This document shows positions 1 through 64,000 of a stretch of 64,000 nucleotides of DNA, in pieces. The DNA is from Myxococcales bacterium (lineage in GTDB: Bacteria; Myxococcota; UBA727; GCA-2721815): assembly GCA_002721815.1 (NCBI GenBank), contig PBLQ01000002.1:1-64000 (forward strand). Reading direction: 5' to 3'. The position numbers and the translations under genes are program-made. The notes beneath the pieces are model-generated. The model was given only the letters and a program-made list of their open reading frames with translations, was not told where the DNA came from and made no database searches. Every line of letters begins with the position of its first letter. The stretch's first letter is position 1.

Positions 1-1659
1 AAATTTTTTGATTTGCTCCACCCGAGCCACGGTGCTGTTCAGGCTGTCGATGCCTTTTTGGAAGGCCGCTTGGAGCGCCGCATCTTCGTGGACAGAACCT
101 GGGGCAACGCCATTTTCCTCACTGTATTTGGCACGTCCATCATCATCCACCGATATGAGGGCGGTGAGATATTTGCGCCGGTCACCAATGACCACTGCTT
201 CATGAACGAAAGGCATATTTTTAATGGTACTTTCGAGGTTTTTGGGCGTGATGTTCTTCCCACCTGCGGTGATAATAATATCTTTCTTGCGGCCGATGAT
301 GTGGAGGTAACCATCTTCATCGAATTTGCCCAGATCGCCCGAATGCAGCCAGCCGTCGCTCAAAGCATCGTTGGTGGCAGCTTCGTCTTTGTAATATCCC
401 AAAAAGACATTACGCCCTTTTACCAATATTTCGTCATCTTCGGCGATTTTGACGGTAACACCCGGAAAGGGCATGCCCACGGAACCGATTTTGGTTTTGC
501 CCCGATAATTAAACGAAGTGGGCCCGGTGTCCTCACTTTGCCCATAGACTTCCCAAATGGGCATGTCCAAACTTTGCATGAATTCTAAGACTTCGGGAGC
601 GATGGGCGCTGCGCCAGAGACCATGATTCGGCATTGGTCCAAGCCCAATGCATCTTTCACCTTGGTGTAGATGAGTTTATTGGCCAGCTTGTACTTGAGC
701 AGGCCGATGGGTGAGCGCAGGGAGCCACGGTTTACGTGCTTATGATTATCGGTTGCAGTCGTCTGTGCGAAATCTACCAACTTGGCTTTGACGCCGGTGG
801 CCAACTTTAATTTGGCTGAAAGTCCTTCATAAAACTTCTCCCAAATTCGCGGCACCCCAAAGAAAATGGTGGGCCGTATTTCTTTGATGTTGTCGGGCAG
901 TTTCTCGATGCTCTCGGCAAAGCAAACTTCATACCCGAAGGTGATGGCCCCATGGATAGAGAAGATTTGTTCGGCAATATGACACAGGGGCAGATAGGAG
1001 ACCAATCGTTCTGTGTGGTTGATGGACATCACGAACCGCACTTGATGGGCCGTAAAGGACAGGTTGTCGTGGGTAAGCATGACGCCTTTGGGTGGCCCGG
1101 TTGTGCCTGAAGTGTAAATCAATGTGCCCAAATCATTGGGATTGATGGCATTCAGCCGTTCGAAAAAGTCCATGTCACCTGAGCGCCCGCCTTTGCCCAT
1201 GAAGTCGCTCCAGGTCAGCGTGTTCTCGTCGTCAATGGGCTCTGCATCGTCCATGAGGACAATGGTTTCGAGATTGGGCAATTGGTCACGGTTGTTGGCG
1301 ACCTTTTCCCACTGTTCTTTGTTTTCGACCAAAATGACTTTGGCCTCGGCATGACCCACAATATAGGTGACTTCTTCATCGGAACACGTGGTGTAAATGC
1401 CTGCAGGTACCGCGCCGATGGACATGCTCGCAATGTGAAAAATATTCCACTCGGGTCGATTAAAACCGAGAATGCAGGTTTTATCCCCATGGTTCACATT
1501 TAAGGCCATGAGGGCCTTGCCCGCTTGGCGAATCTCTGCGGCGTAGGTGGACCAAGTTTTCTCTTCCCACCGACCATTGTGTTTAAATCGGTAGGCCGGG
1601 TTACCGCCGGATCGTTTGCCGTTTTCTTGTGCTTGTGCTGGAATGGATGGAATTGCCAT
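1..1659 (-). CDS. long-chain acyl-CoA synthetase (AMP-forming), 3' end cut by window edge
   Basis: Activates free fatty acids to acyl-CoA with ATP, through an acyl-adenylate, for beta-oxidation or lipid synthesis at the membrane. The reverse strand reads open from an ATG at 1659 to base 1 (553 codons) without a stop, so the C-terminus lies outside the window; full-length family members have about 600 residues. The P-loop-like AMP signature YTSGTTGPPKGVMLTH is visible around positions 1050-1120. The N-terminus has the usual NRPEWN and AVPAGIYTT stretches of the FadD15/ACSL branch. The start is supported by GAGGAC about 8 bases upstream. It is divergent from the aldehyde dehydrogenase gene, which suggests shared control of fatty-acid or aldehyde use. 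Seen: motifs and open frame. Inferred: chain-length preference is unknown. Confidence 0.9.
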   Translation of the reverse strand, partial: MAIPSIPAQAQENGKRSGGNPAYRFKHNGRWEEKTWSTYAAEIRQAGKALMALNVNHGDKTCILGFNRPEWNIFHIASMSIGAVPAGIYTTCSDEEVTYIVGHAEAKVILVENKEQWEKVANNRDQLPNLETIVLMDDAEPIDDENTLTWSDFMGKGGRSGDMDFFERLNAINPNDLGTLIYTSGTTGPPKGVMLTHDNLSFTAHQVRFVMSINHTERLVSYLPLCHIAEQIFSIHGAITFGYEVCFAESIEKLPDNIKEIRPTIFFGVPRIWEKFYEGLSAKLKLATGVKAKLVDFAQTTATDNHKHVNRGSLRSPIGLLKYKLANKLIYTKVKDALGLDQCRIMVSGAAPIAPEVLEFMQSLDMPIWEVYGQSEDTGPTSFNYRGKTKIGSVGMPFPGVTVKIAEDDEILVKGRNVFLGYYKDEAATNDALSDGWLHSGDLGKFDEDGYLHIIGRKKDIIITAGGKNITPKNLESTIKNMPFVHEAVVIGDRRKYLTALISVDDDGRAKYSEENGVAPGSVHEDAALQAAFQKGIDSLNSTVARVEQIKKF

Positions 1660-1919
1660 AGTTGTTTGTCCTCGCTTCGGTCCCCTTTATAAGGAAATGC
1701 GTTCCTGGGAATCAACACTTCTGGCTTTGAAGGCCACAATTACTCCACGGGCCAGGCTTGTTGAAAGCGAAGTCAGTTTCAAGTGCCTAAAATATAAAAG
1801 TAAAATTGATTCTTACCGGACACCCAACCGCCGCTTTTTATGGGGCTTTTGGCTTGTCACCCGGTCGGGGGATGGTTAAGTTAAATGGTTGAAAAAGAAG
1901 AGATTTTGAGAGGATGCCC
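1660..1919. promoter_or_regulatory. divergent intergenic region, acyl-CoA synthetase / aldehyde dehydrogenase
   Basis: About 260 bases separate two divergent starts and should hold both promoters. The part near 1790-1830 is A+T-rich (AAAATATAAAAGTAAAATTG), which suits promoter DNA, but no convincing -35/-10 pair or operator could be assigned by eye. Confidence 0.3.
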
Positions 1920-3368
1920 ATGCTCGACACTGCCAACGAAGACCAAAACCCAAACACTGATGCCAATCCGGAAGAGCTGGAGCGGGCATTTTGGGCCATG
2001 CACCAAGCGTCTCGGCAGGGGCCAGCGCCTGGTTTCGAACGGCGCATGGGGCATGTTCAGGCCATTGAGCACATGCTGATGAAGCACAAAAAGGATTGGT
2101 TGGCAGCGGTCAGCTCAGACTTCGATGGGCGCTCGGAGCACGAAACCCTCCTTACAGAGTTTTTGGTGGTGATGAACGCAGTGAAGCACACGCGCAAGCA
2201 TCTGCGGGATTGGATGCGAGCGCGTCGACGTAACCCAGGGCTCTTGTTTCAACCCGGCCGGGCGCGGGTGTTCTACCAGCCACTGGGCGTGATCGGCATT
2301 ATCGGGCCCTGGAACTACCCGATTCAATTAACCTTGTTGCCCTTGCTGGGCGCCTTGTCGGCGGGAAATCGGGTGATGCTGAAGCCTTCTGAGTTCACAC
2401 CCAAAACCTCTGCTTTGTTGGCTGACTTGGTCAGCAAATATTTCAACCCACAAGAAGTGTTCGTCTCTACAGGGGGAGCGGAGTTGGCCGCCAACTTCTC
2501 GCGGTTGCCTTTCGATCATTTGTTTTTCACCAGTTCAACATCCATTGGCCAGAAAGTCATGGCGGCGGCGGCACAGAATCTCACGCCGGTCACCCTCGAG
2601 CTGGGGGGGAAATCACCGGCGATTATCCACGAACAGTTTAATTTGGATACGGCCGCTGAACGCATTGTCAGAGGAAAGCTGATCAACAGCGGACAGACCT
2701 GTATTGCACCTGACTATGTAATGGTTCCCCAAAGACATCAAGAAGCTTTCGTGCAGGCCATACAAGCTCAAGTCGCGAAAATGTACCCCAGCTATGTGAA
2801 CAACCCTGATTACACCTCCATTATTTCCCAACGACATCGTGATCGTTTAGAGCGTTTGGTGACGGATGCCCGCGAGGCAGGCACCGAGGTCATTGAAGTC
2901 AACCCCTCAGGAGAGGCATTCGATGGGAATACCCGTAAACTGCCTTTGCGGTTGTTGATCAACCCCTCAGATGATCTTGAAGTGATGCGAGATGAAATCT
3001 TTGGGCCGGTGTTGCCCATCAAAACTTATGACCAGCTGGACGATGCCATTCGGTACGTCAATGACCATCCGCGTCCATTGGCGCTCTATTTGTTCAGTGA
3101 CAACGATAAGGTACAAGAACGCGTTTTGGAACAGACCGTGTCTGGCGGTGTTACCATCAATGATACGCTTTTGCATTGTGCCGTTGAGGATTTGCCCTTC
3201 GGGGGCGTGGGTCCCAGTGGGATGGGGCGCTATCATGGCGAAGATTCCTTTAAGGTTTTTTCCCACGAAAAAGGGGTGTACTTCCAAACCAAGGTCAACG
3301 GGGGCGTGCTGGCATCACCGCCTTTTGGGGGCGCGGTGGAGGCACTGTTGAAAATTTTTGTGCGCTAA
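1920..3368 (+). CDS. NAD(P)-dependent aldehyde dehydrogenase, coniferyl-aldehyde-dehydrogenase-like
   Basis: Oxidises an aldehyde to the acid with NAD(P)+. The 482-residue protein has the ALDH pattern: the GVIGIIGPWNYP cofactor stretch, Glu227 in TLELGGKSP as general base, and the catalytic Cys261 in NSGQTC. The later EIFGPVLPI and PFGGVGPSGMGRYHG motifs are also present. It resembles the shorter coniferyl/fatty aldehyde dehydrogenase branch and ends in a hydrophobic tail. There are two in-frame ATGs, at 1914 and 1920. The Shine-Dalgarno GAGAGG touches the first but lies 6 bases before the second, so 1920 is preferred. The DUF4442 gene follows after 11 bases, probably in one operon. Next to an acyl-CoA synthetase, a fatty-aldehyde substrate is plausible but inferred. 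Confidence 0.9.
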   Translation: MLDTANEDQNPNTDANPEELERAFWAMHQASRQGPAPGFERRMGHVQAIEHMLMKHKKDWLAAVSSDFDGRSEHETLLTEFLVVMNAVKHTRKHLRDWMRARRRNPGLLFQPGRARVFYQPLGVIGIIGPWNYPIQLTLLPLLGALSAGNRVMLKPSEFTPKTSALLADLVSKYFNPQEVFVSTGGAELAANFSRLPFDHLFFTSSTSIGQKVMAAAAQNLTPVTLELGGKSPAIIHEQFNLDTAAERIVRGKLINSGQTCIAPDYVMVPQRHQEAFVQAIQAQVAKMYPSYVNNPDYTSIISQRHRDRLERLVTDAREAGTEVIEVNPSGEAFDGNTRKLPLRLLINPSDDLEVMRDEIFGPVLPIKTYDQLDDAIRYVNDHPRPLALYLFSDNDKVQERVLEQTVSGGVTINDTLLHCAVEDLPFGGVGPSGMGRYHGEDSFKVFSHEKGVYFQTKVNGGVLASPPFGGAVEALLKIFVR

Positions 3369-3379
3369 AGGAGCAATGA

Positions 3380-3901
3380 ATGGATGCATTACAACAATTC
3401 GGTGACGACAGCTTTATGGGTGGACTCATGCGGTCGCCGCGTCGAGAAACGTTCTTAATGAGGCTGGCTGGGTTTTTAAAAATACCCGTCTTGAATTACG
3501 TCAAACCAAGATTCGTAGAAATGAACGACGAATACAGTGTGCTCTGCATTCCGCTGACCCGTCGTACCAAGAATCACGTGAACTCCATGTACTTCGCGGT
3601 GCTGGCCGCGGGGGCTGACGCAGCTTCCGGCTTTTTGGCGGCGCGGCACATTTCGAACACCAAAAAGAACATCGTGCTGGTCTTCAAAGACGTCCAGGGC
3701 GACTTCCTCAAAAGGGCCGACGGCGATGCTTATTTCACCTGTCGCAATGGACCTGACATCGCTGCTGCGGTGGCCCGGGCCTCCGAAACGGGCGAGCGGC
3801 AAAATGTGCTTTGTGAAATCGATGTCACCTGTCCGAAAACGCAGGGCGAAGAACCCGTGGCCAAGTTTCGCATGACTTTGTCCATGAAAGATAAATCTTA
3901 G
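3380..3901 (+). CDS. DUF4442-type hotdog-fold protein
   Basis: A 173-residue cytosolic protein with the DUF4442 pattern, a hotdog-fold relative of PaaI-type thioesterases. A central strand (VEMNDEYSVLCIPLTRRTKN) is followed by HVNSMYFAVLAAGADAASG, which resembles the helix and its preceding turn that carry the active site in hotdog enzymes. The start has AAAGGAG about 6 bases upstream. It lies 11 bases after the aldehyde dehydrogenase and is probably cotranscribed, so a role in handling acyl-CoA or acyl-thioesters is reasonable, but the substrate is unknown. Its TAG stop overlaps the TAA stop of the convergent gene by sharing TTAG/CTAA. Confidence 0.7.
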   Translation: MDALQQFGDDSFMGGLMRSPRRETFLMRLAGFLKIPVLNYVKPRFVEMNDEYSVLCIPLTRRTKNHVNSMYFAVLAAGADAASGFLAARHISNTKKNIVLVFKDVQGDFLKRADGDAYFTCRNGPDIAAAVARASETGERQNVLCEIDVTCPKTQGEEPVAKFRMTLSMKDKS

Positions 3902-4758
3902 TTGCCGTTGAGTTCCTTGACGACTTGCAACGTGTCACCCAGCGAAAAGAAATCAACCGTAACGAAGTTGGGGAACCGTCCGTTTTTTCGTTGACACTGC
4001 TCGATCCGCGGCATCAACACGTCGTAGGCATTCACTTCGGCAGCCGCAGTTTCGTTAGGCAGGGGGTCGGAAATGAAATGGTTGAAAATAAATAATTGGT
4101 TTTCAGGTTCACCGCGAAAAAATTCGCAATTGAAATCCGCTTGGCTTTCAGCGGCGTAGTGTACATCGACGGCATGGGCCCACATATCGAGAATGTATGA
4201 GGGCGCATTTTCTACCGTATCGGAGAGCATGATGAGCCTTTGGTTGGTATCGATGAGCGTGTTGAGGGTTGGCCACTCGTCCCATGGGTTGATTTCAAAA
4301 GCCAGCTCGCCCAAAGGGTGAGAGTCAAAGGCGTCAGCAAAACGTTCGGGTTCAATATGGGTTTCAAAAATGAAGACGATCACTTCATGGGGGTTTTCGG
4401 TCATGAATTCGTGGTAGGTATCCATGACCGTTTCAAAATCGATGGCCCCCGCAATACAGCTGCCGTGACAGAGCTTCAAAACACCCTCATCCTCATAAAT
4501 ATCGAGCATGAAGCCCCGATATCCCTCTTGGAGTTGATCGGGAATGCCGTAAAAATGGTTGTAGCCCCCCCAGCCATCGGCCTTGTTGGACATGGCGTTG
4601 TGGGTGGTGGCAAAGGCCACTTCGGGCACCGTTTTTTCACATAAGTTCTCGTAAAGGTTGCATTTTCGAGGCACGTCGACTTCGGTTTCTGGGGTGCACT
4701 GGGTGAGGGCCAAGGCGCTGAGTACTGCCAAAAGACCGGTAAAACGCTGGTATTTCAA
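3898..4758 (-). CDS. lipoprotein with PI-PLC-like (TIM-barrel phosphodiesterase) domain
   Basis: Predicted envelope-anchored phosphodiesterase-like protein of 286 residues. A hydrophobic signal ends in the lipobox ALTQC. The mature part has the PI-PLC X-like arrangement: His in ATTHNAM, GYRGFMLDIYE, then a second His in LKLCHGSC. It continues with FETVMDTYHEFMTENPHEVIVFIFE, LNTLIDTNQRLIMLSD and a terminal FVTVDFFSLGD, as in bacterial phosphatidylinositol-phospholipase-C-like secreted proteins. The longest frame starts at 4800, but that ATG has no ribosome site. A TTG at 4758 has GGAG 8 bases upstream and gives an ideal lipoprotein signal, so it is preferred. The stop overlaps the convergent neighbour by 4 bases. 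Substrate (inositol lipid, glycerophospholipid or other) is unknown. Confidence 0.75.
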   Translation of the reverse strand: MKYQRFTGLLAVLSALALTQCTPETEVDVPRKCNLYENLCEKTVPEVAFATTHNAMSNKADGWGGYNHFYGIPDQLQEGYRGFMLDIYEDEGVLKLCHGSCIAGAIDFETVMDTYHEFMTENPHEVIVFIFETHIEPERFADAFDSHPLGELAFEINPWDEWPTLNTLIDTNQRLIMLSDTVENAPSYILDMWAHAVDVHYAAESQADFNCEFFRGEPENQLFIFNHFISDPLPNETAAAEVNAYDVLMPRIEQCQRKNGRFPNFVTVDFFSLGDTLQVVKELNGN

Positions 4759-4876
4759 AAGAAACGCTCCTTGATGCCGCCAAAATGAAAGTTCGCTCAT
4801 ATATATAGGCGAATCATGCAGGTTCTCAAAACGTTTGGTGTTATTGTCTCCTGCGTTTCAGCTGAAAGGATTTCTT

Positions 4877-7132
4877 ATGCCACGGCCACTCACTCTCCGT
4901 TTTACGAATCCCAACACCGGTCAGGTTCACCAAATCAAAGCGGATGTGGTGGAAAAACTTAAAGCGGAAGGCCCTGAAGCCAAAGAGACTTTCAGGCATG
5001 ATGTGAACGATGACAAGGTGGACTTGTACGTGGATGACACGGGCCGCAGCCGCTATTCCACCGATCGTCACATGTTCCACCTACAAATCGACAAGTCCCA
5101 ACTGTCGCCTGAAGAAGCGGAAGCCTTGGCTGCAGCCATGCAAAGCGCTTCGCCCAATGCCATCGAACTGAAAAGGGACACCCGTTTCAACGCAGTGACG
5201 GTACGCAGCGATTTGCAAATTGAAAAGAAAGACGTGCTGGGCAAAGTATTTCAGGCAACCCGCAACTTAGGCTCAGGCGCGCAACCGCTTTACCTCAATG
5301 AGGCAGGGGTGTTCTCTATAGATGGCCAAGCACCCGCGTCACTGGCCGACACCCAACAGGCTTTGTTTCGCGCGGCAGAAAGTGCAGACGCCTTACCCGA
5401 CGGAACCGATATTTTCACCCACAGCAATGCGAGCCTGCTCACCAAGCGTCAAGTGATCGACCAGCTGGAGGCATTTCAAACAGACCTCGCCCAAAGTGGT
5501 CTGGACCGTCGTGAACAAGCCCAAGCACGTGCCAGCGCAGCTACTCTGTTAACCGACATGGTGGCCAGTTTGGGCAATACCGGGGCAGAAGGTCAGTTGA
5601 AGAAAGATGCTTTTGGCCAACTCCAAAGTTTGGTGAGTCACGAAACGGTGGGTGGTCTTAAAGAGTCCATGATTTTCAATTTGTTGCGCATTCAGACCGG
5701 GCTCGGCCCCATCGAATCCATGCAGGTGGATGTGCTCCGCAATCAAATCGCCCCTGCAACGCCACCTTACGACAAGTGGTTTAAAGACGGCAAAACCGAG
5801 GTGAACATGAGCCTGGCAGCGGGTCACGGCGAAGGTTTTTACGAAGGCATTACCGAGTTTTTGACCAAACGCGGATTCAAAGTGACCGAAGAAGGCGGGG
5901 GAGAGAGTTGGTTTTCAAGTGGCAAACCGCGCATTCTCACGTTGAAAAAAGAAGGTCCCAACGGCGAGGAGCGCACCTTCAACATTCACATGCGTAACTT
6001 TGATGGTGACAGCTTTAAAGAAATCAACGATAAAAAATTCGATATCATCGGCTACATGGGGCACAGTAACCTCGGGGGCAATACGCGTAATTCCGTCGAG
6101 AACGCCCCCAGTGCAACCGGCGAAGACAAACTCATTTTCTTGGGATTGTGTTCAGGCAAAGACAACGTGGACCGGGTGCGCAAGGCTTTCCCGGAAGCAC
6201 AGCTCATGACCACCTTTAACTCTTCTTATTTCCGCAAAAAGCCCATCCCTGGGGGTGGAAGTCAATTTTACGAGGGAGAAGATGCCAAAGCATTAACCGA
6301 ACTGGTCAATGGCATCATGGGCGAGCAAGACTGGAGCGAAATTAACGCCAACGTTCGTGACAAGGCTTTAGGTTTTGCCCACGATAAAACCCGCGGTAAT
6401 TACATCACGCCGCTCAATGCGCGGATGAATGCACGCTTTCGAGACGCGGATTCCGATGGCAAAGCCGACCTCCACGATAAACACTTTAATCTGGATGTGG
6501 CCACGGTGCGCAGTGAGCCCAGTGGTTCTTTCGAGGCGGACCCCATTGTGGATGCGCCTGATACGCCTTTGAACGGTGACATCCCCCATTTGGCGGCGGG
6601 CTTTGCCAATACCATCGATCTTTACAACCCCACTTTTCGAAATTTTCACAAGAAGGGCCGGGTGCTGGCAGATGGCTATTTTCACGGTACTGCCTCCGAT
6701 CCGGTGGTGCAGTTTGAGACAAGTAAGGTAGATGGAGAAACGGCTTATCTCATGAAGGTGAATTCTGCTTATCGCCACCTAGGTGAAGAAGCGTTACGGG
6801 CACTGACCATGGTGGAATACAACCGTCATTTGGTGAACACCGAACCCAGCTACCCCATTAAGGATCCAGTGAAACGAGAGTTGCTCGGTTTGATCACGGG
6901 AGGGGCGAGTCTGGTGTATGACTCCGGTTGGCGCGACGACGCTGTTTTTAGTGCCATGGTCAAGCATTACAATTTACCGGAAGGCCTAAAGTGGGAACAC
7001 CTGAGTCAGCTCATCGAAGATGAAAAGCACGACTACACGGGTTCAGAGCGCATGGCTGACAAATGGCTGGGCAAAATGGATGCGGACACCAAAGCCGAAT
7101 TGAAGGCCAAACTAGGTCCGGCTGTTGGCTAA
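4877..7132 (+). CDS. large cytosolic protein with clan-CD (caspase/gingipain-like) His-Cys pattern
   Basis: A 751-residue protein without signal peptide or membrane segment. Residues 1-300 are rich in charged helices and match nothing I recognise. Around residues 315-440 there is a likely alpha/beta unit. A strand ends in DIIGYMGHSN (His396), and a second strand ends in KLIFLGLCSGKDNV (Cys425), followed by a PEAQLMTTFNSSYF strand. This strand-His-Gly/Ser then strand-x-Cys order, with about 30 residues between, is how clan-CD cysteine peptidases (caspases, gingipain, CHAT, clostripain) place their catalytic dyad. A Ca-binding-like loop DADSDGKADLHD lies near residue 523. An ATG at 4877 with AAAGGA 6 bases upstream is chosen over 4835. 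yjbQ follows directly. Peptidase activity is inference only. Confidence 0.6.
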   Translation: MPRPLTLRFTNPNTGQVHQIKADVVEKLKAEGPEAKETFRHDVNDDKVDLYVDDTGRSRYSTDRHMFHLQIDKSQLSPEEAEALAAAMQSASPNAIELKRDTRFNAVTVRSDLQIEKKDVLGKVFQATRNLGSGAQPLYLNEAGVFSIDGQAPASLADTQQALFRAAESADALPDGTDIFTHSNASLLTKRQVIDQLEAFQTDLAQSGLDRREQAQARASAATLLTDMVASLGNTGAEGQLKKDAFGQLQSLVSHETVGGLKESMIFNLLRIQTGLGPIESMQVDVLRNQIAPATPPYDKWFKDGKTEVNMSLAAGHGEGFYEGITEFLTKRGFKVTEEGGGESWFSSGKPRILTLKKEGPNGEERTFNIHMRNFDGDSFKEINDKKFDIIGYMGHSNLGGNTRNSVENAPSATGEDKLIFLGLCSGKDNVDRVRKAFPEAQLMTTFNSSYFRKKPIPGGGSQFYEGEDAKALTELVNGIMGEQDWSEINANVRDKALGFAHDKTRGNYITPLNARMNARFRDADSDGKADLHDKHFNLDVATVRSEPSGSFEADPIVDAPDTPLNGDIPHLAAGFANTIDLYNPTFRNFHKKGRVLADGYFHGTASDPVVQFETSKVDGETAYLMKVNSAYRHLGEEALRALTMVEYNRHLVNTEPSYPIKDPVKRELLGLITGGASLVYDSGWRDDAVFSAMVKHYNLPEGLKWEHLSQLIEDEKHDYTGSERMADKWLGKMDADTKAELKAKLGPAVG

Positions 7133-7133
7133 A

Positions 7134-7538
7134 ATGGTCGAAACCCTTTCCATTCAGACGTCGGGACCGGGCTTGGTGAACTTCACTTCGCAAGTGGCCG
7201 CATTGGTCGGTCAATCGGGTGTCAGTGAGGGGCTGTGCACGATTTTTGTGCGTCACACTTCGGCCAGCTTGATTATCCAAGAAAATGCCGACCCTTCTGT
7301 TCAAGACGATCTAGAGAATTTCATGAGGCGGTTGGTGCCCGAGAATGATCCTTTGTACGCCCACACGGCGGAGGGGCCCGACGACATGCCGGCACACATT
7401 CGGTCGGCATTGACCCAGACCTCCATTGGGATCCCGGTCACCGGTGGCCGCTTGGTATTGGGCACCTGGCAGGGGATTTACTTGTGGGAACACCGGCACC
7501 GGCCGCATCGTCGCCAAGTGGCGGTGCACATCGCCTAA
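7134..7538 (+). CDS. yjbQ: YjbQ family protein (secondary thiamine-phosphate synthase / UPF0047)
   Basis: A 134-residue cytosolic protein of the YjbQ/UPF0047 family, which in some bacteria has weak thiamine-phosphate synthase activity in vitro; the physiological role is unsettled. Family motifs are clear: LCTIFVRHTSASLIIQENADP near residues 37-57, EGPDDMPAHIRSAL, and the C-terminal GTWQGIYLWEHRHR. The ATG at 7134 begins one base after the stop of the preceding gene, pointing to translational coupling; a TTG at 7125 is also in frame. The C-terminal end lies 2 bases from the stop of the convergent lipoprotein gene. Confidence 0.9.
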   Translation: MVETLSIQTSGPGLVNFTSQVAALVGQSGVSEGLCTIFVRHTSASLIIQENADPSVQDDLENFMRRLVPENDPLYAHTAEGPDDMPAHIRSALTQTSIGIPVTGGRLVLGTWQGIYLWEHRHRPHRRQVAVHIA

Positions 7539-7540
7539 TT

Positions 7541-8209
7541 CTATTCAGATTGTTTGGTGAGGACACCGTCACATTTTTGTGCTTCTGATTCCACCGTGGG
7601 TTCTTCCTCAATGGTGAAGGTTTGCCCATCCGCCGAAATCGTCCAATTATTGGGTTTGAAGATGTAGCCGCTTTCGTCCTGCACTTGATGCCAAAAATGA
7701 CAAGTCAGTTGTCCATTGCCATCTGCATATTCACCGCCTTCAATTTGGCAATCGGACCAAGCCCCATCTAAAGCAGCTGCATCATCGAGCCAAAGGGTCA
7801 ACTGCGCGGTGGTGGTGAACTCAGAAGGGGAATCCCCCGTGAAGGTGATGCTGCCGGTGGCTTGCTCTGTGCCGGTTTGTAGAACCAAAGTGGCGGTACC
7901 GCGCGAGCTGGCCCCTTCCTCATAACAGGACAACTCGCCTTCAAAGGTCCCCTCTAAGAGTGCCAACAAACTGGGTTCCTCAGGTGGTGTGTTTTCTGGG
8001 ATGCCCGCATCTGTGTTTGAAGGACCGCCGTCGGGGAGGCCAGCGTCCGGATTGGCAGCGGCCGAGGTGCCAGCATCCGACTTGGGGGTGTTAGAGCCCG
8101 TTATGTCTGGGGTACCGCTGTCTGGGGCAGTGGTCGAAGACCCATCCGATGTCACCGGTTCGCAGCCCATACAAAGAATCAGGATCCCAAAAATAACCAA
8201 TCGTCTCAT
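7541..8209 (-). CDS. lipoprotein with DAG-rich linker, unknown function
   Basis: A 222-residue predicted lipoprotein. The signal MRRLVIFGILILCMGC ends in a lipobox. It is followed by about 60 residues of low-complexity linker rich in Ser, Thr, Asp-Ala-Gly and Pro (PDSG, SDAG, PDAG, TDAG), then a compact C-terminal domain of beta character (LLEGTFEGELSCYEEG, ATGSITFTGDSP, GQLTCHFWHQV). Paired cysteines suggest disulfides outside the cytoplasm. This architecture, anchor plus spacer plus small beta domain, recurs in myxobacterium-like lipoproteins. Downstream of the glycosyltransferase gene but separated by a terminator. No family was recognised. Confidence 0.75.
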   Translation of the reverse strand: MRRLVIFGILILCMGCEPVTSDGSSTTAPDSGTPDITGSNTPKSDAGTSAAANPDAGLPDGGPSNTDAGIPENTPPEEPSLLALLEGTFEGELSCYEEGASSRGTATLVLQTGTEQATGSITFTGDSPSEFTTTAQLTLWLDDAAALDGAWSDCQIEGGEYADGNGQLTCHFWHQVQDESGYIFKPNNWTISADGQTFTIEEEPTVESEAQKCDGVLTKQSE

Positions 8210-8240
8210 GTTGTTTTCCTCTGTAAAATACTGGGGCCCA

Positions 8241-8274
8241 TAAAGACAAAAAGCACCTGGAGGCAGATGCTTTT
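8241..8274 (-). terminator. Rho-independent terminator of the glycosyltransferase gene
   Basis: On the minus strand an 11-bp hairpin AAAAGCATCTG / CAGGTGCTTTT (one T-G pair, loop CCTC) is followed by TTGTCTTTA. It lies about 30 bases beyond the stop of the minus-strand glycosyltransferase gene and upstream of the next lipoprotein gene. Confidence 0.7.
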
Positions 8275-8304
8275 GGGTCGGTTTTATGGGGCCGCGGGCT
8301 TCGA

Positions 8305-9489
8305 TTAAGCCAACTTGCCTTTGACCAAATTGTTGGGGCGCAGAACTGGGCTGTGTCCCAAATGGGTGGTGTTCGGTGCCTTCGCTGGGTTCAGCTCGTG
8401 AATACAGCCGTGCAGCTGGGCCAAGAGGCCTTCATTATCGACCACGTTCAAGTGCTCCGCGCGCTTTTGCATGAGCGGCACACAACGAGAAAAGTGAAGG
8501 ATGTCTTGGGTGTCGAGTTTCCGAACGCCCATGCCCACACCCATTTCGGTGAGTGCTTCGACATTGAAAATTTGCTCGTACTGCTCACCAATGGGCTCTG
8601 CCAAGATGGGCTTCCCAAGAGAGAGGGCTTCACAAATGGTGCTGTGCCCACCGTTCACCATCACGAAGGGCGCTTGGGCCATGTCATTCAGGAAAGAGTC
8701 TTCATCGAAACTCTTGTACTGGATGCGGCCATTTTGTCGCTCGCCTTCTTGACCCGTTCCGTACACGGCGAAACTCAGTTCACTTTGGGCCACCGCATTG
8801 GAAAGGGTTTCATGCAGTGCTTCGTTGGACTCGGAAGTCTGGTACACGAGGACAGGGCCAGTATTTTTGACCATGGCTTTACGCTGCAGCACTTCTTGGC
8901 GGACCGACGTAGGGACGTAACGCACTTTTTTACGGTTAATCCCGGCCTTAAGTTTCGGCTGGAAAAAGCTGCTCACCAACACCCGGTGTTTGATGGGTAC
9001 ATTAAAGTGGCAGATATACTTCAGCATTCTGGCAGCCGTTTTATCTCCATCGGCCACAGGAAACGAAGCGTAAGGATGGACATGCTGGTTATCGATGGCG
9101 ATCACTTTTTTCCCACACAGCATGGAAGCCCAAGAGGTGATGCAGTCAAAATCACTGATGAAGACCACCGGGTCCAACCGTTTGGCCATGCGGGCGACTT
9201 TGAAAATACTGCGGAAGAGTCCCGGAACCACGCGAAGGTTTTTCCAGATGGATGACAGCAATTTAAATTGATTATCACGGTACTGCAGAGCCACATAAGA
9301 AATGGGGTAGACGTGGGGGTGATGTTGGACCAGGTAATCATACACGCGGCCGCCGCAAAACACGTGGACCTCGTAGTTGCTTTTCAGCTGATTGATGAGC
9401 GTGCGCGCGCGGGTGGCGTGCCCCATGCCCTCAGAAGCGAGACCTAGAAAGATGGTGGGTTTTTGGGCAACATTTCGAATGATGTACAT
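8305..9489 (-). CDS. glycosyltransferase, MJ1255/VC2487 type (GT-B fold, MurG-like)
   Basis: Predicted to transfer a sugar from a nucleotide donor; 394 residues. The N-terminal domain starts with IFLGLASEGMGHATRA, the glycine-rich turn of GT-B/MurG-type enzymes. FISDFDCITSW and VIAIDNQHV follow. The C-terminal donor domain has PVLVYQTSES and the strong motif VNGGHSTICEALSLGKPILAEPIGEQYEQ, which matches the (G)GxxT...EA...G.P.l..P...dQ pattern for nucleotide-sugar binding. These features match the family named after MJ1255 and VC2487. The start has GGGAGG 5-6 bases upstream. No sugar-synthesis neighbours define the acceptor. Confidence 0.85.
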   Translation of the reverse strand: MYIIRNVAQKPTIFLGLASEGMGHATRARTLINQLKSNYEVHVFCGGRVYDYLVQHHPHVYPISYVALQYRDNQFKLLSSIWKNLRVVPGLFRSIFKVARMAKRLDPVVFISDFDCITSWASMLCGKKVIAIDNQHVHPYASFPVADGDKTAARMLKYICHFNVPIKHRVLVSSFFQPKLKAGINRKKVRYVPTSVRQEVLQRKAMVKNTGPVLVYQTSESNEALHETLSNAVAQSELSFAVYGTGQEGERQNGRIQYKSFDEDSFLNDMAQAPFVMVNGGHSTICEALSLGKPILAEPIGEQYEQIFNVEALTEMGVGMGVRKLDTQDILHFSRCVPLMQKRAEHLNVVDNEGLLAQLHGCIHELNPAKAPNTTHLGHSPVLRPNNLVKGKLA

Positions 9490-9713
9490 ACAAACCTCCC
9501 TGACCTGTGGTTTCAGCGGCGACTATGCCGAAGAAAAATGAAAAGCGCCAGACGGGTAGGTGACGTTTTGATGAACATTGATAAATCCAATAAAAACAGC
9601 ATGTTAAATGCGAAAGCGCCGCCTGTCGCCAAGTGTCGTAACAATGCTGAATTATCGGATGATGGCGCCTAACGCCATTTTTCGACCTAGTGGACCCAAT
9701 TTAAAGGAAGATT
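9490..9713. other. intergenic region with a plus-strand hairpin and T-run
   Basis: A gap of 224 bases between two minus-strand genes. It presumably holds the promoter of the glycosyltransferase gene (reading leftwards). A hairpin ATGGCG-CCTAA-CGCCAT followed by TTTTT (9662-9682) looks like a small terminator for plus-strand transcription, although no plus-strand gene is evident. No coding sequence is supported here. Confidence 0.3.
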
Positions 9714-10322
9714 TTAGATCCACACATCCAGGCCACGGTTTTTGTGGAGGTGCAGGAGCAGGTCTTTTTGCGTTAAGAGCCCGAAAAACTTGGTGTTTTC
9801 AAGGTCAAATACGGGCAGCCAGACCTCCGGTACATTGGCAAATTGCCGAACCAGTCCCACCAAATCGCTGCCCACGTCCACGCTGGTACGAGCGGGGGTG
9901 AGAAAGTTTTCCACCTTCATCTTGAGCAGTGCAGCTTTGGTTTTGTGGTCTTCAAAGGCATATTGGAGGAATTGTTCCTTCATAAAAACGCCTCTAAAGG
10001 TGTGCTGTTCGTCCACCACAGCCACAAAGGACAGCCCGGCCATTTCCAGTAAAGACAGAACCTCATCCACACTTTGGCCAACACAGGCCACGACGGGGTT
10101 CTTGGGCAACAAGTCTTCTGCAGTGCTCTCATCTGCTTTGTCGCGTTTCTTTTCCGTTTGGTAGGCTTTATGGGCCTTGGAAATGGGGGGCGTCGCCTTT
10201 TGGGGAACGGGCTGTGTTCCATGCACGTGGCCCGCAGCAGAAGCGTCTGCGGGCTTGATGTGTGATTCTCGGGCGAGCGTTGCTGGTCGAACGTCCCCGG
10301 GCATGAAAACAGAGGATGACAT
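9714..10322 (-). CDS. CBS-domain pair protein
   Basis: A 202-residue cytosolic protein. Residues 1-70 are low-complexity and charged (PADASAAGHVHG..., QTEKKRDKADES). They are followed by two CBS motifs: LLPKNPVVACVGQSVDEVLSLLEMAGLSFVAVVDE...FRGVFMKEQFLQ and VENFLTPARTSVDVGSDLVGLVRQFANVPEVWLPVFD...FFGLLTQKDLLLHL. CBS pairs usually bind adenine nucleotides and regulate an attached or partner protein; here no enzymatic domain is attached. The ATG at 10322 has AAGGA 6-7 bases upstream and is preferred to the in-frame ATG at 10358. Neighbouring genes upstream encode envelope proteins; the partner is unknown. Confidence 0.75.
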   Translation of the reverse strand: MSSSVFMPGDVRPATLARESHIKPADASAAGHVHGTQPVPQKATPPISKAHKAYQTEKKRDKADESTAEDLLPKNPVVACVGQSVDEVLSLLEMAGLSFVAVVDEQHTFRGVFMKEQFLQYAFEDHKTKAALLKMKVENFLTPARTSVDVGSDLVGLVRQFANVPEVWLPVFDLENTKFFGLLTQKDLLLHLHKNRGLDVWI

Positions 10323-10459
10323 GGCCGTTCCTTGAAAGGCGTTAAGAGAGGGGAACAAAAATTGTCCCTTTCAATACCTTTCGTCACCTAAGGGGCCAGA
10401 AATAAGGCCTGAGGGCCATCAGAGGGTTAAACGGTCCAAAAAACAGGGATTTAATTCGC

Positions 10460-10473
10460 ACTTTTGCAAAAGT
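10460..10473. promoter_or_regulatory. perfect 14-bp palindrome, possible operator
   Basis: ACTTTTGCAAAAGT is a perfect inverted repeat. It sits 12 bases beyond the stop of the 509-residue membrane protein and about 140 bases upstream of the CBS gene start, both on the minus strand. The symmetry and position suit a dimeric regulator site, but there is no other copy that I noticed and no regulator gene nearby. Confidence 0.3.
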
Positions 10474-10484
10474 TATTTAACGAA

Positions 10485-12014
10485 CTATTTAATTCCGAAG
10501 ATGGGCAATACACCTGGGGCAATGGAAAGGGCCAAATAGAAACAAAAGGAAGGGACCAAAGATCCCGTGCGCCCCCGCAAATAGCCCATGGGGAAGCCCA
10601 CAAAAACGGTCATGTTAGCCACCCAGTACCACAAGGCCATCCCCTCCAAGTTCCTCAGCCAAGGATAACTGAGGGTGTAAAAGCCGAACACCAATGCGGT
10701 GAGAAAGCCAGGAACCATGGGAGAGTCGTCCACCTCGGCGATCACCGAAGCTAAAAATCCGCCAAAGAAAATAACGGTAAATAAGGCACCCAACACGCCA
10801 TTGAAAATATAGGAACCCAGGTTTTCAACGGGGGCCAATCCTCCGGTGTAACTGATGGCACCCCCCGCAGCGATTCCGATGACCGTCCAAAACGGTGCCA
10901 GATTGAAGTTCAATGATTTAAAGAAGGCCAAAGGATTTTCTTTATTTGCGATGGCATAACAACCGGCTGCACCGATGAGCAGCACGGCATAACGCACGGC
11001 CGCAATGGGGTCACCGGCACCTTCGCGGTATTTCATGGTGCTCAGAAGCATGACGGGCAAAACGGCCACGGCGAATCCCAGACCCATGGGGGTCAAAAGA
11101 TTGGCATCAAAATTTTTCTTTTTCTTCGCGCTGCGGTTCTTTTTCTTTTTCTTTTTCTTTTGTTGAGATGATTTCGAATCGGGTTTCGATTTCGATTTCG
11201 ATTTCGATTTGGAATTCTTCTTTCCTTTGGGCGTCTGGCTCGGAATGGGGAGCCCGGGGGATGACCCCTCTTCGTCATCATCTAAAATCGCTTGTCCCTC
11301 GGCCGAAATCTCAAACTTGGCGTTGGGATCCAGTCCTAAGTCTTTGAGGTAGTCGGTTGAACCTGGGATAACATTTTCGTCGGTGTAAGCTTTGGGCATC
11401 CGACTCAGAGGCATGCCCGCATTGGTGGGGGTGGGCATTGCTTTTTTTCGGACTTTCTTTTTAGTCGCGGCTTTGCGCCCGCCAGCGGATGTACCGGACA
11501 AAATCTGTGAGATGGCTTCGTCGTCTTGTTCTTGTAAAGATTGGGGCAAGCGCATGGTGACGTTGAACCGATGCTCTTTGCTTTTGAAAAATTTCAGAAC
11601 GCCCTGGATTTGCTCGTGGCTCATGCCTTGAGCATTCATGTGGTTGTATAGCGGCTCTAGTTCTAAGGTTCCACCAGGTTCCAAGGTGGAAATGTGGGTC
11701 ACAAAAAAAGCGACATTTTTAGGCACATCGATTTGGTTGGCCACTGCGCTGGTTTGTAGAAGATAGCGATAACCGTCCCTCAGCAGCGTTCTAAATTTGG
11801 AGACTGACGTTCCAGGTTTGGCTTTCACCTCTGAAGTTGGGGCGCTGATTTTATTTTTTTGATGGTCGGGTGGGGTGGGTTGAAAACTGAAGTGTTCCGT
11901 TGATACGTTGGTCGAATCCGAACCGGGCGCAGGCGTCCCTTCAGGTTCTTCGCCCTTTGAAAAATCGGAGGGTAGTGGAATACCAAATGATTTCTCTTTG
12001 GAATTATCTGTCAT
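10485..12014 (-). CDS. membrane protein with charged N-terminus, possibly degenerate CPBP fold
   Basis: A 509-residue protein in three parts. Residues 1-200 are hydrophilic and include a compact region (FRTLLRDGYRYLLQTSAVANQ...VTMRLPQSL). Residues 200-300 are low-complexity with Lys-Ser dipeptide repeats and polylysine tracts. The last 200 residues hold about six membrane segments. The C-terminal part (GGFLASVIAEVDDSP, LTALVFGFYTLSYP, FPMGYLRGRTGSLVPSFCFYLAL) resembles CPBP intramembrane proteases in layout. However, the glutamate pair, arginine and the two catalytic histidine positions are not conserved, so any such domain would be inactive. AGGGAAC precedes the start. The polylysine and Lys-Ser region could bind nucleic acid or membranes, which is speculation. 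Confidence 0.6.
   Translation of the reverse strand: MTDNSKEKSFGIPLPSDFSKGEEPEGTPAPGSDSTNVSTEHFSFQPTPPDHQKNKISAPTSEVKAKPGTSVSKFRTLLRDGYRYLLQTSAVANQIDVPKNVAFFVTHISTLEPGGTLELEPLYNHMNAQGMSHEQIQGVLKFFKSKEHRFNVTMRLPQSLQEQDDEAISQILSGTSAGGRKAATKKKVRKKAMPTPTNAGMPLSRMPKAYTDENVIPGSTDYLKDLGLDPNAKFEISAEGQAILDDDEEGSSPGLPIPSQTPKGKKNSKSKSKSKSKPDSKSSQQKKKKKKKNRSAKKKKNFDANLLTPMGLGFAVAVLPVMLLSTMKYREGAGDPIAAVRYAVLLIGAAGCYAIANKENPLAFFKSLNFNLAPFWTVIGIAAGGAISYTGGLAPVENLGSYIFNGVLGALFTVIFFGGFLASVIAEVDDSPMVPGFLTALVFGFYTLSYPWLRNLEGMALWYWVANMTVFVGFPMGYLRGRTGSLVPSFCFYLALSIAPGVLPIFGIK
11137..11210 (-). repeat. low-complexity hexanucleotide tracts inside the membrane protein gene
   Basis: Two microsatellite-like tracts within the coding sequence: runs of CTTTTT (11137-11161, encoding polylysine) and about four copies of TTTCGA (11183-11210, encoding alternating Lys-Ser). 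Both unit lengths are multiples of three, so copy-number change would keep the frame and vary linker length. Confidence 0.7.
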
Positions 12015-12094
12015 TCAAGTTCCCTAACTCAGCCAAAAACATATGGGTTTGACGACCAGAGATCCAGTTTTTGCACCCATTCTCAAAGCGTTTG

Positions 12095-13588
12095 TTAAAA
12101 ACGCCAAAAGAGCCCGATAAATGGGGCGTCTAGATGAAACATAACGCGGAAATTGGTGGTAAATGCGTACATCATGCCCACGTCCAGCCCCACATCTTCC
12201 AAATCGGTGAAGAGCGATTTGTAGTTGGGGTCGAAGAAAACCTCGCCTAAAAGCTTGATTTTAGGGTTTAAATCCAGATCGAAGGCACTGTATACCCGAT
12301 AGGTGGGGTCAGCAGCCCAGTTGTCATAATTTCGAGTGTCCACCGAGAGTTTTAAGCCATTGTGCCAACCAAAACGGCCGCCGCGATCTAATAGCCAGGA
12401 ATAGGTATTGGCCAAGAAGAGTTCTCCGCGAGACCCTGAGGCGGATTGACCATCCTGCGAATAGCAGCTGGCCAGTGCCGTTGTTTGCTCGGTGGGGTCG
12501 GAGTTGCTGTAGCAACTGTAATAGTCCTCTTCACCAACTTGAACATCGGTGAAATAATATTCTTCTCGGCTACTTTCATCCTCATCGCTGTCGCCAAAAA
12601 AGTTACTACTCCGCTGGAATGTGGTGGTGGAGTCTCCTTGAGATTGTATTTGCCATTGGGAGTCTGCTGGGTCGGTCTGATCATCGTTGCCGGTGGAATT
12701 ACGTGTCAGCTGAACATCTCGTATGATGGAACTCGATGTCCCCAGTCTGGTTTGTACATCCCCCGCCAGCACGGCAGCCATGAGCCACTCTCTTTTTGCA
12801 TTTTTACGTTTAAAGAAATTCCATTTGGCGGTGGCCCTGAGGTTTGGTGACTGCAAACTGTTGAGTCCCACGAGTTCGAGAATATTCACCGTGGCATGAA
12901 AGTTGTCTGTAAACCCATATCCTAAGGAGAGGCCCGATATATAGATGTCACCTTTGGCGAAGGTGTACCCGGTGGGGGAGAAGAAAATATCGATGAGGGG
13001 CTCGATGCTGCTGTGGCTGAAGCGTTGACCACCCTCGGCTTTGGCTCGTGCGAAGCTGTCTGCACTGCCAGTGGACGTACCTGGAATACGCGCCAGTTGG
13101 TCCTTGAAATACGCTCTTTCGAAACCAGAAATTTGGTCACGACGAATCTCCATTTGTCCAAAAACACCGTCAATGAGGAAAGAATCTTCGTTTTCTGCCA
13201 ACAATTCTCCGACGATAATATCGCCATCGAGTAACTCTAATCTCAGAAAAGTGGGCTGGATGGCGCTACGTGGAACGGCCAATTCGCCCAAAGAGGTAGC
13301 GATAACAATGAACTCAGCGTCGGCACGCACAACTTTCCCTTTGACACGGGTTCCATCGCGCAGCAGGAGGCTCTTTTCTTCGCCTTCTGATTCGGAGACG
13401 AAGGCAGGCGCTGGTGCCGCTTTTGTGGGTGCTTCTCTTTTGAAAACAGAGGGAATGGGTGGGGGCGGTGTGACCTCATCGGTAGGGGGAGCAGCCTCAG
13501 TGGCGGTTTCATCGTTGGCAAGGCTGGGTGGTGCCATGAGCACCACAAGACCAGTGAGCAGTAGCGACCATCGACGGCTTTTTTTCAT
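12095..13588 (-). CDS. secreted protein with two small SH3/LSm-like repeats and a probable beta-barrel
   Basis: A 497-residue exported protein. The signal peptide (MKKSRRWSLLLTGLVVLMAPPSLAND) precedes a Pro/Ala-rich linker. Two short beta units follow: LLLRDGTRVKGKVVRADAEFIVIATSLGELAVPRS, and LELLDGDIIVGELLAENEDSFLIDGVFGQMEIRRD. From residue ~190 the alternating hydrophobic/polar strands (FSPTGYTFAKGDIYISGLSLGYGFTDNFHATVN...) end in an aromatic residue (GLFWRF), typical of outer-membrane barrels. An acidic, Ser/Tyr-rich insert lies in the middle. The ATG at 13588 is chosen because an earlier in-frame ATG would run into the upstream gene. The gap to the upstream lipoprotein is 20 bases, so the two are probably cotranscribed. 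Function unknown. Confidence 0.65.
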   Translation of the reverse strand: MKKSRRWSLLLTGLVVLMAPPSLANDETATEAAPPTDEVTPPPPIPSVFKREAPTKAAPAPAFVSESEGEEKSLLLRDGTRVKGKVVRADAEFIVIATSLGELAVPRSAIQPTFLRLELLDGDIIVGELLAENEDSFLIDGVFGQMEIRRDQISGFERAYFKDQLARIPGTSTGSADSFARAKAEGGQRFSHSSIEPLIDIFFSPTGYTFAKGDIYISGLSLGYGFTDNFHATVNILELVGLNSLQSPNLRATAKWNFFKRKNAKREWLMAAVLAGDVQTRLGTSSSIIRDVQLTRNSTGNDDQTDPADSQWQIQSQGDSTTTFQRSSNFFGDSDEDESSREEYYFTDVQVGEEDYYSCYSNSDPTEQTTALASCYSQDGQSASGSRGELFLANTYSWLLDRGGRFGWHNGLKLSVDTRNYDNWAADPTYRVYSAFDLDLNPKIKLLGEVFFDPNYKSLFTDLEDVGLDVGMMYAFTTNFRVMFHLDAPFIGLFWRF

Positions 13589-13608
13589 GAAACACCCCAC
13601 AATTTTGA

Positions 13609-15840
13609 TTAGTCTGAGTCGTAGGTTACCTTGAGGGTGAAACTCTCGCAAGTTTGGGTGTTATTGTTGTTGCGAATATTGATGTAGTAGTCGCGCCAAT
13701 CCTGAAATCCACAGCCCAGTTGATTGACTTTGAGGGTGCTGTCTGAATCTGCCAGGTACTCGATGACGTTTAAACCCAAAAGTTCAGCGAATTGAATTAA
13801 CAGGCACGTGGCTTCATCCATCGGAGTCGTGGTCCACTGGTGCGTGACCTTGGTGGCAGAAATACGTGTGAAATTTTCTGCGGCATTGTCAGCGCACTGG
13901 TCTACCATCACATCCAGTTGCACATCGAGCCCAGCAGGAACATTCTCTAGCTCAAAGGTGGCACTGTAAGATTGGGGGAGGTTCAAAGAGGCATCATCAA
14001 TACAGGGGACGCACAGGTCAGTATCGCCTTCAACGCCACGAATAATGAGCCAGTCTTCATCGCCTTCGGGGTAGAGAGAGACGGTGAAGTCATGGGAACC
14101 GTTGGCCTCCCCAATATTACTGGCCAATGTACAACTGTCATTATTTTCAAAGCCATCTGGTGTTAGTCCTTCATCCACGTTGCCATCACAATCATCGTCA
14201 ATGCCGTTACAAGTTTCCGCCAAAGGCGACAGATTCGCACAGGTGTATTCACAACCATCTGAATCCGCACCTTGCGTCGCACTCAAATCGTTGTTGAGGT
14301 CAAACCGGTAATCCTGGCACTCATAGGTGCAGGTTGCCGACGTGCAATCACGATCGGAGCCAGAGCGGAGGTCGCACGTGATGCAATCGGGCCCGCATGA
14401 ATCAGGGGACGGCAAAAGGCATTCGGCGCCACAAGTGTTGTATCCTTCGTCACAAACACAGGTGGTACCGTTATCAACGTGTGCATGGGGGGCACAAGCC
14501 CAGCCGGTACCCACCAAAGAGATAAGGGTGGGTTCCGTCGCTCCCGTGTTGACAGTGACGCCAAATTCGCCGGTCACCGTTTGCGCCGCCAGCGGGGTGA
14601 AGAATATTTGAAGGTTCACCGATTCGGCTGGGGCCACACTGCCGCTCAAACTCTGGTCCGCGGGGAACGAAAAGACCGCCGGTGTTGGTGCGGAGAGGGC
14701 ATAGGTCAGCGTTCCAGAGCCAGTATTGGTGATGGTGAGTTGTTTTTGGGAGGCGTTGCCACCCACGAGCGTGTCGGGGAAAGAGAGTTGAACCTCTGAA
14801 AAAGATGCCTGAGGCAAGGTAGGGCTACCGGAAAGTAGAATTTCGTATTGCCCAACGGTATCTCCTTGGCCACTTTCGTCTGCGGAATGAAATAAGGTCA
14901 CCACGGCTTGCGATGCCGTTGCTTGAGGTGTGAAGGTGACGGGCAAGGCGAAACTTTGTAATGGGTGACCATTGGCATCGGTACAAACCTCCTGAATACA
15001 TCCGTTACCTGCACTGTCACACACTTGGTCAGAAGTGGCTTCGGTGCATGACATGGTCGAGCGCGCACCGAGGACCCAGGGCAGCTCAATATCATCGGCA
15101 AAATCGAACCCAGCGTTGGTGGGCGTGATGGTGATATCGTCCACTGTTAAAATAGAATCGCGAGAGCCGGTATTGGTCAGCCACAAGGATTGGGCGTAGG
15201 GTGCATTTTCGATGGCGAGTTCACCGAAGTCATAGCTGGAGATGCTGCTGGTGGTGTTGAACGCATCCAGGTTGACGGTCATCACTGCGTCACCTTTGAA
15301 CTCGGCGGCCAGCCCAATGCGCAACAACCCGCCCGAGCCATTGTGAACAACTTTGATCTCGCCGAAATCAGGATTGCCGTCAGAGGGGGTGTGGCTGGCT
15401 TCGAGATGAAAAGATTCTTCTGGATTGAGAACTGCGTCGATTTGTCCTTCTTCGGAAATGGAAAACTCACCGCTGGTATCGTCCAAGGTGATGAACAGTA
15501 AGGTTAAAGGGGCATTGCCCGAATTGAGCAATGTGACCTGTCGGGTAACCGGTACGCCCAGCTGTTGGGCACCAAATTCGATGTCCTGCTCAGGGAGGGC
15601 CGAGAGCTCCCCCACGCCAACCCCGCCATCTGACAGGATGACAGGTTCTTCCTCTTCAAGTGCTGGATCGGGCACGCAAAGACCGCCTTGGCAAATTTCT
15701 CCGCCACGGCAGTCTTGAATCATGGTGCACGTGGTTTGCCCCACAGGCTCATTATTGGGCAGGGTTTCATTGCCACATGCCACAGTGAGAAGGAGGGCGA
15801 ACATCCCAAGAGGTCTTTTTTTTGGCCAAAAACATTGCAT
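13609..15840 (-). CDS. large lipoprotein with ASH/choice-of-anchor D domains and MopE motif
   Basis: A 743-residue surface lipoprotein. The signal MQCFWPKKRPLGMFALLLTVAC ends in a lipobox. A small Cys-rich knot follows (CTMIQDCRGGEICQGGLCVPD). Then come repeated Ig-like ASH domains (IEFGAQQLGVPVTRQVTLLNSGNAPL; LSFPDTLVGGNASQKQLTITNTGSGTL; a VSLVGTGW-type end). A second Cys-rich EGF-like region precedes the MopE-type motif CNGIDDDCDGNVDEG (about residue 530), and a C-terminal beta domain follows. MopE motifs bind metal in some proteins. Such tandem architecture is typical of Myxococcota cell-surface proteins. The start codon at 15840 is 45 bases inside the longest frame, chosen to give a clean lipoprotein signal. 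It is divergent from the acyl-CoA dehydrogenase gene. Confidence 0.8.
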   Translation of the reverse strand: MQCFWPKKRPLGMFALLLTVACGNETLPNNEPVGQTTCTMIQDCRGGEICQGGLCVPDPALEEEEPVILSDGGVGVGELSALPEQDIEFGAQQLGVPVTRQVTLLNSGNAPLTLLFITLDDTSGEFSISEEGQIDAVLNPEESFHLEASHTPSDGNPDFGEIKVVHNGSGGLLRIGLAAEFKGDAVMTVNLDAFNTTSSISSYDFGELAIENAPYAQSLWLTNTGSRDSILTVDDITITPTNAGFDFADDIELPWVLGARSTMSCTEATSDQVCDSAGNGCIQEVCTDANGHPLQSFALPVTFTPQATASQAVVTLFHSADESGQGDTVGQYEILLSGSPTLPQASFSEVQLSFPDTLVGGNASQKQLTITNTGSGTLTYALSAPTPAVFSFPADQSLSGSVAPAESVNLQIFFTPLAAQTVTGEFGVTVNTGATEPTLISLVGTGWACAPHAHVDNGTTCVCDEGYNTCGAECLLPSPDSCGPDCITCDLRSGSDRDCTSATCTYECQDYRFDLNNDLSATQGADSDGCEYTCANLSPLAETCNGIDDDCDGNVDEGLTPDGFENNDSCTLASNIGEANGSHDFTVSLYPEGDEDWLIIRGVEGDTDLCVPCIDDASLNLPQSYSATFELENVPAGLDVQLDVMVDQCADNAAENFTRISATKVTHQWTTTPMDEATCLLIQFAELLGLNVIEYLADSDSTLKVNQLGCGFQDWRDYYINIRNNNNTQTCESFTLKVTYDSD

Positions 15841-15904
15841 CGAAGGGAGCCCCCAAGTTTCAATAGGTCGGAACCGAAATTTCAAAATAACAGGTTAGCG
15901 CTTC

Positions 15905-17557
15905 ATGTCGTTTTTTCAAGAGCCTCCGCAACTGGCCAATCAATATACCACTGACCGTGCTTTGCGGCTCTTGCTGGAGCGATGCTTGCCTCAAGATGTA
16001 CTTGGGGCCGTGCAAGGCGACCTCGAGAATTTTGGGCTTCGGGTGACCGACGACATTCTTGATTTGTGCTTGGCCGCTCAGGCGCAAGAACCACGATTGC
16101 AGCAATTTGATGCATGGGGGAACCGCATCGATGAAATCCATGTGAGTGATGCATGGAAAGCCCTTGGCGCCATCGCGGCCCAAGAAGGCTTGGTGGCGCT
16201 GGCCTATGAAAGGCCTCACGGGGCGGCATCTCGCATCTGCCAGGCGGCGAAATTATATCTCTTCAACCCGTCATCGGCCATTTATACGTGCCCTTTGGCC
16301 ATGTCGGACGGGGCGGCACGGCTCATCGAGGTGCACGGCGACGCAACGCTTAAGGAGAAAGCATACAAGCATCTCATCAGTCGCGACCCCAAAGACGTAT
16401 GGACCTCTGGCCAATGGATGACCGAGCGTGCGGGCGGCTCCGATGTGAGTGGCACAGAGACCATGGCGCGCCCGGCTGAAGGTGGCTTCGAATTGACGGG
16501 CACCAAATGGTTCACCTCTGCCACCACCTCCCAAATGGCCATGACTTTGGCAAGGGTCGAGGGTGATCAGGCCTTGTCTCTTTTTTATATTGAAACACGT
16601 TTGCCCAGCGGCCACTTAAACAACATTGAAATCCATCGACTGAAAGACAAATTGGGAACGCGTGCCATGCCTACGGCCGAACTGAGCCTCCGAAATACCC
16701 CCGCACAACTGGTGGGCACACAAGGTCGCGGCGTTGCACAGATGGCCACACTCTTTAACGTGACGCGAATTTACAATGCCATCACTTCTGTGGGCTACAT
16801 GCGTCGTGGTTTGGCCCTTGCCGCCGATTTTGCCCAGCGGCGACAGGCATTTGGACGACCGCTTTCCCAGCACCCGCTCCATGTTCGAACATTGGCGGGG
16901 TTGCAGGCGCGATTGGTGGCGTCCTTGCACGTGGTGTTTTACGTGACACAACTTCAGGGCAAGCTGGAGTGCGATGAAGCCAGCCAGGACGAACGCGCCG
17001 CGCTGCGATTGCTCACGCCCGTGGCAAAATTGTTTACGGCCAAAGAGTCGGTGTCAGTGCTCAGCGAAGTGCTCGAATGCTTTGGTGGGGCGGGCTATAT
17101 GGAAGACAATCATCTGCCCGTTTTGCTTCGTGATGCCCAAGTCCTGCCCATCTGGGAAGGCACCACCAACGTTTTGAGTTTGGATGCCCTCAGATCCATT
17201 CAGAAGGACGACGCCTTTACCGGGTGGCGCAGCGAGATGGAACGAAAAATAAGTGGTCTGCACAAGGGCACAGACGCAGAAACGCTGCGGGAGGGTGTGC
17301 AATGGCTTCATCGACAACTGGCGGACAATGACCCAGAGCAGCTTGCTGTCAACGCTCGAGCCTGGGCCATCACACTGGCCAAGATCACCGCCGCGATCTT
17401 ACTTGCAGAGCAGGGGCAATGGGAACAATATACAAAAAGCGAGAGCATGGCGCTGGGGTGCCTAAAAGTATTAACTCAAAAACAATGGCTGCAGCCGGAA
17501 GCCGTGTTTGAGTGGGATGATACCGAACATCAAATTGTATATGGCCAATCGAAGTAA
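15905..17557 (+). CDS. acyl-CoA dehydrogenase, AidB-like
   Basis: A 550-residue FAD-dependent acyl-CoA dehydrogenase; it would introduce an alpha-beta double bond in an acyl-CoA with electron transfer to ETF. Length and motifs match the AidB/ACAD branch. QWMTERAGGSDVSGTET and FELTGTKWFTSATTSQMAMTLAR are the FAD/substrate stretches. RLKDKLGTRAMPTAEL follows, then ECFGGAGYMEDNHLPVLLRDAQVLPIWEGTTNVLSLD with the conserved catalytic-region E and the IWEGTTNV signature. In E. coli AidB is induced by alkylation stress; whether this copy acts on DNA, on acyl-CoA or on both is not shown. The Shine-Dalgarno is weak (AGG 10 bases before ATG). Gene ends 9 bases from the convergent kinase gene. Confidence 0.9.
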   Translation: MSFFQEPPQLANQYTTDRALRLLLERCLPQDVLGAVQGDLENFGLRVTDDILDLCLAAQAQEPRLQQFDAWGNRIDEIHVSDAWKALGAIAAQEGLVALAYERPHGAASRICQAAKLYLFNPSSAIYTCPLAMSDGAARLIEVHGDATLKEKAYKHLISRDPKDVWTSGQWMTERAGGSDVSGTETMARPAEGGFELTGTKWFTSATTSQMAMTLARVEGDQALSLFYIETRLPSGHLNNIEIHRLKDKLGTRAMPTAELSLRNTPAQLVGTQGRGVAQMATLFNVTRIYNAITSVGYMRRGLALAADFAQRRQAFGRPLSQHPLHVRTLAGLQARLVASLHVVFYVTQLQGKLECDEASQDERAALRLLTPVAKLFTAKESVSVLSEVLECFGGAGYMEDNHLPVLLRDAQVLPIWEGTTNVLSLDALRSIQKDDAFTGWRSEMERKISGLHKGTDAETLREGVQWLHRQLADNDPEQLAVNARAWAITLAKITAAILLAEQGQWEQYTKSESMALGCLKVLTQKQWLQPEAVFEWDDTEHQIVYGQSK

Positions 17558-17566
17558 CGTCGTGAA

Positions 17567-18439
17567 TCAGAGGAAACGCTGCATTTCAGTTTGTGCTTGC
17601 ATGAAATAGCCGCCGCCAAAAAGATTGGCATGGTTGAGAATGTGGTACAGGTTATAGATGGCTTGCCGTTCTTCATGGCCCGGCGCTTGGGGGAGAACCT
17701 CTTGATAACCCTCATAAAATGATTTTGAAAAACCGCCGAACAACCGGGTCATGGCCAAATCGGTTTCTCTGTCGCCGTAATAAACAGCGGGATCGAAAAT
17801 ACAAGGCGTATGATCGTTCAAAATTCCAAAGTTACCGCTCCAAAGGTCCCCGTGAAGCAATGATGGTTTCGGGGAATGTCCGCTCAAAAGGCTTGGCAGT
17901 TGAGCGCAAAAAGAATCTGCCACGGTCAAGAAGGTGGAAGAAGCACCCCGAAAAGCCAAAAGATCCAGTTGTGGGTGCATGCGACATTGGAGCCAAAACT
18001 CCACCCAGTTGTCGTGCCACTGGTTTTTTTGCGGGGTTTTGCCAATAAAGTTGTCCGCTTCAAATCCGAACCGTGTGTGGGTGATTTGATGCATTTGTGC
18101 GAGTCCACGGCCAAGGTGTCGTTGTCCCTTGTCGGTTTTGGGGCCGAAATCTAGAGCATTCATCACCAGTATGGCCACTTCACTGTTTTGGTTGACGTGT
18201 TGCGGTGTGGGAACGGTGAGTTCGGTACATTGGGCGAGCGCGTTGAGGCCCTTTTGCTCCATGGCAAACATGTTTTGAAAGCTGGGGTCTCCCGCTTTGA
18301 CGAAAACAGTCGGTCCGCCAGTAATTTGGGCCAGATAGCTTTGGCATATGTCGCCACCAAAAGCTTCGGTCATTTCTAAATCGGTACTGGCTTTGAGCTG
18401 CAGGGATTGCGCCAATAAGGCGTGGACGGAATTTTTCAT
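17567..18439 (-). CDS. fructosamine kinase family protein (FN3K-like)
   Basis: Predicted to phosphorylate sugars bound to protein amines (ribulosamine/fructosamine) so that the adduct falls off, a protein deglycation repair. The 290-residue protein has the FN3K hallmarks: SYLAQITGGPTVFVKAG (ATP lysine), FQNMFAMEQKGLNAL, LLHGDLWSGNFG around residue 192 as the catalytic loop, and IFDPAVYYGDRETDLAMTRLFGGF. A much longer frame exists upstream, but the ATG at 18439 matches the family N-terminus and lies one base after the stop of the hotdog thioesterase gene, a sign of translational coupling. Confidence 0.9.
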   Translation of the reverse strand: MKNSVHALLAQSLQLKASTDLEMTEAFGGDICQSYLAQITGGPTVFVKAGDPSFQNMFAMEQKGLNALAQCTELTVPTPQHVNQNSEVAILVMNALDFGPKTDKGQRHLGRGLAQMHQITHTRFGFEADNFIGKTPQKNQWHDNWVEFWLQCRMHPQLDLLAFRGASSTFLTVADSFCAQLPSLLSGHSPKPSLLHGDLWSGNFGILNDHTPCIFDPAVYYGDRETDLAMTRLFGGFSKSFYEGYQEVLPQAPGHEERQAIYNLYHILNHANLFGGGYFMQAQTEMQRFL

Positions 18440-18440
18440 A

Positions 18441-18905
18441 TTACCAACGGTGGAACGCGGGGTGACCTTCTTCGATGGCCACAAAAGTACCCGAGAATCG
18501 AGCGGTGATGGCGTCGCCTGCTTCAAGCGTGGCCTCCACCACACAAGAGTTGTCAGTGGATTCGATGACACGCGCTCTGAGATGGACAGGGCCATCGGTT
18601 GGCGTGGGGCGACGTAGCTTGACCTCGTACTTGGCGGTGACGGTACAGGGCGGGATGTCGGCATCGCGTTGGGCCATGAGGTAATGGGCGGCGGTCCAGT
18701 TGCAATGACAATCCAATAAAGAGCCCACAATGCCACCATTCAGCATGTTGTCGAACGCCTCATGCATCTTTTTGGGATGCCATGTGCAGACAACTTCGTC
18801 TCCTTCGACGAAGGACCGAATACGAAGGCCATCGGGATTGGCGGGACCGCACCCAAAACACTTGTTGTTGGGCGCATAGGTTTCTTGAATACATTTGTCA
18901 GTCAT
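18441..18905 (-). CDS. PaaI-type hotdog thioesterase
   Basis: A 154-residue hotdog-fold protein, probably an acyl-CoA thioesterase. The N-terminal CFGCGPANPDGL motif and MLNGGIVGSLLDCHCNWTAA (the HGG-like turn and catalytic acid helix of this family, with His replaced by Asn and Asp present) are seen. KYEVKLRRPTP then VHLRARVIE complete the beta sheet. It starts just downstream of the Cys-rich lipoprotein gene and is coupled to the fructosamine kinase gene. The pairing with protein deglycation is not an established pathway, so any joint role is inference. Confidence 0.85.
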   Translation of the reverse strand: MTDKCIQETYAPNNKCFGCGPANPDGLRIRSFVEGDEVVCTWHPKKMHEAFDNMLNGGIVGSLLDCHCNWTAAHYLMAQRDADIPPCTVTAKYEVKLRRPTPTDGPVHLRARVIESTDNSCVVEATLEAGDAITARFSGTFVAIEEGHPAFHRW

Positions 18906-18945
18906 GGATTGTTGCCTTTACTGGCGTCAGTGGCAGGGCTGGGTT

Positions 18946-20178
18946 TTAAAATTCCCAGCAGAATGTGATGGGAATAACGCCCGCGATGGTGCACTGAAGG
19001 CAAATGCCATTACACTGAACACCTTCACATTGGGTGGGAGGTGGAATATCGGGCACACATTCGCCGGTGGCTGAACAATGACCCGGCACTTCCATATCAT
19101 CACAAAGGTCTCGATCCACTTCGGCTTGGCAAACTCCACCCCCCACGGCCTGACATTCACCAGACACGCAAGTGCCTTCGGTACAGCGCCCCGGACGGGT
19201 ACAGCTTCGCCCGTCAAAGGAAACGCATTGGCCTTGGATGCAGCGGCCTTCGCCACATTGGTCTTCGCCCGTTAGACAAAGGGATTGATTGTTGAGACCT
19301 TCGTGGCTGCAGATGCCAGTTCGCGAATCGCAGGTGTCGGTGGTGCATGGGTTGCCATCATCACAGTCCACGTCCACACAAAGGTCAGGCAAACATTGGG
19401 CTGTGGGACCCAAAACAGGTTCTGCGGTCGGTTCGGAATGGGGCCCCGCATCTCCCAGGCCCCCGTCGCTTGAAAGGGTGGATGGCGTGGAAGGTAATTC
19501 GGGCCCAGCATCGTTGGCGGTGGGAGCCACCATCCCGCATCCTACCTCACAGGTGAGGTCTTCATATTGATAATCACACAAGCCGGTCGCACTATCACAG
19601 ACACCAGTACCAGGAATGAACGACCGCAAAACCATGTCGCCCACACAATCATCTGGCGGTGCGAAGGCACACTCTTGAAGTTCACCTAAACAAACACCTT
19701 CAGAGCATACATCATCACGGGTACAGGCATTGCCGTCATCGCACATTAAGTCGTTACGAGGCGGGTACAGACACGCGCCATTTTCGCACCAGCCTTGTGA
19801 ACCAAAACAGGGGTTCGGAGGCTCTTGGCAGGTGACGCCTTCACAGGGGTCGGTGACGCAAGCGCCTGTGTCAAAGTTACACCCGTATTCGCATTCTTCT
19901 TCTATTGAGGTGTAAACGCAAAGGTACTCATCGCTGCATTCACCCAAAGGGCGCAGCAGAGATACGGTAGAGGTCATACAGGTGGGGGCCAGGGGCAGAC
20001 AGTCTGCATCCTTCACGCACTCGCCAGGAATGCATTGACCCAGAACGCAAACGCTTTGGTTGCAATCTTCGTTGGTGTGGCATTGAACCACTGGATCTTT
20101 CACATACACTTCGCGATCGCCGCAAGTGCATGCAGAGAGCGCAAAAACGAATAAAACGAAATATCGAGACAAAAACAC
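18946..20178 (-). CDS. Cys-rich lipoprotein with CDDGNxCTxDxC repeats
   Basis: A 410-residue predicted lipoprotein (signal ...FVFALSAC) with more than 50 cysteines. Repeated small disulfide knots are seen: CVKDADCLPLAP, MCDDGNACTRDDVC, DCDDGNPCTTDTCDSRTGICSHEG, CGEGRCIQGQCVSFDG and others. These are the dickkopf/EGF-like modules common in myxobacterial surface proteins. A Pro/Ser/DAG linker (NDAGPELPSTPS, LGDAGPHSEP) divides the protein at about residues 216-245. The start codon is GTG; the ribosome site is weak. It likely lies on the cell surface, perhaps as an adhesin or matrix protein. Its neighbour downstream is the hotdog gene, separated by about 40 bases. Confidence 0.8.
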   Translation of the reverse strand: MFLSRYFVLFVFALSACTCGDREVYVKDPVVQCHTNEDCNQSVCVLGQCIPGECVKDADCLPLAPTCMTSTVSLLRPLGECSDEYLCVYTSIEEECEYGCNFDTGACVTDPCEGVTCQEPPNPCFGSQGWCENGACLYPPRNDLMCDDGNACTRDDVCSEGVCLGELQECAFAPPDDCVGDMVLRSFIPGTGVCDSATGLCDYQYEDLTCEVGCGMVAPTANDAGPELPSTPSTLSSDGGLGDAGPHSEPTAEPVLGPTAQCLPDLCVDVDCDDGNPCTTDTCDSRTGICSHEGLNNQSLCLTGEDQCGEGRCIQGQCVSFDGRSCTRPGRCTEGTCVSGECQAVGGGVCQAEVDRDLCDDMEVPGHCSATGECVPDIPPPTQCEGVQCNGICLQCTIAGVIPITFCWEF

Positions 20179-20290
20179 GGGAAACCCAACCCTTCATCAT
20201 TGGTATCGGCAAATCATACAAGATGTCCTGTGTTTCTACCTCGTTTTTTTTAGAAGTTCTCTTTGAACCCAAAAACCTTTTAATTCCGCC

Positions 20291-21040
20291 TTAGAAGGAC
20301 ATGTAAATACCACCGTTCACCGGCAGGTTGGCCCCGGTGATGTAACCATTGCGTTCGTCACAGAGAAAATCGATGGCCCGACCGATGTCTTCGGGGAGGC
20401 CCACGCGGCCCACGGGGATCTGCGCTTCTGCGGCCAACCGAATGTGCTCAGGCATGGCCATGACCATTTCTGTTTGAATGTAGCCCGGAGAGACTGTGTT
20501 GACGGTGACACCATGTTTGGCACCTTCTTGCGCCAGTGCCATGGAGAAACCGTGGACCCCTGCTTTGGCTGCTGAATAATTGGTCTGCCCAAAGGCGCCT
20601 TTTTGTCCGTTAATGGAAGAGATGTTCACCACACGGCCAAACTTTTGTGCGCACATTTTTTCGAAAACTGGGTGGGTCATGTTGTACAGGCTGGCGAGGT
20701 TGGTTTGAAGAACCGCATCCCAATTGGCTTTGGTGAGTTTCTTGAAAGAACTGTCTCGGGTAATGCCCGCATTGTTGATAAGAACACTGATGGTGCCCAG
20801 TTTGGCTTCGACCTCTTCGACGAGTTGTGTGCACGATCCCACATCCGTGATGTCCACGGGCATGATTTCGAGGTTGAGATCTTCGCTCGCAAAGGCTTGT
20901 TGAACGGCTTTGGCTTTTTCTGTCTCTGCTGGGAGGTGGGTGGCCACCACACGATGACCCGATCTCAACAGACAACGGCTGGTTCCTTGACCAATTCCAC
21001 CAATGCCGCCCGTAACGACTGCAACTCTCTGATTTTTCAT
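20291..21040 (-). CDS. phbB: acetoacetyl-CoA reductase (short-chain dehydrogenase)
   Basis: Reduces acetoacetyl-CoA to (R)-3-hydroxybutyryl-CoA with NADPH, the second step of polyhydroxybutyrate synthesis. The 249-residue protein has the SDR signature: TGGIGGIG cofactor loop (residues 10-17), NNAGITRD, SSINGQKG with catalytic Ser141/142, then Tyr155 and Lys159 in NYSAAKAG, and a C-terminal PVNGGIYM typical of PhbB. The ATG at 21040 has AGAGGGGGA upstream, better than the in-frame start at 21079. No phaA or phaC lies next to it in this window. A related 3-oxoacyl reductase cannot be excluded without alignment. Confidence 0.85.
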   Translation of the reverse strand: MKNQRVAVVTGGIGGIGQGTSRCLLRSGHRVVATHLPAETEKAKAVQQAFASEDLNLEIMPVDITDVGSCTQLVEEVEAKLGTISVLINNAGITRDSSFKKLTKANWDAVLQTNLASLYNMTHPVFEKMCAQKFGRVVNISSINGQKGAFGQTNYSAAKAGVHGFSMALAQEGAKHGVTVNTVSPGYIQTEMVMAMPEHIRLAAEAQIPVGRVGLPEDIGRAIDFLCDERNGYITGANLPVNGGIYMSF

Positions 21041-21227
21041 TGTTTTCCCCCTCTGGCCTGCCTGGCAGACCCTCTTCAATTATGAATTCTTATTTAATTG
21101 CGCCGATTTTAACCGGTCGCCCATATAAGTAAAGTACACGATTTTTTCTGTCCTCGGTCGATTAGCTGATGACCTGGCAAGCCAAGTTTGCTAGGAACCC
21201 AATAGACCTTATGAGGGTGGGGTTAAC

Positions 21228-23717
21228 ATGAAAACTAAAATAAAATTAAATATTCTATCGATCTTTGTTTTTTCTGCGACCATATCTGGTTGCCAACTGG
21301 AACAACTGTTTCCTGAAAAAGTGGCGGATGGCGTTGCGCGCCTGACCATACGTAATGCAGGTAACATTGTTAGCCTCATCACTGACAACGCCGCTTGTGG
21401 TTTTGCCAGTGAAATGGCCAAGGCCAGTCGTCAGACCATTGGCGATATGGGTAAAGAAGGCACCGTCATCGAGACGGTCAGCAACTGCGTACTTTCTTTT
21501 CCCCAAGAAACGGTTCTGAGCACCGACTGCCATGGCGTCCAAACGCGGGTGCGAGGTACGGTGACGGTCAGTGCAGTGCGCACACTTGAAGGCGTCTTAA
21601 CTGGAAGTGATGAGTCGCCAGCATTGCCCATGCGACCTGACCCCATGGTGATGGAGCTGACGGCGGAGTTTGATAACTTTTGGGTTGGCAATGACGATAA
21701 CGGTTTAGAGCAAAAGACCGGCACCATGACTTGGACTGTGATGCCCCATGTGGCGGTGAGTAAGTCTCTGGGGGTTTGCGCCACGCCCACGATGGATTTA
21801 ACGTTCCAGGACGTCGCTTACTCCAACGTCTCTGCTCGTGCTGCTTCCGATGGCTCCGAATTTGATGTGGAAATCCCTTCGAGTCTTTTGAATGCACAAC
21901 TCGGCAAATGGGACGATGATGAAAACATGCTCTCAGGCACCATCACGGTATGGGAGAGCAATCAAACCGTGCCCAACGATGGTCTTGGCCTCGACCCTGA
22001 ATACGGTGCACAAACATTTCGTGACAGTTACACCTGTGCAGAGGCCAATCCTGATTTAGCCTTGCCGGTATCTTACGAATGTCCGTCTTTGGCACCTCGA
22101 TTGGCCGAAGGTGCGGCGCCCTTGTCTTTACAGGCTTTTGGTCAGTTGGTGGATGAAATCGATTTGGCTGAAGATTGTGGTTTTTCGGCACCACACATTT
22201 TAAATAACCCAACCGTCACCGGCACCCTGGGCGAACGCGGTGGCACTGCCACATGGACCATTTCTCAGCCTTGCACCGTGACTTGGTCACAACCCACTGT
22301 CATCGATGAGGACTGTAACGGCGTGAAAACCTATGCGCTAGGGTCCGTAACGGGCACAGGCACCAAAACCTTGAAGGGGTACGTCTCGGGTGATCCGGCA
22401 GAACCTATCGTCCCAGACAGTTGGATGCCGGCCACCGTGCAGATGAACTTGAACTTTGACAACATGTCCGTCTGGACGAGCAATGTAGACCGCACTTTTA
22501 CAGTGTTGTCTGGTGAAATGGATGGCCAAATTCAGCCACGCACAGAGATGGACGAATCACTGGGTGTTTGCTCTCTAAAAATTCCCACCGTGACCTTCAC
22601 TGATATGGGACTGAGTGAAATGGATATTCTCATCGAGAATGAAGGCGTTAGTTTGTCAGCCTTCATCGACTCGGGTTTGATTAACGCGCAATCCGGACAG
22701 TTGGGGCACCTAGAAAACTGGTTGTCTGGCGATATGCTCGTGGACGGTGAAGAGGTGGCTTTGCCATTGGCTGGGAAGGAACCCATTTTTAATCCCGATT
22801 ACGACCGCGCCACGCATTATGATGCGTTCGATTGTAAAGAGAATTTCAAAAAAGTCGAAAACGACGAAGCCTGTGATTTCTCTCAAGGCATCGGTGAGAA
22901 TACGGCTCGTCTTTTGGTCCAGTCCTTGGGGCACATTGCCTCCATGGTCAACGACAGTAATGATGGGGGATTTGAAGACATGTCTGTGTTGGTGATTCCT
23001 GAAGAAGCGGAAGGTGCCGCCGGGGAGATGGGTTCCTTAACGCATGCCACAGATTTATGCGTGGTAGGTGGTACGCCCGAAGCTCGGGTTTTCGACAGCG
23101 ACTGTGAACAAACCGATTCCATCGTGTCTGGTACGGCTCATGTGATCGCCAATCGACACGTCACCGGTCTGCGGGAAGACATTATTGATTTAAGCTTTCT
23201 GGAAAGCATTTTGGACATCTTCGGGGCTCAAGACGCCATGAAATCCATCACGCCGGCCAGCCAAGAAGCGGTGACCATTACCATTGATTCTGCAGATTTA
23301 ACCGACTTTGTGTCGTACACCTTGGCGCGAGGCGAAATGGACCCCGTGGGAAGTTTGACCCTTCACAAAGGCGACATCAAAGGTGTGGTAAGGCCATTGA
23401 TGCAAGAGCGGTCCGGTTCGCCAGGGACCTACGATATCCCAACACCAGTGGCATTTATCGAAGGTCTTGAGATTTTCAATGCCGAGGCAACTCTGATTGG
23501 TGAAGGAAAAACCTTTAAAGTGAATATTGAGTACGCTTATTTGGACGCTCAAAACGGCAAAAGAAACGGCGAGGGCAATCACATGTCCGGTCGTATCAAG
23601 GTCAATGGCAAAATGGTGACCATTGCCGACGGTACGATACTCAACCCAGATTTTGATCAAGAGGCGTTCAACAATACCTACATCTGTGAAGAAGGTCTTT
23701 CCAGCGTTATTGAGTAA
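21228..23717 (+). CDS. lipoprotein with three ~265-residue repeats
   Basis: An 829-residue predicted lipoprotein (signal MKTKIKLNILSIFVFSATISGC). It is built of three divergent repeats. Each opens with a line like RLTIRNAGNIVSLITDNAACGF / PLSLQAFGQLVDEIDLAEDCGF / RLLVQSLGHIASMVNDSNDGGF, starting near residues 38, 297 and 561. Each closes with (L/I)xxAQxGxxxxxxNxxSGxxxV then NPDYDxxxxxxxYxC, near residues 219-266, 485-530 and 772-829. Cysteine pairs recur. This indicates a beta-rich domain tripled by internal duplication. Flanked by phbB and a second lipoprotein. No known domain was recognised. GGGG lies about 6 bases before the ATG. Confidence 0.75.
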   Translation: MKTKIKLNILSIFVFSATISGCQLEQLFPEKVADGVARLTIRNAGNIVSLITDNAACGFASEMAKASRQTIGDMGKEGTVIETVSNCVLSFPQETVLSTDCHGVQTRVRGTVTVSAVRTLEGVLTGSDESPALPMRPDPMVMELTAEFDNFWVGNDDNGLEQKTGTMTWTVMPHVAVSKSLGVCATPTMDLTFQDVAYSNVSARAASDGSEFDVEIPSSLLNAQLGKWDDDENMLSGTITVWESNQTVPNDGLGLDPEYGAQTFRDSYTCAEANPDLALPVSYECPSLAPRLAEGAAPLSLQAFGQLVDEIDLAEDCGFSAPHILNNPTVTGTLGERGGTATWTISQPCTVTWSQPTVIDEDCNGVKTYALGSVTGTGTKTLKGYVSGDPAEPIVPDSWMPATVQMNLNFDNMSVWTSNVDRTFTVLSGEMDGQIQPRTEMDESLGVCSLKIPTVTFTDMGLSEMDILIENEGVSLSAFIDSGLINAQSGQLGHLENWLSGDMLVDGEEVALPLAGKEPIFNPDYDRATHYDAFDCKENFKKVENDEACDFSQGIGENTARLLVQSLGHIASMVNDSNDGGFEDMSVLVIPEEAEGAAGEMGSLTHATDLCVVGGTPEARVFDSDCEQTDSIVSGTAHVIANRHVTGLREDIIDLSFLESILDIFGAQDAMKSITPASQEAVTITIDSADLTDFVSYTLARGEMDPVGSLTLHKGDIKGVVRPLMQERSGSPGTYDIPTPVAFIEGLEIFNAEATLIGEGKTFKVNIEYAYLDAQNGKRNGEGNHMSGRIKVNGKMVTIADGTILNPDFDQEAFNNTYICEEGLSSVIE

Positions 23718-23807
23718 TATGTATCCTTTACATCATGACCCAGCTTTTAAGTACGCCGTATAGGAGTATATAGTTTAACGTGTAACAGTTCAGTGAAGAG
23801 AGGATTT

Positions 23808-24707
23808 ATGGTTCCACACCGTCTACTCATTTACCTTTTTATCAGTGTACTCATGGGATGTCCTAACGCACCTGAGGAATCGGAAAGCAATGAAATCCCA
23901 CCTAAAGAATGGGATAAAACCCATTTTGACGCCGGCATTGCCCATCAAGACGCTGGTACGCTCAATCAAGACGCTGGTGCGCTCAATCAAGGGCGAACCG
24001 ATGCTGGAGTTGAGTCTGTAGGGCCCATCTCCGGAACTCATTTCTTTAAAGTTATTGGTTATTTACGTCTTGGCTTCAGCATTTATGGCCCCTTAGGAAA
24101 ATTTGCCCTGGATCAAAGTAATTCCACCACGCCAAGCTTCACCGTAACAGAAACAACGAATAACGAGAACCACCGCATTGTCACTTTTGATTTTGGTGAA
24201 GGGGGTTTTGATGGGTATTACTCAATTTTTAATGAAACATTCGATGAGGAAGGCAATTTCGTTTCTGGCAACTTCGGAGGAGACCCACTCAGCTATTCCT
24301 GTGACTATAGCGATGAGCAGGTGACATGCTTGTACGTTGAATACGATTGGGTTTGTGAAGATGTTTTTGACCTGAATGGCAACTTAGAAAGTAGCGACTG
24401 TGACGAGCCGCTCGGGGAGGTTGCTTTGGGCACTGCCATCAACTGCTCTTCTCTTGAGAACTCGAACACCCTCTGTAACTACAGCACTCCCGTATTATCT
24501 TGTAATGACTTGTACGATAACGATTTTAGACGCATCAATTCAGTGTGTACCGGCAGTGGAGATCTTACAGGCACCCAAAGTGAATGCACAGTAGCGGCAG
24601 AAAGTACCCTTTGCGAAATCGAGAGAGAGCAAACCCAATGTGTTCTAGAACTCGATGCGCTTTTTAATGTACAAACACCGTGCGAATCAGGGGCATCTGC
24701 GCCTTAA
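23808..24707 (+). CDS. Cys-rich lipoprotein with DAG linker
   Basis: A 299-residue predicted lipoprotein. The ATG at 23808, with AGAGAGGA 5 bases upstream, gives the signal MVPHRLLIYLFISVLMGC. The longer frame from GTG 23793 is rejected. The next ~70 residues are a linker with three near-copies of DAGxxxQ. The mature domain is beta-rich and has paired Cys (SYSCDYSDEQVTCLYVEYDWVCED, CNYSTPVLSCND, CTVAAESTLCEIE). Gene lies 90 bases after the triple-repeat lipoprotein. Function unknown. Confidence 0.65.
   Translation: MVPHRLLIYLFISVLMGCPNAPEESESNEIPPKEWDKTHFDAGIAHQDAGTLNQDAGALNQGRTDAGVESVGPISGTHFFKVIGYLRLGFSIYGPLGKFALDQSNSTTPSFTVTETTNNENHRIVTFDFGEGGFDGYYSIFNETFDEEGNFVSGNFGGDPLSYSCDYSDEQVTCLYVEYDWVCEDVFDLNGNLESSDCDEPLGEVALGTAINCSSLENSNTLCNYSTPVLSCNDLYDNDFRRINSVCTGSGDLTGTQSECTVAAESTLCEIEREQTQCVLELDALFNVQTPCESGASAP
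23945..23991 (+). repeat. 21-base tandem repeat in the DAG linker
   Basis: Two near-identical copies of a 21-base unit (about CAAGACGCTGGTACGCTCAAT) plus a partial copy. It encodes QDAGTLN/QDAGALN. In-frame variation would change linker length only. Confidence 0.7.
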
Positions 24708-24753
24708 AAAGCATGAGGGAAGCGATGGCCATAGCTACTTGATCGAGCGGTGG

Positions 24754-25344
24754 TCAATCGAAACCATCCCCTACAGCCATACTTTTCCTGAGAGCGCGAT
24801 ACAAAACATGTTGACCCAAGGGATGTCCATTAGGAAGTGACGGATGGGTAAAGTGGTGTTGTGGATGGGGCTGCATGCCTATTTTCTGCATGACTGCGAT
24901 AGACGCTTTATTCTTTACCGGGGTGAACGCGAAGATTTCATGGTGCCCCCAGTGCTCAAGGCCATGTTTTAAAATGGCTTTGGCCCCTTCGGTGGCGTAA
25001 CCGTGTCCCCAAAATTGTTGATGCAATCGCCACATGATTTCGGTGCAGGGGGTGAAATACGAACGAAAGCGGGGCGTTCCCAGACCCATGAAGCCCACCA
25101 GCGCCCCGGTGTCCTTGAGTTCAACTGTCATTAAGCCAAGCCCTTCGTCTTGGGCCAACTCCTTGACCCGGTCGAACAGGGCTCGGCTTTCTTGTGGGCT
25201 CAGCACGTTGGGGAAATAGCGCATCACCGTTGGGTTTGCATTGAGCGAGACAAAAGAAGGCAGGTCGCGATCTTCTATGGGTCGCAAAAATAGCCGGTGT
25301 GTTTCCACTGGGTGCATGGTGTGTTCATCTGGGCCTCGGCCCAT
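24754..25344 (-). CDS. GNAT acetyltransferase, RimJ/RimL-like
   Basis: Acetyl-CoA-dependent N-acetyltransferase of the GNAT fold, 196 residues. ETHRLFLRPIEDRDLPSFVSLNANPTVMRY is the usual RimJ/Acetyltransf_3 N-terminus. GALVGFMGLGT is beta4, and EIMWRLHQQFWGHGYATEGAKAIL holds the acetyl-CoA loop (QxxGxGYA). NKASIAVMQKIGMQ is the C-terminal motif. The start (25344) follows the stop of smc by a few bases, so it is likely cotranscribed. A second in-frame ATG is at 25317, where family-like sequence begins; the true start is uncertain. Target unknown. Confidence 0.85.
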   Translation of the reverse strand: MGRGPDEHTMHPVETHRLFLRPIEDRDLPSFVSLNANPTVMRYFPNVLSPQESRALFDRVKELAQDEGLGLMTVELKDTGALVGFMGLGTPRFRSYFTPCTEIMWRLHQQFWGHGYATEGAKAILKHGLEHWGHHEIFAFTPVKNKASIAVMQKIGMQPHPQHHFTHPSLPNGHPLGQHVLYRALRKSMAVGDGFD

Positions 25345-25349
25345 ACAGG

Positions 25350-28300
25350 TTAAACGGCAACCTGTTGTTTGACGTTCACATTGACTGATTTCGAAATGCC
25401 GGGCTCTTCCATGGTGATGCCGTACAAATTGTCTACCACTTCCATGGTACGTTTGTTGTGGGTGATCACAATAAACTGGGACAAGCTGGAGATGCTCTTC
25501 ACCATATCACTGAACCGGCCCACGTTGGCTTCATCGAGTGGGGCGTCAACCTCATCGAGCAAGCAGAATGGCGAGGGTTTGATCAGGAAGATGGAGAAAA
25601 TCAAGCTCACCGCGGTAAGCGCCTTTTCGCCACCGGACATTAACGCCACTGAACCCAGTTTTTTACCTGGAGGCTGTGCGTAAATCTCCACACCGGTGTG
25701 TAACATGTCGGTGGGGTCGGTGAGAGCCAACCACGCTTTGCCGCCACGGAACAGCTTTGGAAAGACTTGTTGGAAGTTTTCGTTGATGGCGTGGAATGCC
25801 TCTTCGAAACGCTTTTTGGTGGTTCTGTTGATTTTGGCGATGGCTTTTTCCAGCTGTGCCAATGCGTGCGTGAGGTCGTCCATCTGGTTGGTGAGGAAGT
25901 CGTAACGTTCCTTGACTTCGTGGTACTCATCGATGGCCGTCAGGTTGATTTCACCCATGCGATGAATGGTTTGACGCAATTCGGTGAGGTGCTGGGTGGC
26001 CTCTTTACCGAGTCTTGGCAAAGCTTGGTAATCAGTGAGGACTTCGGTGAGCGCCAACTGATAACGGTCTTGAATACGTTCCACCAGGGTGGCCATGGCA
26101 ATTTGGGTTTCTTGCAGGCGCATGGAAACTTGGTGCAACTCGTCGGAAATGCCTTCGATGCCTTGGCGGCGTTCACGGTAAACGCTCTCTTTGGCCCGAA
26201 CGTTGCTGAGTTCGGTTTCGTAGGCTTCTTTCACCTCATTGAGCTGGACCACCAATGCTTGGCGTTTTTCTTTTTCTTCTTCGATGCTCGCTTTTACGCC
26301 TTCGATTTCTTCGGAGAGCCCTTGAGCCTCTTTTTGACTTTCGAGGATTTGCTCGCTCAAGGCATCACGGCGGGTAGCGAACTCATTGTGACTGCGTTCG
26401 TGGTGGGCGATGGAGCGTTGGAGATTTTCGCGACGCTCATGAATCGCAGCCACTTGTACCCGCAAGTCGGTCACAACGGTATTTTGGGCTTCGTAATCTT
26501 GTTCCAAGTTCCCCATGGCTTCTTGGGTCTCAAGCACGCTCTGGGCCAAGCTGTCGTGTTTCTCGAGTGCCTCAGACCAAGTGGCTTGCTGGCCGCTCAT
26601 TTCATCGTCCAGGACTTGGAGGTTGTGATCGAGGCGGTCTTTGTCCGCCCCACGTTCCGTTTTGACGGAGCGGAAACGCTGTAAATCATTCTCATGCTTG
26701 TGAAGGTCTTTCTCCCAAGCGACGATTTGCAAGGACAGTTGGTTGTAGCGGTGGAGCAGCTCGTTTTCTTCTTGAACCAACAAGTCGATGGTATCGGACA
26801 TGCTGCTGCGCTCGGTCTCTGCTTCGTCCAACTGGTTTTGAAGTCGGGTGACGCGGGTGGTGAGCTCTCGGATTTCACGCTTTTGAGCCAATAGGCCGGT
26901 GAGGGCTTGATTTTCCACCCCACCGGTTAAGGTGCCGTCTTCATGAAAGACTTTGCCTTTGCGGGTGACCAAAATGAGGCCTCGGTCCATGGCTTCTTCC
27001 CAGTGGGCCAAAGCAATGTCTGCATCGCGTACCAGCAGTGTGCGACCCAGAACCCAGGCTGCCAGTTCATTGGCTGGCTGTCGGCTTTTCACTTCATCGA
27101 GCAAGGGTGTGGCCCATTCTTTATAGTGCTCGGGCATTTCCATGGCTGGGGGTGTGTGCTCTTGCAACACGTAAAAATCGGCACGGCCCTGGTTTTCTTG
27201 TTGGAGATATCGGGCGTAGTGGAGTGCTGTTTGGGCATCATTGACCACCACGGCTTGAAGTTTGCGGGTTAACGCTGCTTCCACGGGCAGTTCGAGGTCT
27301 TTGGGCACATCGAGCAAATCCGCCACCAGGCCATATACATTCTCATCTGCCTCGGCTTCTTTAGGTAACGCTTTCTGCATCACGGCACGAACGCCCTCTG
27401 GGCTTCGTTCGTAGCGATCGGCAATTTCTTCGATGGAGTGAAGGCGGCTCTGGGCTTGGTTCAGCTTTTCGTGCAGGGTGAGTCGAACGGCCTCTTTCTC
27501 GGACATGACCAAACGCTGGGCTTCCAATTCGGTGCGAATCTCTTGCAGGCGCTCACTGTCGGTTTGTTTCTGATTTTTACCACTGGCGAGTTCCTGGGTG
27601 ACCGTTTTGATGTGTTCATCGGTTTCGGCAAAATTGTCATTGGCCTCAATGAGTTCGGCCGAAATGCGGAGATGACGTTCTGCCAAATCCTTTTTGCGGT
27701 GCTCGAGGTTCTGAATGTGACTTTGGGCACTGGCTGCTTTGGTGGCAAATTGCATTTGCTCTGCTTTTTGCGCTTCAATGTTTTGGACAAACTCATCCCG
27801 ACGGCCTTGGATTTTGTTGAGCGTCTCTTGGGAGGCGGCGAGGGCCTCTTCTTTTTCAGCGACCCCTTGTGCCAGGTTGTTGATGTCCTGATCGAAGGAT
27901 GATTTTTCGGAGGTGATGAGCTCGATTTGGCCGGCGATGCGTTGGGTTTCATCATAAGCCTGTTGTTCCCGACGTTTCGCGGCCTCGATACTTTCTAAGC
28001 CATGTCCAATCTGTTGCTCAGATAGCGCCAATCGGTTGTCGGACTCGTAGATATCGCCCTGAATGGTGCCGATGCCTTGCTCTTTGTCGCGGAGGTTTTC
28101 CCGGGCGAGCTCCACTTCTTGCTCGAGGCTTGAGATGGCTTCTTTTTCGGCCACAACCTTTTCGTTTAATTCAGCCTCAGTGCGGGTCTCGTGCCCTGAT
28201 TTGGCCATGAGCTCAAAGTAGCGATGGCTGGCTTGATGCAGTTCTACTTCTCTGATTTCGGTCTTGAGCTTTTTGTAACGCTCGGCTTTTTTCGCTTGGC

Positions 28301-28928
28301 GATAGAGTGAGTTGATGCGTTTTTGCATCTCTTGGGTCACGTCAGACACCCGCTCCAGGTTTTGGCGGGTGGCGGCCATGCGGCGTTCGGCCGCCTGCCG
28401 GCGGGCTTTGTATTTGGTAATTCCAGCGGCTTCTTCGATAATTTGCCGGCGGTCTTCAGATTTGCTGCTGACGATCATGCCCACGCGACCCTGCTCAATG
28501 ATGGAGTAGGCCTTGGTGCCCACGCCCGTTCCCAAGAAGAGGTCGGTGATGTCTCGCAAACGGCAGCCGTTGCGGTTGATTTCGTATTCGGACTCGCCCG
28601 TGCGATATAGGCGTCGAGTGACTTGGATGTCTTCAAAGTGAGAGTATTCGGCCGGTACGTTTTTGCCATCATTCTCAAGGGTGAGGGTGACTTCAGCCAT
28701 CCCCAAAGGGCCACGGCTTTCAGAACCGTTGAAAATCACATCTTGCATCTGGCCGCCACGCAGGTGTTTGGCACTTTGCTCGCCCATGACCCACCGCAAG
28801 GCGTCTACGATATTGGATTTGCCGCAGCCGTTGGGCCCCACCACACCGGTGATGCCATCTCGAAAGTTGAGCTCTACGGGGTCCGCAAAACTTTTGAATC
28901 CTTGAATTTCAAGCTTCTTGATTTTCAT
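25350..28928 (-). CDS. smc: chromosome segregation ATPase SMC
   Basis: Condensin core ATPase that compacts and segregates the chromosome together with ScpA/ScpB (not in this window). Length 1192 residues. Walker A GPNGCGKSN at residues 31-39, then long coiled coils of Glu/Gln/Lys-rich heptads. The hinge lies at about residues 520-640 (VYGLVADLLDVP ... VVVNDAQTALHYARYL). The C-terminal head has signature LMSGGEKALTAVS near residue 1096 and Walker B CLLDEVDAPLDEAN near residue 1120. The gene starts inside the end of the TPR gene (20-base overlap) and is followed by the GNAT gene, suggesting one operon. Confidence 0.96.
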   Translation of the reverse strand: MKIKKLEIQGFKSFADPVELNFRDGITGVVGPNGCGKSNIVDALRWVMGEQSAKHLRGGQMQDVIFNGSESRGPLGMAEVTLTLENDGKNVPAEYSHFEDIQVTRRLYRTGESEYEINRNGCRLRDITDLFLGTGVGTKAYSIIEQGRVGMIVSSKSEDRRQIIEEAAGITKYKARRQAAERRMAATRQNLERVSDVTQEMQKRINSLYRQAKKAERYKKLKTEIREVELHQASHRYFELMAKSGHETRTEAELNEKVVAEKEAISSLEQEVELARENLRDKEQGIGTIQGDIYESDNRLALSEQQIGHGLESIEAAKRREQQAYDETQRIAGQIELITSEKSSFDQDINNLAQGVAEKEEALAASQETLNKIQGRRDEFVQNIEAQKAEQMQFATKAASAQSHIQNLEHRKKDLAERHLRISAELIEANDNFAETDEHIKTVTQELASGKNQKQTDSERLQEIRTELEAQRLVMSEKEAVRLTLHEKLNQAQSRLHSIEEIADRYERSPEGVRAVMQKALPKEAEADENVYGLVADLLDVPKDLELPVEAALTRKLQAVVVNDAQTALHYARYLQQENQGRADFYVLQEHTPPAMEMPEHYKEWATPLLDEVKSRQPANELAAWVLGRTLLVRDADIALAHWEEAMDRGLILVTRKGKVFHEDGTLTGGVENQALTGLLAQKREIRELTTRVTRLQNQLDEAETERSSMSDTIDLLVQEENELLHRYNQLSLQIVAWEKDLHKHENDLQRFRSVKTERGADKDRLDHNLQVLDDEMSGQQATWSEALEKHDSLAQSVLETQEAMGNLEQDYEAQNTVVTDLRVQVAAIHERRENLQRSIAHHERSHNEFATRRDALSEQILESQKEAQGLSEEIEGVKASIEEEKEKRQALVVQLNEVKEAYETELSNVRAKESVYRERRQGIEGISDELHQVSMRLQETQIAMATLVERIQDRYQLALTEVLTDYQALPRLGKEATQHLTELRQTIHRMGEINLTAIDEYHEVKERYDFLTNQMDDLTHALAQLEKAIAKINRTTKKRFEEAFHAINENFQQVFPKLFRGGKAWLALTDPTDMLHTGVEIYAQPPGKKLGSVALMSGGEKALTAVSLIFSIFLIKPSPFCLLDEVDAPLDEANVGRFSDMVKSISSLSQFIVITHNKRTMEVVDNLYGITMEEPGISKSVNVNVKQQVAV

Positions 28929-29784
28929 TCAGTTCTTTTCCTTGCTGAGGTTCCAAATTTAAAAAGATGTTCAACCAACGGGGGTCTTTTTTGAAGCGGT
29001 GAAAGACAGGGTCGTTTTCTGCCCACACACGCACGCTTTCTCCGTGGTTGAGGTAAATGCGGTGAATCACATCCAATGATTCGGTATCTCGGCCCTCATC
29101 TGCCAACAATGCGGCCATTCGGAAGAGGGCGTGGGGGTTTTCGGGCTCTAAATCGATGCCTTTTTGAAGCGATTTCTTCGCTTCGCAAAGCAGGCCCTTC
29201 ATGTGGTAACAAACCCCCAAGTCAATCCACGCTTCCATGGTGTCCGGTTTCTGGGCCAATACGGTTTTGAGCTCTTGGATGGCGTCCATGAACTGCCCGA
29301 AAGTCATGTAGAGCCCAGCCAACTCTTGCCGGGAGGGCATGTCGTTGGGGTCGTGTTCGATGGCCATTTTGTAGGCTTCCATGGCCTCTGACGGGCGACC
29401 CAATTCGCCCATGGTGTAGCCGATTTGGCCGTGAACATCCGGAAAATGCCAGTCTTTTTGGGCCACTTGCTTGAGCAGGTCCAAGGAGAGGTTTCGGCTG
29501 TGGTGCAGGAGAAAGGCCGCCAAGTTAAAATAAGATTCTTTGGGGTCATCATCGATTTCAATGCTTTTGATGTAAGCCTGCAGCGCTTCCAGCAGCAGGC
29601 CTTTTTCGGCATAGACGGTTCCGAGATTGTCCATGGCATGTGCCGCGTTGGGGTCAGATTCGATGGCTTTTTCAAATTCTAAGGTGGCTTCGTCTAGCCA
29701 GCCGCGATCCGCCAATTGGATGCCCCGCGCATTGTGCCGATCAGCTTTGTGTTTTTTATCTTTTGGAAACTTATCTTTTGTCAT
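28909..29784 (-). CDS. tetratricopeptide-repeat protein
   Basis: A 291-residue cytosolic protein with about six TPR units: AHAMDNLGTVYAEKGLLLEALQAYIKSIEIDD, HGQIGYTMGELGRPSEAMEAYKMAIEHDP, SRQELAGLYMTFGQFMDAIQELKTVLAQKP, EAWIDLGVCYHMKGLLCEAKKSLQKGIDLEP and others. These scaffolds bind proteins; the partner is unknown. The chosen ATG at 29784 gives MTKDKFPKDKKHKADR. A GTG at 29814 is also in frame. Its 3' end overlaps smc by 20 bases, so translation is coupled to smc. Confidence 0.85.
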   Translation of the reverse strand: MTKDKFPKDKKHKADRHNARGIQLADRGWLDEATLEFEKAIESDPNAAHAMDNLGTVYAEKGLLLEALQAYIKSIEIDDDPKESYFNLAAFLLHHSRNLSLDLLKQVAQKDWHFPDVHGQIGYTMGELGRPSEAMEAYKMAIEHDPNDMPSRQELAGLYMTFGQFMDAIQELKTVLAQKPDTMEAWIDLGVCYHMKGLLCEAKKSLQKGIDLEPENPHALFRMAALLADEGRDTESLDVIHRIYLNHGESVRVWAENDPVFHRFKKDPRWLNIFLNLEPQQGKELNENQEA

Positions 29785-29856
29785 GAAACTTAAAGTAAAT
29801 CCTGAAGAAATCACATGCTAGATCCCTAATTAATAAGGATCTCCGAAAACCAATTA

Positions 29857-30246
29857 TTAATGGATTGCTTGAAGGTTTCTGTCAATAACGTCGAGAGAAA
29901 AGTTGTTTCCCACGGGTGCTTTTGGGGGAGAAACTGATGTCTCCAGGCCGATGGCACCCGTCACATGGACGGTGGAGCGGGTGTTGGTAGCCTTTTGTGC
30001 ACGAGACCCAAGTGCCCCGATGTGACCCTGAAGCGCAACCTTGCGGCCGGTGAATACCATCGGGCCAAAGCATGCCACCAGGGCGGGTTTTGCGTCTGGG
30101 CTAACGAGGGTGGGGCGGAAGGCTGATAAAGCCTGCCACCCCCACCAGACCAGAGGCGCCATCATCCGATTGGCGCCCCCACCAAAGCCTTGAAAAGTCT
30201 TGGATAGGAGACTTCTCGCCCTGCGGCGATACCACAATGGGCGCAT
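29857..30246 (-). CDS. short minus-strand ORF, doubtful
   Basis: An open frame of 129 codons inside the intergenic region. The more plausible part begins at MMAPLVWWGWQAL. It has no clear ribosome site, no recognised domain, and covers several hairpins. Codon choice does not look obviously non-coding, so it is listed with low confidence. Confidence 0.2.
   Translation of the reverse strand: MRPLWYRRRARSLLSKTFQGFGGGANRMMAPLVWWGWQALSAFRPTLVSPDAKPALVACFGPMVFTGRKVALQGHIGALGSRAQKATNTRSTVHVTGAIGLETSVSPPKAPVGNNFSLDVIDRNLQAIH
30109..30229. promoter_or_regulatory. cluster of four hairpins, possible structured leader
   Basis: Four successive inverted repeats lie in 120 bases. 30109-30146: GGTGGGG...CCCCACC, with inner GG-CC and AGGCT-AGCCT around GATAA. 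30155-30177: GGCGCC...GGCGCC. 30195-30214: AAGTCT...AGACTT. 30216-30229: TCGCC-CTGC-GGCGA. They lie 130-250 bases upstream of the PPC lipoprotein start. The layout suits a structured 5' leader or protein-binding sites. No known riboswitch consensus was recognised. Confidence 0.35.
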
Positions 30247-30275
30247 CTAAGCTCAGGATCCCGTTGCGTCACCCC

Positions 30276-30289
30276 TTTAAAGGTGTACA
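30276..30289 (+). promoter_or_regulatory. 14-base element shared by both PPC lipoprotein genes, copy 1
   Basis: TTTAAAGGTGTACA, ending 70 bases before the ATG. The same 14 bases lie 76 bases before the ATG of the downstream paralog (32950-32963). It contains the partial palindrome TGTACA and overlaps CCTTTAAAGG here. A shared regulatory site or conserved duplication remnant is possible. Confidence 0.4.
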
Positions 30290-30359
30290 AATCGGCCGAG
30301 GGCCACGCATTTGGGTGGTCCATGAAAACCGCTTTCGAGCGCAAAAAAAGGAAAGCACG

Positions 30360-32276
30360 ATGCAAAAACTTTTGATTGTTTTATTGGCTCTATCGTGGGG
30401 CGTTTTGGGATGTCCGTCCGCTCCTGGTCCGGACGGAGATGAGAACGAAACAAGCAGTCAAATGATTTTTGACGGTGGCACTGCCAATGACCAGCCGGGC
30501 GACAATGGTTCCCAAACTTCGGGGGATGCCGGTCCTAATGATAATACCCCGCCACCCAGCAATGCAGCGGGAACCTGTGCTGACCCTTATGACCTGCTTC
30601 CTGGTGGGGACACCCGCGCCATGCCGGCCCGTGAAAGTGCTTTGGTTGGCAGCTGCGGTGGCGCTGGTCCCGAGGCCGTTTACAAGTTCGTATTGGATGA
30701 AGATTCTGGCGTGAACATTCAAGTGGATGGCATTGACAGCGTGATCTATCTGCTGGGCGGGTCTTGTAGCGCCGCCAGCGAAGTAGAAAATTCATGCCGC
30801 GATTACGAATATGCCGCCACGCCGGCAGAAGAGATTAATATCGCCAAGTTGGCGGCTGGCACGTACTATTTGGTGGTGGACGCTTACAGCACTGAAGAGC
30901 GGGGCACTTATAATATTTCGTGGACCGTGACCCCGGGCGGTTTTTGTGCCAACGATTTGTATGAGCCCAACCAAGATGCAGACGGAGCGGTGTCATTGGG
31001 GGCAACCGATATTGACACTGCGGCCATCGAAGGGGCAGAAGGCGAACCGGCCGAATCTGTTGAATTTGAAATCTGTGAAGGCGATGTGGACTTCTTTTCT
31101 TTGGGTCACATGGGCGGCAATTTGAGTTTGACTGCCACGCTGACGGACGAAGCGGGAACCATCACGGGTGAAATCTTCAAATCCAAACGAACAGGGGACG
31201 AAGACACCGGCTACTCTTACGAAGAGGGTGAGAGTATGGGTGAATTGCCTTTTGACGGTGCCTTAGAAAGTGGACTCTACTTTCTAAAAATGACGGGTAC
31301 TGCCGCAGAGACCGCAGATGGTCCGAACTACACCCTGGCAGTGGTCCACGAGTGCGAACCTGATTCCTATGACAGTTATGACCCCGAATACGATGATGGG
31401 TCCTATGAAAATGTGAGCATTCAATTAAACAACACGCTGCCCGAACCCGTACAGAGAAAATTGTGCGCTGACGATGTGGATACGGTGTTGCTCGATAACG
31501 TGATCGCGGGTGACATCACTGTCACGCTCATGGGTGGTGCTGGATTTGCCGCTGTGGTGCAGTCGGTGAATGAAGATGTAGAGGATACCGAAGCAGGCAC
31601 GGATTCGGATGGCGGTGTGGCCGATGAGGAAGATGTCGCCTTAACCGACAGGGTTGCAGATGTTGCAGATGTGGGCGATGACCTCGTTGTGACCATCACT
31701 GACGCTGCTGCCGGCAGCTATTTGTTGACCATTTCGGCCAATGGGGTGCCAGCCACCACCGAATATGACTTGAATGCCATTTTCGCTGGCATTGCCGATG
31801 GCCCTGCGAACGACCAATGTGAAGAAGCCACCACGCTGCTCACAGACAACGTGGAGGTGGTGGGTCATACATTCAATGCCACTGACGATGTAGATGGCCC
31901 AACCACAGAAGATGTAAACAGCATCGGTGATACGACCATTTCGTCCTGCAATGGCGAACCAGAAGCGGACGAAGCCATGGCCGCAGCCGAAGACGAGGGC
32001 CTTGAACCGGTTGGGACGCCCGCCGATGTCTTCTACTATTTAAATTTGGCGCAAGCCGCGGACTTTGAAATCAACTACGATGGAAGTGATAACGGCTTTT
32101 CTGCGGCCGTTTACATGTTGATTTCCAATGGCACTTGTCCTGTCGATTTAAGCTCTTTGCCCTATGTCAACACCGCTGATGGTGCACCTCTGTGCGCCAC
32201 GGGAACATCCAACCGCATCCGTGTGGATGATTTGCCCGCTGGGGATTATCTGTTGGTGGTGGATGGGGTTTTCTGA
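30360..32276 (+). CDS. PPC-domain lipoprotein, interrupted by in-frame TGA (5' part)
   Basis: A predicted lipoprotein (MQKLLIVLLALSWGVLGC) with a DAG/Asn-rich linker and several beta domains of the pre-peptidase C-terminal (PPC) type. The repeated phrase YYLVVDAYS / DYLLVVDG after Leu-Ala/Pro-(A/P)GxY/D and VDFFSLGHMGGNLS are characteristic. It is 638 residues to the TGA at 32274-32276. The frame stays open beyond it to 32801. The continuation aligns with the downstream paralog (FGIPHSVT..., then the QDYPDGFPPIESC domain) to its C-terminus. The paralog has Asp at this place. The start ATG has AAGGA upstream. Either a recent nonsense mutation, a sequence error, or rare readthrough. Probably a surface protein; function unknown. 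Confidence 0.8.
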   Translation: MQKLLIVLLALSWGVLGCPSAPGPDGDENETSSQMIFDGGTANDQPGDNGSQTSGDAGPNDNTPPPSNAAGTCADPYDLLPGGDTRAMPARESALVGSCGGAGPEAVYKFVLDEDSGVNIQVDGIDSVIYLLGGSCSAASEVENSCRDYEYAATPAEEINIAKLAAGTYYLVVDAYSTEERGTYNISWTVTPGGFCANDLYEPNQDADGAVSLGATDIDTAAIEGAEGEPAESVEFEICEGDVDFFSLGHMGGNLSLTATLTDEAGTITGEIFKSKRTGDEDTGYSYEEGESMGELPFDGALESGLYFLKMTGTAAETADGPNYTLAVVHECEPDSYDSYDPEYDDGSYENVSIQLNNTLPEPVQRKLCADDVDTVLLDNVIAGDITVTLMGGAGFAAVVQSVNEDVEDTEAGTDSDGGVADEEDVALTDRVADVADVGDDLVVTITDAAAGSYLLTISANGVPATTEYDLNAIFAGIADGPANDQCEEATTLLTDNVEVVGHTFNATDDVDGPTTEDVNSIGDTTISSCNGEPEADEAMAAAEDEGLEPVGTPADVFYYLNLAQAADFEINYDGSDNGFSAAVYMLISNGTCPVDLSSLPYVNTADGAPLCATGTSNRIRVDDLPAGDYLLVVDGVF

Positions 32277-32801
32277 GAGGGTTGGCCCAGCTTTGGGATT
32301 CCTCATTCCGTGACCCAAGGGAGTTTTAAAATCTCCGCTCAAGATTACCCCGACGGTTTTCCACCCATCGAAAGTTGCGCCAATGCCACCATCGCTGAGC
32401 TGCCCACATCTGGGAACAGCGTGGAGTTCACGGTAGACCAAGAGGACGGGTACAGTTGGATCGACTCTTACGAAAATTGTGGTTCCGCCACCAATGCCAG
32501 TGGCGGGCAAGAGGTCATTTTTGTGCTCGAACCTACTGACGACATGACTCTCACCATTCAAGCCACGGGCGATTACGACACCGTGGTTGAGGTGCGAGAA
32601 GCCAACACCGAAGAGCCAGAAGCCTATCAATGTGAAAAAGGCATTCAGGTGGCCTGCAACGATGATGGCACTGGGGTTGCGAATTTGGGGTCCTTGCTCG
32701 AAGATGTTTCTCTGACTGGCGGCAAAATCTATTACTTGGTGGTGGATGCCTACAGCAGTTATTCATCGGGTGAAGTGACGGTGACCCTGACGGCCGAATA
32801 A
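32277..32801 (+). pseudogene. C-terminal continuation of the interrupted PPC lipoprotein
   Basis: 174 codons in the same frame after the TGA. They are homologous end to end with residues ~605-780 of the paralog: QDYPDGFPPIESCANAT, SWIDSYENCG, GDYDTVVEVREANT, CEKGIQVACNDDG and IYYLVVDAYS. It has no ribosome site of its own; a GTG at 32310 is the only plausible restart. Without readthrough it would not be translated as part of the lipoprotein. Confidence 0.75.
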
Positions 32802-32822
32802 ATTCGCCTCCCAGGTCGCTCA

Positions 32823-32857
32823 AAAACCCGCAGTCGCTTAAAACTGCGGGTTTTTTC
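32823..32857 (+). terminator. Rho-independent terminator after the first PPC gene
   Basis: A 12-bp stem AAAACCCGCAGT / ACTGCGGGTTTT with loop CGCTTAAA, followed by TTTTTTCG. It lies 20 bases beyond the end of the downstream part of the interrupted gene, so transcription is expected to cover the region past the TGA. Confidence 0.9.
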
Positions 32858-32949
32858 GTTTGTTTTCATGAAAAAACATTACTTTTCAGTGCTTTAGTTA
32901 CTTGTTGGGCTGCCAGCGGTCTTCCCGGCCGGTCCACTTGCACCGGGAT

Positions 32950-32963
32950 TTTAAAGGTGTACA
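32950..32963 (+). promoter_or_regulatory. 14-base element shared by both PPC lipoprotein genes, copy 2
   Basis: TTTAAAGGTGTACA, here extended into the 10-base palindrome GGTGTACACC. Ends 76 bases before the ATG of the second PPC gene. A weak hairpin (CCGGT...ACCGG) lies just upstream. Same element as at 30276-30289. Confidence 0.4.
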
Positions 32964-33039
32964 CCCTGAGGCGTGTTTTCATGGGGGCGCCAGTCGTCTC
33001 CGCCAACCTTCCATCAACGGAATATCAAAGGAAAAAGAA

Positions 33040-35382
33040 ATGCAAAAAAATGTGATCATGGGGCTTGCAGCGCTGTGGATGGCTGTCGGGTGTGTACCAA
33101 CGACGATCGATGATGAATTCGGAGGCAGTCGCTCTGAAGAAGTCACCGAAGCTCAAGACGAAGATGATGATGACAACAATCAGCAACCCAGTGATGCCGC
33201 GGGTAACTGCGATAACCCTTACACCCTCTTTCCCGACGGGGACAGTCAGACGCTGCCCACCACGGCCAGTGCCCTGACAGGTTCTTGTGGTGGTGAAGGT
33301 GCCGAAGTGGTTTATGAATTCACTTTGGAGGAGCGTTCTGGCGTTAACATTCAAGTGGGCGGTGCCGATGTGGTGGTTTACCTTCTAAAAGATACTTGTG
33401 ATGTGACCAAAGAAGTAGAGGGCAGTTGTGCTGACTCTAATGACCCCAGTGCCGTAGAAGAAATCAACTTGGGCACCTTAGAACCAGGTACTTATTACCT
33501 CGTCGTAGATACTTACTCAGCTGAAGTGACAGGGTCTTATACCATTCAATGGACGGTGACTGCAGGCGGTTTTTGTGCCAACGACGATTATGAGCCTAAC
33601 AACGAAGCGGGCGAGGCCGTTTCTTTGGGGGCCAGCGATATCGACACCGGCGCCCTCGACCAAGGCGAAGGGGAGCCCACCGCGTCCGTGGATTTCGAGC
33701 TTTGCAGCGATGATGTGGACTTCTTTTCCTTTGGCCACATGGGCGGCAATGTTTCAGTGAGCCACACCGTGGTTGAAGAGGCCGGGACCATTTCGGGTGA
33801 GGTCCTTCAATTGGTTATGGTGGGTGACGATGACAATGGCTACACCGCCACTGCTGGCGACAAAATGGGCGATTTGCCCTTCACCGGTGATTTGGATCGC
33901 GGCAGCTATTTGGTGAAACTCACTGCCACGGTGCCGGATACCACCAATGGCCCGAACTACACCATCGCGGTGGACCACGATTGCGAAGCAGACAGCTTGG
34001 ACGCCATTGATGCCGAAGACGATGATGGCTCTTTGGCAAACAACAGCGTGAGCCTCATGAACACCTTGGAAACGCCTACTTTGCGCACCATTTGTGGTGA
34101 AGACCTCGACACATTCTTGCTGCAAAACATCGTTGTTGGTGACGTCACGGCAACGCTTTCGGGTGGGGCAGCGTTGAGCGCCATCGTTCAAAGCGTGGGT
34201 GCAGAAGATGCATTGACCGTGGTCGCTGCTTCGACTGAAGTTTCTGGCGATGACTTGGTGATCACTTTGACCAATGCCGCTCCCGGGAACTATCTGGTCA
34301 CTGTGTCGGCCAACGGGGTGGCCACCACCACTGAATACGGCATTAACGCCATTTTCTCTGGAATTGAAAATGGGCCGGCCAACGGCACTTGTGCCAATGC
34401 TGAAACACTCGCTTTTTCCGCTGATGTGGCCTCGGCAATGGGCCATAACATTAATGGAACCGATGATGCGGAAGGGCCCACGCTCGAACGCGATGACGGT
34501 GAGGGCGGTACAGAAGAATATTCATGCAATGGTGAAGATTTGGCTGATGAAGCCATGACCACAGCTACGGCTGATGGCGTTGACGGGGTTGGAACGCCCG
34601 CCGATGTTTTCTATTACATGAACTTGGCTGCTGCCACGGATGTTGAAGTGGTTTTTGATGGTACTGATTCCGGTTTTTCTGGCGCGGTGTACATGATGAA
34701 CTCCGGAGGGACCTGTCCCTCTGATTTGAGCACACTCACCTATGTCAACGGCAGCGATGACAACCCTTTGTGTGCGGTGGGCACCTTCAGTCGTGTGCGT
34801 TTGGATGATTTGGCCGCTGGGGATTACCTGTTGGTTGTCGATGGCATCTTCGATCCCGGTTTTTCATTTTTCGGCATTCCTCCATCGGTGACCACGGGTG
34901 GGTTTACGCTGACCACGCAGCAATACCCCGATGGCTTTCCAGCGATTGGCAGCTGTGTGAATGCCACTGCGACCACATTGCCTGCGTCCGGCGCCAGTGT
35001 TGAAATGACGGTGAATGTTGAAGACGGTGAAAGCTGGATCGACAGCTACGCCGATTGTGGTGAATATGCGGACCGTGCTCGGGGCGGCAATGAGCAGATT
35101 TTCATTCTGGAGCCCACTTCCGATCTCACCATCTCGGTGAAAGCCGAGGGGGATTACGACACGGTGGTAGAGATTCGCGAAGCCAACACCACCGAAACCG
35201 GTGCGTTTCAATGCGAGAAGGGGACCCAAGTCACCTGTAATGATGATGGTGAGGGACTCGAAAATTACGGGTCTTTGATCGAGAGCGCTTCGCTCACCTC
35301 CGGTAAAACCTATTACTTGGTGGTCGATGCTTTCAACAGCAGCGCCAGTGGTTCGGTGACGGTCACTCTAACTGCTGAATAA
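33040..35382 (+). CDS. PPC-domain lipoprotein, intact paralog
   Basis: A 780-residue predicted lipoprotein (MQKNVIMGLAALWMAVGC) in the same arrangement as the interrupted neighbour. An acidic Asp-rich linker (TEAQDEDDDDNNQQ) is followed by about six beta domains with the recurrent TYYLVVDTYS / DYLLVVDG / TYYLVVDAFN and VDFFSFGHMGGNVS phrases, typical of PPC domains. Rich in Asp and Gly, likely calcium-binding and extracellular. The ATG at 33040 has AAAGGAAA upstream. The two genes are a tandem duplication, each with its own terminator. Function unknown; a role in adhesion or matrix is inferred. Confidence 0.85.
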   Translation: MQKNVIMGLAALWMAVGCVPTTIDDEFGGSRSEEVTEAQDEDDDDNNQQPSDAAGNCDNPYTLFPDGDSQTLPTTASALTGSCGGEGAEVVYEFTLEERSGVNIQVGGADVVVYLLKDTCDVTKEVEGSCADSNDPSAVEEINLGTLEPGTYYLVVDTYSAEVTGSYTIQWTVTAGGFCANDDYEPNNEAGEAVSLGASDIDTGALDQGEGEPTASVDFELCSDDVDFFSFGHMGGNVSVSHTVVEEAGTISGEVLQLVMVGDDDNGYTATAGDKMGDLPFTGDLDRGSYLVKLTATVPDTTNGPNYTIAVDHDCEADSLDAIDAEDDDGSLANNSVSLMNTLETPTLRTICGEDLDTFLLQNIVVGDVTATLSGGAALSAIVQSVGAEDALTVVAASTEVSGDDLVITLTNAAPGNYLVTVSANGVATTTEYGINAIFSGIENGPANGTCANAETLAFSADVASAMGHNINGTDDAEGPTLERDDGEGGTEEYSCNGEDLADEAMTTATADGVDGVGTPADVFYYMNLAAATDVEVVFDGTDSGFSGAVYMMNSGGTCPSDLSTLTYVNGSDDNPLCAVGTFSRVRLDDLAAGDYLLVVDGIFDPGFSFFGIPPSVTTGGFTLTTQQYPDGFPAIGSCVNATATTLPASGASVEMTVNVEDGESWIDSYADCGEYADRARGGNEQIFILEPTSDLTISVKAEGDYDTVVEIREANTTETGAFQCEKGTQVTCNDDGEGLENYGSLIESASLTSGKTYYLVVDAFNSSASGSVTVTLTAE

Positions 35383-35406
35383 ATCTAGATAAAACCAATC
35401 AAAGAG

Positions 35407-35442
35407 ACCCACCATGGCCGCTGGCCGGGTGGGTTTTTTTTT
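35407..35442 (+). terminator. Rho-independent terminator after the second PPC gene
   Basis: Stem ACCCACC / GGTGGGT with inner TGGCC-TGGCC region, followed by a run of nine T (35434-35442). It lies about 25 bases beyond the stop of the second PPC gene. Confidence 0.9.
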
Positions 35443-35511
35443 AAGCGTATGCTTGGCAATTACCGCCTTTTTACGGTCTAATCTGAAGGGAGTAGGAAAA
35501 AGGAAGTAACC

Positions 35512-36159
35512 GTGACCATGATTCGTTGTCCAGCCTGCGGTCGAATAAGCGATGGCCAAATGTGTTTGGCGTGTGGTCACGAATTTGTGGCGCCCAATCC
35601 CGATTCACCCGTGGTGACCCAACTGGGGCCCAATGAACTTACCACTGGCTCCTTAGATGCCATTACCGATACCGGGGTGGTGGCTTCCGCAGCAAACTTA
35701 CAAGTCTTATCCGACCTGTCTGGCGATGGCCCGAGCGTCGATTTATTAGATTTCGACTCTGATGATGAGATGGACATTGATTCGGCACCCAATCAAGTAT
35801 CAGAAGTATGGGGCGATGATTTTGAGTCTTCCACGGTGGTGACCAAAGGCGCCACTGCGCCCAACTCAGAAACGGTGGAGCTGGCACGCGTGGGTATGGA
35901 CGATGATGAAGAGGCCTTCTCTGATGCTGAAACGGTGACGGACTTCGTCCTCGATGAGCATCACAATGCGGTGACGGAAACTGCCGACACCCAAATCGAG
36001 CCCGAAAAGCGTAATAAACCGAGTCTAACCCCCTCGCGAGCCATCAAGTTATCTGCTCGGTTGGGGGCCATGGCCGAATCCATGGAAGCGTCGGGTCGCT
36101 TGGCAGATGCTGCGACGCTTTATGAGGCTGAAAAGTTGCTCCAAAGCCTTGGGAGCTAA
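35512..36159 (+). CDS. zinc-ribbon protein of unknown function
   Basis: A 215-residue protein that starts with a double CxxC zinc ribbon (RCPACGRISDGQMCLACGHEF), followed by a long acidic, low-complexity middle (DLLDFDSDDEMDIDS, DDDEEAFSDAE). A short C-terminal helical part follows (AIKLSARLGAMAESMEASGRLADAATLYEAEKLLQSLG) resembling a single TPR-like hairpin. No signal peptide. The GTG at 35512 is preferred because AGGA lies 7 bases upstream; the ATG at 35518 would be too far. It lies 103 bases before leuS. Function unknown. Confidence 0.65.
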   Translation: MTMIRCPACGRISDGQMCLACGHEFVAPNPDSPVVTQLGPNELTTGSLDAITDTGVVASAANLQVLSDLSGDGPSVDLLDFDSDDEMDIDSAPNQVSEVWGDDFESSTVVTKGATAPNSETVELARVGMDDDEEAFSDAETVTDFVLDEHHNAVTETADTQIEPEKRNKPSLTPSRAIKLSARLGAMAESMEASGRLADAATLYEAEKLLQSLGS

Positions 36160-36262
36160 AATCAGGCGCTCCTGAGACGCAAATCCCCAAATGTAGGTTG
36201 AGCCCTCGGCGCGGGACTGCTAGGTCATGGGTCCATTGAAACGATCTTGAAGAGGCAAAGCT

Positions 36263-38821
36263 ATGCGTTATCAGCCCGCACAAATAGAACCCAAATGGCA
36301 GCAAGTTTGGGATGAGCAAAAAACCTTTAAAACATCCACCGACATGGCGGAATTGAAGGGCAAACCCAAATATTACGTGCTGGATATGTTTCCTTACCCC
36401 AGTGGGGCGGGTCTCCATGTGGGACACCCTGAGGGATACACGGCCACCGATGTGTTGGCGCGGTACAAGCGCATGTTGGGTTTTAATGTTTTACACCCCA
36501 TGGGATGGGACGCTTTCGGATTGCCTGCTGAACGTGCAGCCATGCGAGACAACATTCATCCAGCCGTCATCACCAAAACGAACGTAGATAACTTTAGGCG
36601 GCAAATTAAAAGCTTGGGGTTCAGTTACGATTGGGACCGTGAGGTGAGCACCACTTCGGCCGATTACTACAAATGGACCCAATGGATTTTCTTGAAACTC
36701 GTCGAAAAAGATTTGGCTTATATGGCCGAAGTTCCGGTGAACTGGTGTCCTGCATTAAAAACAGTTCTGGCCAATGAAGAAGTCAAAGATGGGGTTTACG
36801 TAGAGACGGGTGACCCCGTTGAAAAAAGGGTCATGAAGCAATGGATGCTCAAAATCACCGCATACGCAGACAGACTTCTCCATGATCTCGACGACGTGGA
36901 TTGGCCCGAAGGTGTCAAAGAAATGCAGCGCAACTGGATCGGTTACTCCTTGGGGGCCAAAATCCAGTTCGAGGTGGAAAACGCACAGGCGCAATTTGGC
37001 GTGTTCACCACCCGTGCCGATACATTAATGGGGTGCACCTACTGTTGTTTGGCCCCAGAGCATCCACTGCTTAAAGACATCACCACGCCTCAGCAACGAG
37101 AGGCCGTAGACCAATACATCCAGACCGCAGGCCAAAAAGACGCACTGCAACGCACCGATTTGGAGAAGGACAAAACCGGCGTGTTCACAGGCGCTTATGC
37201 CATTCATCCGGTGACGGAAAAAAAGGTGCCCATTTGGGTCGCCGACTACGTGTTGATGTCCTACGGCGAAGGGGCAGTGATGGCGGTCCCAGCCCATGAC
37301 GAGCGCGACCACGCTTTTGCTTTAAAGTATGATTTGCCCATCGTCGAGGTGGTGTCAGGCGGTGAGAAAAGCGTGCAAGAAGCGGCGCACACTGGGAATG
37401 GCACTTTGGTCAACTCGGACTTTTTGAATGGCTTGGACGTGTCTGCGGCGAAAGAACGCATGGCGGCCTGGCTCGAAGAACACAGTCGTGGCGAAAAATC
37501 TCATAACTACAAACTTCGAGATTGGCTGTTTTCGCGTCAGCGTTATTGGGGAGAACCTTTCCCCGTGATTCATTTTGATGATGGCTCCTATGAAACCGTG
37601 CCCGTGGACCAGTTGCCGGTTGAGTTGCCCGCCGTCGATGAATACAAGCCCACCGATGACGGTCGGCCACCTTTGGCCCGAGCTGGCGATGAGTGGCTGA
37701 TGGTTGAGTTGCCAGATGGCCGAAAGGGCATGCGCGAAACCAACACCATGCCTCAGTGGGCAGGCTCTTGTTGGTACTACCTGCGCTATCTCGACCCCAC
37801 CAACAGTGAAGAACCTTGGTCCAAGGAGGCTGAAAATTACTGGATGCCCGTGGACTTGTATGTGGGCGGGGTGGAGCATGCCGTCTTGCATCTGCTTTAC
37901 GCGCGTTTTTGGCACAAAGTCCTTTACGATTGTCAGCGTGAGGATGGTTCGCGTTGGGTGAGCACCAAAGAACCGTTCCAAAAGCTTTTCAACCAAGGCA
38001 TGATTTTGGCGTACAGCTATCGCGATGCCCGTGGCAAATATTACCACCCCTCTGAAGTGGAAGAGAAGGATGGGAAGTGGTTCGTTCAGGCCTCTGGCGA
38101 GCCTGTCGAAACCCAAATTGAAAAGATGTCCAAAAGTCGTCTCAATGTGGTGAGCCCCGATGAAGTGATCGAGCAATACGGGGCTGATGCCATGCGGTTG
38201 TATGAACTCTTCATGGGGCCCTTAGACCAAACCAAGCCCTGGCAAACCTCAGGGGTAGACGGCGTGTATCGCTTTTTGCAACGGGTGTGGCGTTTGGCCA
38301 TCGATGAAGAAAGCGGTGAGGTCTCCCAAAGGGTGACGGACGAAGCGGCCGCCTCGCAGGCTGATTTAAACAAGCTTTTTCACAAAACCATCAAAAAGGT
38401 GACTGTGGACTTGGACAACATGCGGTTCAACACGGCCATTGCCGCAATGATGACCTTTCTCAATGAGGCCAGCGCCGCTGAGCGATTGCCCAAACCCATC
38501 TTGATGGATTTCATTCGCTTGGTGGGCCCATTTGCGCCTCATTTGGCTGAAGAGCTGTGGGCGCGTTTGGGTGGTGAAGGGCTGATTTCTTTGGCCGATT
38601 GGCCCCAGCACGATGAACAACTCTGCATCGATGATACCATTAAAATGGTGTTGCAGGTGAACGGTAAAAAACGAGACGAAATCGACGTGCCTCGGGACAT
38701 GCCCAAGGGCGAGATAGAACAGCTTGCTTTGGGTAACGAACGGGTTTTGAAATTCACCGAAGGCAAAGAACCGCGTCGGGTGATCGTGGTGCCCGGCCGT
38801 TTGGTGAACGTGGTGGTTTAG
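36263..38821 (+). CDS. leuS: leucyl-tRNA synthetase
   Basis: Charges tRNA-Leu with leucine and edits mischarged amino acids. Length 852 residues, as usual for bacterial LeuRS. HIGH motif as [14 protein letters not shown] (residues ~49-62). The CP1 editing domain ([22 protein letters not shown], then [14 protein letters not shown]) is complete. KMSKS appears as [11 protein letters not shown] near residue 617. The C-terminal anticodon-binding part follows. AGAGG precedes the ATG. The stop overlaps the convergent gene by 4 bases (TTAG). Confidence 0.97.
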
Positions 38822-39477
38822 TCAGAGGTTTCGCTCTCGTCCCACTGAAATCGAAAGGCGCAGCGGTCATGGCCTTGGGCCAAGGTTTCTTCGCGGGTCA
38901 TGAGCACTTTGAGTTCCGGTCGGTTGAAGAGGGTTTCATCAGCACCGCAAAACAAAGGGGCCAAATCAGGCCGGCCCAGTTCTCGCGCCAAGCCAACGAA
39001 GTGACAGGCTTTCACATCAAACGCAAAATGCGCGTTGGGGGCAGACACCACTTCGGCCTCTGCATTAAAAAATTGTTGCAGGCCTTTTTGGGCGAATTCA
39101 TTTTTGGCAGACACACTTTTTTGGTGCCAAGCTTCGGGTGGTGGGTTTTTGACTGCGAATTGAATGAATCGGGCGCCACTTTCGCCGACGATTCTTTTGA
39201 GAACAGACCGGGTGCGTTCTTGGGATAGTTTTAAATCTAAGCCCAAAACGGCATCGAGAATTAAGACGGGTTCCAATTGGTGACGGGTGAGGGCTTCAGC
39301 TGGGGATATGGGGTTTTGTCGCTGTAGTGCGGCAAAGGGTTTTTGCCACAGTTGTCGCCATCCAAAGCACAAAAAACAGTGGAGCATGCCGAAGACACCC
39401 AACTCTTCCTTGAGAATGCGGGCTGCCAGCGGAAAGCTGTGTTTGAGGTCAAACACCATGAGTTGAAACTTGTTCAA
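38818..39477 (-). CDS. L-2-amino-thiazoline-4-carboxylate hydrolase-like protein
   Basis: A 219-residue protein whose C-terminal half resembles the ATC hydrolase family (step of L-cysteine formation from ATC in some pseudomonads; also found in proteins of unknown role). Visible: [35 protein letters not shown], then [24 protein letters not shown], the conserved H-x-R/D-C-x-F-R-F end. The start is TTG at 39477 with AGAGG 6 bases upstream. Nine bases after the small membrane protein's stop, so coupled. Activity on ATC is not implied by context. Confidence 0.65.
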
Positions 39478-39486
39478 ATCAGGCCT

Positions 39487-39774
39487 CTAACTGTTCTCAG
39501 AAGGGGGTGAGTTGGTTTTTAGCAAACGGGGGAGAATTTCGGTCAGGCCCAGGTAGAGGGAAAGTCCAACAATGGCCACCCACGTTTCCAGGGCGTACAG
39601 ACGACGCGTCACCATTTTTTCAAAAGGCATGTCTAAAGCCTGACCCCACAAAGGACCGCTGCCTTCACCGGTCACCACAAAAAAGACCATATATGCGCCA
39701 TAAAGAACCTGGATGACCAGATTAATGACGATGAGCCAGTGCAGGGCCTTCAAGAAGCCGGGCAAATTTTTCAT
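39487..39774 (-). CDS. small two-helix membrane protein
   Basis: A 95-residue protein with two membrane segments (residues ~10-36 and ~62-82) and a short charged C-terminus. The ATG at 39774 has AAAGGAAG 5 bases upstream. It precedes the ATC-hydrolase-like gene in the same direction and is divergent from the YfhO-like gene. No family recognised. Confidence 0.6.
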   Translation of the reverse strand: MKNLPGFLKALHWLIVINLVIQVLYGAYMVFFVVTGEGSGPLWGQALDMPFEKMVTRRLYALETWVAIVGLSLYLGLTEILPRLLKTNSPPSENS

Positions 39775-39884
39775 TGTTCTTCCTTTAAATCTTGGTGTCT
39801 CTCCATTGTTCTTACCATCTTTTGGATTTTTCGCGATGGGCTTTGTACTTGTTGGCACATCCACAGAAATGGTATGGGAAAAGA

Positions 39885-41813
39885 ATGGGTTCACCAAAGA
39901 AGACGTCTTACTGGCTGCTCTTGCTGGGTTTAAGCGGTTTGGCCACCGGCTTTCAGGTTTTCATTTGGCTCTATGATGCACCCTATGCACACGCCACCCG
40001 TGGTGATAATTTCATCGCGTTTTTGCCTACCATTAAAGCGCACACGGATGGTTTGCTCGCTCTGAATTTCCCAAAGGCCATTTGGGGTATTGGGGCGGGC
40101 TGGGACCCCTTTGAGAGCGGTCAAATGGGGATTTTCTATCCGCTGTATCATTTGGCCAATCTGGTTGCGCGGTTGCTGGGGAAGCCCTTAGCTCTGTTAG
40201 AGGTCAGCTATGTGCTCCATCAGATACTATTGATTGCGATGATTCTTCGTTGGGGCACCGGCGGCCCAATGAAGCTTGCGGGCTTGGTCTTGGCGCTGGT
40301 TTTTGCTCCAGCGCCCTTTATTCTCGGGCTCAACTGGCATCTCTACGGCATTTCACACATTTGGTTCATTGGCATGCTGTTGTATTTAGAGCGGCACGAT
40401 TATTTTCAAAACGATCCGAAGCGGCTGAAGCATTCCGTGGTGCTCTTGCTATTGAACGCCTTGTTTTTTATTGCCGCCCACCCACAGATGTTCGTTTGGG
40501 GGGAACTCTTTGTGGGTTTTTGGGTAATGTGTTTTGCACCCAACCGGAAAGCTAAAATTCAAACCTTGTGGTTGATTTTTGTGATTAATCTTCCAGTGGT
40601 GCCATCATTGATTTATCTGAAATGGGTTTCCACGCTGGCCACCCCCAACATGATGGTATTTCGAAGCTCGTCTGCTGGGCTCATGCATTTTTCTCAGGAT
40701 GTACATGTGGCCCTCGGTGCTACCTTTTTTGGGAACTTCATGGGGGATGATCAATTCATTTTGTGGTCCGATAAAATTGGTAAGGGCGGTATCGGCCTTT
40801 TTTTTCAGCCCATTTGGGGCGTGGCCCTGGTCTTGACCCTGATGCGTCGCAGGTGGGGCGTGGCTGCTTTTTTGGTTTTCTTGATGATGATGCTGGGCGT
40901 TCGCACTTTTCCCTGGATGGAGTATTTGGCGGTGGGTCCTTTTCGAGGCTTTCGATGGACATGGAAGTTAGCCATTTACGCCAGTCCCATCGCGATTTTA
41001 ATGCTCATTAAGATGACCGAAGCGCGACAGCGTTGGGTCGCTCCGTTGCTCTTGGGGACGGGTTTGGTTTCCATGCTCATTTGTTTTCAAGGACGGCATT
41101 TTAACCTCTCCGCTGCTTTGTCCATTTTGCATCCCTATGGTTTGGCGGAGATTTTGGATGAAACACGGACTTGTCTGGATGACATTGAAGTCCCAGAAAC
41201 GGCGCGATTGGCTCACGTGGGAGACCACAGCATGGAGGACCCAGCCCCCATCATCGTCATGGGGCTCATGGGGAATACGGCCTTACTCGTAGACCGCGGG
41301 ACCATCCACATCTACAATCCTTTGGAGCGCCGAGAAGCGGCGGAAGGTCATTTACAAATTACCGTGCCTTGGCGTGTCCATTTGGATACCGAAGAATTTT
41401 TGAGCAACCGGGAACGCATTGAGACCGCATTTCGATTCATCGGCGTGACCCATTTGTATTCCGCTGACCGTCGTTTGGTCCCTCAAGATGAAGCGAAATC
41501 CTGCACGGATCGTTTGGGGCGTGAAGTGTATTTCTGGCCGCTTGCCAATGCGCGGACCACCCCATACCCGCATCCCATGTCTTTGGAGGCTGCGGACAAT
41601 GTCACAGTGCAAAGTGATGGGACACTCTTTGTGGAAACAGACGCCCAACAAACACCGCAGTTAAATGTCACCCGGGAAATCGCTTGGGAGCAAACTGAAT
41701 CAGGTTGGATAGGGTACCCTCAGCCATTGCACCCCGGCTGGTTTGTGGCCACGGTCTTTTTGCTATTGGGAGTTTTGATTTGGCTTCGACGGAGAGGGGG
41801 CGCCGATGCATAG
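39885..41813 (+). CDS. multi-spanning membrane protein, YfhO-like (GT-C type)
   Basis: A 642-residue membrane protein with about 11-12 membrane segments, then a soluble periplasmic domain (residues ~430-600) and a final membrane helix with WLRRRG stop-transfer. The N-terminal part DNFIAFLPTIKAHTDG, then FESGQMGIFYPLYHLANLVARLLG, matches YfhO-type polyprenyl-phosphate glycosyltransferase-like proteins, which are thought to modify lipoteichoic or envelope glycans. FRGFRWTWKLAIY is a conserved loop near the centre. Start chosen at ATG 39885, since the longer frame adds an unlikely soluble stretch. Substrate unknown. Confidence 0.65.
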   Translation: MGSPKKTSYWLLLLGLSGLATGFQVFIWLYDAPYAHATRGDNFIAFLPTIKAHTDGLLALNFPKAIWGIGAGWDPFESGQMGIFYPLYHLANLVARLLGKPLALLEVSYVLHQILLIAMILRWGTGGPMKLAGLVLALVFAPAPFILGLNWHLYGISHIWFIGMLLYLERHDYFQNDPKRLKHSVVLLLLNALFFIAAHPQMFVWGELFVGFWVMCFAPNRKAKIQTLWLIFVINLPVVPSLIYLKWVSTLATPNMMVFRSSSAGLMHFSQDVHVALGATFFGNFMGDDQFILWSDKIGKGGIGLFFQPIWGVALVLTLMRRRWGVAAFLVFLMMMLGVRTFPWMEYLAVGPFRGFRWTWKLAIYASPIAILMLIKMTEARQRWVAPLLLGTGLVSMLICFQGRHFNLSAALSILHPYGLAEILDETRTCLDDIEVPETARLAHVGDHSMEDPAPIIVMGLMGNTALLVDRGTIHIYNPLERREAAEGHLQITVPWRVHLDTEEFLSNRERIETAFRFIGVTHLYSADRRLVPQDEAKSCTDRLGREVYFWPLANARTTPYPHPMSLEAADNVTVQSDGTLFVETDAQQTPQLNVTREIAWEQTESGWIGYPQPLHPGWFVATVFLLLGVLIWLRRRGGADA

Positions 41814-41872
41814 ATCATTGCCCGATATAGGTCCGGTATCATTGGCTCGGGTGTCATTGAGCTTTGGGGGAT

Positions 41873-43075
41873 TCAGATATCGCTCCGCGCAGGTGGTGGT
41901 GTGGTGATATTGCGGTCCAGCACCTGCGCTTTGTTGAGCACGTGGGTGAAAATCGTGACCAAAATACTGGCGATGGGTACGGCGAACAACGCGCCGGTCA
42001 TGCCGTAGAAGTGTTGCCCAGTCATCAGGGCCAATACGATGAGGGCGGGGTGAATTCGAGATGCATCGCCCATGATCTTAGGATTTAAAAAATTCCCTTC
42101 TAAGAAGTGAATGCCCAAAATCCATAGCAAGCCAGCCAGACCAGTGAGAAAGCTTTGGGTGAGACCCACCAAAACGATGGGGATGGTGCTGATGATGGTC
42201 CCAAAAATGGGTATCAGAGAGAAGATGGCCGCTAATGTGGCTAATACAAAGGCAAATTTGATGTTGAAAATCAGCAACCCGATGAGGGTAAGAATGCCGT
42301 TGACCAGACAAATGAGTAACTGGCCACGCACCACGCCCGAAAGGCCACGATCAAAGCGTCCGAGCAGCCCATTGAACTCATTTTGGTCTTCCAACGGAAC
42401 CATTGAGAAGAAGAAGTTTTTCACTCGGTCAATATCGGAGAGCAAAAAAGCTGTGATCATCAAAACCAGAAAGAACTTAAAAATGAAGCCCATGAGCCCC
42501 GCGATAATGGCTTGGGCCTGACCGAGAATCACGCGGGTTTCCTTTTTGAGTAACAGAGCGCTGTCTTTGAGCATTTGGCGCCAGACCTGTCCGATGTCCA
42601 GCGTAAACATGTTTTCAGGGCCATCGGCCCGCGGGTTGCTGGTGGGCGAAGAGGTGCCCAATATGCGCACGTGCACATTATAGTTGGCCAGTTTGGTTTC
42701 GATTTGCTTGGCAAAGGTATCTATTTTGTCGTCTGTGAGTTCATCGGCCAGCTGGGTGGTGGCTTGGGTGAGCTTGGTCATCTCTGAGACGATTTGTGGG
42801 ATGAAGAAGATGCTGGCCAAGTAGGTGATGGCAAAAAAGCCAGCATATATGATCAGAATAGCAACCCATCTGGGGGGCTTTCTACCTCTGAAGCCTCTTT
42901 CGTTGGCTCGGGTGACCAATGGATTAAGGATATAGCCCAAAAAGCCGGCAATGATAAAGGGCAGCAGGACTTCATGAACGGTCCACAGACACACCAAAAG
43001 CGCCAGCCAAAGTGAGGTCAACATCAGGTTGCGCCGGGTCTTTTGGTTTTGAAGGTAATGAGAAAGTGGCTGCAT
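41873..43075 (-). CDS. AI-2E family transporter / permease (PerM-like)
   Basis: A 400-residue membrane protein of the AI-2E family. It has membrane segments near the N-terminus, a soluble segment (residues ~95-190) and a C-terminal bundle. Motifs: PFIIAGFLGYILNPLV, then ILGIHFLEGNFLNPKIMGDASRIHPALIVLALMTGQHFYGMTGALFAVPIASIL, typical of the family. Members include the proposed autoinducer-2 exporter TqsA and other permeases; substrate here is unknown. AGGA lies 7 bases before the ATG. Confidence 0.9.
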   Translation of the reverse strand: MQPLSHYLQNQKTRRNLMLTSLWLALLVCLWTVHEVLLPFIIAGFLGYILNPLVTRANERGFRGRKPPRWVAILIIYAGFFAITYLASIFFIPQIVSEMTKLTQATTQLADELTDDKIDTFAKQIETKLANYNVHVRILGTSSPTSNPRADGPENMFTLDIGQVWRQMLKDSALLLKKETRVILGQAQAIIAGLMGFIFKFFLVLMITAFLLSDIDRVKNFFFSMVPLEDQNEFNGLLGRFDRGLSGVVRGQLLICLVNGILTLIGLLIFNIKFAFVLATLAAIFSLIPIFGTIISTIPIVLVGLTQSFLTGLAGLLWILGIHFLEGNFLNPKIMGDASRIHPALIVLALMTGQHFYGMTGALFAVPIASILVTIFTHVLNKAQVLDRNITTPPPARSDI

Positions 43076-43196
43076 AAATTATCCTGGCTCACTTATACCA
43101 ATCGGCGGAATTTACTCAAAAAAACAGACATTTCTTTTCAAAAGCTAACGTGCTGTTTTAATACTCTTGAGCGCTTTTTTGTTTTCGAGGTTTTTT

Positions 43197-43760
43197 ATGA
43201 GATTTCATCCTTATCTTTCTGTTTTCATTGTTGGTTTTCTTGTTTCGTGTGCCACGGCCGATCCGGAAGCCAATGAGGGGGGAGAATGTGCCATGGCCTC
43301 CGATTGTGCCGAGCCAGAGGGCGCGCCTTGTGCTGGCTGCGTCCCTCTTGCCGCGATGCTCTGTGATCATGGAACATGTACTGAAAGAGGGGAAGATACA
43401 TTAGATGTGGTGGCTGATGTGATGTTGGCACGCGGTGATGTCACCGATAACACACAATCCTTAGTGTACGCATTGGCGTCTCAAAATGGCGGCAGCGAAG
43501 AAATGCGCTGTCAGTCTGCTGTTTCCTCGACAGGCGGTGTGGTGGACGGTCTCAATGTGTTCGCTTCGGGATACAAAAACGTCAGCGGTGGCTCTTATCA
43601 CCAGGATTTGGCTTTGGGCCGGTCGCCCAGTGTTCCCTTACTAATTATAGTATGGGGCACGGATGGCGTGGGTGGCCAGGGCAACCAAACCGGTACCGGT
43701 TGCCTGGAGGTGGCAGCCGCCACTGTTGAAGAGGAAGATCTACTAGTGAACGTCGAATAG
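43197..43760 (+). CDS. small Cys-rich lipoprotein
   Basis: A 187-residue predicted lipoprotein (MRFHPYLSVFIVGFLVSC). A short Cys-rich knot follows (GGECAMASDCAEPEGAPCAGCVPLAAMLCDHGTC), then a beta-rich domain (LSLVYALASQNGG-like, SPSVPLLIIVWGTDG). GAGG lies 6 bases before the ATG at 43197; a longer frame from 43167 lacks a ribosome site. No family recognised. Confidence 0.65.
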   Translation: MRFHPYLSVFIVGFLVSCATADPEANEGGECAMASDCAEPEGAPCAGCVPLAAMLCDHGTCTERGEDTLDVVADVMLARGDVTDNTQSLVYALASQNGGSEEMRCQSAVSSTGGVVDGLNVFASGYKNVSGGSYHQDLALGRSPSVPLLIIVWGTDGVGGQGNQTGTGCLEVAAATVEEEDLLVNVE

Positions 43761-43786
43761 CTTATTTTGTGCTCCCGAGCTTGAAA

Positions 43787-43802
43787 ACACAACATATAGT
43801 GT
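43787..43802. promoter_or_regulatory. NrdR-box-like 16-base inverted repeat
   Basis: ACACAACATATAGTGT matches the NrdR-box consensus ACACWATATATWGTGT at 15 of 16 positions. It lies about 100 bases before the radical-SAM-like gene and about 1.6 kb upstream of nrdA. A possible -35 (TTGACG, 43825-43830) lies 22 bases downstream of it. Confidence 0.4.
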
Positions 43803-43888
43803 TAAAATATACTGAACAAAATATTTGACGGCGCCGGCGAATGCGTGCTACTGAACATGTGAGCGGTAAACACTTGTGCGGGTAGGTT

Positions 43889-44890
43889 ATGAGATTTTTA
43901 GAGCAGTCATTCGATATTCCATCTGTGGTCCATGTGAAAGAAGGGGCCGGAACTGTCTTATATTTTAGGGTTTCACTTCCGTTGAACCATGAAACGGTGG
44001 CCGTGGTCCCCAACATGTCGCGGGCATTGATGACCGCACTCCGTGCTGCCGAACGTGACCATCATTGGGTGAAACGGGTGGTTTTCGTGGGGCTCGACCC
44101 CATCCTGAACGCGAAGAGCAGCGATGACACGGGTTTTCAGGCCACCTTCACTGAATTACTCAACTGTCTGAGAAGTCTCGAGAATGAGCCCGTGCAAGTG
44201 GTTTGGCGAACGCGGGCGGGGATTAACCAGCTGCCACAGTTAAAGGCCTCAAGGCCGGTTTTCCAGGCCTTGGCACCCAGATTGGCTTTTGAAATTGGCT
44301 TACCAAGTCTCGATCCAGAGCACTGTGAGATGCTCGAAGGCCGGGGCGTTGAGCACCCCAATGAGCGTTTGCGGTTGGCGGAGATTCTCAGTGCCTGGGA
44401 AGTGCCGGTTCGGGTCCGAATTGACCCTCTATTGCCCATGCTCACCGATCAAAGAAACTCTTTAGACCAATTCTTCGAGACGTTGGTACGGGTGGGCATC
44501 GCCCGGGTGGCCGTGCGTTATTTGGTCCTCACCGCAGAGCGCGCCCATGCCATCATGCCCAGATTGAACCGTTTGCATCGTGAGATGCTGAAGGCTTGTT
44601 TCGCTGAAAGCCCCTGGCAGCAGCCGGCAAAAGGGCTCTCAGTATATGACGGCGCTCAGCCTTTCAAACGTTTGCCCGATCACATGAGAGAAAGTGGGCA
44701 TCAAAGGGTTCTCCACGCAGCATCTCGGGTGGGGATCGCTGTCGATATAATGGATCCAGTGGGATCCAGTTCTGGAGTCCAGGTGAAAAGCAACCGACAC
44801 CGGCGCCCGTCCAAATGGCGAGAGCGTGAAAAAAGAATGAAAGCGCGCTCTAATGCACAAATGGACCTGTTTGTCGCTGGGCGGCGTTAG
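43889..44890 (+). CDS. radical-SAM-like (SPL-type) TIM-barrel protein lacking the cluster cysteines
   Basis: A 333-residue cytosolic protein. From residue ~65 on it resembles the SPL/Rv2578c branch of radical SAM proteins: VKRVVFVGLDPIL (the TDPYQ region), PVQVVWRTRAGINQLPQL (the ILTKS region), LAFEIGLPSLDPEHCEMLEGRGVEHPNERLRLAEILSAWEVPVRVRIDPLLPMLTD (the typical LExxxPxxxxRLexlrxLxxxGipv.v...PliPglnd run). However, the [4Fe-4S] CxxxCxxC motif is absent: only three scattered cysteines are present. A TAG stop lies directly upstream, so no cysteine-bearing N-terminus can be added. The Lys/Arg-rich C-terminus (RHRRPSKWREREKRMKARSN) may bind nucleic acid. If the call is right, it is a non-catalytic homolog. 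Confidence 0.5.
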   Translation: MRFLEQSFDIPSVVHVKEGAGTVLYFRVSLPLNHETVAVVPNMSRALMTALRAAERDHHWVKRVVFVGLDPILNAKSSDDTGFQATFTELLNCLRSLENEPVQVVWRTRAGINQLPQLKASRPVFQALAPRLAFEIGLPSLDPEHCEMLEGRGVEHPNERLRLAEILSAWEVPVRVRIDPLLPMLTDQRNSLDQFFETLVRVGIARVAVRYLVLTAERAHAIMPRLNRLHREMLKACFAESPWQQPAKGLSVYDGAQPFKRLPDHMRESGHQRVLHAASRVGIAVDIMDPVGSSSGVQVKSNRHRRPSKWREREKRMKARSNAQMDLFVAGRR

Positions 44891-45450
44891 TCCGAGGGGG
44901 CTGGGCAGGAGGTTCAAAGCCGCTCCAAAATCCTGCGATATGCTCTGTCCGGATCAAGATCAGGATCGCCCTCACATCTCGGACAAACTCAAGAACCCTG
45001 TATTTTTGAATTCTTACATTGGGGGATCGCTTTTGGGGCGTATCGTCATGGATCACGGGATCACATCGACAGCTTTTTTGGTAAAACTTCCCTCGTCAGT
45101 ACGCGACGCGCCAAATCACTTTTCGGACATCCACCCGGTAGGCCAATTACTAATTCGCAAACCGAAACAAAGTCTTAGATGCCAACACTAAAGAAAGGAT
45201 TTTCATCTTTACGCGTCCCCAAAAAACAGGTTCGAAACGCCTTGAACAAAAAAATTTCCCTTCTGCAAAAGATCCTTTGACACCATCACCGGTGTGCCTT
45301 ATTTCCCCTCTACTCCAAGGGGTGACGTCGTGATGATCGCCCGATGATCCTTCACGATTCTCTTGGCAGGAACGAAGACAAAGAAAATGTCAAGAGAGTT
45401 TCCGCGATTTTGACGAGGTAAAAATATTCAACGGCAGAAAGGCAGTGTTC
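44891..45450. other. long intergenic region upstream of nrdA
   Basis: 560 bases without a supported gene. It holds the candidate nrdA promoter and NrdR-like repeat at 45277-45305 and a small hairpin CCCCT-CTACTCCA-AGGGG at 45305-45322. No tRNA or known riboswitch was recognised in the rest. Confidence 0.5.
45277..45305 (+). promoter_or_regulatory. candidate nrdA promoter with an ACAC-N8-GTGT inverted repeat in the spacer
   Basis: TTGACA (45277-45282), 17 bases, then TATTTC (45300-45305). The spacer carries ACACCATCACCGGTGT (45280-45295), which keeps the ACAC...GTGT arms and spacing of an NrdR box but a G+C-rich centre. Repressor binding there would block RNA polymerase. Position about 145 bases before the nrdA ATG. 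Confidence 0.45.
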
Positions 45451-47871
45451 ATGTACAACGGCGCTCAGTTACAAGAAAATAAAGGTCCAGTGGTGGTAGA
45501 GAATCAAGCGGAAGCAAATGAGATGAACGACCCCGCACCACAGATGCGTGTGAAAAAACGCAACGGAACCTTAGAGCCTGTTGATGTGAACAAGATCGTG
45601 AAAGCCGTTCATCGATGCAGTGATGGCTTGGCACATGTGGATGCCAATCGTGTGGCCATTCGAACCATCAGTGGGCTTTATGATGGCGCGATCACCAATG
45701 AGCTCGATCAGCTTTCCATTCAAACGGCCGCATCGCTTATTGCCGAAGAACCCCAGTATTCCAAACTTGCCGGGCGGCTCTTGAGCCTTTTCATCGATAA
45801 AGAGGTCCGGGGCCAAGAAATCCAGAGCTTTTCCCAATCCATCGCTAAAGGCCTTGATGTAGGCGTTATCTCTGATGAATTGGCTGAAACAGTGGCCAAG
45901 AACAAGCGCAAAATCAACCACGCCATCGACCAAACCAAAGACCGACACTTCGAATATTTCGGTTTGCGTACGATTTACGATCGCTACCTGCTGAAGGACC
46001 CTGAGTCTCGCAATGTGATCGAAACACCACAGTACTTCTTCATGCGTGTGGCCTTGGTACTGTCCCGTAATATCAGCGAAGCTGTTGAACTCTACGAGCT
46101 TTTCGCTGGCTTGACTTATCTCCCATCCTCACCAACTTTGTTTAACTCCGGGACGCGGCACCAGCAACTGTCTTCCTGCTTTTTGCTGGACTCTCCACAA
46201 GACGATCTCCGTGACATATACAGCCGGTACGCTGATGTGGCCCAGCTGTCCAAGTTTTCTGGAGGGGTAGGCATGGCTTACCACCGCGTACGCTCCCAAG
46301 GCTCACTGATCCGTTCCACCAACGGGCACTCCAATGGCATTATCCCATGGTTGAACACACTGGACGCTTCGGTAGCGGCCGTGAACCAAGGCGGTAAACG
46401 CAAAGGGGCATGCTGCGTGTACCTCGAAAGCTGGCATGCTGACATCGAAGCCTTTTTGGAGTGTCGTGAAAATACCGGTGATGAAGCCCGCCGGACCTAT
46501 AACCTGAATTTGGCCAACTGGGTGTCCGACCTGTTCATGAAGCGGGTAGAGAGCGACAGCATGTGGTCTCTTTTTGACCCCAAAGATGTGCCAGATTTCT
46601 GCGACCTATGGGGCGAAAAGTTTGAAGCTGCTTATCTGAAAGCAGAGGCAAGTGGGCTTTATCTCAAGCAAGTTCGAGCTCGCGACCTTTATGCGCGCAT
46701 GATGCGCAGTTTGGCTCAAACCGGCAATGGATGGATGACTTTCAAAGATGCTTCCAACTCCAAATGCAATCAAACATTGAACCCGGAGTACGCTGTTCAC
46801 CTTTCCAATTTGTGCACAGAAATCATCGAAGTGACCTCTGGTGAAGAATGTGCGGTTTGTAACCTAGGTTCTGTAAACCTGGGCCGACACACCACTGAAG
46901 AAGGTGTGGATTATGCGGCTTTACGCAAAACCGTAAAGTTGGCCATGCGCGCCCTGGACCGTGTCATCGATCTCAACTTCTATCCCATTGAAATCGCCAA
47001 AAACTCCAATTTGAAATGGCGTCCAGTGGGGCTGGGCTTGATGGGCTTGCAAGACGTGTTCTTCAAGATGGGCCTTCAGTTCGATAGCGAAGAAGCGAAA
47101 GCCATCTCCACTCGCATTTCAGAGGAGATTTATTTCGCGGCCTTAGAAACGTCTTGCGAATTGGCCGAAACATACGGGGCTCACCCGAATTTCGCTGAGA
47201 CCCGGGCGGCCCAGGGCCAATTACAGTTCGACCTTTGGGGCATCGAACCTCAAGAGAGCGCAAGATGGGTGGAACTCAAGAATCGCATTGCTGAACATGG
47301 CTTGCGGAACTCTTTGATGATCGCCATCGCCCCCACAGCCACCATCGCTTCTATTGCGGGTTGCTACGAGTGTATCGAGCCTCAGGTTTCCAACCTGTTC
47401 AAGCGCGAAACCTTGTCGGGTGAGTTCTTGCAGATCAACAACTACCTGGTACAAGATCTCAAGAGCCGAGGGTTGTGGACCAACGAAATTCGCAACCGCA
47501 TCAAGCTAAACGAAGGCTCCATTCAGGATATCGAAGAAATTCCTCAAGACATTCGAGATATCTATCGCACCGTATGGGAGCTGCCCATGCGTGCCTTGAT
47601 CGACATGGCTGCCGACCGCGGGGCTTATATCGATCAAAGCCAAAGTCTCAATCTGTTCTCAGAGAGCCCAGACATCAGTAAGTTGTCTTCCATGTATTTC
47701 TATGCGTGGAAGAAAGGTCTGAAGACCACTTACTACCTGCGTTCACGGCCGGCCACGCGAATCGCGAAAGCCACCATTGAAACAAGCGGCATGTCTGAGT
47801 CTCAAAAGCAGCGGGCAGAGGCATTGGCGTGCTCATTAGAGAACCCAGAGTCTTGTGAATCCTGTCAGTAA
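45451..47871 (+). CDS. nrdA: class I ribonucleoside-diphosphate reductase, alpha subunit
   Basis: Reduces ribonucleoside diphosphates to deoxyribonucleotides, with the radical supplied by NrdB. Length 806 residues. An N-terminal ATP cone is present (MRVKKRNGTLEPVDVNKIVKAVHRC, allosteric activity site). PTLFNSGTRHQQLSSCFLLDSPQDD, NLCTEIIEV with active-site Cys, PTATIASIAGC, and the C-terminal redox pair in CESCQ are seen. The ATG at 45451 has AAAGG upstream; a GTG at 45445 is too close to it. nrdB follows after 73 bases. Confidence 0.95.
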   Translation: MYNGAQLQENKGPVVVENQAEANEMNDPAPQMRVKKRNGTLEPVDVNKIVKAVHRCSDGLAHVDANRVAIRTISGLYDGAITNELDQLSIQTAASLIAEEPQYSKLAGRLLSLFIDKEVRGQEIQSFSQSIAKGLDVGVISDELAETVAKNKRKINHAIDQTKDRHFEYFGLRTIYDRYLLKDPESRNVIETPQYFFMRVALVLSRNISEAVELYELFAGLTYLPSSPTLFNSGTRHQQLSSCFLLDSPQDDLRDIYSRYADVAQLSKFSGGVGMAYHRVRSQGSLIRSTNGHSNGIIPWLNTLDASVAAVNQGGKRKGACCVYLESWHADIEAFLECRENTGDEARRTYNLNLANWVSDLFMKRVESDSMWSLFDPKDVPDFCDLWGEKFEAAYLKAEASGLYLKQVRARDLYARMMRSLAQTGNGWMTFKDASNSKCNQTLNPEYAVHLSNLCTEIIEVTSGEECAVCNLGSVNLGRHTTEEGVDYAALRKTVKLAMRALDRVIDLNFYPIEIAKNSNLKWRPVGLGLMGLQDVFFKMGLQFDSEEAKAISTRISEEIYFAALETSCELAETYGAHPNFAETRAAQGQLQFDLWGIEPQESARWVELKNRIAEHGLRNSLMIAIAPTATIASIAGCYECIEPQVSNLFKRETLSGEFLQINNYLVQDLKSRGLWTNEIRNRIKLNEGSIQDIEEIPQDIRDIYRTVWELPMRALIDMAADRGAYIDQSQSLNLFSESPDISKLSSMYFYAWKKGLKTTYYLRSRPATRIAKATIETSGMSESQKQRAEALACSLENPESCESCQ

Positions 47872-47944
47872 AAAAGAACAAAAGAAACGTTTGAGTTTAT
47901 CGTCGAGATGTAGACAATAGAAGGAACCGAAAAGAGAGGTTGGA

Positions 47945-48940
47945 ATGTTACTGGAACCCGGATTGAATTTAACCTTGCGCCCCATGGCTTACCCACAATT
48001 CTACGAAATGTACCGCGACGCGATCAAAAACACGTGGACGGTTGAAGAAGTAGATTTTTCCATGGATACCAAAGATTTAAATCGTATGCCTCCGGGTGAG
48101 CAGCACCTCATTCGTAGGCTGGTGGCCTTCTTTGCGACGGGCGATTCCATCGTTGCCAATAATTTGGTTCTCAACCTGTATAAGCACATCAATGCGCCCG
48201 AGGCGCGGATGTACTTGTCACGCCAGTTGTACGAAGAAGCATTACACGTGCAGTTCTATCTCACCTTGCTCGACACCTACATGCCAGATCCTAAAGAGCG
48301 ACATGAAGCCTTCGCAGCGGTGGATAACATTCCATCAATTCGCGACAAAGCGCGTTTCTGCATGAAGTGGATGGATACGGTGGGCGATCTCGATGAGTTG
48401 AACACCAAAGAAGAACGGCAAGAGTTTCTTTTGAATCTGGTGTGCTTCGCGGCTTGCATTGAAGGTCTCTTCTTTTTTGCTGCTTTTGCGTACGTTTACT
48501 TCTTAAGGTCTAAAGGGCTGCTGCATGGTTTGGCCACCGGTACCAACTGGGTGTTCAGAGATGAAAGCGCTCACATGGCATTTGCTTTCGAGGTGGTGAA
48601 GGTCGCTCGTGAAGAAGAACCAGAGCTCTTCGATGATGTGCTGACCCAGAAAGTGAACACCATGCTCGAAGAGGCTATTGCCTGTGAGATGCAATTTGCA
48701 CGCGATTTGCTCAGTGAAGGTGTGGCCGGGCTGTCTTTGAAAGACATGGAGGAATACCTTCGCTTCGTTGCTGACCAACGTCTTTCCATGTTGGGCATGC
48801 CTCGACAGTTTGGTGCCAAAAACCCATTTACTTTCATGGAATTACAAGATGTTCAAGAACTCACCAATTTCTTCGAGAGAAGGGTCTCTGCATATCAGGT
48901 AGCGGTCACCGGTGATGTCCAGCTCGATGTGGCGTTCTAA
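47945..48940 (+). CDS. nrdB: class I ribonucleoside-diphosphate reductase, beta subunit
   Basis: Ferritin-like diiron protein that generates the stable tyrosyl radical for NrdA. Length 331 residues. VAFFATGDSIVANNLVLN carries the iron-ligand Asp; YEEALHVQFY shows the E-x-x-H ligands and the radical Tyr four residues after His. Further Glu/His ligands sit in FAACIEGLFFFAAF and FRDESAHMAFAF. GAGG lies 6 bases before the ATG. The same operon as nrdA; the CAP lipoprotein gene follows after about 36 bases. Confidence 0.95.
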   Translation: MLLEPGLNLTLRPMAYPQFYEMYRDAIKNTWTVEEVDFSMDTKDLNRMPPGEQHLIRRLVAFFATGDSIVANNLVLNLYKHINAPEARMYLSRQLYEEALHVQFYLTLLDTYMPDPKERHEAFAAVDNIPSIRDKARFCMKWMDTVGDLDELNTKEERQEFLLNLVCFAACIEGLFFFAAFAYVYFLRSKGLLHGLATGTNWVFRDESAHMAFAFEVVKVAREEEPELFDDVLTQKVNTMLEEAIACEMQFARDLLSEGVAGLSLKDMEEYLRFVADQRLSMLGMPRQFGAKNPFTFMELQDVQELTNFFERRVSAYQVAVTGDVQLDVAF

Positions 48941-48976
48941 CTTTTCTTGCCAAATACAAACGCAAAGAACACAATC

Positions 48977-49561
48977 ATGGCCATGAAGAAATTCTGGCCA
49001 TTTTTTGTAATTGCATGGATGTTAGGCTGCGCCCCCACAGAAGAACCAGGCCCCGTGGACGCCGGGGTAGAAATCGACCCCAGAGCGGATGACATTCCCG
49101 ATAATGCCTATTGCGAAGGCGTGAAAGAGTGGAACGAAGACCTAGCCATTCTTGAAGATTTATTGCTTGAGAGTGTCAACGAAGTTCGCGCACAGGGCGG
49201 TAATTGCCGGTCCCAAGGGACGCACCCCCCCACGCACCCCTTAGAAATGGAGCCCGCATTGCGATGTGCGGCGCGGGTGCATTCACTCGATATGGATGAG
49301 CGCCAATATTTTAGTCATGACAGTCCCACGGGTGAAACTGCCTGGTACCGTATTGCGCAGGCTGGTTTTGGGTCTTCGCCTGTAGGAGAGAATATTGCCA
49401 TGGGGTCAACAACGGTGGAGGGCGTGATGGCCCAATGGCTGAACAGCGATGGTCATTGTGCCAATATCTTTAATTCGAACTATTACTACATGGGCGCAGG
49501 GGTTTATGAGGGCGATATCTACCGGCACATTTGGACCCAGACTTTTGGTGGCAACTTCTAA
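48977..49561 (+). CDS. CAP-domain (SCP/PR-1) lipoprotein
   Basis: A 194-residue predicted lipoprotein (MAMKKFWPFFVIAWMLGC), DAG linker (PVDAGVEID), then a CAP domain. RVHSLDMDERQYFSHDSPTGETAWYRIAQAGFGSSPVGENIAMG and WLNSDGHCANIFNSNYYYMGAGVYEG...HIWTQTFGG give the family's conserved His, Glu and GHC(A)NI signature. CAP proteins act outside the cell, often binding sterols or lipids; the role here is unknown. Stop overlaps the convergent phosphate transporter by 4 bases. Start at 48977 or 48983 (both ATG), neither with a strong ribosome site. Confidence 0.85.
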   Translation: MAMKKFWPFFVIAWMLGCAPTEEPGPVDAGVEIDPRADDIPDNAYCEGVKEWNEDLAILEDLLLESVNEVRAQGGNCRSQGTHPPTHPLEMEPALRCAARVHSLDMDERQYFSHDSPTGETAWYRIAQAGFGSSPVGENIAMGSTTVEGVMAQWLNSDGHCANIFNSNYYYMGAGVYEGDIYRHIWTQTFGGNF

Positions 49562-50802
49562 AGTAAGACCGACCGCAACAAGATGAACAGCAGGGCAGAT
49601 ACACCGGCTGCGGCGGGCAGCGTGATGATCCAGGAAGCTGCAATATTGCGAATGACCACCAGATTCAAACCGGAAATACCCCGGGCCATGCCCACGCCAA
49701 TAACGGAACCCACCAACACATGGGTGGTGGAGAGCGGAAGGCCCAGCCGACTGCCTAATAGAATGGTGGCGGCCGCTCCGAATTCTGCGGCGAAACCCCG
49801 AGTGGGGGTAACTTCGGTGATATTTTTGCCCACGGTTTCAATGACCCTTTTACCGAAGGTGGCGAGGCCTACAACAATACCGACGCCGCCCAACCCCAGC
49901 AGCCAAAGGGGCACGGTACTTTTGGTGGCCACCACCCCTTCGGTGAGTGCCGCGTAGACGGCGGCTGCGGGGCCAATGGCATTTGCCACGTCATTGCTGC
50001 CATGTGCGAAGGCCATAAAACAGGCGGTAATAATTTGAAGCCAGGCAAAAACCCGTTCCACGTATTTAATTTGGCTGTCTCGGTCAGGCCCGGGTGACTG
50101 GGTCCGCTTGATCCAGAACCGAGCCAAAATGGCCAAGATGAGCCCAACACCCGCCGCCAAAAGAGTGGTGGCACCATAACTCAAATCCAGTTTGAGGTTT
50201 TTGAGGCCTTTGTAGATAAAGGTCATCATCAAAATGGTGCCGGCAAACAAAACCAAGGGGGGGGCCAGTCGATGGGTATTTTTTTCGGGGTTATTGCTGT
50301 CTAAGATTTTTTTACGAATCCAGGTAAAGACCAGAAATGCCAGGATACCGCCACAAACGGGAGAGATAAACCAGCTGGCAATGATCGTTCCGATCTTCAT
50401 CCATTGAACGGCGCCCAAACCGGCATGGACAATTCCGGCCCCAATTACGGCACCCACAATGGAGTGGGTGGTTGAGACGGGGAGGCCTTTGAGGCTCGCC
50501 AACTGAAGCCAAAGCGCGGCGGCCAAAAGGGCAGCGGTCATGGCCAACGCTAATTGGTTAGGACTTTGAAAAATTTCGACACTAATGATGCCTTTTCGAA
50601 TGGTGCTCGTGACATTGCCACCCACCAAAAAAGCACCAGAAAACTCGAAAATGGCCGCGACGATCACGGCTTGCTTGATGGTCAGCGCATGACTGCCCAC
50701 CGATGTACCCATGGCATTGGCGACATCATTGGCCCCAATATTCCAGGCCATGTACAACCCACCGACCAGGGCAATAATCAATAGGACGGTTGTCATGTCC
50801 AT
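49558..50802 (-). CDS. inorganic phosphate transporter, PiT family
   Basis: Symports phosphate with a cation (H+ or Na+, metal-phosphate in E. coli PitA). The 414-residue protein has about ten membrane segments with the inverted duplicate PHO4 motif: GANDVANAMGTSVGSHALT near the N-terminus and AHGSNDVANAIGPAAAVYAA at about residue 280, plus PVSTTHSIVGAVIGAG and LSTTHVLVGSVIGVG. It is downstream of the DUF47 (PhoU-like) gene, a common pair in phosphate uptake. Ribosome site weak. Confidence 0.95.
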   Translation of the reverse strand: MDMTTVLLIIALVGGLYMAWNIGANDVANAMGTSVGSHALTIKQAVIVAAIFEFSGAFLVGGNVTSTIRKGIISVEIFQSPNQLALAMTAALLAAALWLQLASLKGLPVSTTHSIVGAVIGAGIVHAGLGAVQWMKIGTIIASWFISPVCGGILAFLVFTWIRKKILDSNNPEKNTHRLAPPLVLFAGTILMMTFIYKGLKNLKLDLSYGATTLLAAGVGLILAILARFWIKRTQSPGPDRDSQIKYVERVFAWLQIITACFMAFAHGSNDVANAIGPAAAVYAALTEGVVATKSTVPLWLLGLGGVGIVVGLATFGKRVIETVGKNITEVTPTRGFAAEFGAAATILLGSRLGLPLSTTHVLVGSVIGVGMARGISGLNLVVIRNIAASWIITLPAAAGVSALLFILLRSVLL

Positions 50803-50821
50803 TTACGTTGCTCTCGATTCA

Positions 50822-51493
50822 TTAGTTGGCAGTGAGAAGTAGGCGCATTTGGTTGCAAACGCGTTCAGCTGCGTTGGCCACATCGCCAATCTTGTTACCG
50901 ATTTTGAGCCACATGATCAGGCTCGCGGGTTTCATATCATCTTCATGCTCAAAAATGGTCTTACCGAATATATCTTGGGCTTTGTCGGCTTCGTGCTCTA
51001 GACGACACACGGCATCGATCTTAGTAACCACCTCTTTGGCATCGGTTCCCGTAAAGCCCGTACTGGCCAAACGATCCAAATCGTTGATCACTTCTAAGGT
51101 ACCATCCACCACGGCACGCACCCGTTCGTTTAAGGTTTGGAGCGGTTCTCGAAGAAAATCGTGCATCTCCATATTGCGTAACGTAAAAAGTACACCAAGA
51201 TCTTCAGCTTGGTCGGCGATGCTGTCCATGGAATGCACGATGGCAATCAAGTCACGGCGATCCAAAATGATGAACACGCTGGAGGCAAGTTCTTCACGAA
51301 ACTCGTGTTTGATCTTGTCGCATTCGCCTTCTGCAATGCTTAAAGCCTTAGCGGCGTCTTTAATCTTTTCATGATCATCGGCCAAAACGGCATCAAAAAG
51401 TGGCTCGGTCAAACTGACGCACGCATGGGCTTGGGCCATGATTTCCTTTAAGGGGCCAAATGGGTTTTTGGCAAATAGATTCTTCAAGAACAT
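50822..51493 (-). CDS. DUF47 / PhoU-like phosphate transport regulator
   Basis: A 223-residue helical protein of the PhoU-like DUF47 family (two three-helix bundles with acidic metal-binding motifs). IAEGECDKIKHEFREEL, SMDSIADQAEDLGVLF and LEHEADKAQDIFGKTIF are the Glu/Asp-rich helices; IMWLKIGNKIGDVANAAERVC is the usual C-terminal end. These proteins modulate the neighbouring PiT transporter. GAGG lies 8 bases before the ATG. PiT starts about 20 bases downstream. Confidence 0.9.
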   Translation of the reverse strand: MFLKNLFAKNPFGPLKEIMAQAHACVSLTEPLFDAVLADDHEKIKDAAKALSIAEGECDKIKHEFREELASSVFIILDRRDLIAIVHSMDSIADQAEDLGVLFTLRNMEMHDFLREPLQTLNERVRAVVDGTLEVINDLDRLASTGFTGTDAKEVVTKIDAVCRLEHEADKAQDIFGKTIFEHEDDMKPASLIMWLKIGNKIGDVANAAERVCNQMRLLLTAN

Positions 51494-51636
51494 TGGGGTA
51501 CCTCTTTGTCGGAGCTTACAAATTTTTCATGATAGGAAAAGCGCATAATGTGACGCCTTTGTGACGAAAAAATACATGCCCAGTTGTGATTTGGGACTGT
51601 GAAGGTTACAGATTGGGGCACGAGGTTAAAGAGGAA

Positions 51637-53175
51637 ATGACGGTCAAACGAACAATTCGCATTGCATTTGCACGCATTCAGCAAGAATCAAACGAATTTT
51701 CTACGGTAGAGAGCACCATCGAAGATTTCGAGCGCACCCATTACATGGAGGGCAATGTTCTTTTGGAGGCCATCAAGCCCACAGGGAAAGAAGCCGAAGG
51801 GTTCATGAAAAACGCTGAGTTGTCAGGTTTTTATAAAGGTATCCAAGAAAAAAATTCTGAGGCGCAAATCGAAATAGTACCCCTTTTCTCTGCTTGGGCT
51901 GTGTCTGGTGGGCCTCTGAGCGCTGAAACCCAGTCTCTGTTTGAAAACCGGCTCATGAGCAAGCTCAAAGATGCAGGGCCCATCGATGGTGTGTTTTTTA
52001 CCATGCATGGGGCTTTAAGGGCCACGGGCATCCCGAATCCCGAAGAAAGATATCTCCAAAAGATAAAGGAGGTGGTAGGCGCAAACACGCCCATTGCAGT
52101 GACATTAGATCTTCACGCTCATTTGCGTGGAGATTTGGTGGAACTCACGGATGTATTGTGCGCCTATCGAACCAATCCGCATCGCGATCACGCCAAGGTG
52201 GGGGCCCGCGCGGCGAAAATATTGGTGGATGTGATTCTAGGGAAAACAAAAGTGGCGAAAACCTGGCGTTACTTGCCCATGATTTTGGGTGGCGGGAGCA
52301 CCATCGATTTTCTTCCCACCATGCTGCCGGTTTTTCGCAAGCTCAAGAAGATAGAGGAAGATCCACGGGTACTTTACGTGAGTCTTTTCATGGTGCACCC
52401 GTTTTTGAATTCCCCCGACTTGGGCTGGGCCGTTCATGTGATGACCCAGAACGACGTTCAATTGGCTGACCAATTGGCCGATGATATCGCAAACCTTGCT
52501 TGGGATGTGCGGCATAAAATGCCCCCAGAATTTGATCCACCTGACCGGGCCTTGGCAAAAGTCCGAAAAAACAAAATGGCGCGCAAGCTGGGAACCATCT
52601 GTCTGTGCGATACCTCAGATGCGGTGGGTGCTGGGGGCACAGGTGAAAACACCCATTTGTTGGCTTATTTGCTGACCCATGCGAAAGATTTGTTGAGTTA
52701 TGTGCCAGTCAGGGGACCTCAGGTTTTTGAACAGCTCGTGAACACAAAAGTGGGCGCTCAAGTGAGTGTGACCGTGGGCGGTTATCTACAGCCAGACATC
52801 AATCCCGAGGTGGCGGTGGCCGGACGATTAACGTACAACCAAGCCACCAAAGCATTTGGGCAGGTGGCCGTGGTGGATGCAGGTCATGTCCAATTGGTGA
52901 TCACCGAAGGGGCGCCTTTGGCATTTAAACCCGAATTTTATGAGAATGTGGGACTGTCCGTGTGGAAAGCCGATATGGTGGTGACCAAAGGCTTTTTTCC
53001 TCCTCGAATCTTCTTTGCGCTGCACTCTCGAAAGACCCTTAACGTGGCCACCAAAGGCATCACCGATTTGGACCTCTACAAGACCTTAGATTTCGATGGC
53101 CCTGTCCATCCCATCAAAGCACTGCCGGGTTGGCGAAAAGCGGATGCCGAACGGCGCCAAGCGAATCCCAAATAG
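51637..53175 (+). CDS. M81-family metallopeptidase, MlrC-like
   Basis: A 512-residue protein of the MlrC/M81 family (type member: microcystin-degrading MlrC). VFFTMHGALRATG, LDLHAHLRGDLVEL and YRTNPHRDHAKVG carry the metal-ligand His/Asp residues. LCDTSDAVGAGGTGENTHLL is the central glycine-rich signature. Likely a zinc enzyme acting on small peptides or N-acyl compounds; substrate unknown. ATG at 51637 follows GAGGAA closely, with a second GAGG 11 bases before; the longer frame from 51586 is disfavoured. Next gene begins two bases after its stop. Confidence 0.85.
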   Translation: MTVKRTIRIAFARIQQESNEFSTVESTIEDFERTHYMEGNVLLEAIKPTGKEAEGFMKNAELSGFYKGIQEKNSEAQIEIVPLFSAWAVSGGPLSAETQSLFENRLMSKLKDAGPIDGVFFTMHGALRATGIPNPEERYLQKIKEVVGANTPIAVTLDLHAHLRGDLVELTDVLCAYRTNPHRDHAKVGARAAKILVDVILGKTKVAKTWRYLPMILGGGSTIDFLPTMLPVFRKLKKIEEDPRVLYVSLFMVHPFLNSPDLGWAVHVMTQNDVQLADQLADDIANLAWDVRHKMPPEFDPPDRALAKVRKNKMARKLGTICLCDTSDAVGAGGTGENTHLLAYLLTHAKDLLSYVPVRGPQVFEQLVNTKVGAQVSVTVGGYLQPDINPEVAVAGRLTYNQATKAFGQVAVVDAGHVQLVITEGAPLAFKPEFYENVGLSVWKADMVVTKGFFPPRIFFALHSRKTLNVATKGITDLDLYKTLDFDGPVHPIKALPGWRKADAERRQANPK

Positions 53176-53177
53176 AA

Positions 53178-54074
53178 ATGATGCCCGTTTTGAAAAAGCT
53201 CTTTCTGTTGTTTTGTGTGCTTCTCCCGTTTCAGGCGTCAGCCAATGAAAAGGATGACCAAGAAAAACCCCACTGGAGGCGAGAGACTTTGGGCGGCATT
53301 CAAATCAACCACGTATTGGCGGGGAACAAGACCAACTTCGGCTATGTCTGGCCCTTATTCCCTGACAGTGATTCACCACTGTTTCAAAAGACCCACTTAA
53401 AAGCGGGCTTCATGAACACCTTGTCCCCTGTAGTGAACAGTTTGGGGGCTTATATTGAGGCCCATCCCATTCGATTGTTGGTGTGGCGGTTGAGTTTGGA
53501 AGGGGTGGGCATTATTCCCCTAACTGGCTCCATGGACAGCACCAACGATCCCAATATTGATTTTCACATGGCAGCTCGAACGGAACCCACTCGAGATCAG
53601 GCACGGTACGGGACTTACGGGATGGAAGCAGCCAGTGATTTAACCCTGCAAATGGCCTTGGGTGGCGTGGCGCTGCGCAATACCACCTCTGTGCGTTACC
53701 ACTTGATGAAGTTGCGTGGGAATGAGCAGTTTTTCTATTACCCCATGGTGGACTTAATGGCTGAGAATAATGGCTTTTCTTTGCAGAACCACATGGAACT
53801 CATCTGGGTTGGATTTGAAAAGTGGTTCGTGGGTGTGCGTTGGTCACGGGTCAATATGGTCTATTCGGCCGATGAAGGCCGGGCCGATGGCTACGGGCAA
53901 AGTGAGCAATTGGGGCCCTTCGTAGCCTTCGAGTTGCCCAAATCCTGGTCGGGCAAATCCCAGTGGTTGATGCTGATCCAAACCCAGTGGTGGCTTCACC
54001 ACCCCAATAAGATGGGTTTGGACGCGCCACAGTGGTTTCCTGCCATGGCCGTGGGCTTTGCCACATTGCGGTAA
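53178..54074 (+). CDS. exported protein, probable outer-membrane protein
   Basis: A 298-residue protein with signal peptide (PVLKKLFLLFCVLLPFQASA). The mature part has many short amphipathic, aromatic-rich strands (GGIQINHVLAGNKTNFGYVWPLF, SLQNHMELIWVGFEKWFVGVRWSRVNMVYS) and ends near FATLR, consistent with a small beta-barrel. The ATG at 53178 is two bases after the M81 stop, so translation is coupled. An alternative ATG at 53181 is in frame. No family recognised. Confidence 0.55.
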   Translation: MMPVLKKLFLLFCVLLPFQASANEKDDQEKPHWRRETLGGIQINHVLAGNKTNFGYVWPLFPDSDSPLFQKTHLKAGFMNTLSPVVNSLGAYIEAHPIRLLVWRLSLEGVGIIPLTGSMDSTNDPNIDFHMAARTEPTRDQARYGTYGMEAASDLTLQMALGGVALRNTTSVRYHLMKLRGNEQFFYYPMVDLMAENNGFSLQNHMELIWVGFEKWFVGVRWSRVNMVYSADEGRADGYGQSEQLGPFVAFELPKSWSGKSQWLMLIQTQWWLHHPNKMGLDAPQWFPAMAVGFATLR

Positions 54075-54251
54075 ATACTTAAAATAAATCCCAAAGCGCC
54101 AAAATGATGGGGTTTCTTGTGCCCGAAATCGGTTCTTGGCGGTCAAAAAATGGTTTTTTGCAGACAAAAGCGCCTTTTTTACGATAAAACAGCCATTGTG
54201 AACGCCAAAAATGAGACTTCGCCCGTATATACGGGTGCAAAGGAATAACAC

Positions 54252-54614
54252 ATGGAACCGAAACGCTTTTTTATGACGGCGCTGCCGCAGCTATTTTCCA
54301 AACGGACCGAGGCCTTTTTGACCGCGGCGGGCACCATTGTGTTTCATATTGGCGACAGCGATTCCTACACGGTTCGAATGGGGGATACCTCAGAGCCAGT
54401 GAGTGAAGGGGCAGACGAGGCATCTGATTTGCAGGTGTTTTTTACTTCCGACGCTTTTCAAGGGCTCATGAACGGAACGCTTAACGTTAAAGAGGCCGTG
54501 CAATCAGAGCAAATCCGCTCTGAAGGTGATGGCGATTTATTTTCAGCGCTCGGCCACTTGTTGCAGGCACCTACGTCTGGGCTGAACGCGCGCATCGGTC
54601 AAATGATGGGCTAA
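54252..54614 (+). CDS. SCP2 sterol-transfer-like domain protein
   Basis: A 120-residue soluble protein. TIVFHIGDSDSYTVRMGDTSEPVSEGADEASDLQVFFTSDAFQGLMNGTLNVKEAVQSEQIRSEGDGDLF follows the SCP2 pattern (hydrophobic beta sheet, D-x-x-I/V-x-x-T/S-x-x-D/A-x-x-x-L-x-x-G, then V-x-G-D). SCP2 domains bind sterols, fatty acids or other lipids. AAAGGA lies about 8 bases before the ATG. Precedes the EF-hand-like gene by 30 bases. Confidence 0.75.
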   Translation: MEPKRFFMTALPQLFSKRTEAFLTAAGTIVFHIGDSDSYTVRMGDTSEPVSEGADEASDLQVFFTSDAFQGLMNGTLNVKEAVQSEQIRSEGDGDLFSALGHLLQAPTSGLNARIGQMMG

Positions 54615-54644
54615 ACCAAACACAGTTTTTTTCAGGAGGAACAA

Positions 54645-55064
54645 ATGGCAAGAATTGCAAAAGCAGATGTGAACGCCGCACTGGCGAGAGTCGCACAACA
54701 CATTAACGACGCTGCGGGTGGCGACAAAATCACTTCCCGTGCAGACATGAAAGCAAAGTTGGAGACCTTAGAAGGTACCGAAAAGCAATTGGCTGATATC
54801 TTCTTCCGTTTCATCGATCACCGTGACCATAAGTTCGGCGCTCGCGTGACTTCCAAGGATGTAGAAAAAGCCTTGACCTATGCACAAGACCGCATGATCG
54901 AAAAATACGACATCAACACGAACGGTTTGTCAAAATCGGAAATTGACCAAATGTCTCGTACTGGTCAATTGGCGGTTCAGCTTTCCCAAGAACTGAAGCT
55001 GGCTGACAACAACAAAGTGGTGGCCCAAGGCGACAGCGTGTCCCAAAAGGCCATGACTGAATAA
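54645..55064 (+). CDS. small cytosolic protein with an EF-hand-like loop
   Basis: A 139-residue hydrophilic helical protein. RMIEKYDINTNGLSKSEIDQM near residue 90 looks like an EF-hand, but with the loop one residue short of the canonical 12. So calcium binding is doubtful. FRFIDHRDHKFGARVTSKDV earlier could be a second degenerate hand. The ribosome site is strong (AGGAGGAACAA before ATG) and a good terminator follows, which suggests high expression. Function unknown. Confidence 0.7.
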   Translation: MARIAKADVNAALARVAQHINDAAGGDKITSRADMKAKLETLEGTEKQLADIFFRFIDHRDHKFGARVTSKDVEKALTYAQDRMIEKYDINTNGLSKSEIDQMSRTGQLAVQLSQELKLADNNKVVAQGDSVSQKAMTE

Positions 55065-55092
55065 GCTCAGTGACACAAAACACTGTTCAACA

Positions 55093-55123
55093 AAAACCCG
55101 TGGTCTGCCGCGGGTTTTTTTTT
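55093..55123 (+). terminator. Rho-independent terminator after the EF-hand-like gene
   Basis: Stem AAAACCCGTGG / CCGCGGGTTTT (one T-G pair) with loop TCTG, followed by a run of T. It is about 30 bases past the gene's stop. Confidence 0.9.
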
Positions 55124-55266
55124 GCATCATTATGTGAGGTTAACTTGTTTAAAAACAGGCCTCTGGATTGATTTACGAAACCGAACCCTGTTCGGGTATT
55201 TGACCGATGCGGGTAAATAATTAATGGAATAGGGTCATTCTACGATTTGGAATGACGGGGGTCTGA

Positions 55267-57009
55267 ATGAATTTAAAACCATGGATTTATCTCGCGGGTG
55301 TTTGCTCGATCGCGTTGGCGTGTGCGCAACAAAAGCCCAATACCACACCGGCCAACCAAGAAGTGGTGGCGCTGGCCAAAAAGAGCAGTGCTTGTGAGGG
55401 GGTCCCGGTTCAAGAAGAGGTGCGCGAAGTGGCCGATGGCGTTTGGGTGGCTTATGGTTACGACTTGGCCAACACTATTTTAATCCAAACGTCTGAGGGC
55501 AATGTCATCATCGATGCCATGTCGGGACCGAAGCGGGCCGCTAAAGCCAAAGAGGCATTACTCGAAAAGGCGCCCGGTAAAACCTTGGCTTTGATCATGA
55601 CCCACACCCACATGGATCACGTGGGCGGCGCATCGGTGTGGGCCGATGCCGAAACACCGATTTGGGCAACACATAATTTTGTCGAACGCTTTACAGCGCA
55701 ATATGTGGACTTTCCAAAGGCAGAACGTCATCGTGGGGCCAAACAGCATGCCCACGATGTGCCTTATGATGCCGTCCCGTGCTCTTCCATTGGCGCGCGC
55801 ATGGCCTTCGACGAGGACATCAGCGCGGGGGCCATGATGCCCACCAAAACCTTTCGTGGGTCACAAACACTGACTTTTGGTGATACGGTTCTCGAACTTC
55901 ACGAAGCCCCCGGCGAAACCGACGACCAGCTTCTTGTTTGGATGCCAAAACGAAAAATACTCTTTCCGGGTGACAACTATTATGCGGCGTTCCCAAACCT
56001 TTATACGATTCGAGGCACCAAGGCACGCTCCGCAAAAAAATGGGCAAACAGTCTCGATAAAATGAGAATGTTAGCGCCTCAATTGCTGGTGCCATCGCAC
56101 TCTTTCGCCGTGGAAGGCACCGAAAAAATCTATGAGATTCTGACCGATTATCGAGATGCCATTATGTGGGTGTTCCAACGCGTGGTGCAGGGCGCGAACA
56201 ACCGTTTACCGCTGGATACAATCCTAAAATCAGCCAAGTTGCCTCGACACCTCGCTGAAAAGCCTTATCTGAAAGAAAATTACGGACAGGTGGATTGGTC
56301 GGTGAAGGCGTTGTACCAACAAAACCTGGGGTGGTTCGATGCAGATGCGCGAAACTTATACCCCATTTCTTCAGAGCAGGCCGCTGAACGCATGGTGCGG
56401 TTGGCCGGAGGGGCACAGAAAGTTCGTGCTGAAATAGACACTGCACTGAAAAATAATGAGCCTCGTTGGGCCGTGCATTTGATCACCATGTTGCAGAAGT
56501 CTAATGCCATTGACGTCAAAGAAGGAAACCTTTTGTTAGCTCAGGGTTTGACGGCCATCGCCAATACCGTTGATAACACCAATGGCAAAGCTTATCTGTT
56601 GGCATCATCTCGACAGCTGGACGAATCTTATGTCCCACCGGCGATTCCCGATATATCCCGTGAATTCATGGACGCCATCCCCGTAGAAACGTTCGTTTAT
56701 GGCCTCACCAGCCGACTCAACGCGCCCGAGGCCTTAGATGTACACCAAACCATCGCCATTCGCATGGACGACGTGAAGGAGACTTTTTACCTCACCATAC
56801 GTCGTGGTGTGGTTGAGATTTCAAAAAATACAAAGGTTCCCGGCGCCCCTGAGCCAATGGCCACGTTGGTGGTGGATTCTACCATTTGGAAAATGATGGC
56901 TTTGCAAAAAGTGGATCGCACAGCGATGCTTCTAAAGGGCGAGCTGTCTGTGGAAGGCGATGTGCTGGACCTGCAAAGGTTTATGGGGCGGTTCGATAAA
57001 GGGATGTAA
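55267..57009 (+). CDS. metallo-beta-lactamase-fold lipoprotein, alkylsulfatase (SdsA1/BDS1)-like
   Basis: A 580-residue predicted lipoprotein (MNLKPWIYLAGVCSIALAC). The MBL domain has TLALIMTHTHMDHVGGASVW (residues ~105-124, zinc ligands), then RGAKQHAHD and LHEAPGETDDQLLVWMPKRKILFPGDNYY. The dimerisation part (LPRHLAEKPYLKENYGQVDWSVKALYQQNLGWFD) and a C-terminal SCP2-like domain (VKETFYLTIRRGVVEI, ...MMALQKVDRTAMLLKGELSVEGD) match SdsA1/BDS1-type alkylsulfatases, which hydrolyse alkyl sulfate esters. Envelope location differs from the secreted form. GGGGG lies 5-6 bases before the ATG. Gene ends 2 bases from the convergent HDAC gene. Confidence 0.85.
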   Translation: MNLKPWIYLAGVCSIALACAQQKPNTTPANQEVVALAKKSSACEGVPVQEEVREVADGVWVAYGYDLANTILIQTSEGNVIIDAMSGPKRAAKAKEALLEKAPGKTLALIMTHTHMDHVGGASVWADAETPIWATHNFVERFTAQYVDFPKAERHRGAKQHAHDVPYDAVPCSSIGARMAFDEDISAGAMMPTKTFRGSQTLTFGDTVLELHEAPGETDDQLLVWMPKRKILFPGDNYYAAFPNLYTIRGTKARSAKKWANSLDKMRMLAPQLLVPSHSFAVEGTEKIYEILTDYRDAIMWVFQRVVQGANNRLPLDTILKSAKLPRHLAEKPYLKENYGQVDWSVKALYQQNLGWFDADARNLYPISSEQAAERMVRLAGGAQKVRAEIDTALKNNEPRWAVHLITMLQKSNAIDVKEGNLLLAQGLTAIANTVDNTNGKAYLLASSRQLDESYVPPAIPDISREFMDAIPVETFVYGLTSRLNAPEALDVHQTIAIRMDDVKETFYLTIRRGVVEISKNTKVPGAPEPMATLVVDSTIWKMMALQKVDRTAMLLKGELSVEGDVLDLQRFMGRFDKGM

Positions 57010-57011
57010 TT

Positions 57012-57920
57012 TTAGGCGTAGGTGCTGCATTGGGTGAACAGGTTGATGAATGCCTCAACGGTGTGCTCAATGGGCCTGGCGTAGCCACCTCCCATAAATA
57101 CCAAACATGGGATGTCGAGGTCCCGAGCGAAGTCCAAAACGGCTTTGTTTCTCTCCATCAACCCTTCCTGCGATAAATTAAAACGTCCCAAATGGTCCTC
57201 CTGGAGTGGATCCACGCCCGCCTGAAAGAAAACAAGATCCGGCTGCACATGGACCAAGGACCCAAGGTGGGTGTGTAGGGTCTCTAAATACAATCCATCG
57301 GTGGTGCCTTTGGGCAGCCCCACGTCAAGATCACTGGTTGTTTTGCGAAAAGGAAAGTTGGCATCGCAATGCATGGAGAAGGTGAAAACCGTGTTGTCAT
57401 TGGCAAAAATACTGGCGGTCCCATCTCCTTGGTGAACATCTAAGTCCACCACCAATACTTGACGAATATTGAAATGGCTTTGGGCCCGTTTGGCGCAAAT
57501 GGCGATATCATTGAAAATACAATAACCGGCACCAAAATCGCGATGGGCGTGATGGGTGCCACCGGCCATATTGGCGGCAACGCGATGCCCCTCTTGGAGC
57601 AAAGCTTCCAGCGCGTTGAGTGCACCTCCAGTAAGCATGAGCGTTCTCTCGACCAGGGCGGGGGTCCAGGGTCTGAGGCCAATTCGTCGAACCTCTTTCT
57701 CTGTGAGCGATAAATTCATGAAACGATGGATGTATTCGGGACAATGAACTGCAGCAATGGCTTCAAGGGGGGCGGGCAGGGGCGTGCGAATCTCTACGGG
57801 TGCATGACGCTGAATCAAGCCTGAATGGACTTTTTGGTAGCGCTCCTTGGGGAAGGGGGCGGCGGGATGGATGCCATCGGTATAGATGGGGTGATAGTAA
57901 AGGGGCAGACGCTGTTGCAT
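57012..57920 (-). CDS. histone deacetylase family protein
   Basis: Zinc-dependent deacetylase of the HDAC/acetoin-utilisation (AcuC)/acetylpolyamine amidohydrolase superfamily; 302 residues. HCPEYIHRFM, NMAGGTHHAHRDFGAGYCIFNDIAI near residue 120, VVDLDVHQGDGTASIF near residues 158-170, and LVFMGGGYA carry the His/Asp zinc and charge-relay motifs. Substrate may be an acetylated small molecule or protein. GAGG lies about 10 bases before the ATG. Adjacent to the alkylsulfatase, in opposite orientation. Confidence 0.9.
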   Translation of the reverse strand: MQQRLPLYYHPIYTDGIHPAAPFPKERYQKVHSGLIQRHAPVEIRTPLPAPLEAIAAVHCPEYIHRFMNLSLTEKEVRRIGLRPWTPALVERTLMLTGGALNALEALLQEGHRVAANMAGGTHHAHRDFGAGYCIFNDIAICAKRAQSHFNIRQVLVVDLDVHQGDGTASIFANDNTVFTFSMHCDANFPFRKTTSDLDVGLPKGTTDGLYLETLHTHLGSLVHVQPDLVFFQAGVDPLQEDHLGRFNLSQEGLMERNKAVLDFARDLDIPCLVFMGGGYARPIEHTVEAFINLFTQCSTYA

Positions 57921-58039
57921 AGATAGGATGCCTCACGGCGGGCATTTGGATGATTTTATAGGTCTTAACCTTAAGTTATTTGTTCTTCAGCACAAACTGT
58001 TTTAATTTTACTCAAAAATGAAAGCAAGGTGTGAAATCA

Positions 58040-59926
58040 ATGAGCTCTAATCCCCCCCATTTTCAAGCCATTGTGCGTCAGCGTTACAGCCGGCGCGATA
58101 TGCTTCAGGTTTTGGGGGCCGCAGGTCTTGCAGCTGGGTTGGGTTGCACCAGCAAAGACAAAAAGGTGCCATCCCAACCGGCCACAGTGCCGGCGGTGAA
58201 AGTCGATGAAGGCTTCGTAGAGGTGAGCCATGGTGCAGATGACCATCACCATGTGCCGCCGGGCTATCAGGCAGCGGTTTTGATCGGTTGGGGAGACAGC
58301 CTAACCGACGGTACAGCGACGGGAGATTTGGCAGCCATGACGCCTGAGGAACAATCGGTGCGGTTTGGAACCAATTGCGATTACACTGCCTTTATGCCGT
58401 TGCCACCGAAAAACGGTTTGCAGCGAGGATTGTTGTGTGTGAACCACGAGTTTTCAGATGCCGGAAAGATGTTTCGCGGTGTTCCTGCCGGAAGACGTAC
58501 CTCTAAAGATGTGGTGACGAAGCTTCAAGTGGAAGGCGAACTGGCCGCTCATGGTCACAGCATCGTGGAACTGCAACAGACCCCACAGGGGTGGCAAATT
58601 GTGCCGGGTCCTTACACGCGCCGCATCAGTGCCCTCAAAACCTTATTTGAAATCACTGGCCCCGCGGCGGGCCATGCGCGCATGAAAACCCCGGAAGACC
58701 CTGAGGGCAAGACGATCAAAAGCACGGTTGGCAATTGTTCAGGGGGAGTGACCCCATGGGGCACCGTGTTGATCGCTGAGGAAAATTTTAATTATTATTT
58801 TGGAGGTGACCCAGCGGGCTTGCCGCAAGAACAGCATTTACGTCGCTACAATGTGAACGGCCGCGCGGGTATTGGTGCATGGCGGTTTTTTGACCGTTTT
58901 GATGTGACCAAAGTAGCCAATGAGCCCAACCGTTTCGGATGGATGGTGGAGTACAAACCCACCGACCCCAATTACCAACCCAAAAAGAGAACAGCGCTGG
59001 GACGCTTTTGTCATGAGGGTGCGACGCTGTGTTTAACCAAGTCTGGCCACGCGGTGGCTTACATGGGCGATGATTCTTATTTTGAATATTTGTATCGCTT
59101 TGTGAGTGATAAGCCCGCCATAGACAATCCCAATGTTTTGGACGAGGGGACCTTGTCGGTTGCGCGCTTTGATGCAAATGGAACCCTATCGTGGTTGCCT
59201 TTGCGTTTCGGGGAAGGGCCTTTGACCCCGCAAAATGGGTTTGAGTCTCAGGCCGATGTGGTTATCGAAACACGGCGTGCGGCAGACCTGTTGGGGGCAA
59301 CGCCCATGGACCGGCCAGAAGGGATCGCCATCCATCCCACCAGTGGTCGGGTTTATGTGAGCTTGACCAAGAACACCAGACGGGAAGCCTCTCAAACCGA
59401 TGCTGTCCATGCCCGTGCGCAGGATGCCCATGGGCAAATTCTAGAAATCATTCCATCTGCTCATGATGCACATGACGAGGAGAGCATGGGTTGGGATATC
59501 TTAATCGCGGCGGGCGACCCCAGCAGGCACGCGAACACCAAGTACGGCAAAGGGCTCACCCGTGAAGGTTGGTTGGCTAATCCTGATAATCTCGCCTTCG
59601 ACCCCTCAGGCCATCTGTGGATCTCCACTGACGGGGCCTTGGGCAGCACGGGCACGAGCGATGGCCTGTGGTGTTGCGAAACCCTGGGCGATGGCCGCGC
59701 TGTTTCAAAGCGGTTCTTGAGGGTACCTAAGGGCGCCGAATGCACCGGTGCCAGTTTTACTCCAGATGGAAAAACTTTGTTTGTTTCAGTACAGCACCCG
59801 GGGGCCTACAAAAGTGCCTCTTATGATGAGCCCAGTTCCCGTTGGCCCGACCACAAATCCGACCGGCCTTCACGGTCAGCGGTGTTGGTCATCACTAAAG
59901 AAAATGGGGGCGTGATTGGTACTTGA
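58040..59926 (+). CDS. PhoX-family phosphatase (DUF839), Tat-exported
   Basis: A 628-residue protein of the PhoX family, periplasmic calcium/iron-dependent phosphatases. The N-terminus has a Tat signal (YSRRDMLQVLGAAGLAAGLGC, Arg pair at residues 18-19). The beta-propeller-type body shows CVNHEFSDAGKMFRG, NCSGGVTPWGTVLIAEENF, FGWMVEYKPTDPNYQPKKRTALGRFCHEGATL and LANPDNLAFDPSGHLWISTDGA, the usual metal-site stretches. ATG at 58040 with AAGG about 10 bases upstream is preferred to GTG 58031. A phosphate-scavenging role in the periplasm is likely, in line with the PiT/DUF47 pair 8 kb away. Confidence 0.9.
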   Translation: MSSNPPHFQAIVRQRYSRRDMLQVLGAAGLAAGLGCTSKDKKVPSQPATVPAVKVDEGFVEVSHGADDHHHVPPGYQAAVLIGWGDSLTDGTATGDLAAMTPEEQSVRFGTNCDYTAFMPLPPKNGLQRGLLCVNHEFSDAGKMFRGVPAGRRTSKDVVTKLQVEGELAAHGHSIVELQQTPQGWQIVPGPYTRRISALKTLFEITGPAAGHARMKTPEDPEGKTIKSTVGNCSGGVTPWGTVLIAEENFNYYFGGDPAGLPQEQHLRRYNVNGRAGIGAWRFFDRFDVTKVANEPNRFGWMVEYKPTDPNYQPKKRTALGRFCHEGATLCLTKSGHAVAYMGDDSYFEYLYRFVSDKPAIDNPNVLDEGTLSVARFDANGTLSWLPLRFGEGPLTPQNGFESQADVVIETRRAADLLGATPMDRPEGIAIHPTSGRVYVSLTKNTRREASQTDAVHARAQDAHGQILEIIPSAHDAHDEESMGWDILIAAGDPSRHANTKYGKGLTREGWLANPDNLAFDPSGHLWISTDGALGSTGTSDGLWCCETLGDGRAVSKRFLRVPKGAECTGASFTPDGKTLFVSVQHPGAYKSASYDEPSSRWPDHKSDRPSRSAVLVITKENGGVIGT

Positions 59927-59989
59927 GTGCGTGGGCGGTGAACGCCTTGAACGGGTATGGTCCGCGGTTTTTAAAAAACGAATTAAGCC

Positions 59990-61549
59990 ATGACGCCATT
60001 ATCTTCGGCACAAAAAGGGCGGCTTTCAGTCTTCTTGATGATGACGGCCGTCTTTTGTATCCTTTTTGCCGGTATGCCCAAAGACTTTTACCGAGGGGAT
60101 GCGGTATCCATAAAGATGTCGGCCATTTATTGGGTGAACACCGGTTCGTTTGGATTTGCACCCAAAGACCATCATCTCATCGAACCTTTACTAGAAAGTG
60201 AAGGGCAGTATTACATCCTTAACCCAGCGAACAACCGTTATTATCCCCGGTGGGAAGTGCTTAATGGGGTTTTACATGCGGTCCCAGAGCTTTTTCAAAG
60301 GCACCGAACGTTAAAACCCACTCCAGAGGTTATTTTTCGGCACAACGTTTTTAACGCGTTGCTTGGGTCTGTAGTGGCAGGCCTCTTGTTGTTCCTGGCA
60401 TCTTTCATCACCCCGAGAAAAATAGCAGGGGCTTTGTTTGTATGTGCTGTCTTGTTTGCCAGTTACGAATGGAATTACCTCAGGGCTCAGACCAAAGAGA
60501 TATTTCTCCTCCTTTTCGTTTTCGCCATGATGGCAGGGTTTTGGGCTGCATGGGGGGCGTTTCAGCGAGGTGAACGTTTGCGATTTTATGCGTTAACGGT
60601 GTGCTGGAACGTGGCTGCGGTCGCCATGTGCCTCATCTCTTGTATTTACCATGTGGGCTATCTCATGGTGATATTGCTTTGGGGCTTTTTACTGTTCCAA
60701 AGGAACGTGCAAAGGATGCGTCAGCCTGGCGAAGGTTCGCTGGTACAACAGATTTGGCAATGTGTTTTGTCGCACCGTCACCATTTCTTGATCTTGGGTG
60801 GATTTCTGGCGTTATCAGTGGTTTTGACCGAATGGGCGGCGTTGGTTCGTTATGATTCATGGCACCCTCAAGGCATCAGTTGGTCCTTTCGAACCCGACA
60901 GATTGGGGACAGTATTTTTGGCTGGCAAAACATCTTTCAGCGTATGAACGATTACCTGATGGTGGAGAGTTTTCAGGTGGCCCTTCATTGCCCATTGCTT
61001 TTTGTGGCCGCGACTTATTGGCGGTCGTTTTGGCGTGACCACAAAAATCAAGCGCTTTACGTATTGGCCTTCGGTGGTTCCATGTTTTTCGCTTTCTGTT
61101 GCTTTGAAGGCGTGGGCGAATGGGCCTACGGGCCGCGGTTCTTGGTGCCGCTGTTGCCTTTGTTTGCACTGCCTGCCTGTGTGTTTTTTGACAGATTCAT
61201 GGCGGGCGCCTCTACCGCTGCAAGCAAAGCAAGTGGCGTGGTGGTGCTCGGCTTACTGATGTATTGTACTGCTTTACAGTTAGAGATGAACAAATACCCC
61301 TTTTTTCATTTCTATGAGATTGGACCCATGTTGGAGACCATGGAGGGCATTCAACTGGCCGATGACTACAAACGGCATCATCATTTATTTTTTCTTAAAA
61401 AGCTCAAGGCCATTGCCAATGGGGCCGATGCAGACGGCGCGTTGGGTCCTACCTATGAAGGTTGGCCCGACCCGATCAAAACACGGTTTCAATCGGCCCT
61501 GAAGCATCGATTGTTTCCTGAGGGGGAGAACCATTTCTTTTTTCAGTAG
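59990..61549 (+). CDS. multi-spanning membrane protein, possible GT-C glycosyltransferase
   Basis: A 519-residue protein with about ten membrane segments and a soluble loop after the first helix (RGDAVSIKMSAIYWVNTGSFGF). The layout resembles GT-C sugar transferases that use polyprenyl-linked donors, and FYRGDA near the start could be the acidic catalytic motif, but no motif proves this. Located 63 bases after phoX-like gene. Ribosome site weak. The YfhO-like protein at 39.9 kb is similar in type. Confidence 0.5.
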   Translation: MTPLSSAQKGRLSVFLMMTAVFCILFAGMPKDFYRGDAVSIKMSAIYWVNTGSFGFAPKDHHLIEPLLESEGQYYILNPANNRYYPRWEVLNGVLHAVPELFQRHRTLKPTPEVIFRHNVFNALLGSVVAGLLLFLASFITPRKIAGALFVCAVLFASYEWNYLRAQTKEIFLLLFVFAMMAGFWAAWGAFQRGERLRFYALTVCWNVAAVAMCLISCIYHVGYLMVILLWGFLLFQRNVQRMRQPGEGSLVQQIWQCVLSHRHHFLILGGFLALSVVLTEWAALVRYDSWHPQGISWSFRTRQIGDSIFGWQNIFQRMNDYLMVESFQVALHCPLLFVAATYWRSFWRDHKNQALYVLAFGGSMFFAFCCFEGVGEWAYGPRFLVPLLPLFALPACVFFDRFMAGASTAASKASGVVVLGLLMYCTALQLEMNKYPFFHFYEIGPMLETMEGIQLADDYKRHHHLFFLKKLKAIANGADADGALGPTYEGWPDPIKTRFQSALKHRLFPEGENHFFFQ

Positions 61550-61617
61550 GTGGGTGCTAGAATGACCCATGATGCAGCATCAGGCTGGGGTGAACGGCCA
61601 CAGACACGGAGGTTGAG

Positions 61618-62397
61618 ATGGCAGCTGAGCATAAAACCATCCGATGGTGGCGAGGCATGGTGGCTCTGGGCCTTTTTAATATGGTGCTGTGGGTGGTGGT
61701 GGTTTCTCGATTAAAACACGAAGGGCCCTATGTGCCGTGGCATGTCTTGTTCTCAGGCGTTTTCACCGCCGTTTGCGCCTTTCGGTCGATGTTGCCGCGT
61801 ATCGACTTAGAGCGTTACTGCTTGCTCGACTCGATGGCATCGAGCATGGTTATCGGTCGCACTGGGGCCACGTTGGCCGAGATCAGTTTCGCCTGCCAGA
61901 TCGCACTCATCCTCCACGAAGCCGGTAATTTAGCGGATTTGGCCTGGGTGCAAATGTTGGCCTATCCCGTGGTGTTTTCGCTCACCTTGGCCCAAGTGTT
62001 TTGCTGGTCCAGCGTGATTTCACTCAATCATCTCGGTCACACCATCGAAGAGTCTTTATGGGGCATCACCTTTGTCCCAGTGGGTATCGCCTTGGCTTCT
62101 TGTGGTTTCAACTTAGATGGCCTGTGGCAAACGGTTTGTTTCGCCGGTGCCGTTTTTTGTGCGGGCTATGTGGCTTTCATGGCTTTTGTGGATGTGCCCA
62201 TGTATTACCGCCGTTGGCGTGAAGGGTTAGTGAAAAACGAAAAACGTTTGGGCTTTAAAGAAGGCTTTGCTGACGCTTTAAATCGGCGCGTGGTCACCCA
62301 AGATTGGGCCATCTGGAAACCCGAAGTGGCTTGGCTCACCGGTTATTTCTCCATGGCAGTTTGGGTGTCGATCAGTTTGATGGTTCTGCCACGGTAA
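61618..62397 (+). CDS. membrane protein of unknown function
   Basis: A 259-residue protein with six or so membrane segments (residues ~12-32, 40-60, 88-150, 155-200, 235-258), a Cys/Trp/Phe-rich core, and a hydrophilic loop (MYYRRWREGLVKNEKRLGFKEGF). GGAGG lies about 7 bases before the ATG. The gene ends 3 bases from the convergent NAD(P)-binding gene. No family recognised. Confidence 0.6.
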   Translation: MAAEHKTIRWWRGMVALGLFNMVLWVVVVSRLKHEGPYVPWHVLFSGVFTAVCAFRSMLPRIDLERYCLLDSMASSMVIGRTGATLAEISFACQIALILHEAGNLADLAWVQMLAYPVVFSLTLAQVFCWSSVISLNHLGHTIEESLWGITFVPVGIALASCGFNLDGLWQTVCFAGAVFCAGYVAFMAFVDVPMYYRRWREGLVKNEKRLGFKEGFADALNRRVVTQDWAIWKPEVAWLTGYFSMAVWVSISLMVLPR

Positions 62398-62400
62398 AAG

Positions 62401-63045
62401 CTAAGACGCCGCCACCACATCCCACAAACTCAATCCTTCGAGGATTTGACCTTTAGCTATTCCCGTTTGCGCGACATGTAGAAGCGATGATGCCAACTCT
62501 TCAATCAGAATAGGCCGAAAGCGATGCATACCTAAAGCACCCATCAAAAAACGCATGCCCGGTGGCGCACGATGGCCGGCACCGTGAAAAGCCGACGGGC
62601 GGAAAATGGTGTAGTCTAAACCACTGTTGGTCACGATGGCTTCGGCTTTGGCTTTGGCTTTGAGGTAAGCGCCCGTGGGTTTGCCCGCACCCACAGAGCT
62701 GAGCAGGACCACGTGATTAACGCCACAACGCTTGGCCGCATCCATCAAATATTGGGTGGTGTCGATATCGCTGGTTTCGTAGGTGTCACCCGTAGAAAAA
62801 CGTTTGCGCATGGTACCGATGAGTTGCATGACTGTGGTGCAGCCTTGCATGGCAGCATCGAGTGCTTGAGCGTCCGTTAAATCGAGCACAGCGGCTTGTG
62901 GGTGTAGTGTTTTACCTTGAGCACTTTTGGGGCGGTAATGGGGGACGAGGTTCGCGTCTTGCGCTTGAGGAAGTTTCATGAGCGTCCGGCCTGTGGCTCC
63001 GTTGGCACCCGCGATAAAAATGCGCCGACCGTTAGTTGGACTCAA
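62401..63045 (-). CDS. NAD(P)-binding Rossmann protein, atypical SDR/NmrA-like
   Basis: A 214-residue oxidoreductase-like protein. RRIFIAGANGATGRTLMK is the Rossmann nucleotide loop; VMQLIGTMRK..., VNHVVLLSSVGAGKPTGAYLKAKAKAEAIVTNSGLDYTIFRPSAF is the atypical-SDR middle. Likely a redox sensor or reductase. The start is TTG at 63045 with a strong AAGGAGG 6 bases upstream; the longer frame to 63099 has no ribosome site. About 125 bases downstream of the PLP enzyme gene. Confidence 0.8.
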   Translation of the reverse strand: MSPTNGRRIFIAGANGATGRTLMKLPQAQDANLVPHYRPKSAQGKTLHPQAAVLDLTDAQALDAAMQGCTTVMQLIGTMRKRFSTGDTYETSDIDTTQYLMDAAKRCGVNHVVLLSSVGAGKPTGAYLKAKAKAEAIVTNSGLDYTIFRPSAFHGAGHRAPPGMRFLMGALGMHRFRPILIEELASSLLHVAQTGIAKGQILEGLSLWDVVAAS

Positions 63046-63170
63046 GGGAAACCTCCTTGCCGTTGTGAGACAGAGGGGTCTGTAAATGAAAAGCCGCACG
63101 TTCGTTCCACCATTGGCGGTTTTGTTCGACGGCGGCTTGACTATTTTTGGGAAGGGGGACCATGCAATGA

Positions 63171-64000
63171 TTATATCAGACCCACTCGGTTCAATGCACG
63201 TTCTAACTGTTGCCAGCGTTGCTCCAAACTGCCGGTAAAGCCGATGGAGATACGCACCAAACCGGGTGCAATCCCGGCGGCGGCCAAGGCTTCGTCGGAC
63301 ATTTCACTGGAGGTGGAGCTGGCAGAGCAGGACATGAGGGTATCGAAGTAGCCCAGGCTCACGGCCATAAATCCAAAGCCTTCGGTGTTTTGCAAATCGT
63401 CCATGAGGGCTTCGGCTTTTTCGCTGGTGCCCGCGTCGATGGTGAGCAGGCCGCCAAAACCGTATTCGGAGCGACCGATTTTACAGAACAAATCATGGTC
63501 AGGGTGGCTTTCAAGGCCTGGATAGGTCACATCCACCTTGAGCTCGTGGAGTCTTTCCGCAAAAACTTGTGCGCGGTGAGCGTGTTCCTTCATGCGCAAA
63601 GGTAAGTGCGGGATACGCAGGCTGATGGAGTGTGCCACCTGCGGGTCCATGGTGGGGCCTAAAATCATGAGCGGACCGGTGTGAAGATCCATCAACGAGC
63701 CCACAAACTCACCAGAGCCAACCACCGCACCCGCGATGAAGTCACTGGCCCCGTTCACGAACTTGGTCATGGAGTGCACCACCACATCGGCGCCGTGGTC
63801 CATAGGGGTAATGGCCAAAGGGGTGAAGGTATTGTCCACCACAAACTTGGCGCCATTCTTGTGAGCGATGTCAGCCAGCATGGGCAGGTTCGCCACGCGA
63901 AGGGTGGGGTTGGAAACGGACTCGGCGTAAATCACTTTGGTTTTATCGGTGCACGCGGCAGCCACAGCGTCGGCATCGTTAATATCAACAAAGGAGGTGG
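63171..64000 (-). CDS. PLP-dependent trans-sulfuration enzyme, 5' end cut by window edge
   Basis: C-terminal ~276 residues of a cystathionine gamma-synthase / gamma-lyase / methionine gamma-lyase family enzyme. VVDNTFTPLAITPMDHGADVVVHSMTKFVNGASDFIAGAVVG contains the PLP-binding Lys in HSMTKF(V)NG; the end has LVRISIGFTGS, typical of the family. The frame is open to the window end, and the true start lies outside. Which of the family's reactions it performs cannot be told from this part. Confidence 0.92.
   Translation of the reverse strand, partial: TSFVDINDADAVAAACTDKTKVIYAESVSNPTLRVANLPMLADIAHKNGAKFVVDNTFTPLAITPMDHGADVVVHSMTKFVNGASDFIAGAVVGSGEFVGSLMDLHTGPLMILGPTMDPQVAHSISLRIPHLPLRMKEHAHRAQVFAERLHELKVDVTYPGLESHPDHDLFCKIGRSEYGFGGLLTIDAGTSEKAEALMDDLQNTEGFGFMAVSLGYFDTLMSCSASSTSSEMSDEALAAAGIAPGLVRISIGFTGSLEQRWQQLERALNRVGLI

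Follow-up and report, generated by a model that had tools for sequence, protein, structure and literature searches.

A probable recent nonsense codon in one of two tandem PPC-type lipoprotein genes of a Myxococcales bacterium that encodes a selenocysteine system

We examined an in-frame TGA that interrupts the gene at positions 30360–32801 (forward strand) of the window, that is, the whole stretch of 64,000 nucleotides analysed here, and found that this gene, one of two tandem copies of a PPC-type lipoprotein gene, probably carries a recent nonsense codon in the assembled sequence. Most likely the case is an ordinary one, either a nonsense allele in one tandem paralog or an assembly variant. 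The gene appears to encode a multi-domain lipoprotein whose translation would most likely terminate at 32274, giving a protein of 638 residues in which one PPC-like domain is cut short and all that lies beyond it is missing. The nonsense change would be recent, and the neighbouring intact copy probably makes the loss tolerable through redundancy. An earlier sequence-only reading had also taken a recent nonsense mutation as the likeliest explanation, and it is supported in this by the intact paralog and by the lack of a SECIS match.

The first part of the gene comprises 638 codons (30360–32273, forward strand) and starts at ATG 30360, which is preceded by AGGAAAG; its product has a signal peptide with a lipobox (…GVLGC). 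The read-through protein matched PF04151 within this first part, with 27.5 bits against a curated cut-off of 25.9. The TGA (32274–32276, forward strand) shares the frame of ATG 30360 and is the one internal stop counted. After it, 174 further codons of the same frame, homologous to the C-terminus of the paralog, run on to a TAA at 32799–32801 (32277–32801 with the stop, forward strand), with no second stop and no frameshift, so the split frame is as the sequence-only reading had described it. Coding potential per codon, based on codon usage, was 0.29 after the TGA and 0.27 before it. The position previously claimed for the terminator was also correct: the only strong intrinsic terminator, a 13-bp stem plus T-run (32822–32855, forward strand), lies 3′ of the full frame, and none was found directly after the TGA.

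Alternatively, translation could restart at or beyond GTG 32310, the downstream part then being a gene of its own. There is indeed a mechanical ORF at 32310–32801 (163 aa), but it lacks a signal peptide and a lipobox, neither a clear Shine-Dalgarno run nor a promoter-like site could be found for it, and homologs have the corresponding part within one chain, which makes a restart barely credible. The lack of a promoter-like site and of a clear ribosome-binding site just after the TGA argues instead for a nonsense codon.

The intact tandem paralog (33040–35382, forward strand) encodes 780 aa. The interrupted frame aligns with it through the final residue, with an identity that rises from 56% before the TGA to 65% after it, and the alignment places an Asp of the paralog at the TGA site; earlier statements on the similarity up to the end and on the Asp were thus both borne out. 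Both copies are lipoproteins with PPC-like domains and have the lipobox Cys at residue 18, and the PF04151 score of the paralog (24.2) falls just under the cut-off of 25.9. Distant relatives of both copies were found across Myxococcota-like genomes, in records named Deltaproteobacteria, Polyangium, Sandaracinaceae and others. A lipobox and repeated PPC-like segments are common to the window gene and the PPC-domain (PF04151) lipoproteins of Myxococcota-like bacteria, whereas the relatives available for comparison with the window gene are distant only (~30–36% identity). A contig search with the single protein P0002 as query recovered no relative, and one with the alignment of the two copies recovered distant PPC matches only.

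The relatives that align across the TGA site, in four same-order genomes, have uninterrupted frames. According to the homolog alignment, the loop that contains the site is prone to indels and varies in length; opposite the TGA the paralog has Asp, one homolog has Gly and three have gaps, and none of the homologs aligned has Cys. The intact tandem paralog, the uninterrupted frames of same-order relatives and the location of the TGA in an indel-prone loop that never has Cys at this point all argue for a nonsense codon. The gene combines a disabling lesion with intact homologs, as is expected of a nonsense allele or pseudogene. Like a young bacterial nonsense pseudogene or truncated paralog, it has a single in-frame stop, an otherwise intact frame and an intact paralog next to it, but it differs from a young pseudogene in having no visible decay so far.

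This lack of decay after the TGA counts against a nonsense codon; a recent loss would explain it, and so would readthrough. The sequence-only reading had proposed to compare dN/dS before and after the TGA, and this ratio (NG86) proved unusable since dS was saturated. We used pN and lineage counts instead, and both show no excess change after the TGA: pN between the paralogs was 0.247 after the TGA and 0.291 before it, while the lineage-specific changes in the TGA copy and the intact copy were 14:12 after and 67:50 before (Fisher p = 0.83, with low power). Over most of the period since the duplication the last 174 codons were similarly constrained, and any loss would be recent, since no excess change is seen; about 0.05 changes per site are expected to create one further stop. 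The absence of excess change fits both readthrough and a young nonsense allele and does not separate the two.

Leaky or regulated readthrough of the window UGA by a near-cognate tRNA, giving a minor longer form, is unlikely, and we give it a slim chance. The downstream frame does look constrained, and a case based on dN/dS has been made that bacteria frequently read through in-frame stops (PMC7918605). However, tRNA-Trp (CCA) has a normal anticodon stem of 5 bp (a 4-bp stem, an idea drawn from the abstract of PMC13092985, was tested for and rejected), and no UCA tRNA besides tRNA-Sec was present among the 19 tRNAs examined of ~33. In addition, we asked whether orthologs share the stop and remain constrained beyond it, and the stop was absent from all homologs; these are all distant, and a close ortholog could differ. 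If shown to occur, readthrough would be relevant to how UGA can be decoded independently of SECIS elements in a selenoprotein-producing organism.

We surveyed 2.68 Mb, or 58% of the genome, for SECIS-like hairpins and for stop codons flanked by coding potential before and after (labels such as C2 and C10 denote contigs of this genome). The search for selA, selB and selC that the sequence-only reading had suggested was positive throughout: profile matches, all scoring above cut-off, identified a cluster of tRNA-Sec (71.7 bits, anticodon UCA), selA (426 bits) and a convergent selB (270 bits) at C51:44825–48068, and a selD in Cys form (419 bits) at C14:29121–30032. The genome thus has a complete selenocysteine system (tRNA-Sec, selA, selB and selD). 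We also found five probable selenoprotein genes: a TUGYCR redoxin (C10:236583, reverse strand; NF053656 with 150 bits against a cut-off of 100), an AhpC/TSA-like lipoprotein (C21:55938, forward strand) and a zinc-ribbon protein (C11:35678, forward strand; NF049953, under its cut-off), these three detected by coding potential, as well as a peroxiredoxin (PF00578; C45:84092, reverse strand) and an AhpD-type CFYUT protein (NF041238; C2:41041, reverse strand), both found partly by their SECIS geometry. All five combine a redox motif with an uninterrupted stem of 6–8 bp (G-U pairs allowed) and a loop that begins with GGU or GUU, its first G being 18 to 22 nt from the UGA. UGA is probably used for selenocysteine in at least five genes of this genome. 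Ordinary gene calling would cut all five at the in-frame TGA, and several of them are of lipoprotein or redoxin type.

Since the genome has a selenocysteine system and selenoproteins, selenocysteine at the window site was tested on its own merits. In PMC1088965, selenoprotein candidates were accepted on Cys homologs and a SECIS element, with more than 50% TGA/Cys pairs required; the window site, which has neither a Cys homolog nor a SECIS match, would fail these criteria. A stem-loop was predicted after the TGA, as had been claimed, but at 32277–32304 (forward strand) rather than 32279–32306 and at chance level. Its inner stem has 4 bp, its loop is GCUU and the first loop G is at +14 from the UGA, outside the geometry of all five SECIS elements of the genome. 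The fold energy gave z = −0.37 to −0.41, with ~30% of shuffles folding equally well, and adding 20 nt of upstream sequence led to a different fold that displaces the hairpin. Among random sense codons, 17% are followed by a hairpin that has a stem of 4 bp or more and G as its first loop base.

The protein context points the same way. No UxxC, CxxU or TxxU motif surrounds the window UGA (…VVDGVF-U-EGWPSFGIP…, in a PPC domain), and neither a nearby Cys nor a redox fold was found, in agreement with the earlier view that no redox role is evident. The window gene shares with the selenoprotein genes of this genome (NF053656, NF041238, PF00578) an in-frame TGA, the selenocysteine machinery and some downstream hairpin; unlike them, it is without a redox motif or Cys homolog, and its hairpin is too short, with the wrong loop at the wrong distance. 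It is accordingly very improbable that UGA 32274 encodes selenocysteine and that the hairpin after it acts as SECIS, despite the tRNA-Sec (UCA), selA, selB and selD, the at least five other probable genes and the G-starting loop directly after the UGA. The sequence-only reading had called selenocysteine a long shot, and this rating stands on the hairpin geometry, the redox context and the homologous residue; its premise has changed, as the genome does encode selenocysteine. A hairpin at chance level, unlike the SECIS of the five selenoprotein genes, again argues for a nonsense codon. As a recoding case the gene matters little. It illustrates well that, before recoding is proposed for an in-frame TGA followed by a plausible hairpin, the site should be compared with the selenoproteins of the same genome.

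TGA terminates 251 of 1114 long ORFs in the 2.68 Mb surveyed, which rules out a genome-wide reassignment of UGA (code 4/25 type) and confirms the earlier statement that TGA is a normal stop here. Besides the window gene, two non-redox genes in the surveyed sequence were split by a single stop: a TPR plus kinase-like gene (C10:70944, forward strand), whose first 138 codons are followed by an in-frame TGA and which is uninterrupted in two same-order genomes and lacks a convincing SECIS, and a lipoprotein-like gene without a Pfam match (C14:27000, forward strand), split by an in-frame TAG and with an uninterrupted homolog in another genome of the phylum. These two further splits, with uninterrupted relatives, indicate that isolated nonsense splits occur in this genome at a low rate. 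Two of the three splits are TGA, while mutation alone would make TGA ~0.21–0.24 of nonsense changes; this counts against a nonsense codon, though the chance of at least two TGA among three (~0.14) is not significant. That some non-redox UGA codons (in the window gene and the TPR-kinase gene) are usefully read through in the absence of a standard SECIS, so that both a long and a short form of the protein are made, likewise has a slim chance.

A lesser but substantial possibility is that the TGA reflects an error in base calling or in the consensus, or a variant from a minority strain, in an assembly of metagenome type; the gene would then be intact in most cells. The assembly is MAG-like (74 contigs, 98% completeness, 2.6% contamination), the rest of the interrupted gene looks functional, and the mere three splits outside the selenoprotein genes in 2.68 Mb could arise from consensus errors at a low rate. 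We also considered contig C25 (GC 0.407) as a contaminant and ruled this out: its low GC is an artefact of 74 kb of N.

Finally, a PDB search gave weak collagenase matches only (E ~0.005), and a structure prediction from two sequences (mean pLDDT 38.5, pTM 0.25) is not counted as evidence. The lipobox and PPC domains suggest an envelope or surface role for the family. An exact match search identified a 14-base element, TTTAAAGGTGTACA, that is identical 5′ of both paralogs: one copy lies 84 nt before the ATG of the interrupted gene (30276–30289, forward strand) and the other 90 nt before that of the intact paralog (32950–32963, forward strand). No further exact copy occurs in the surveyed 2.68 Mb, and the element is possibly a regulatory site retained since the duplication.
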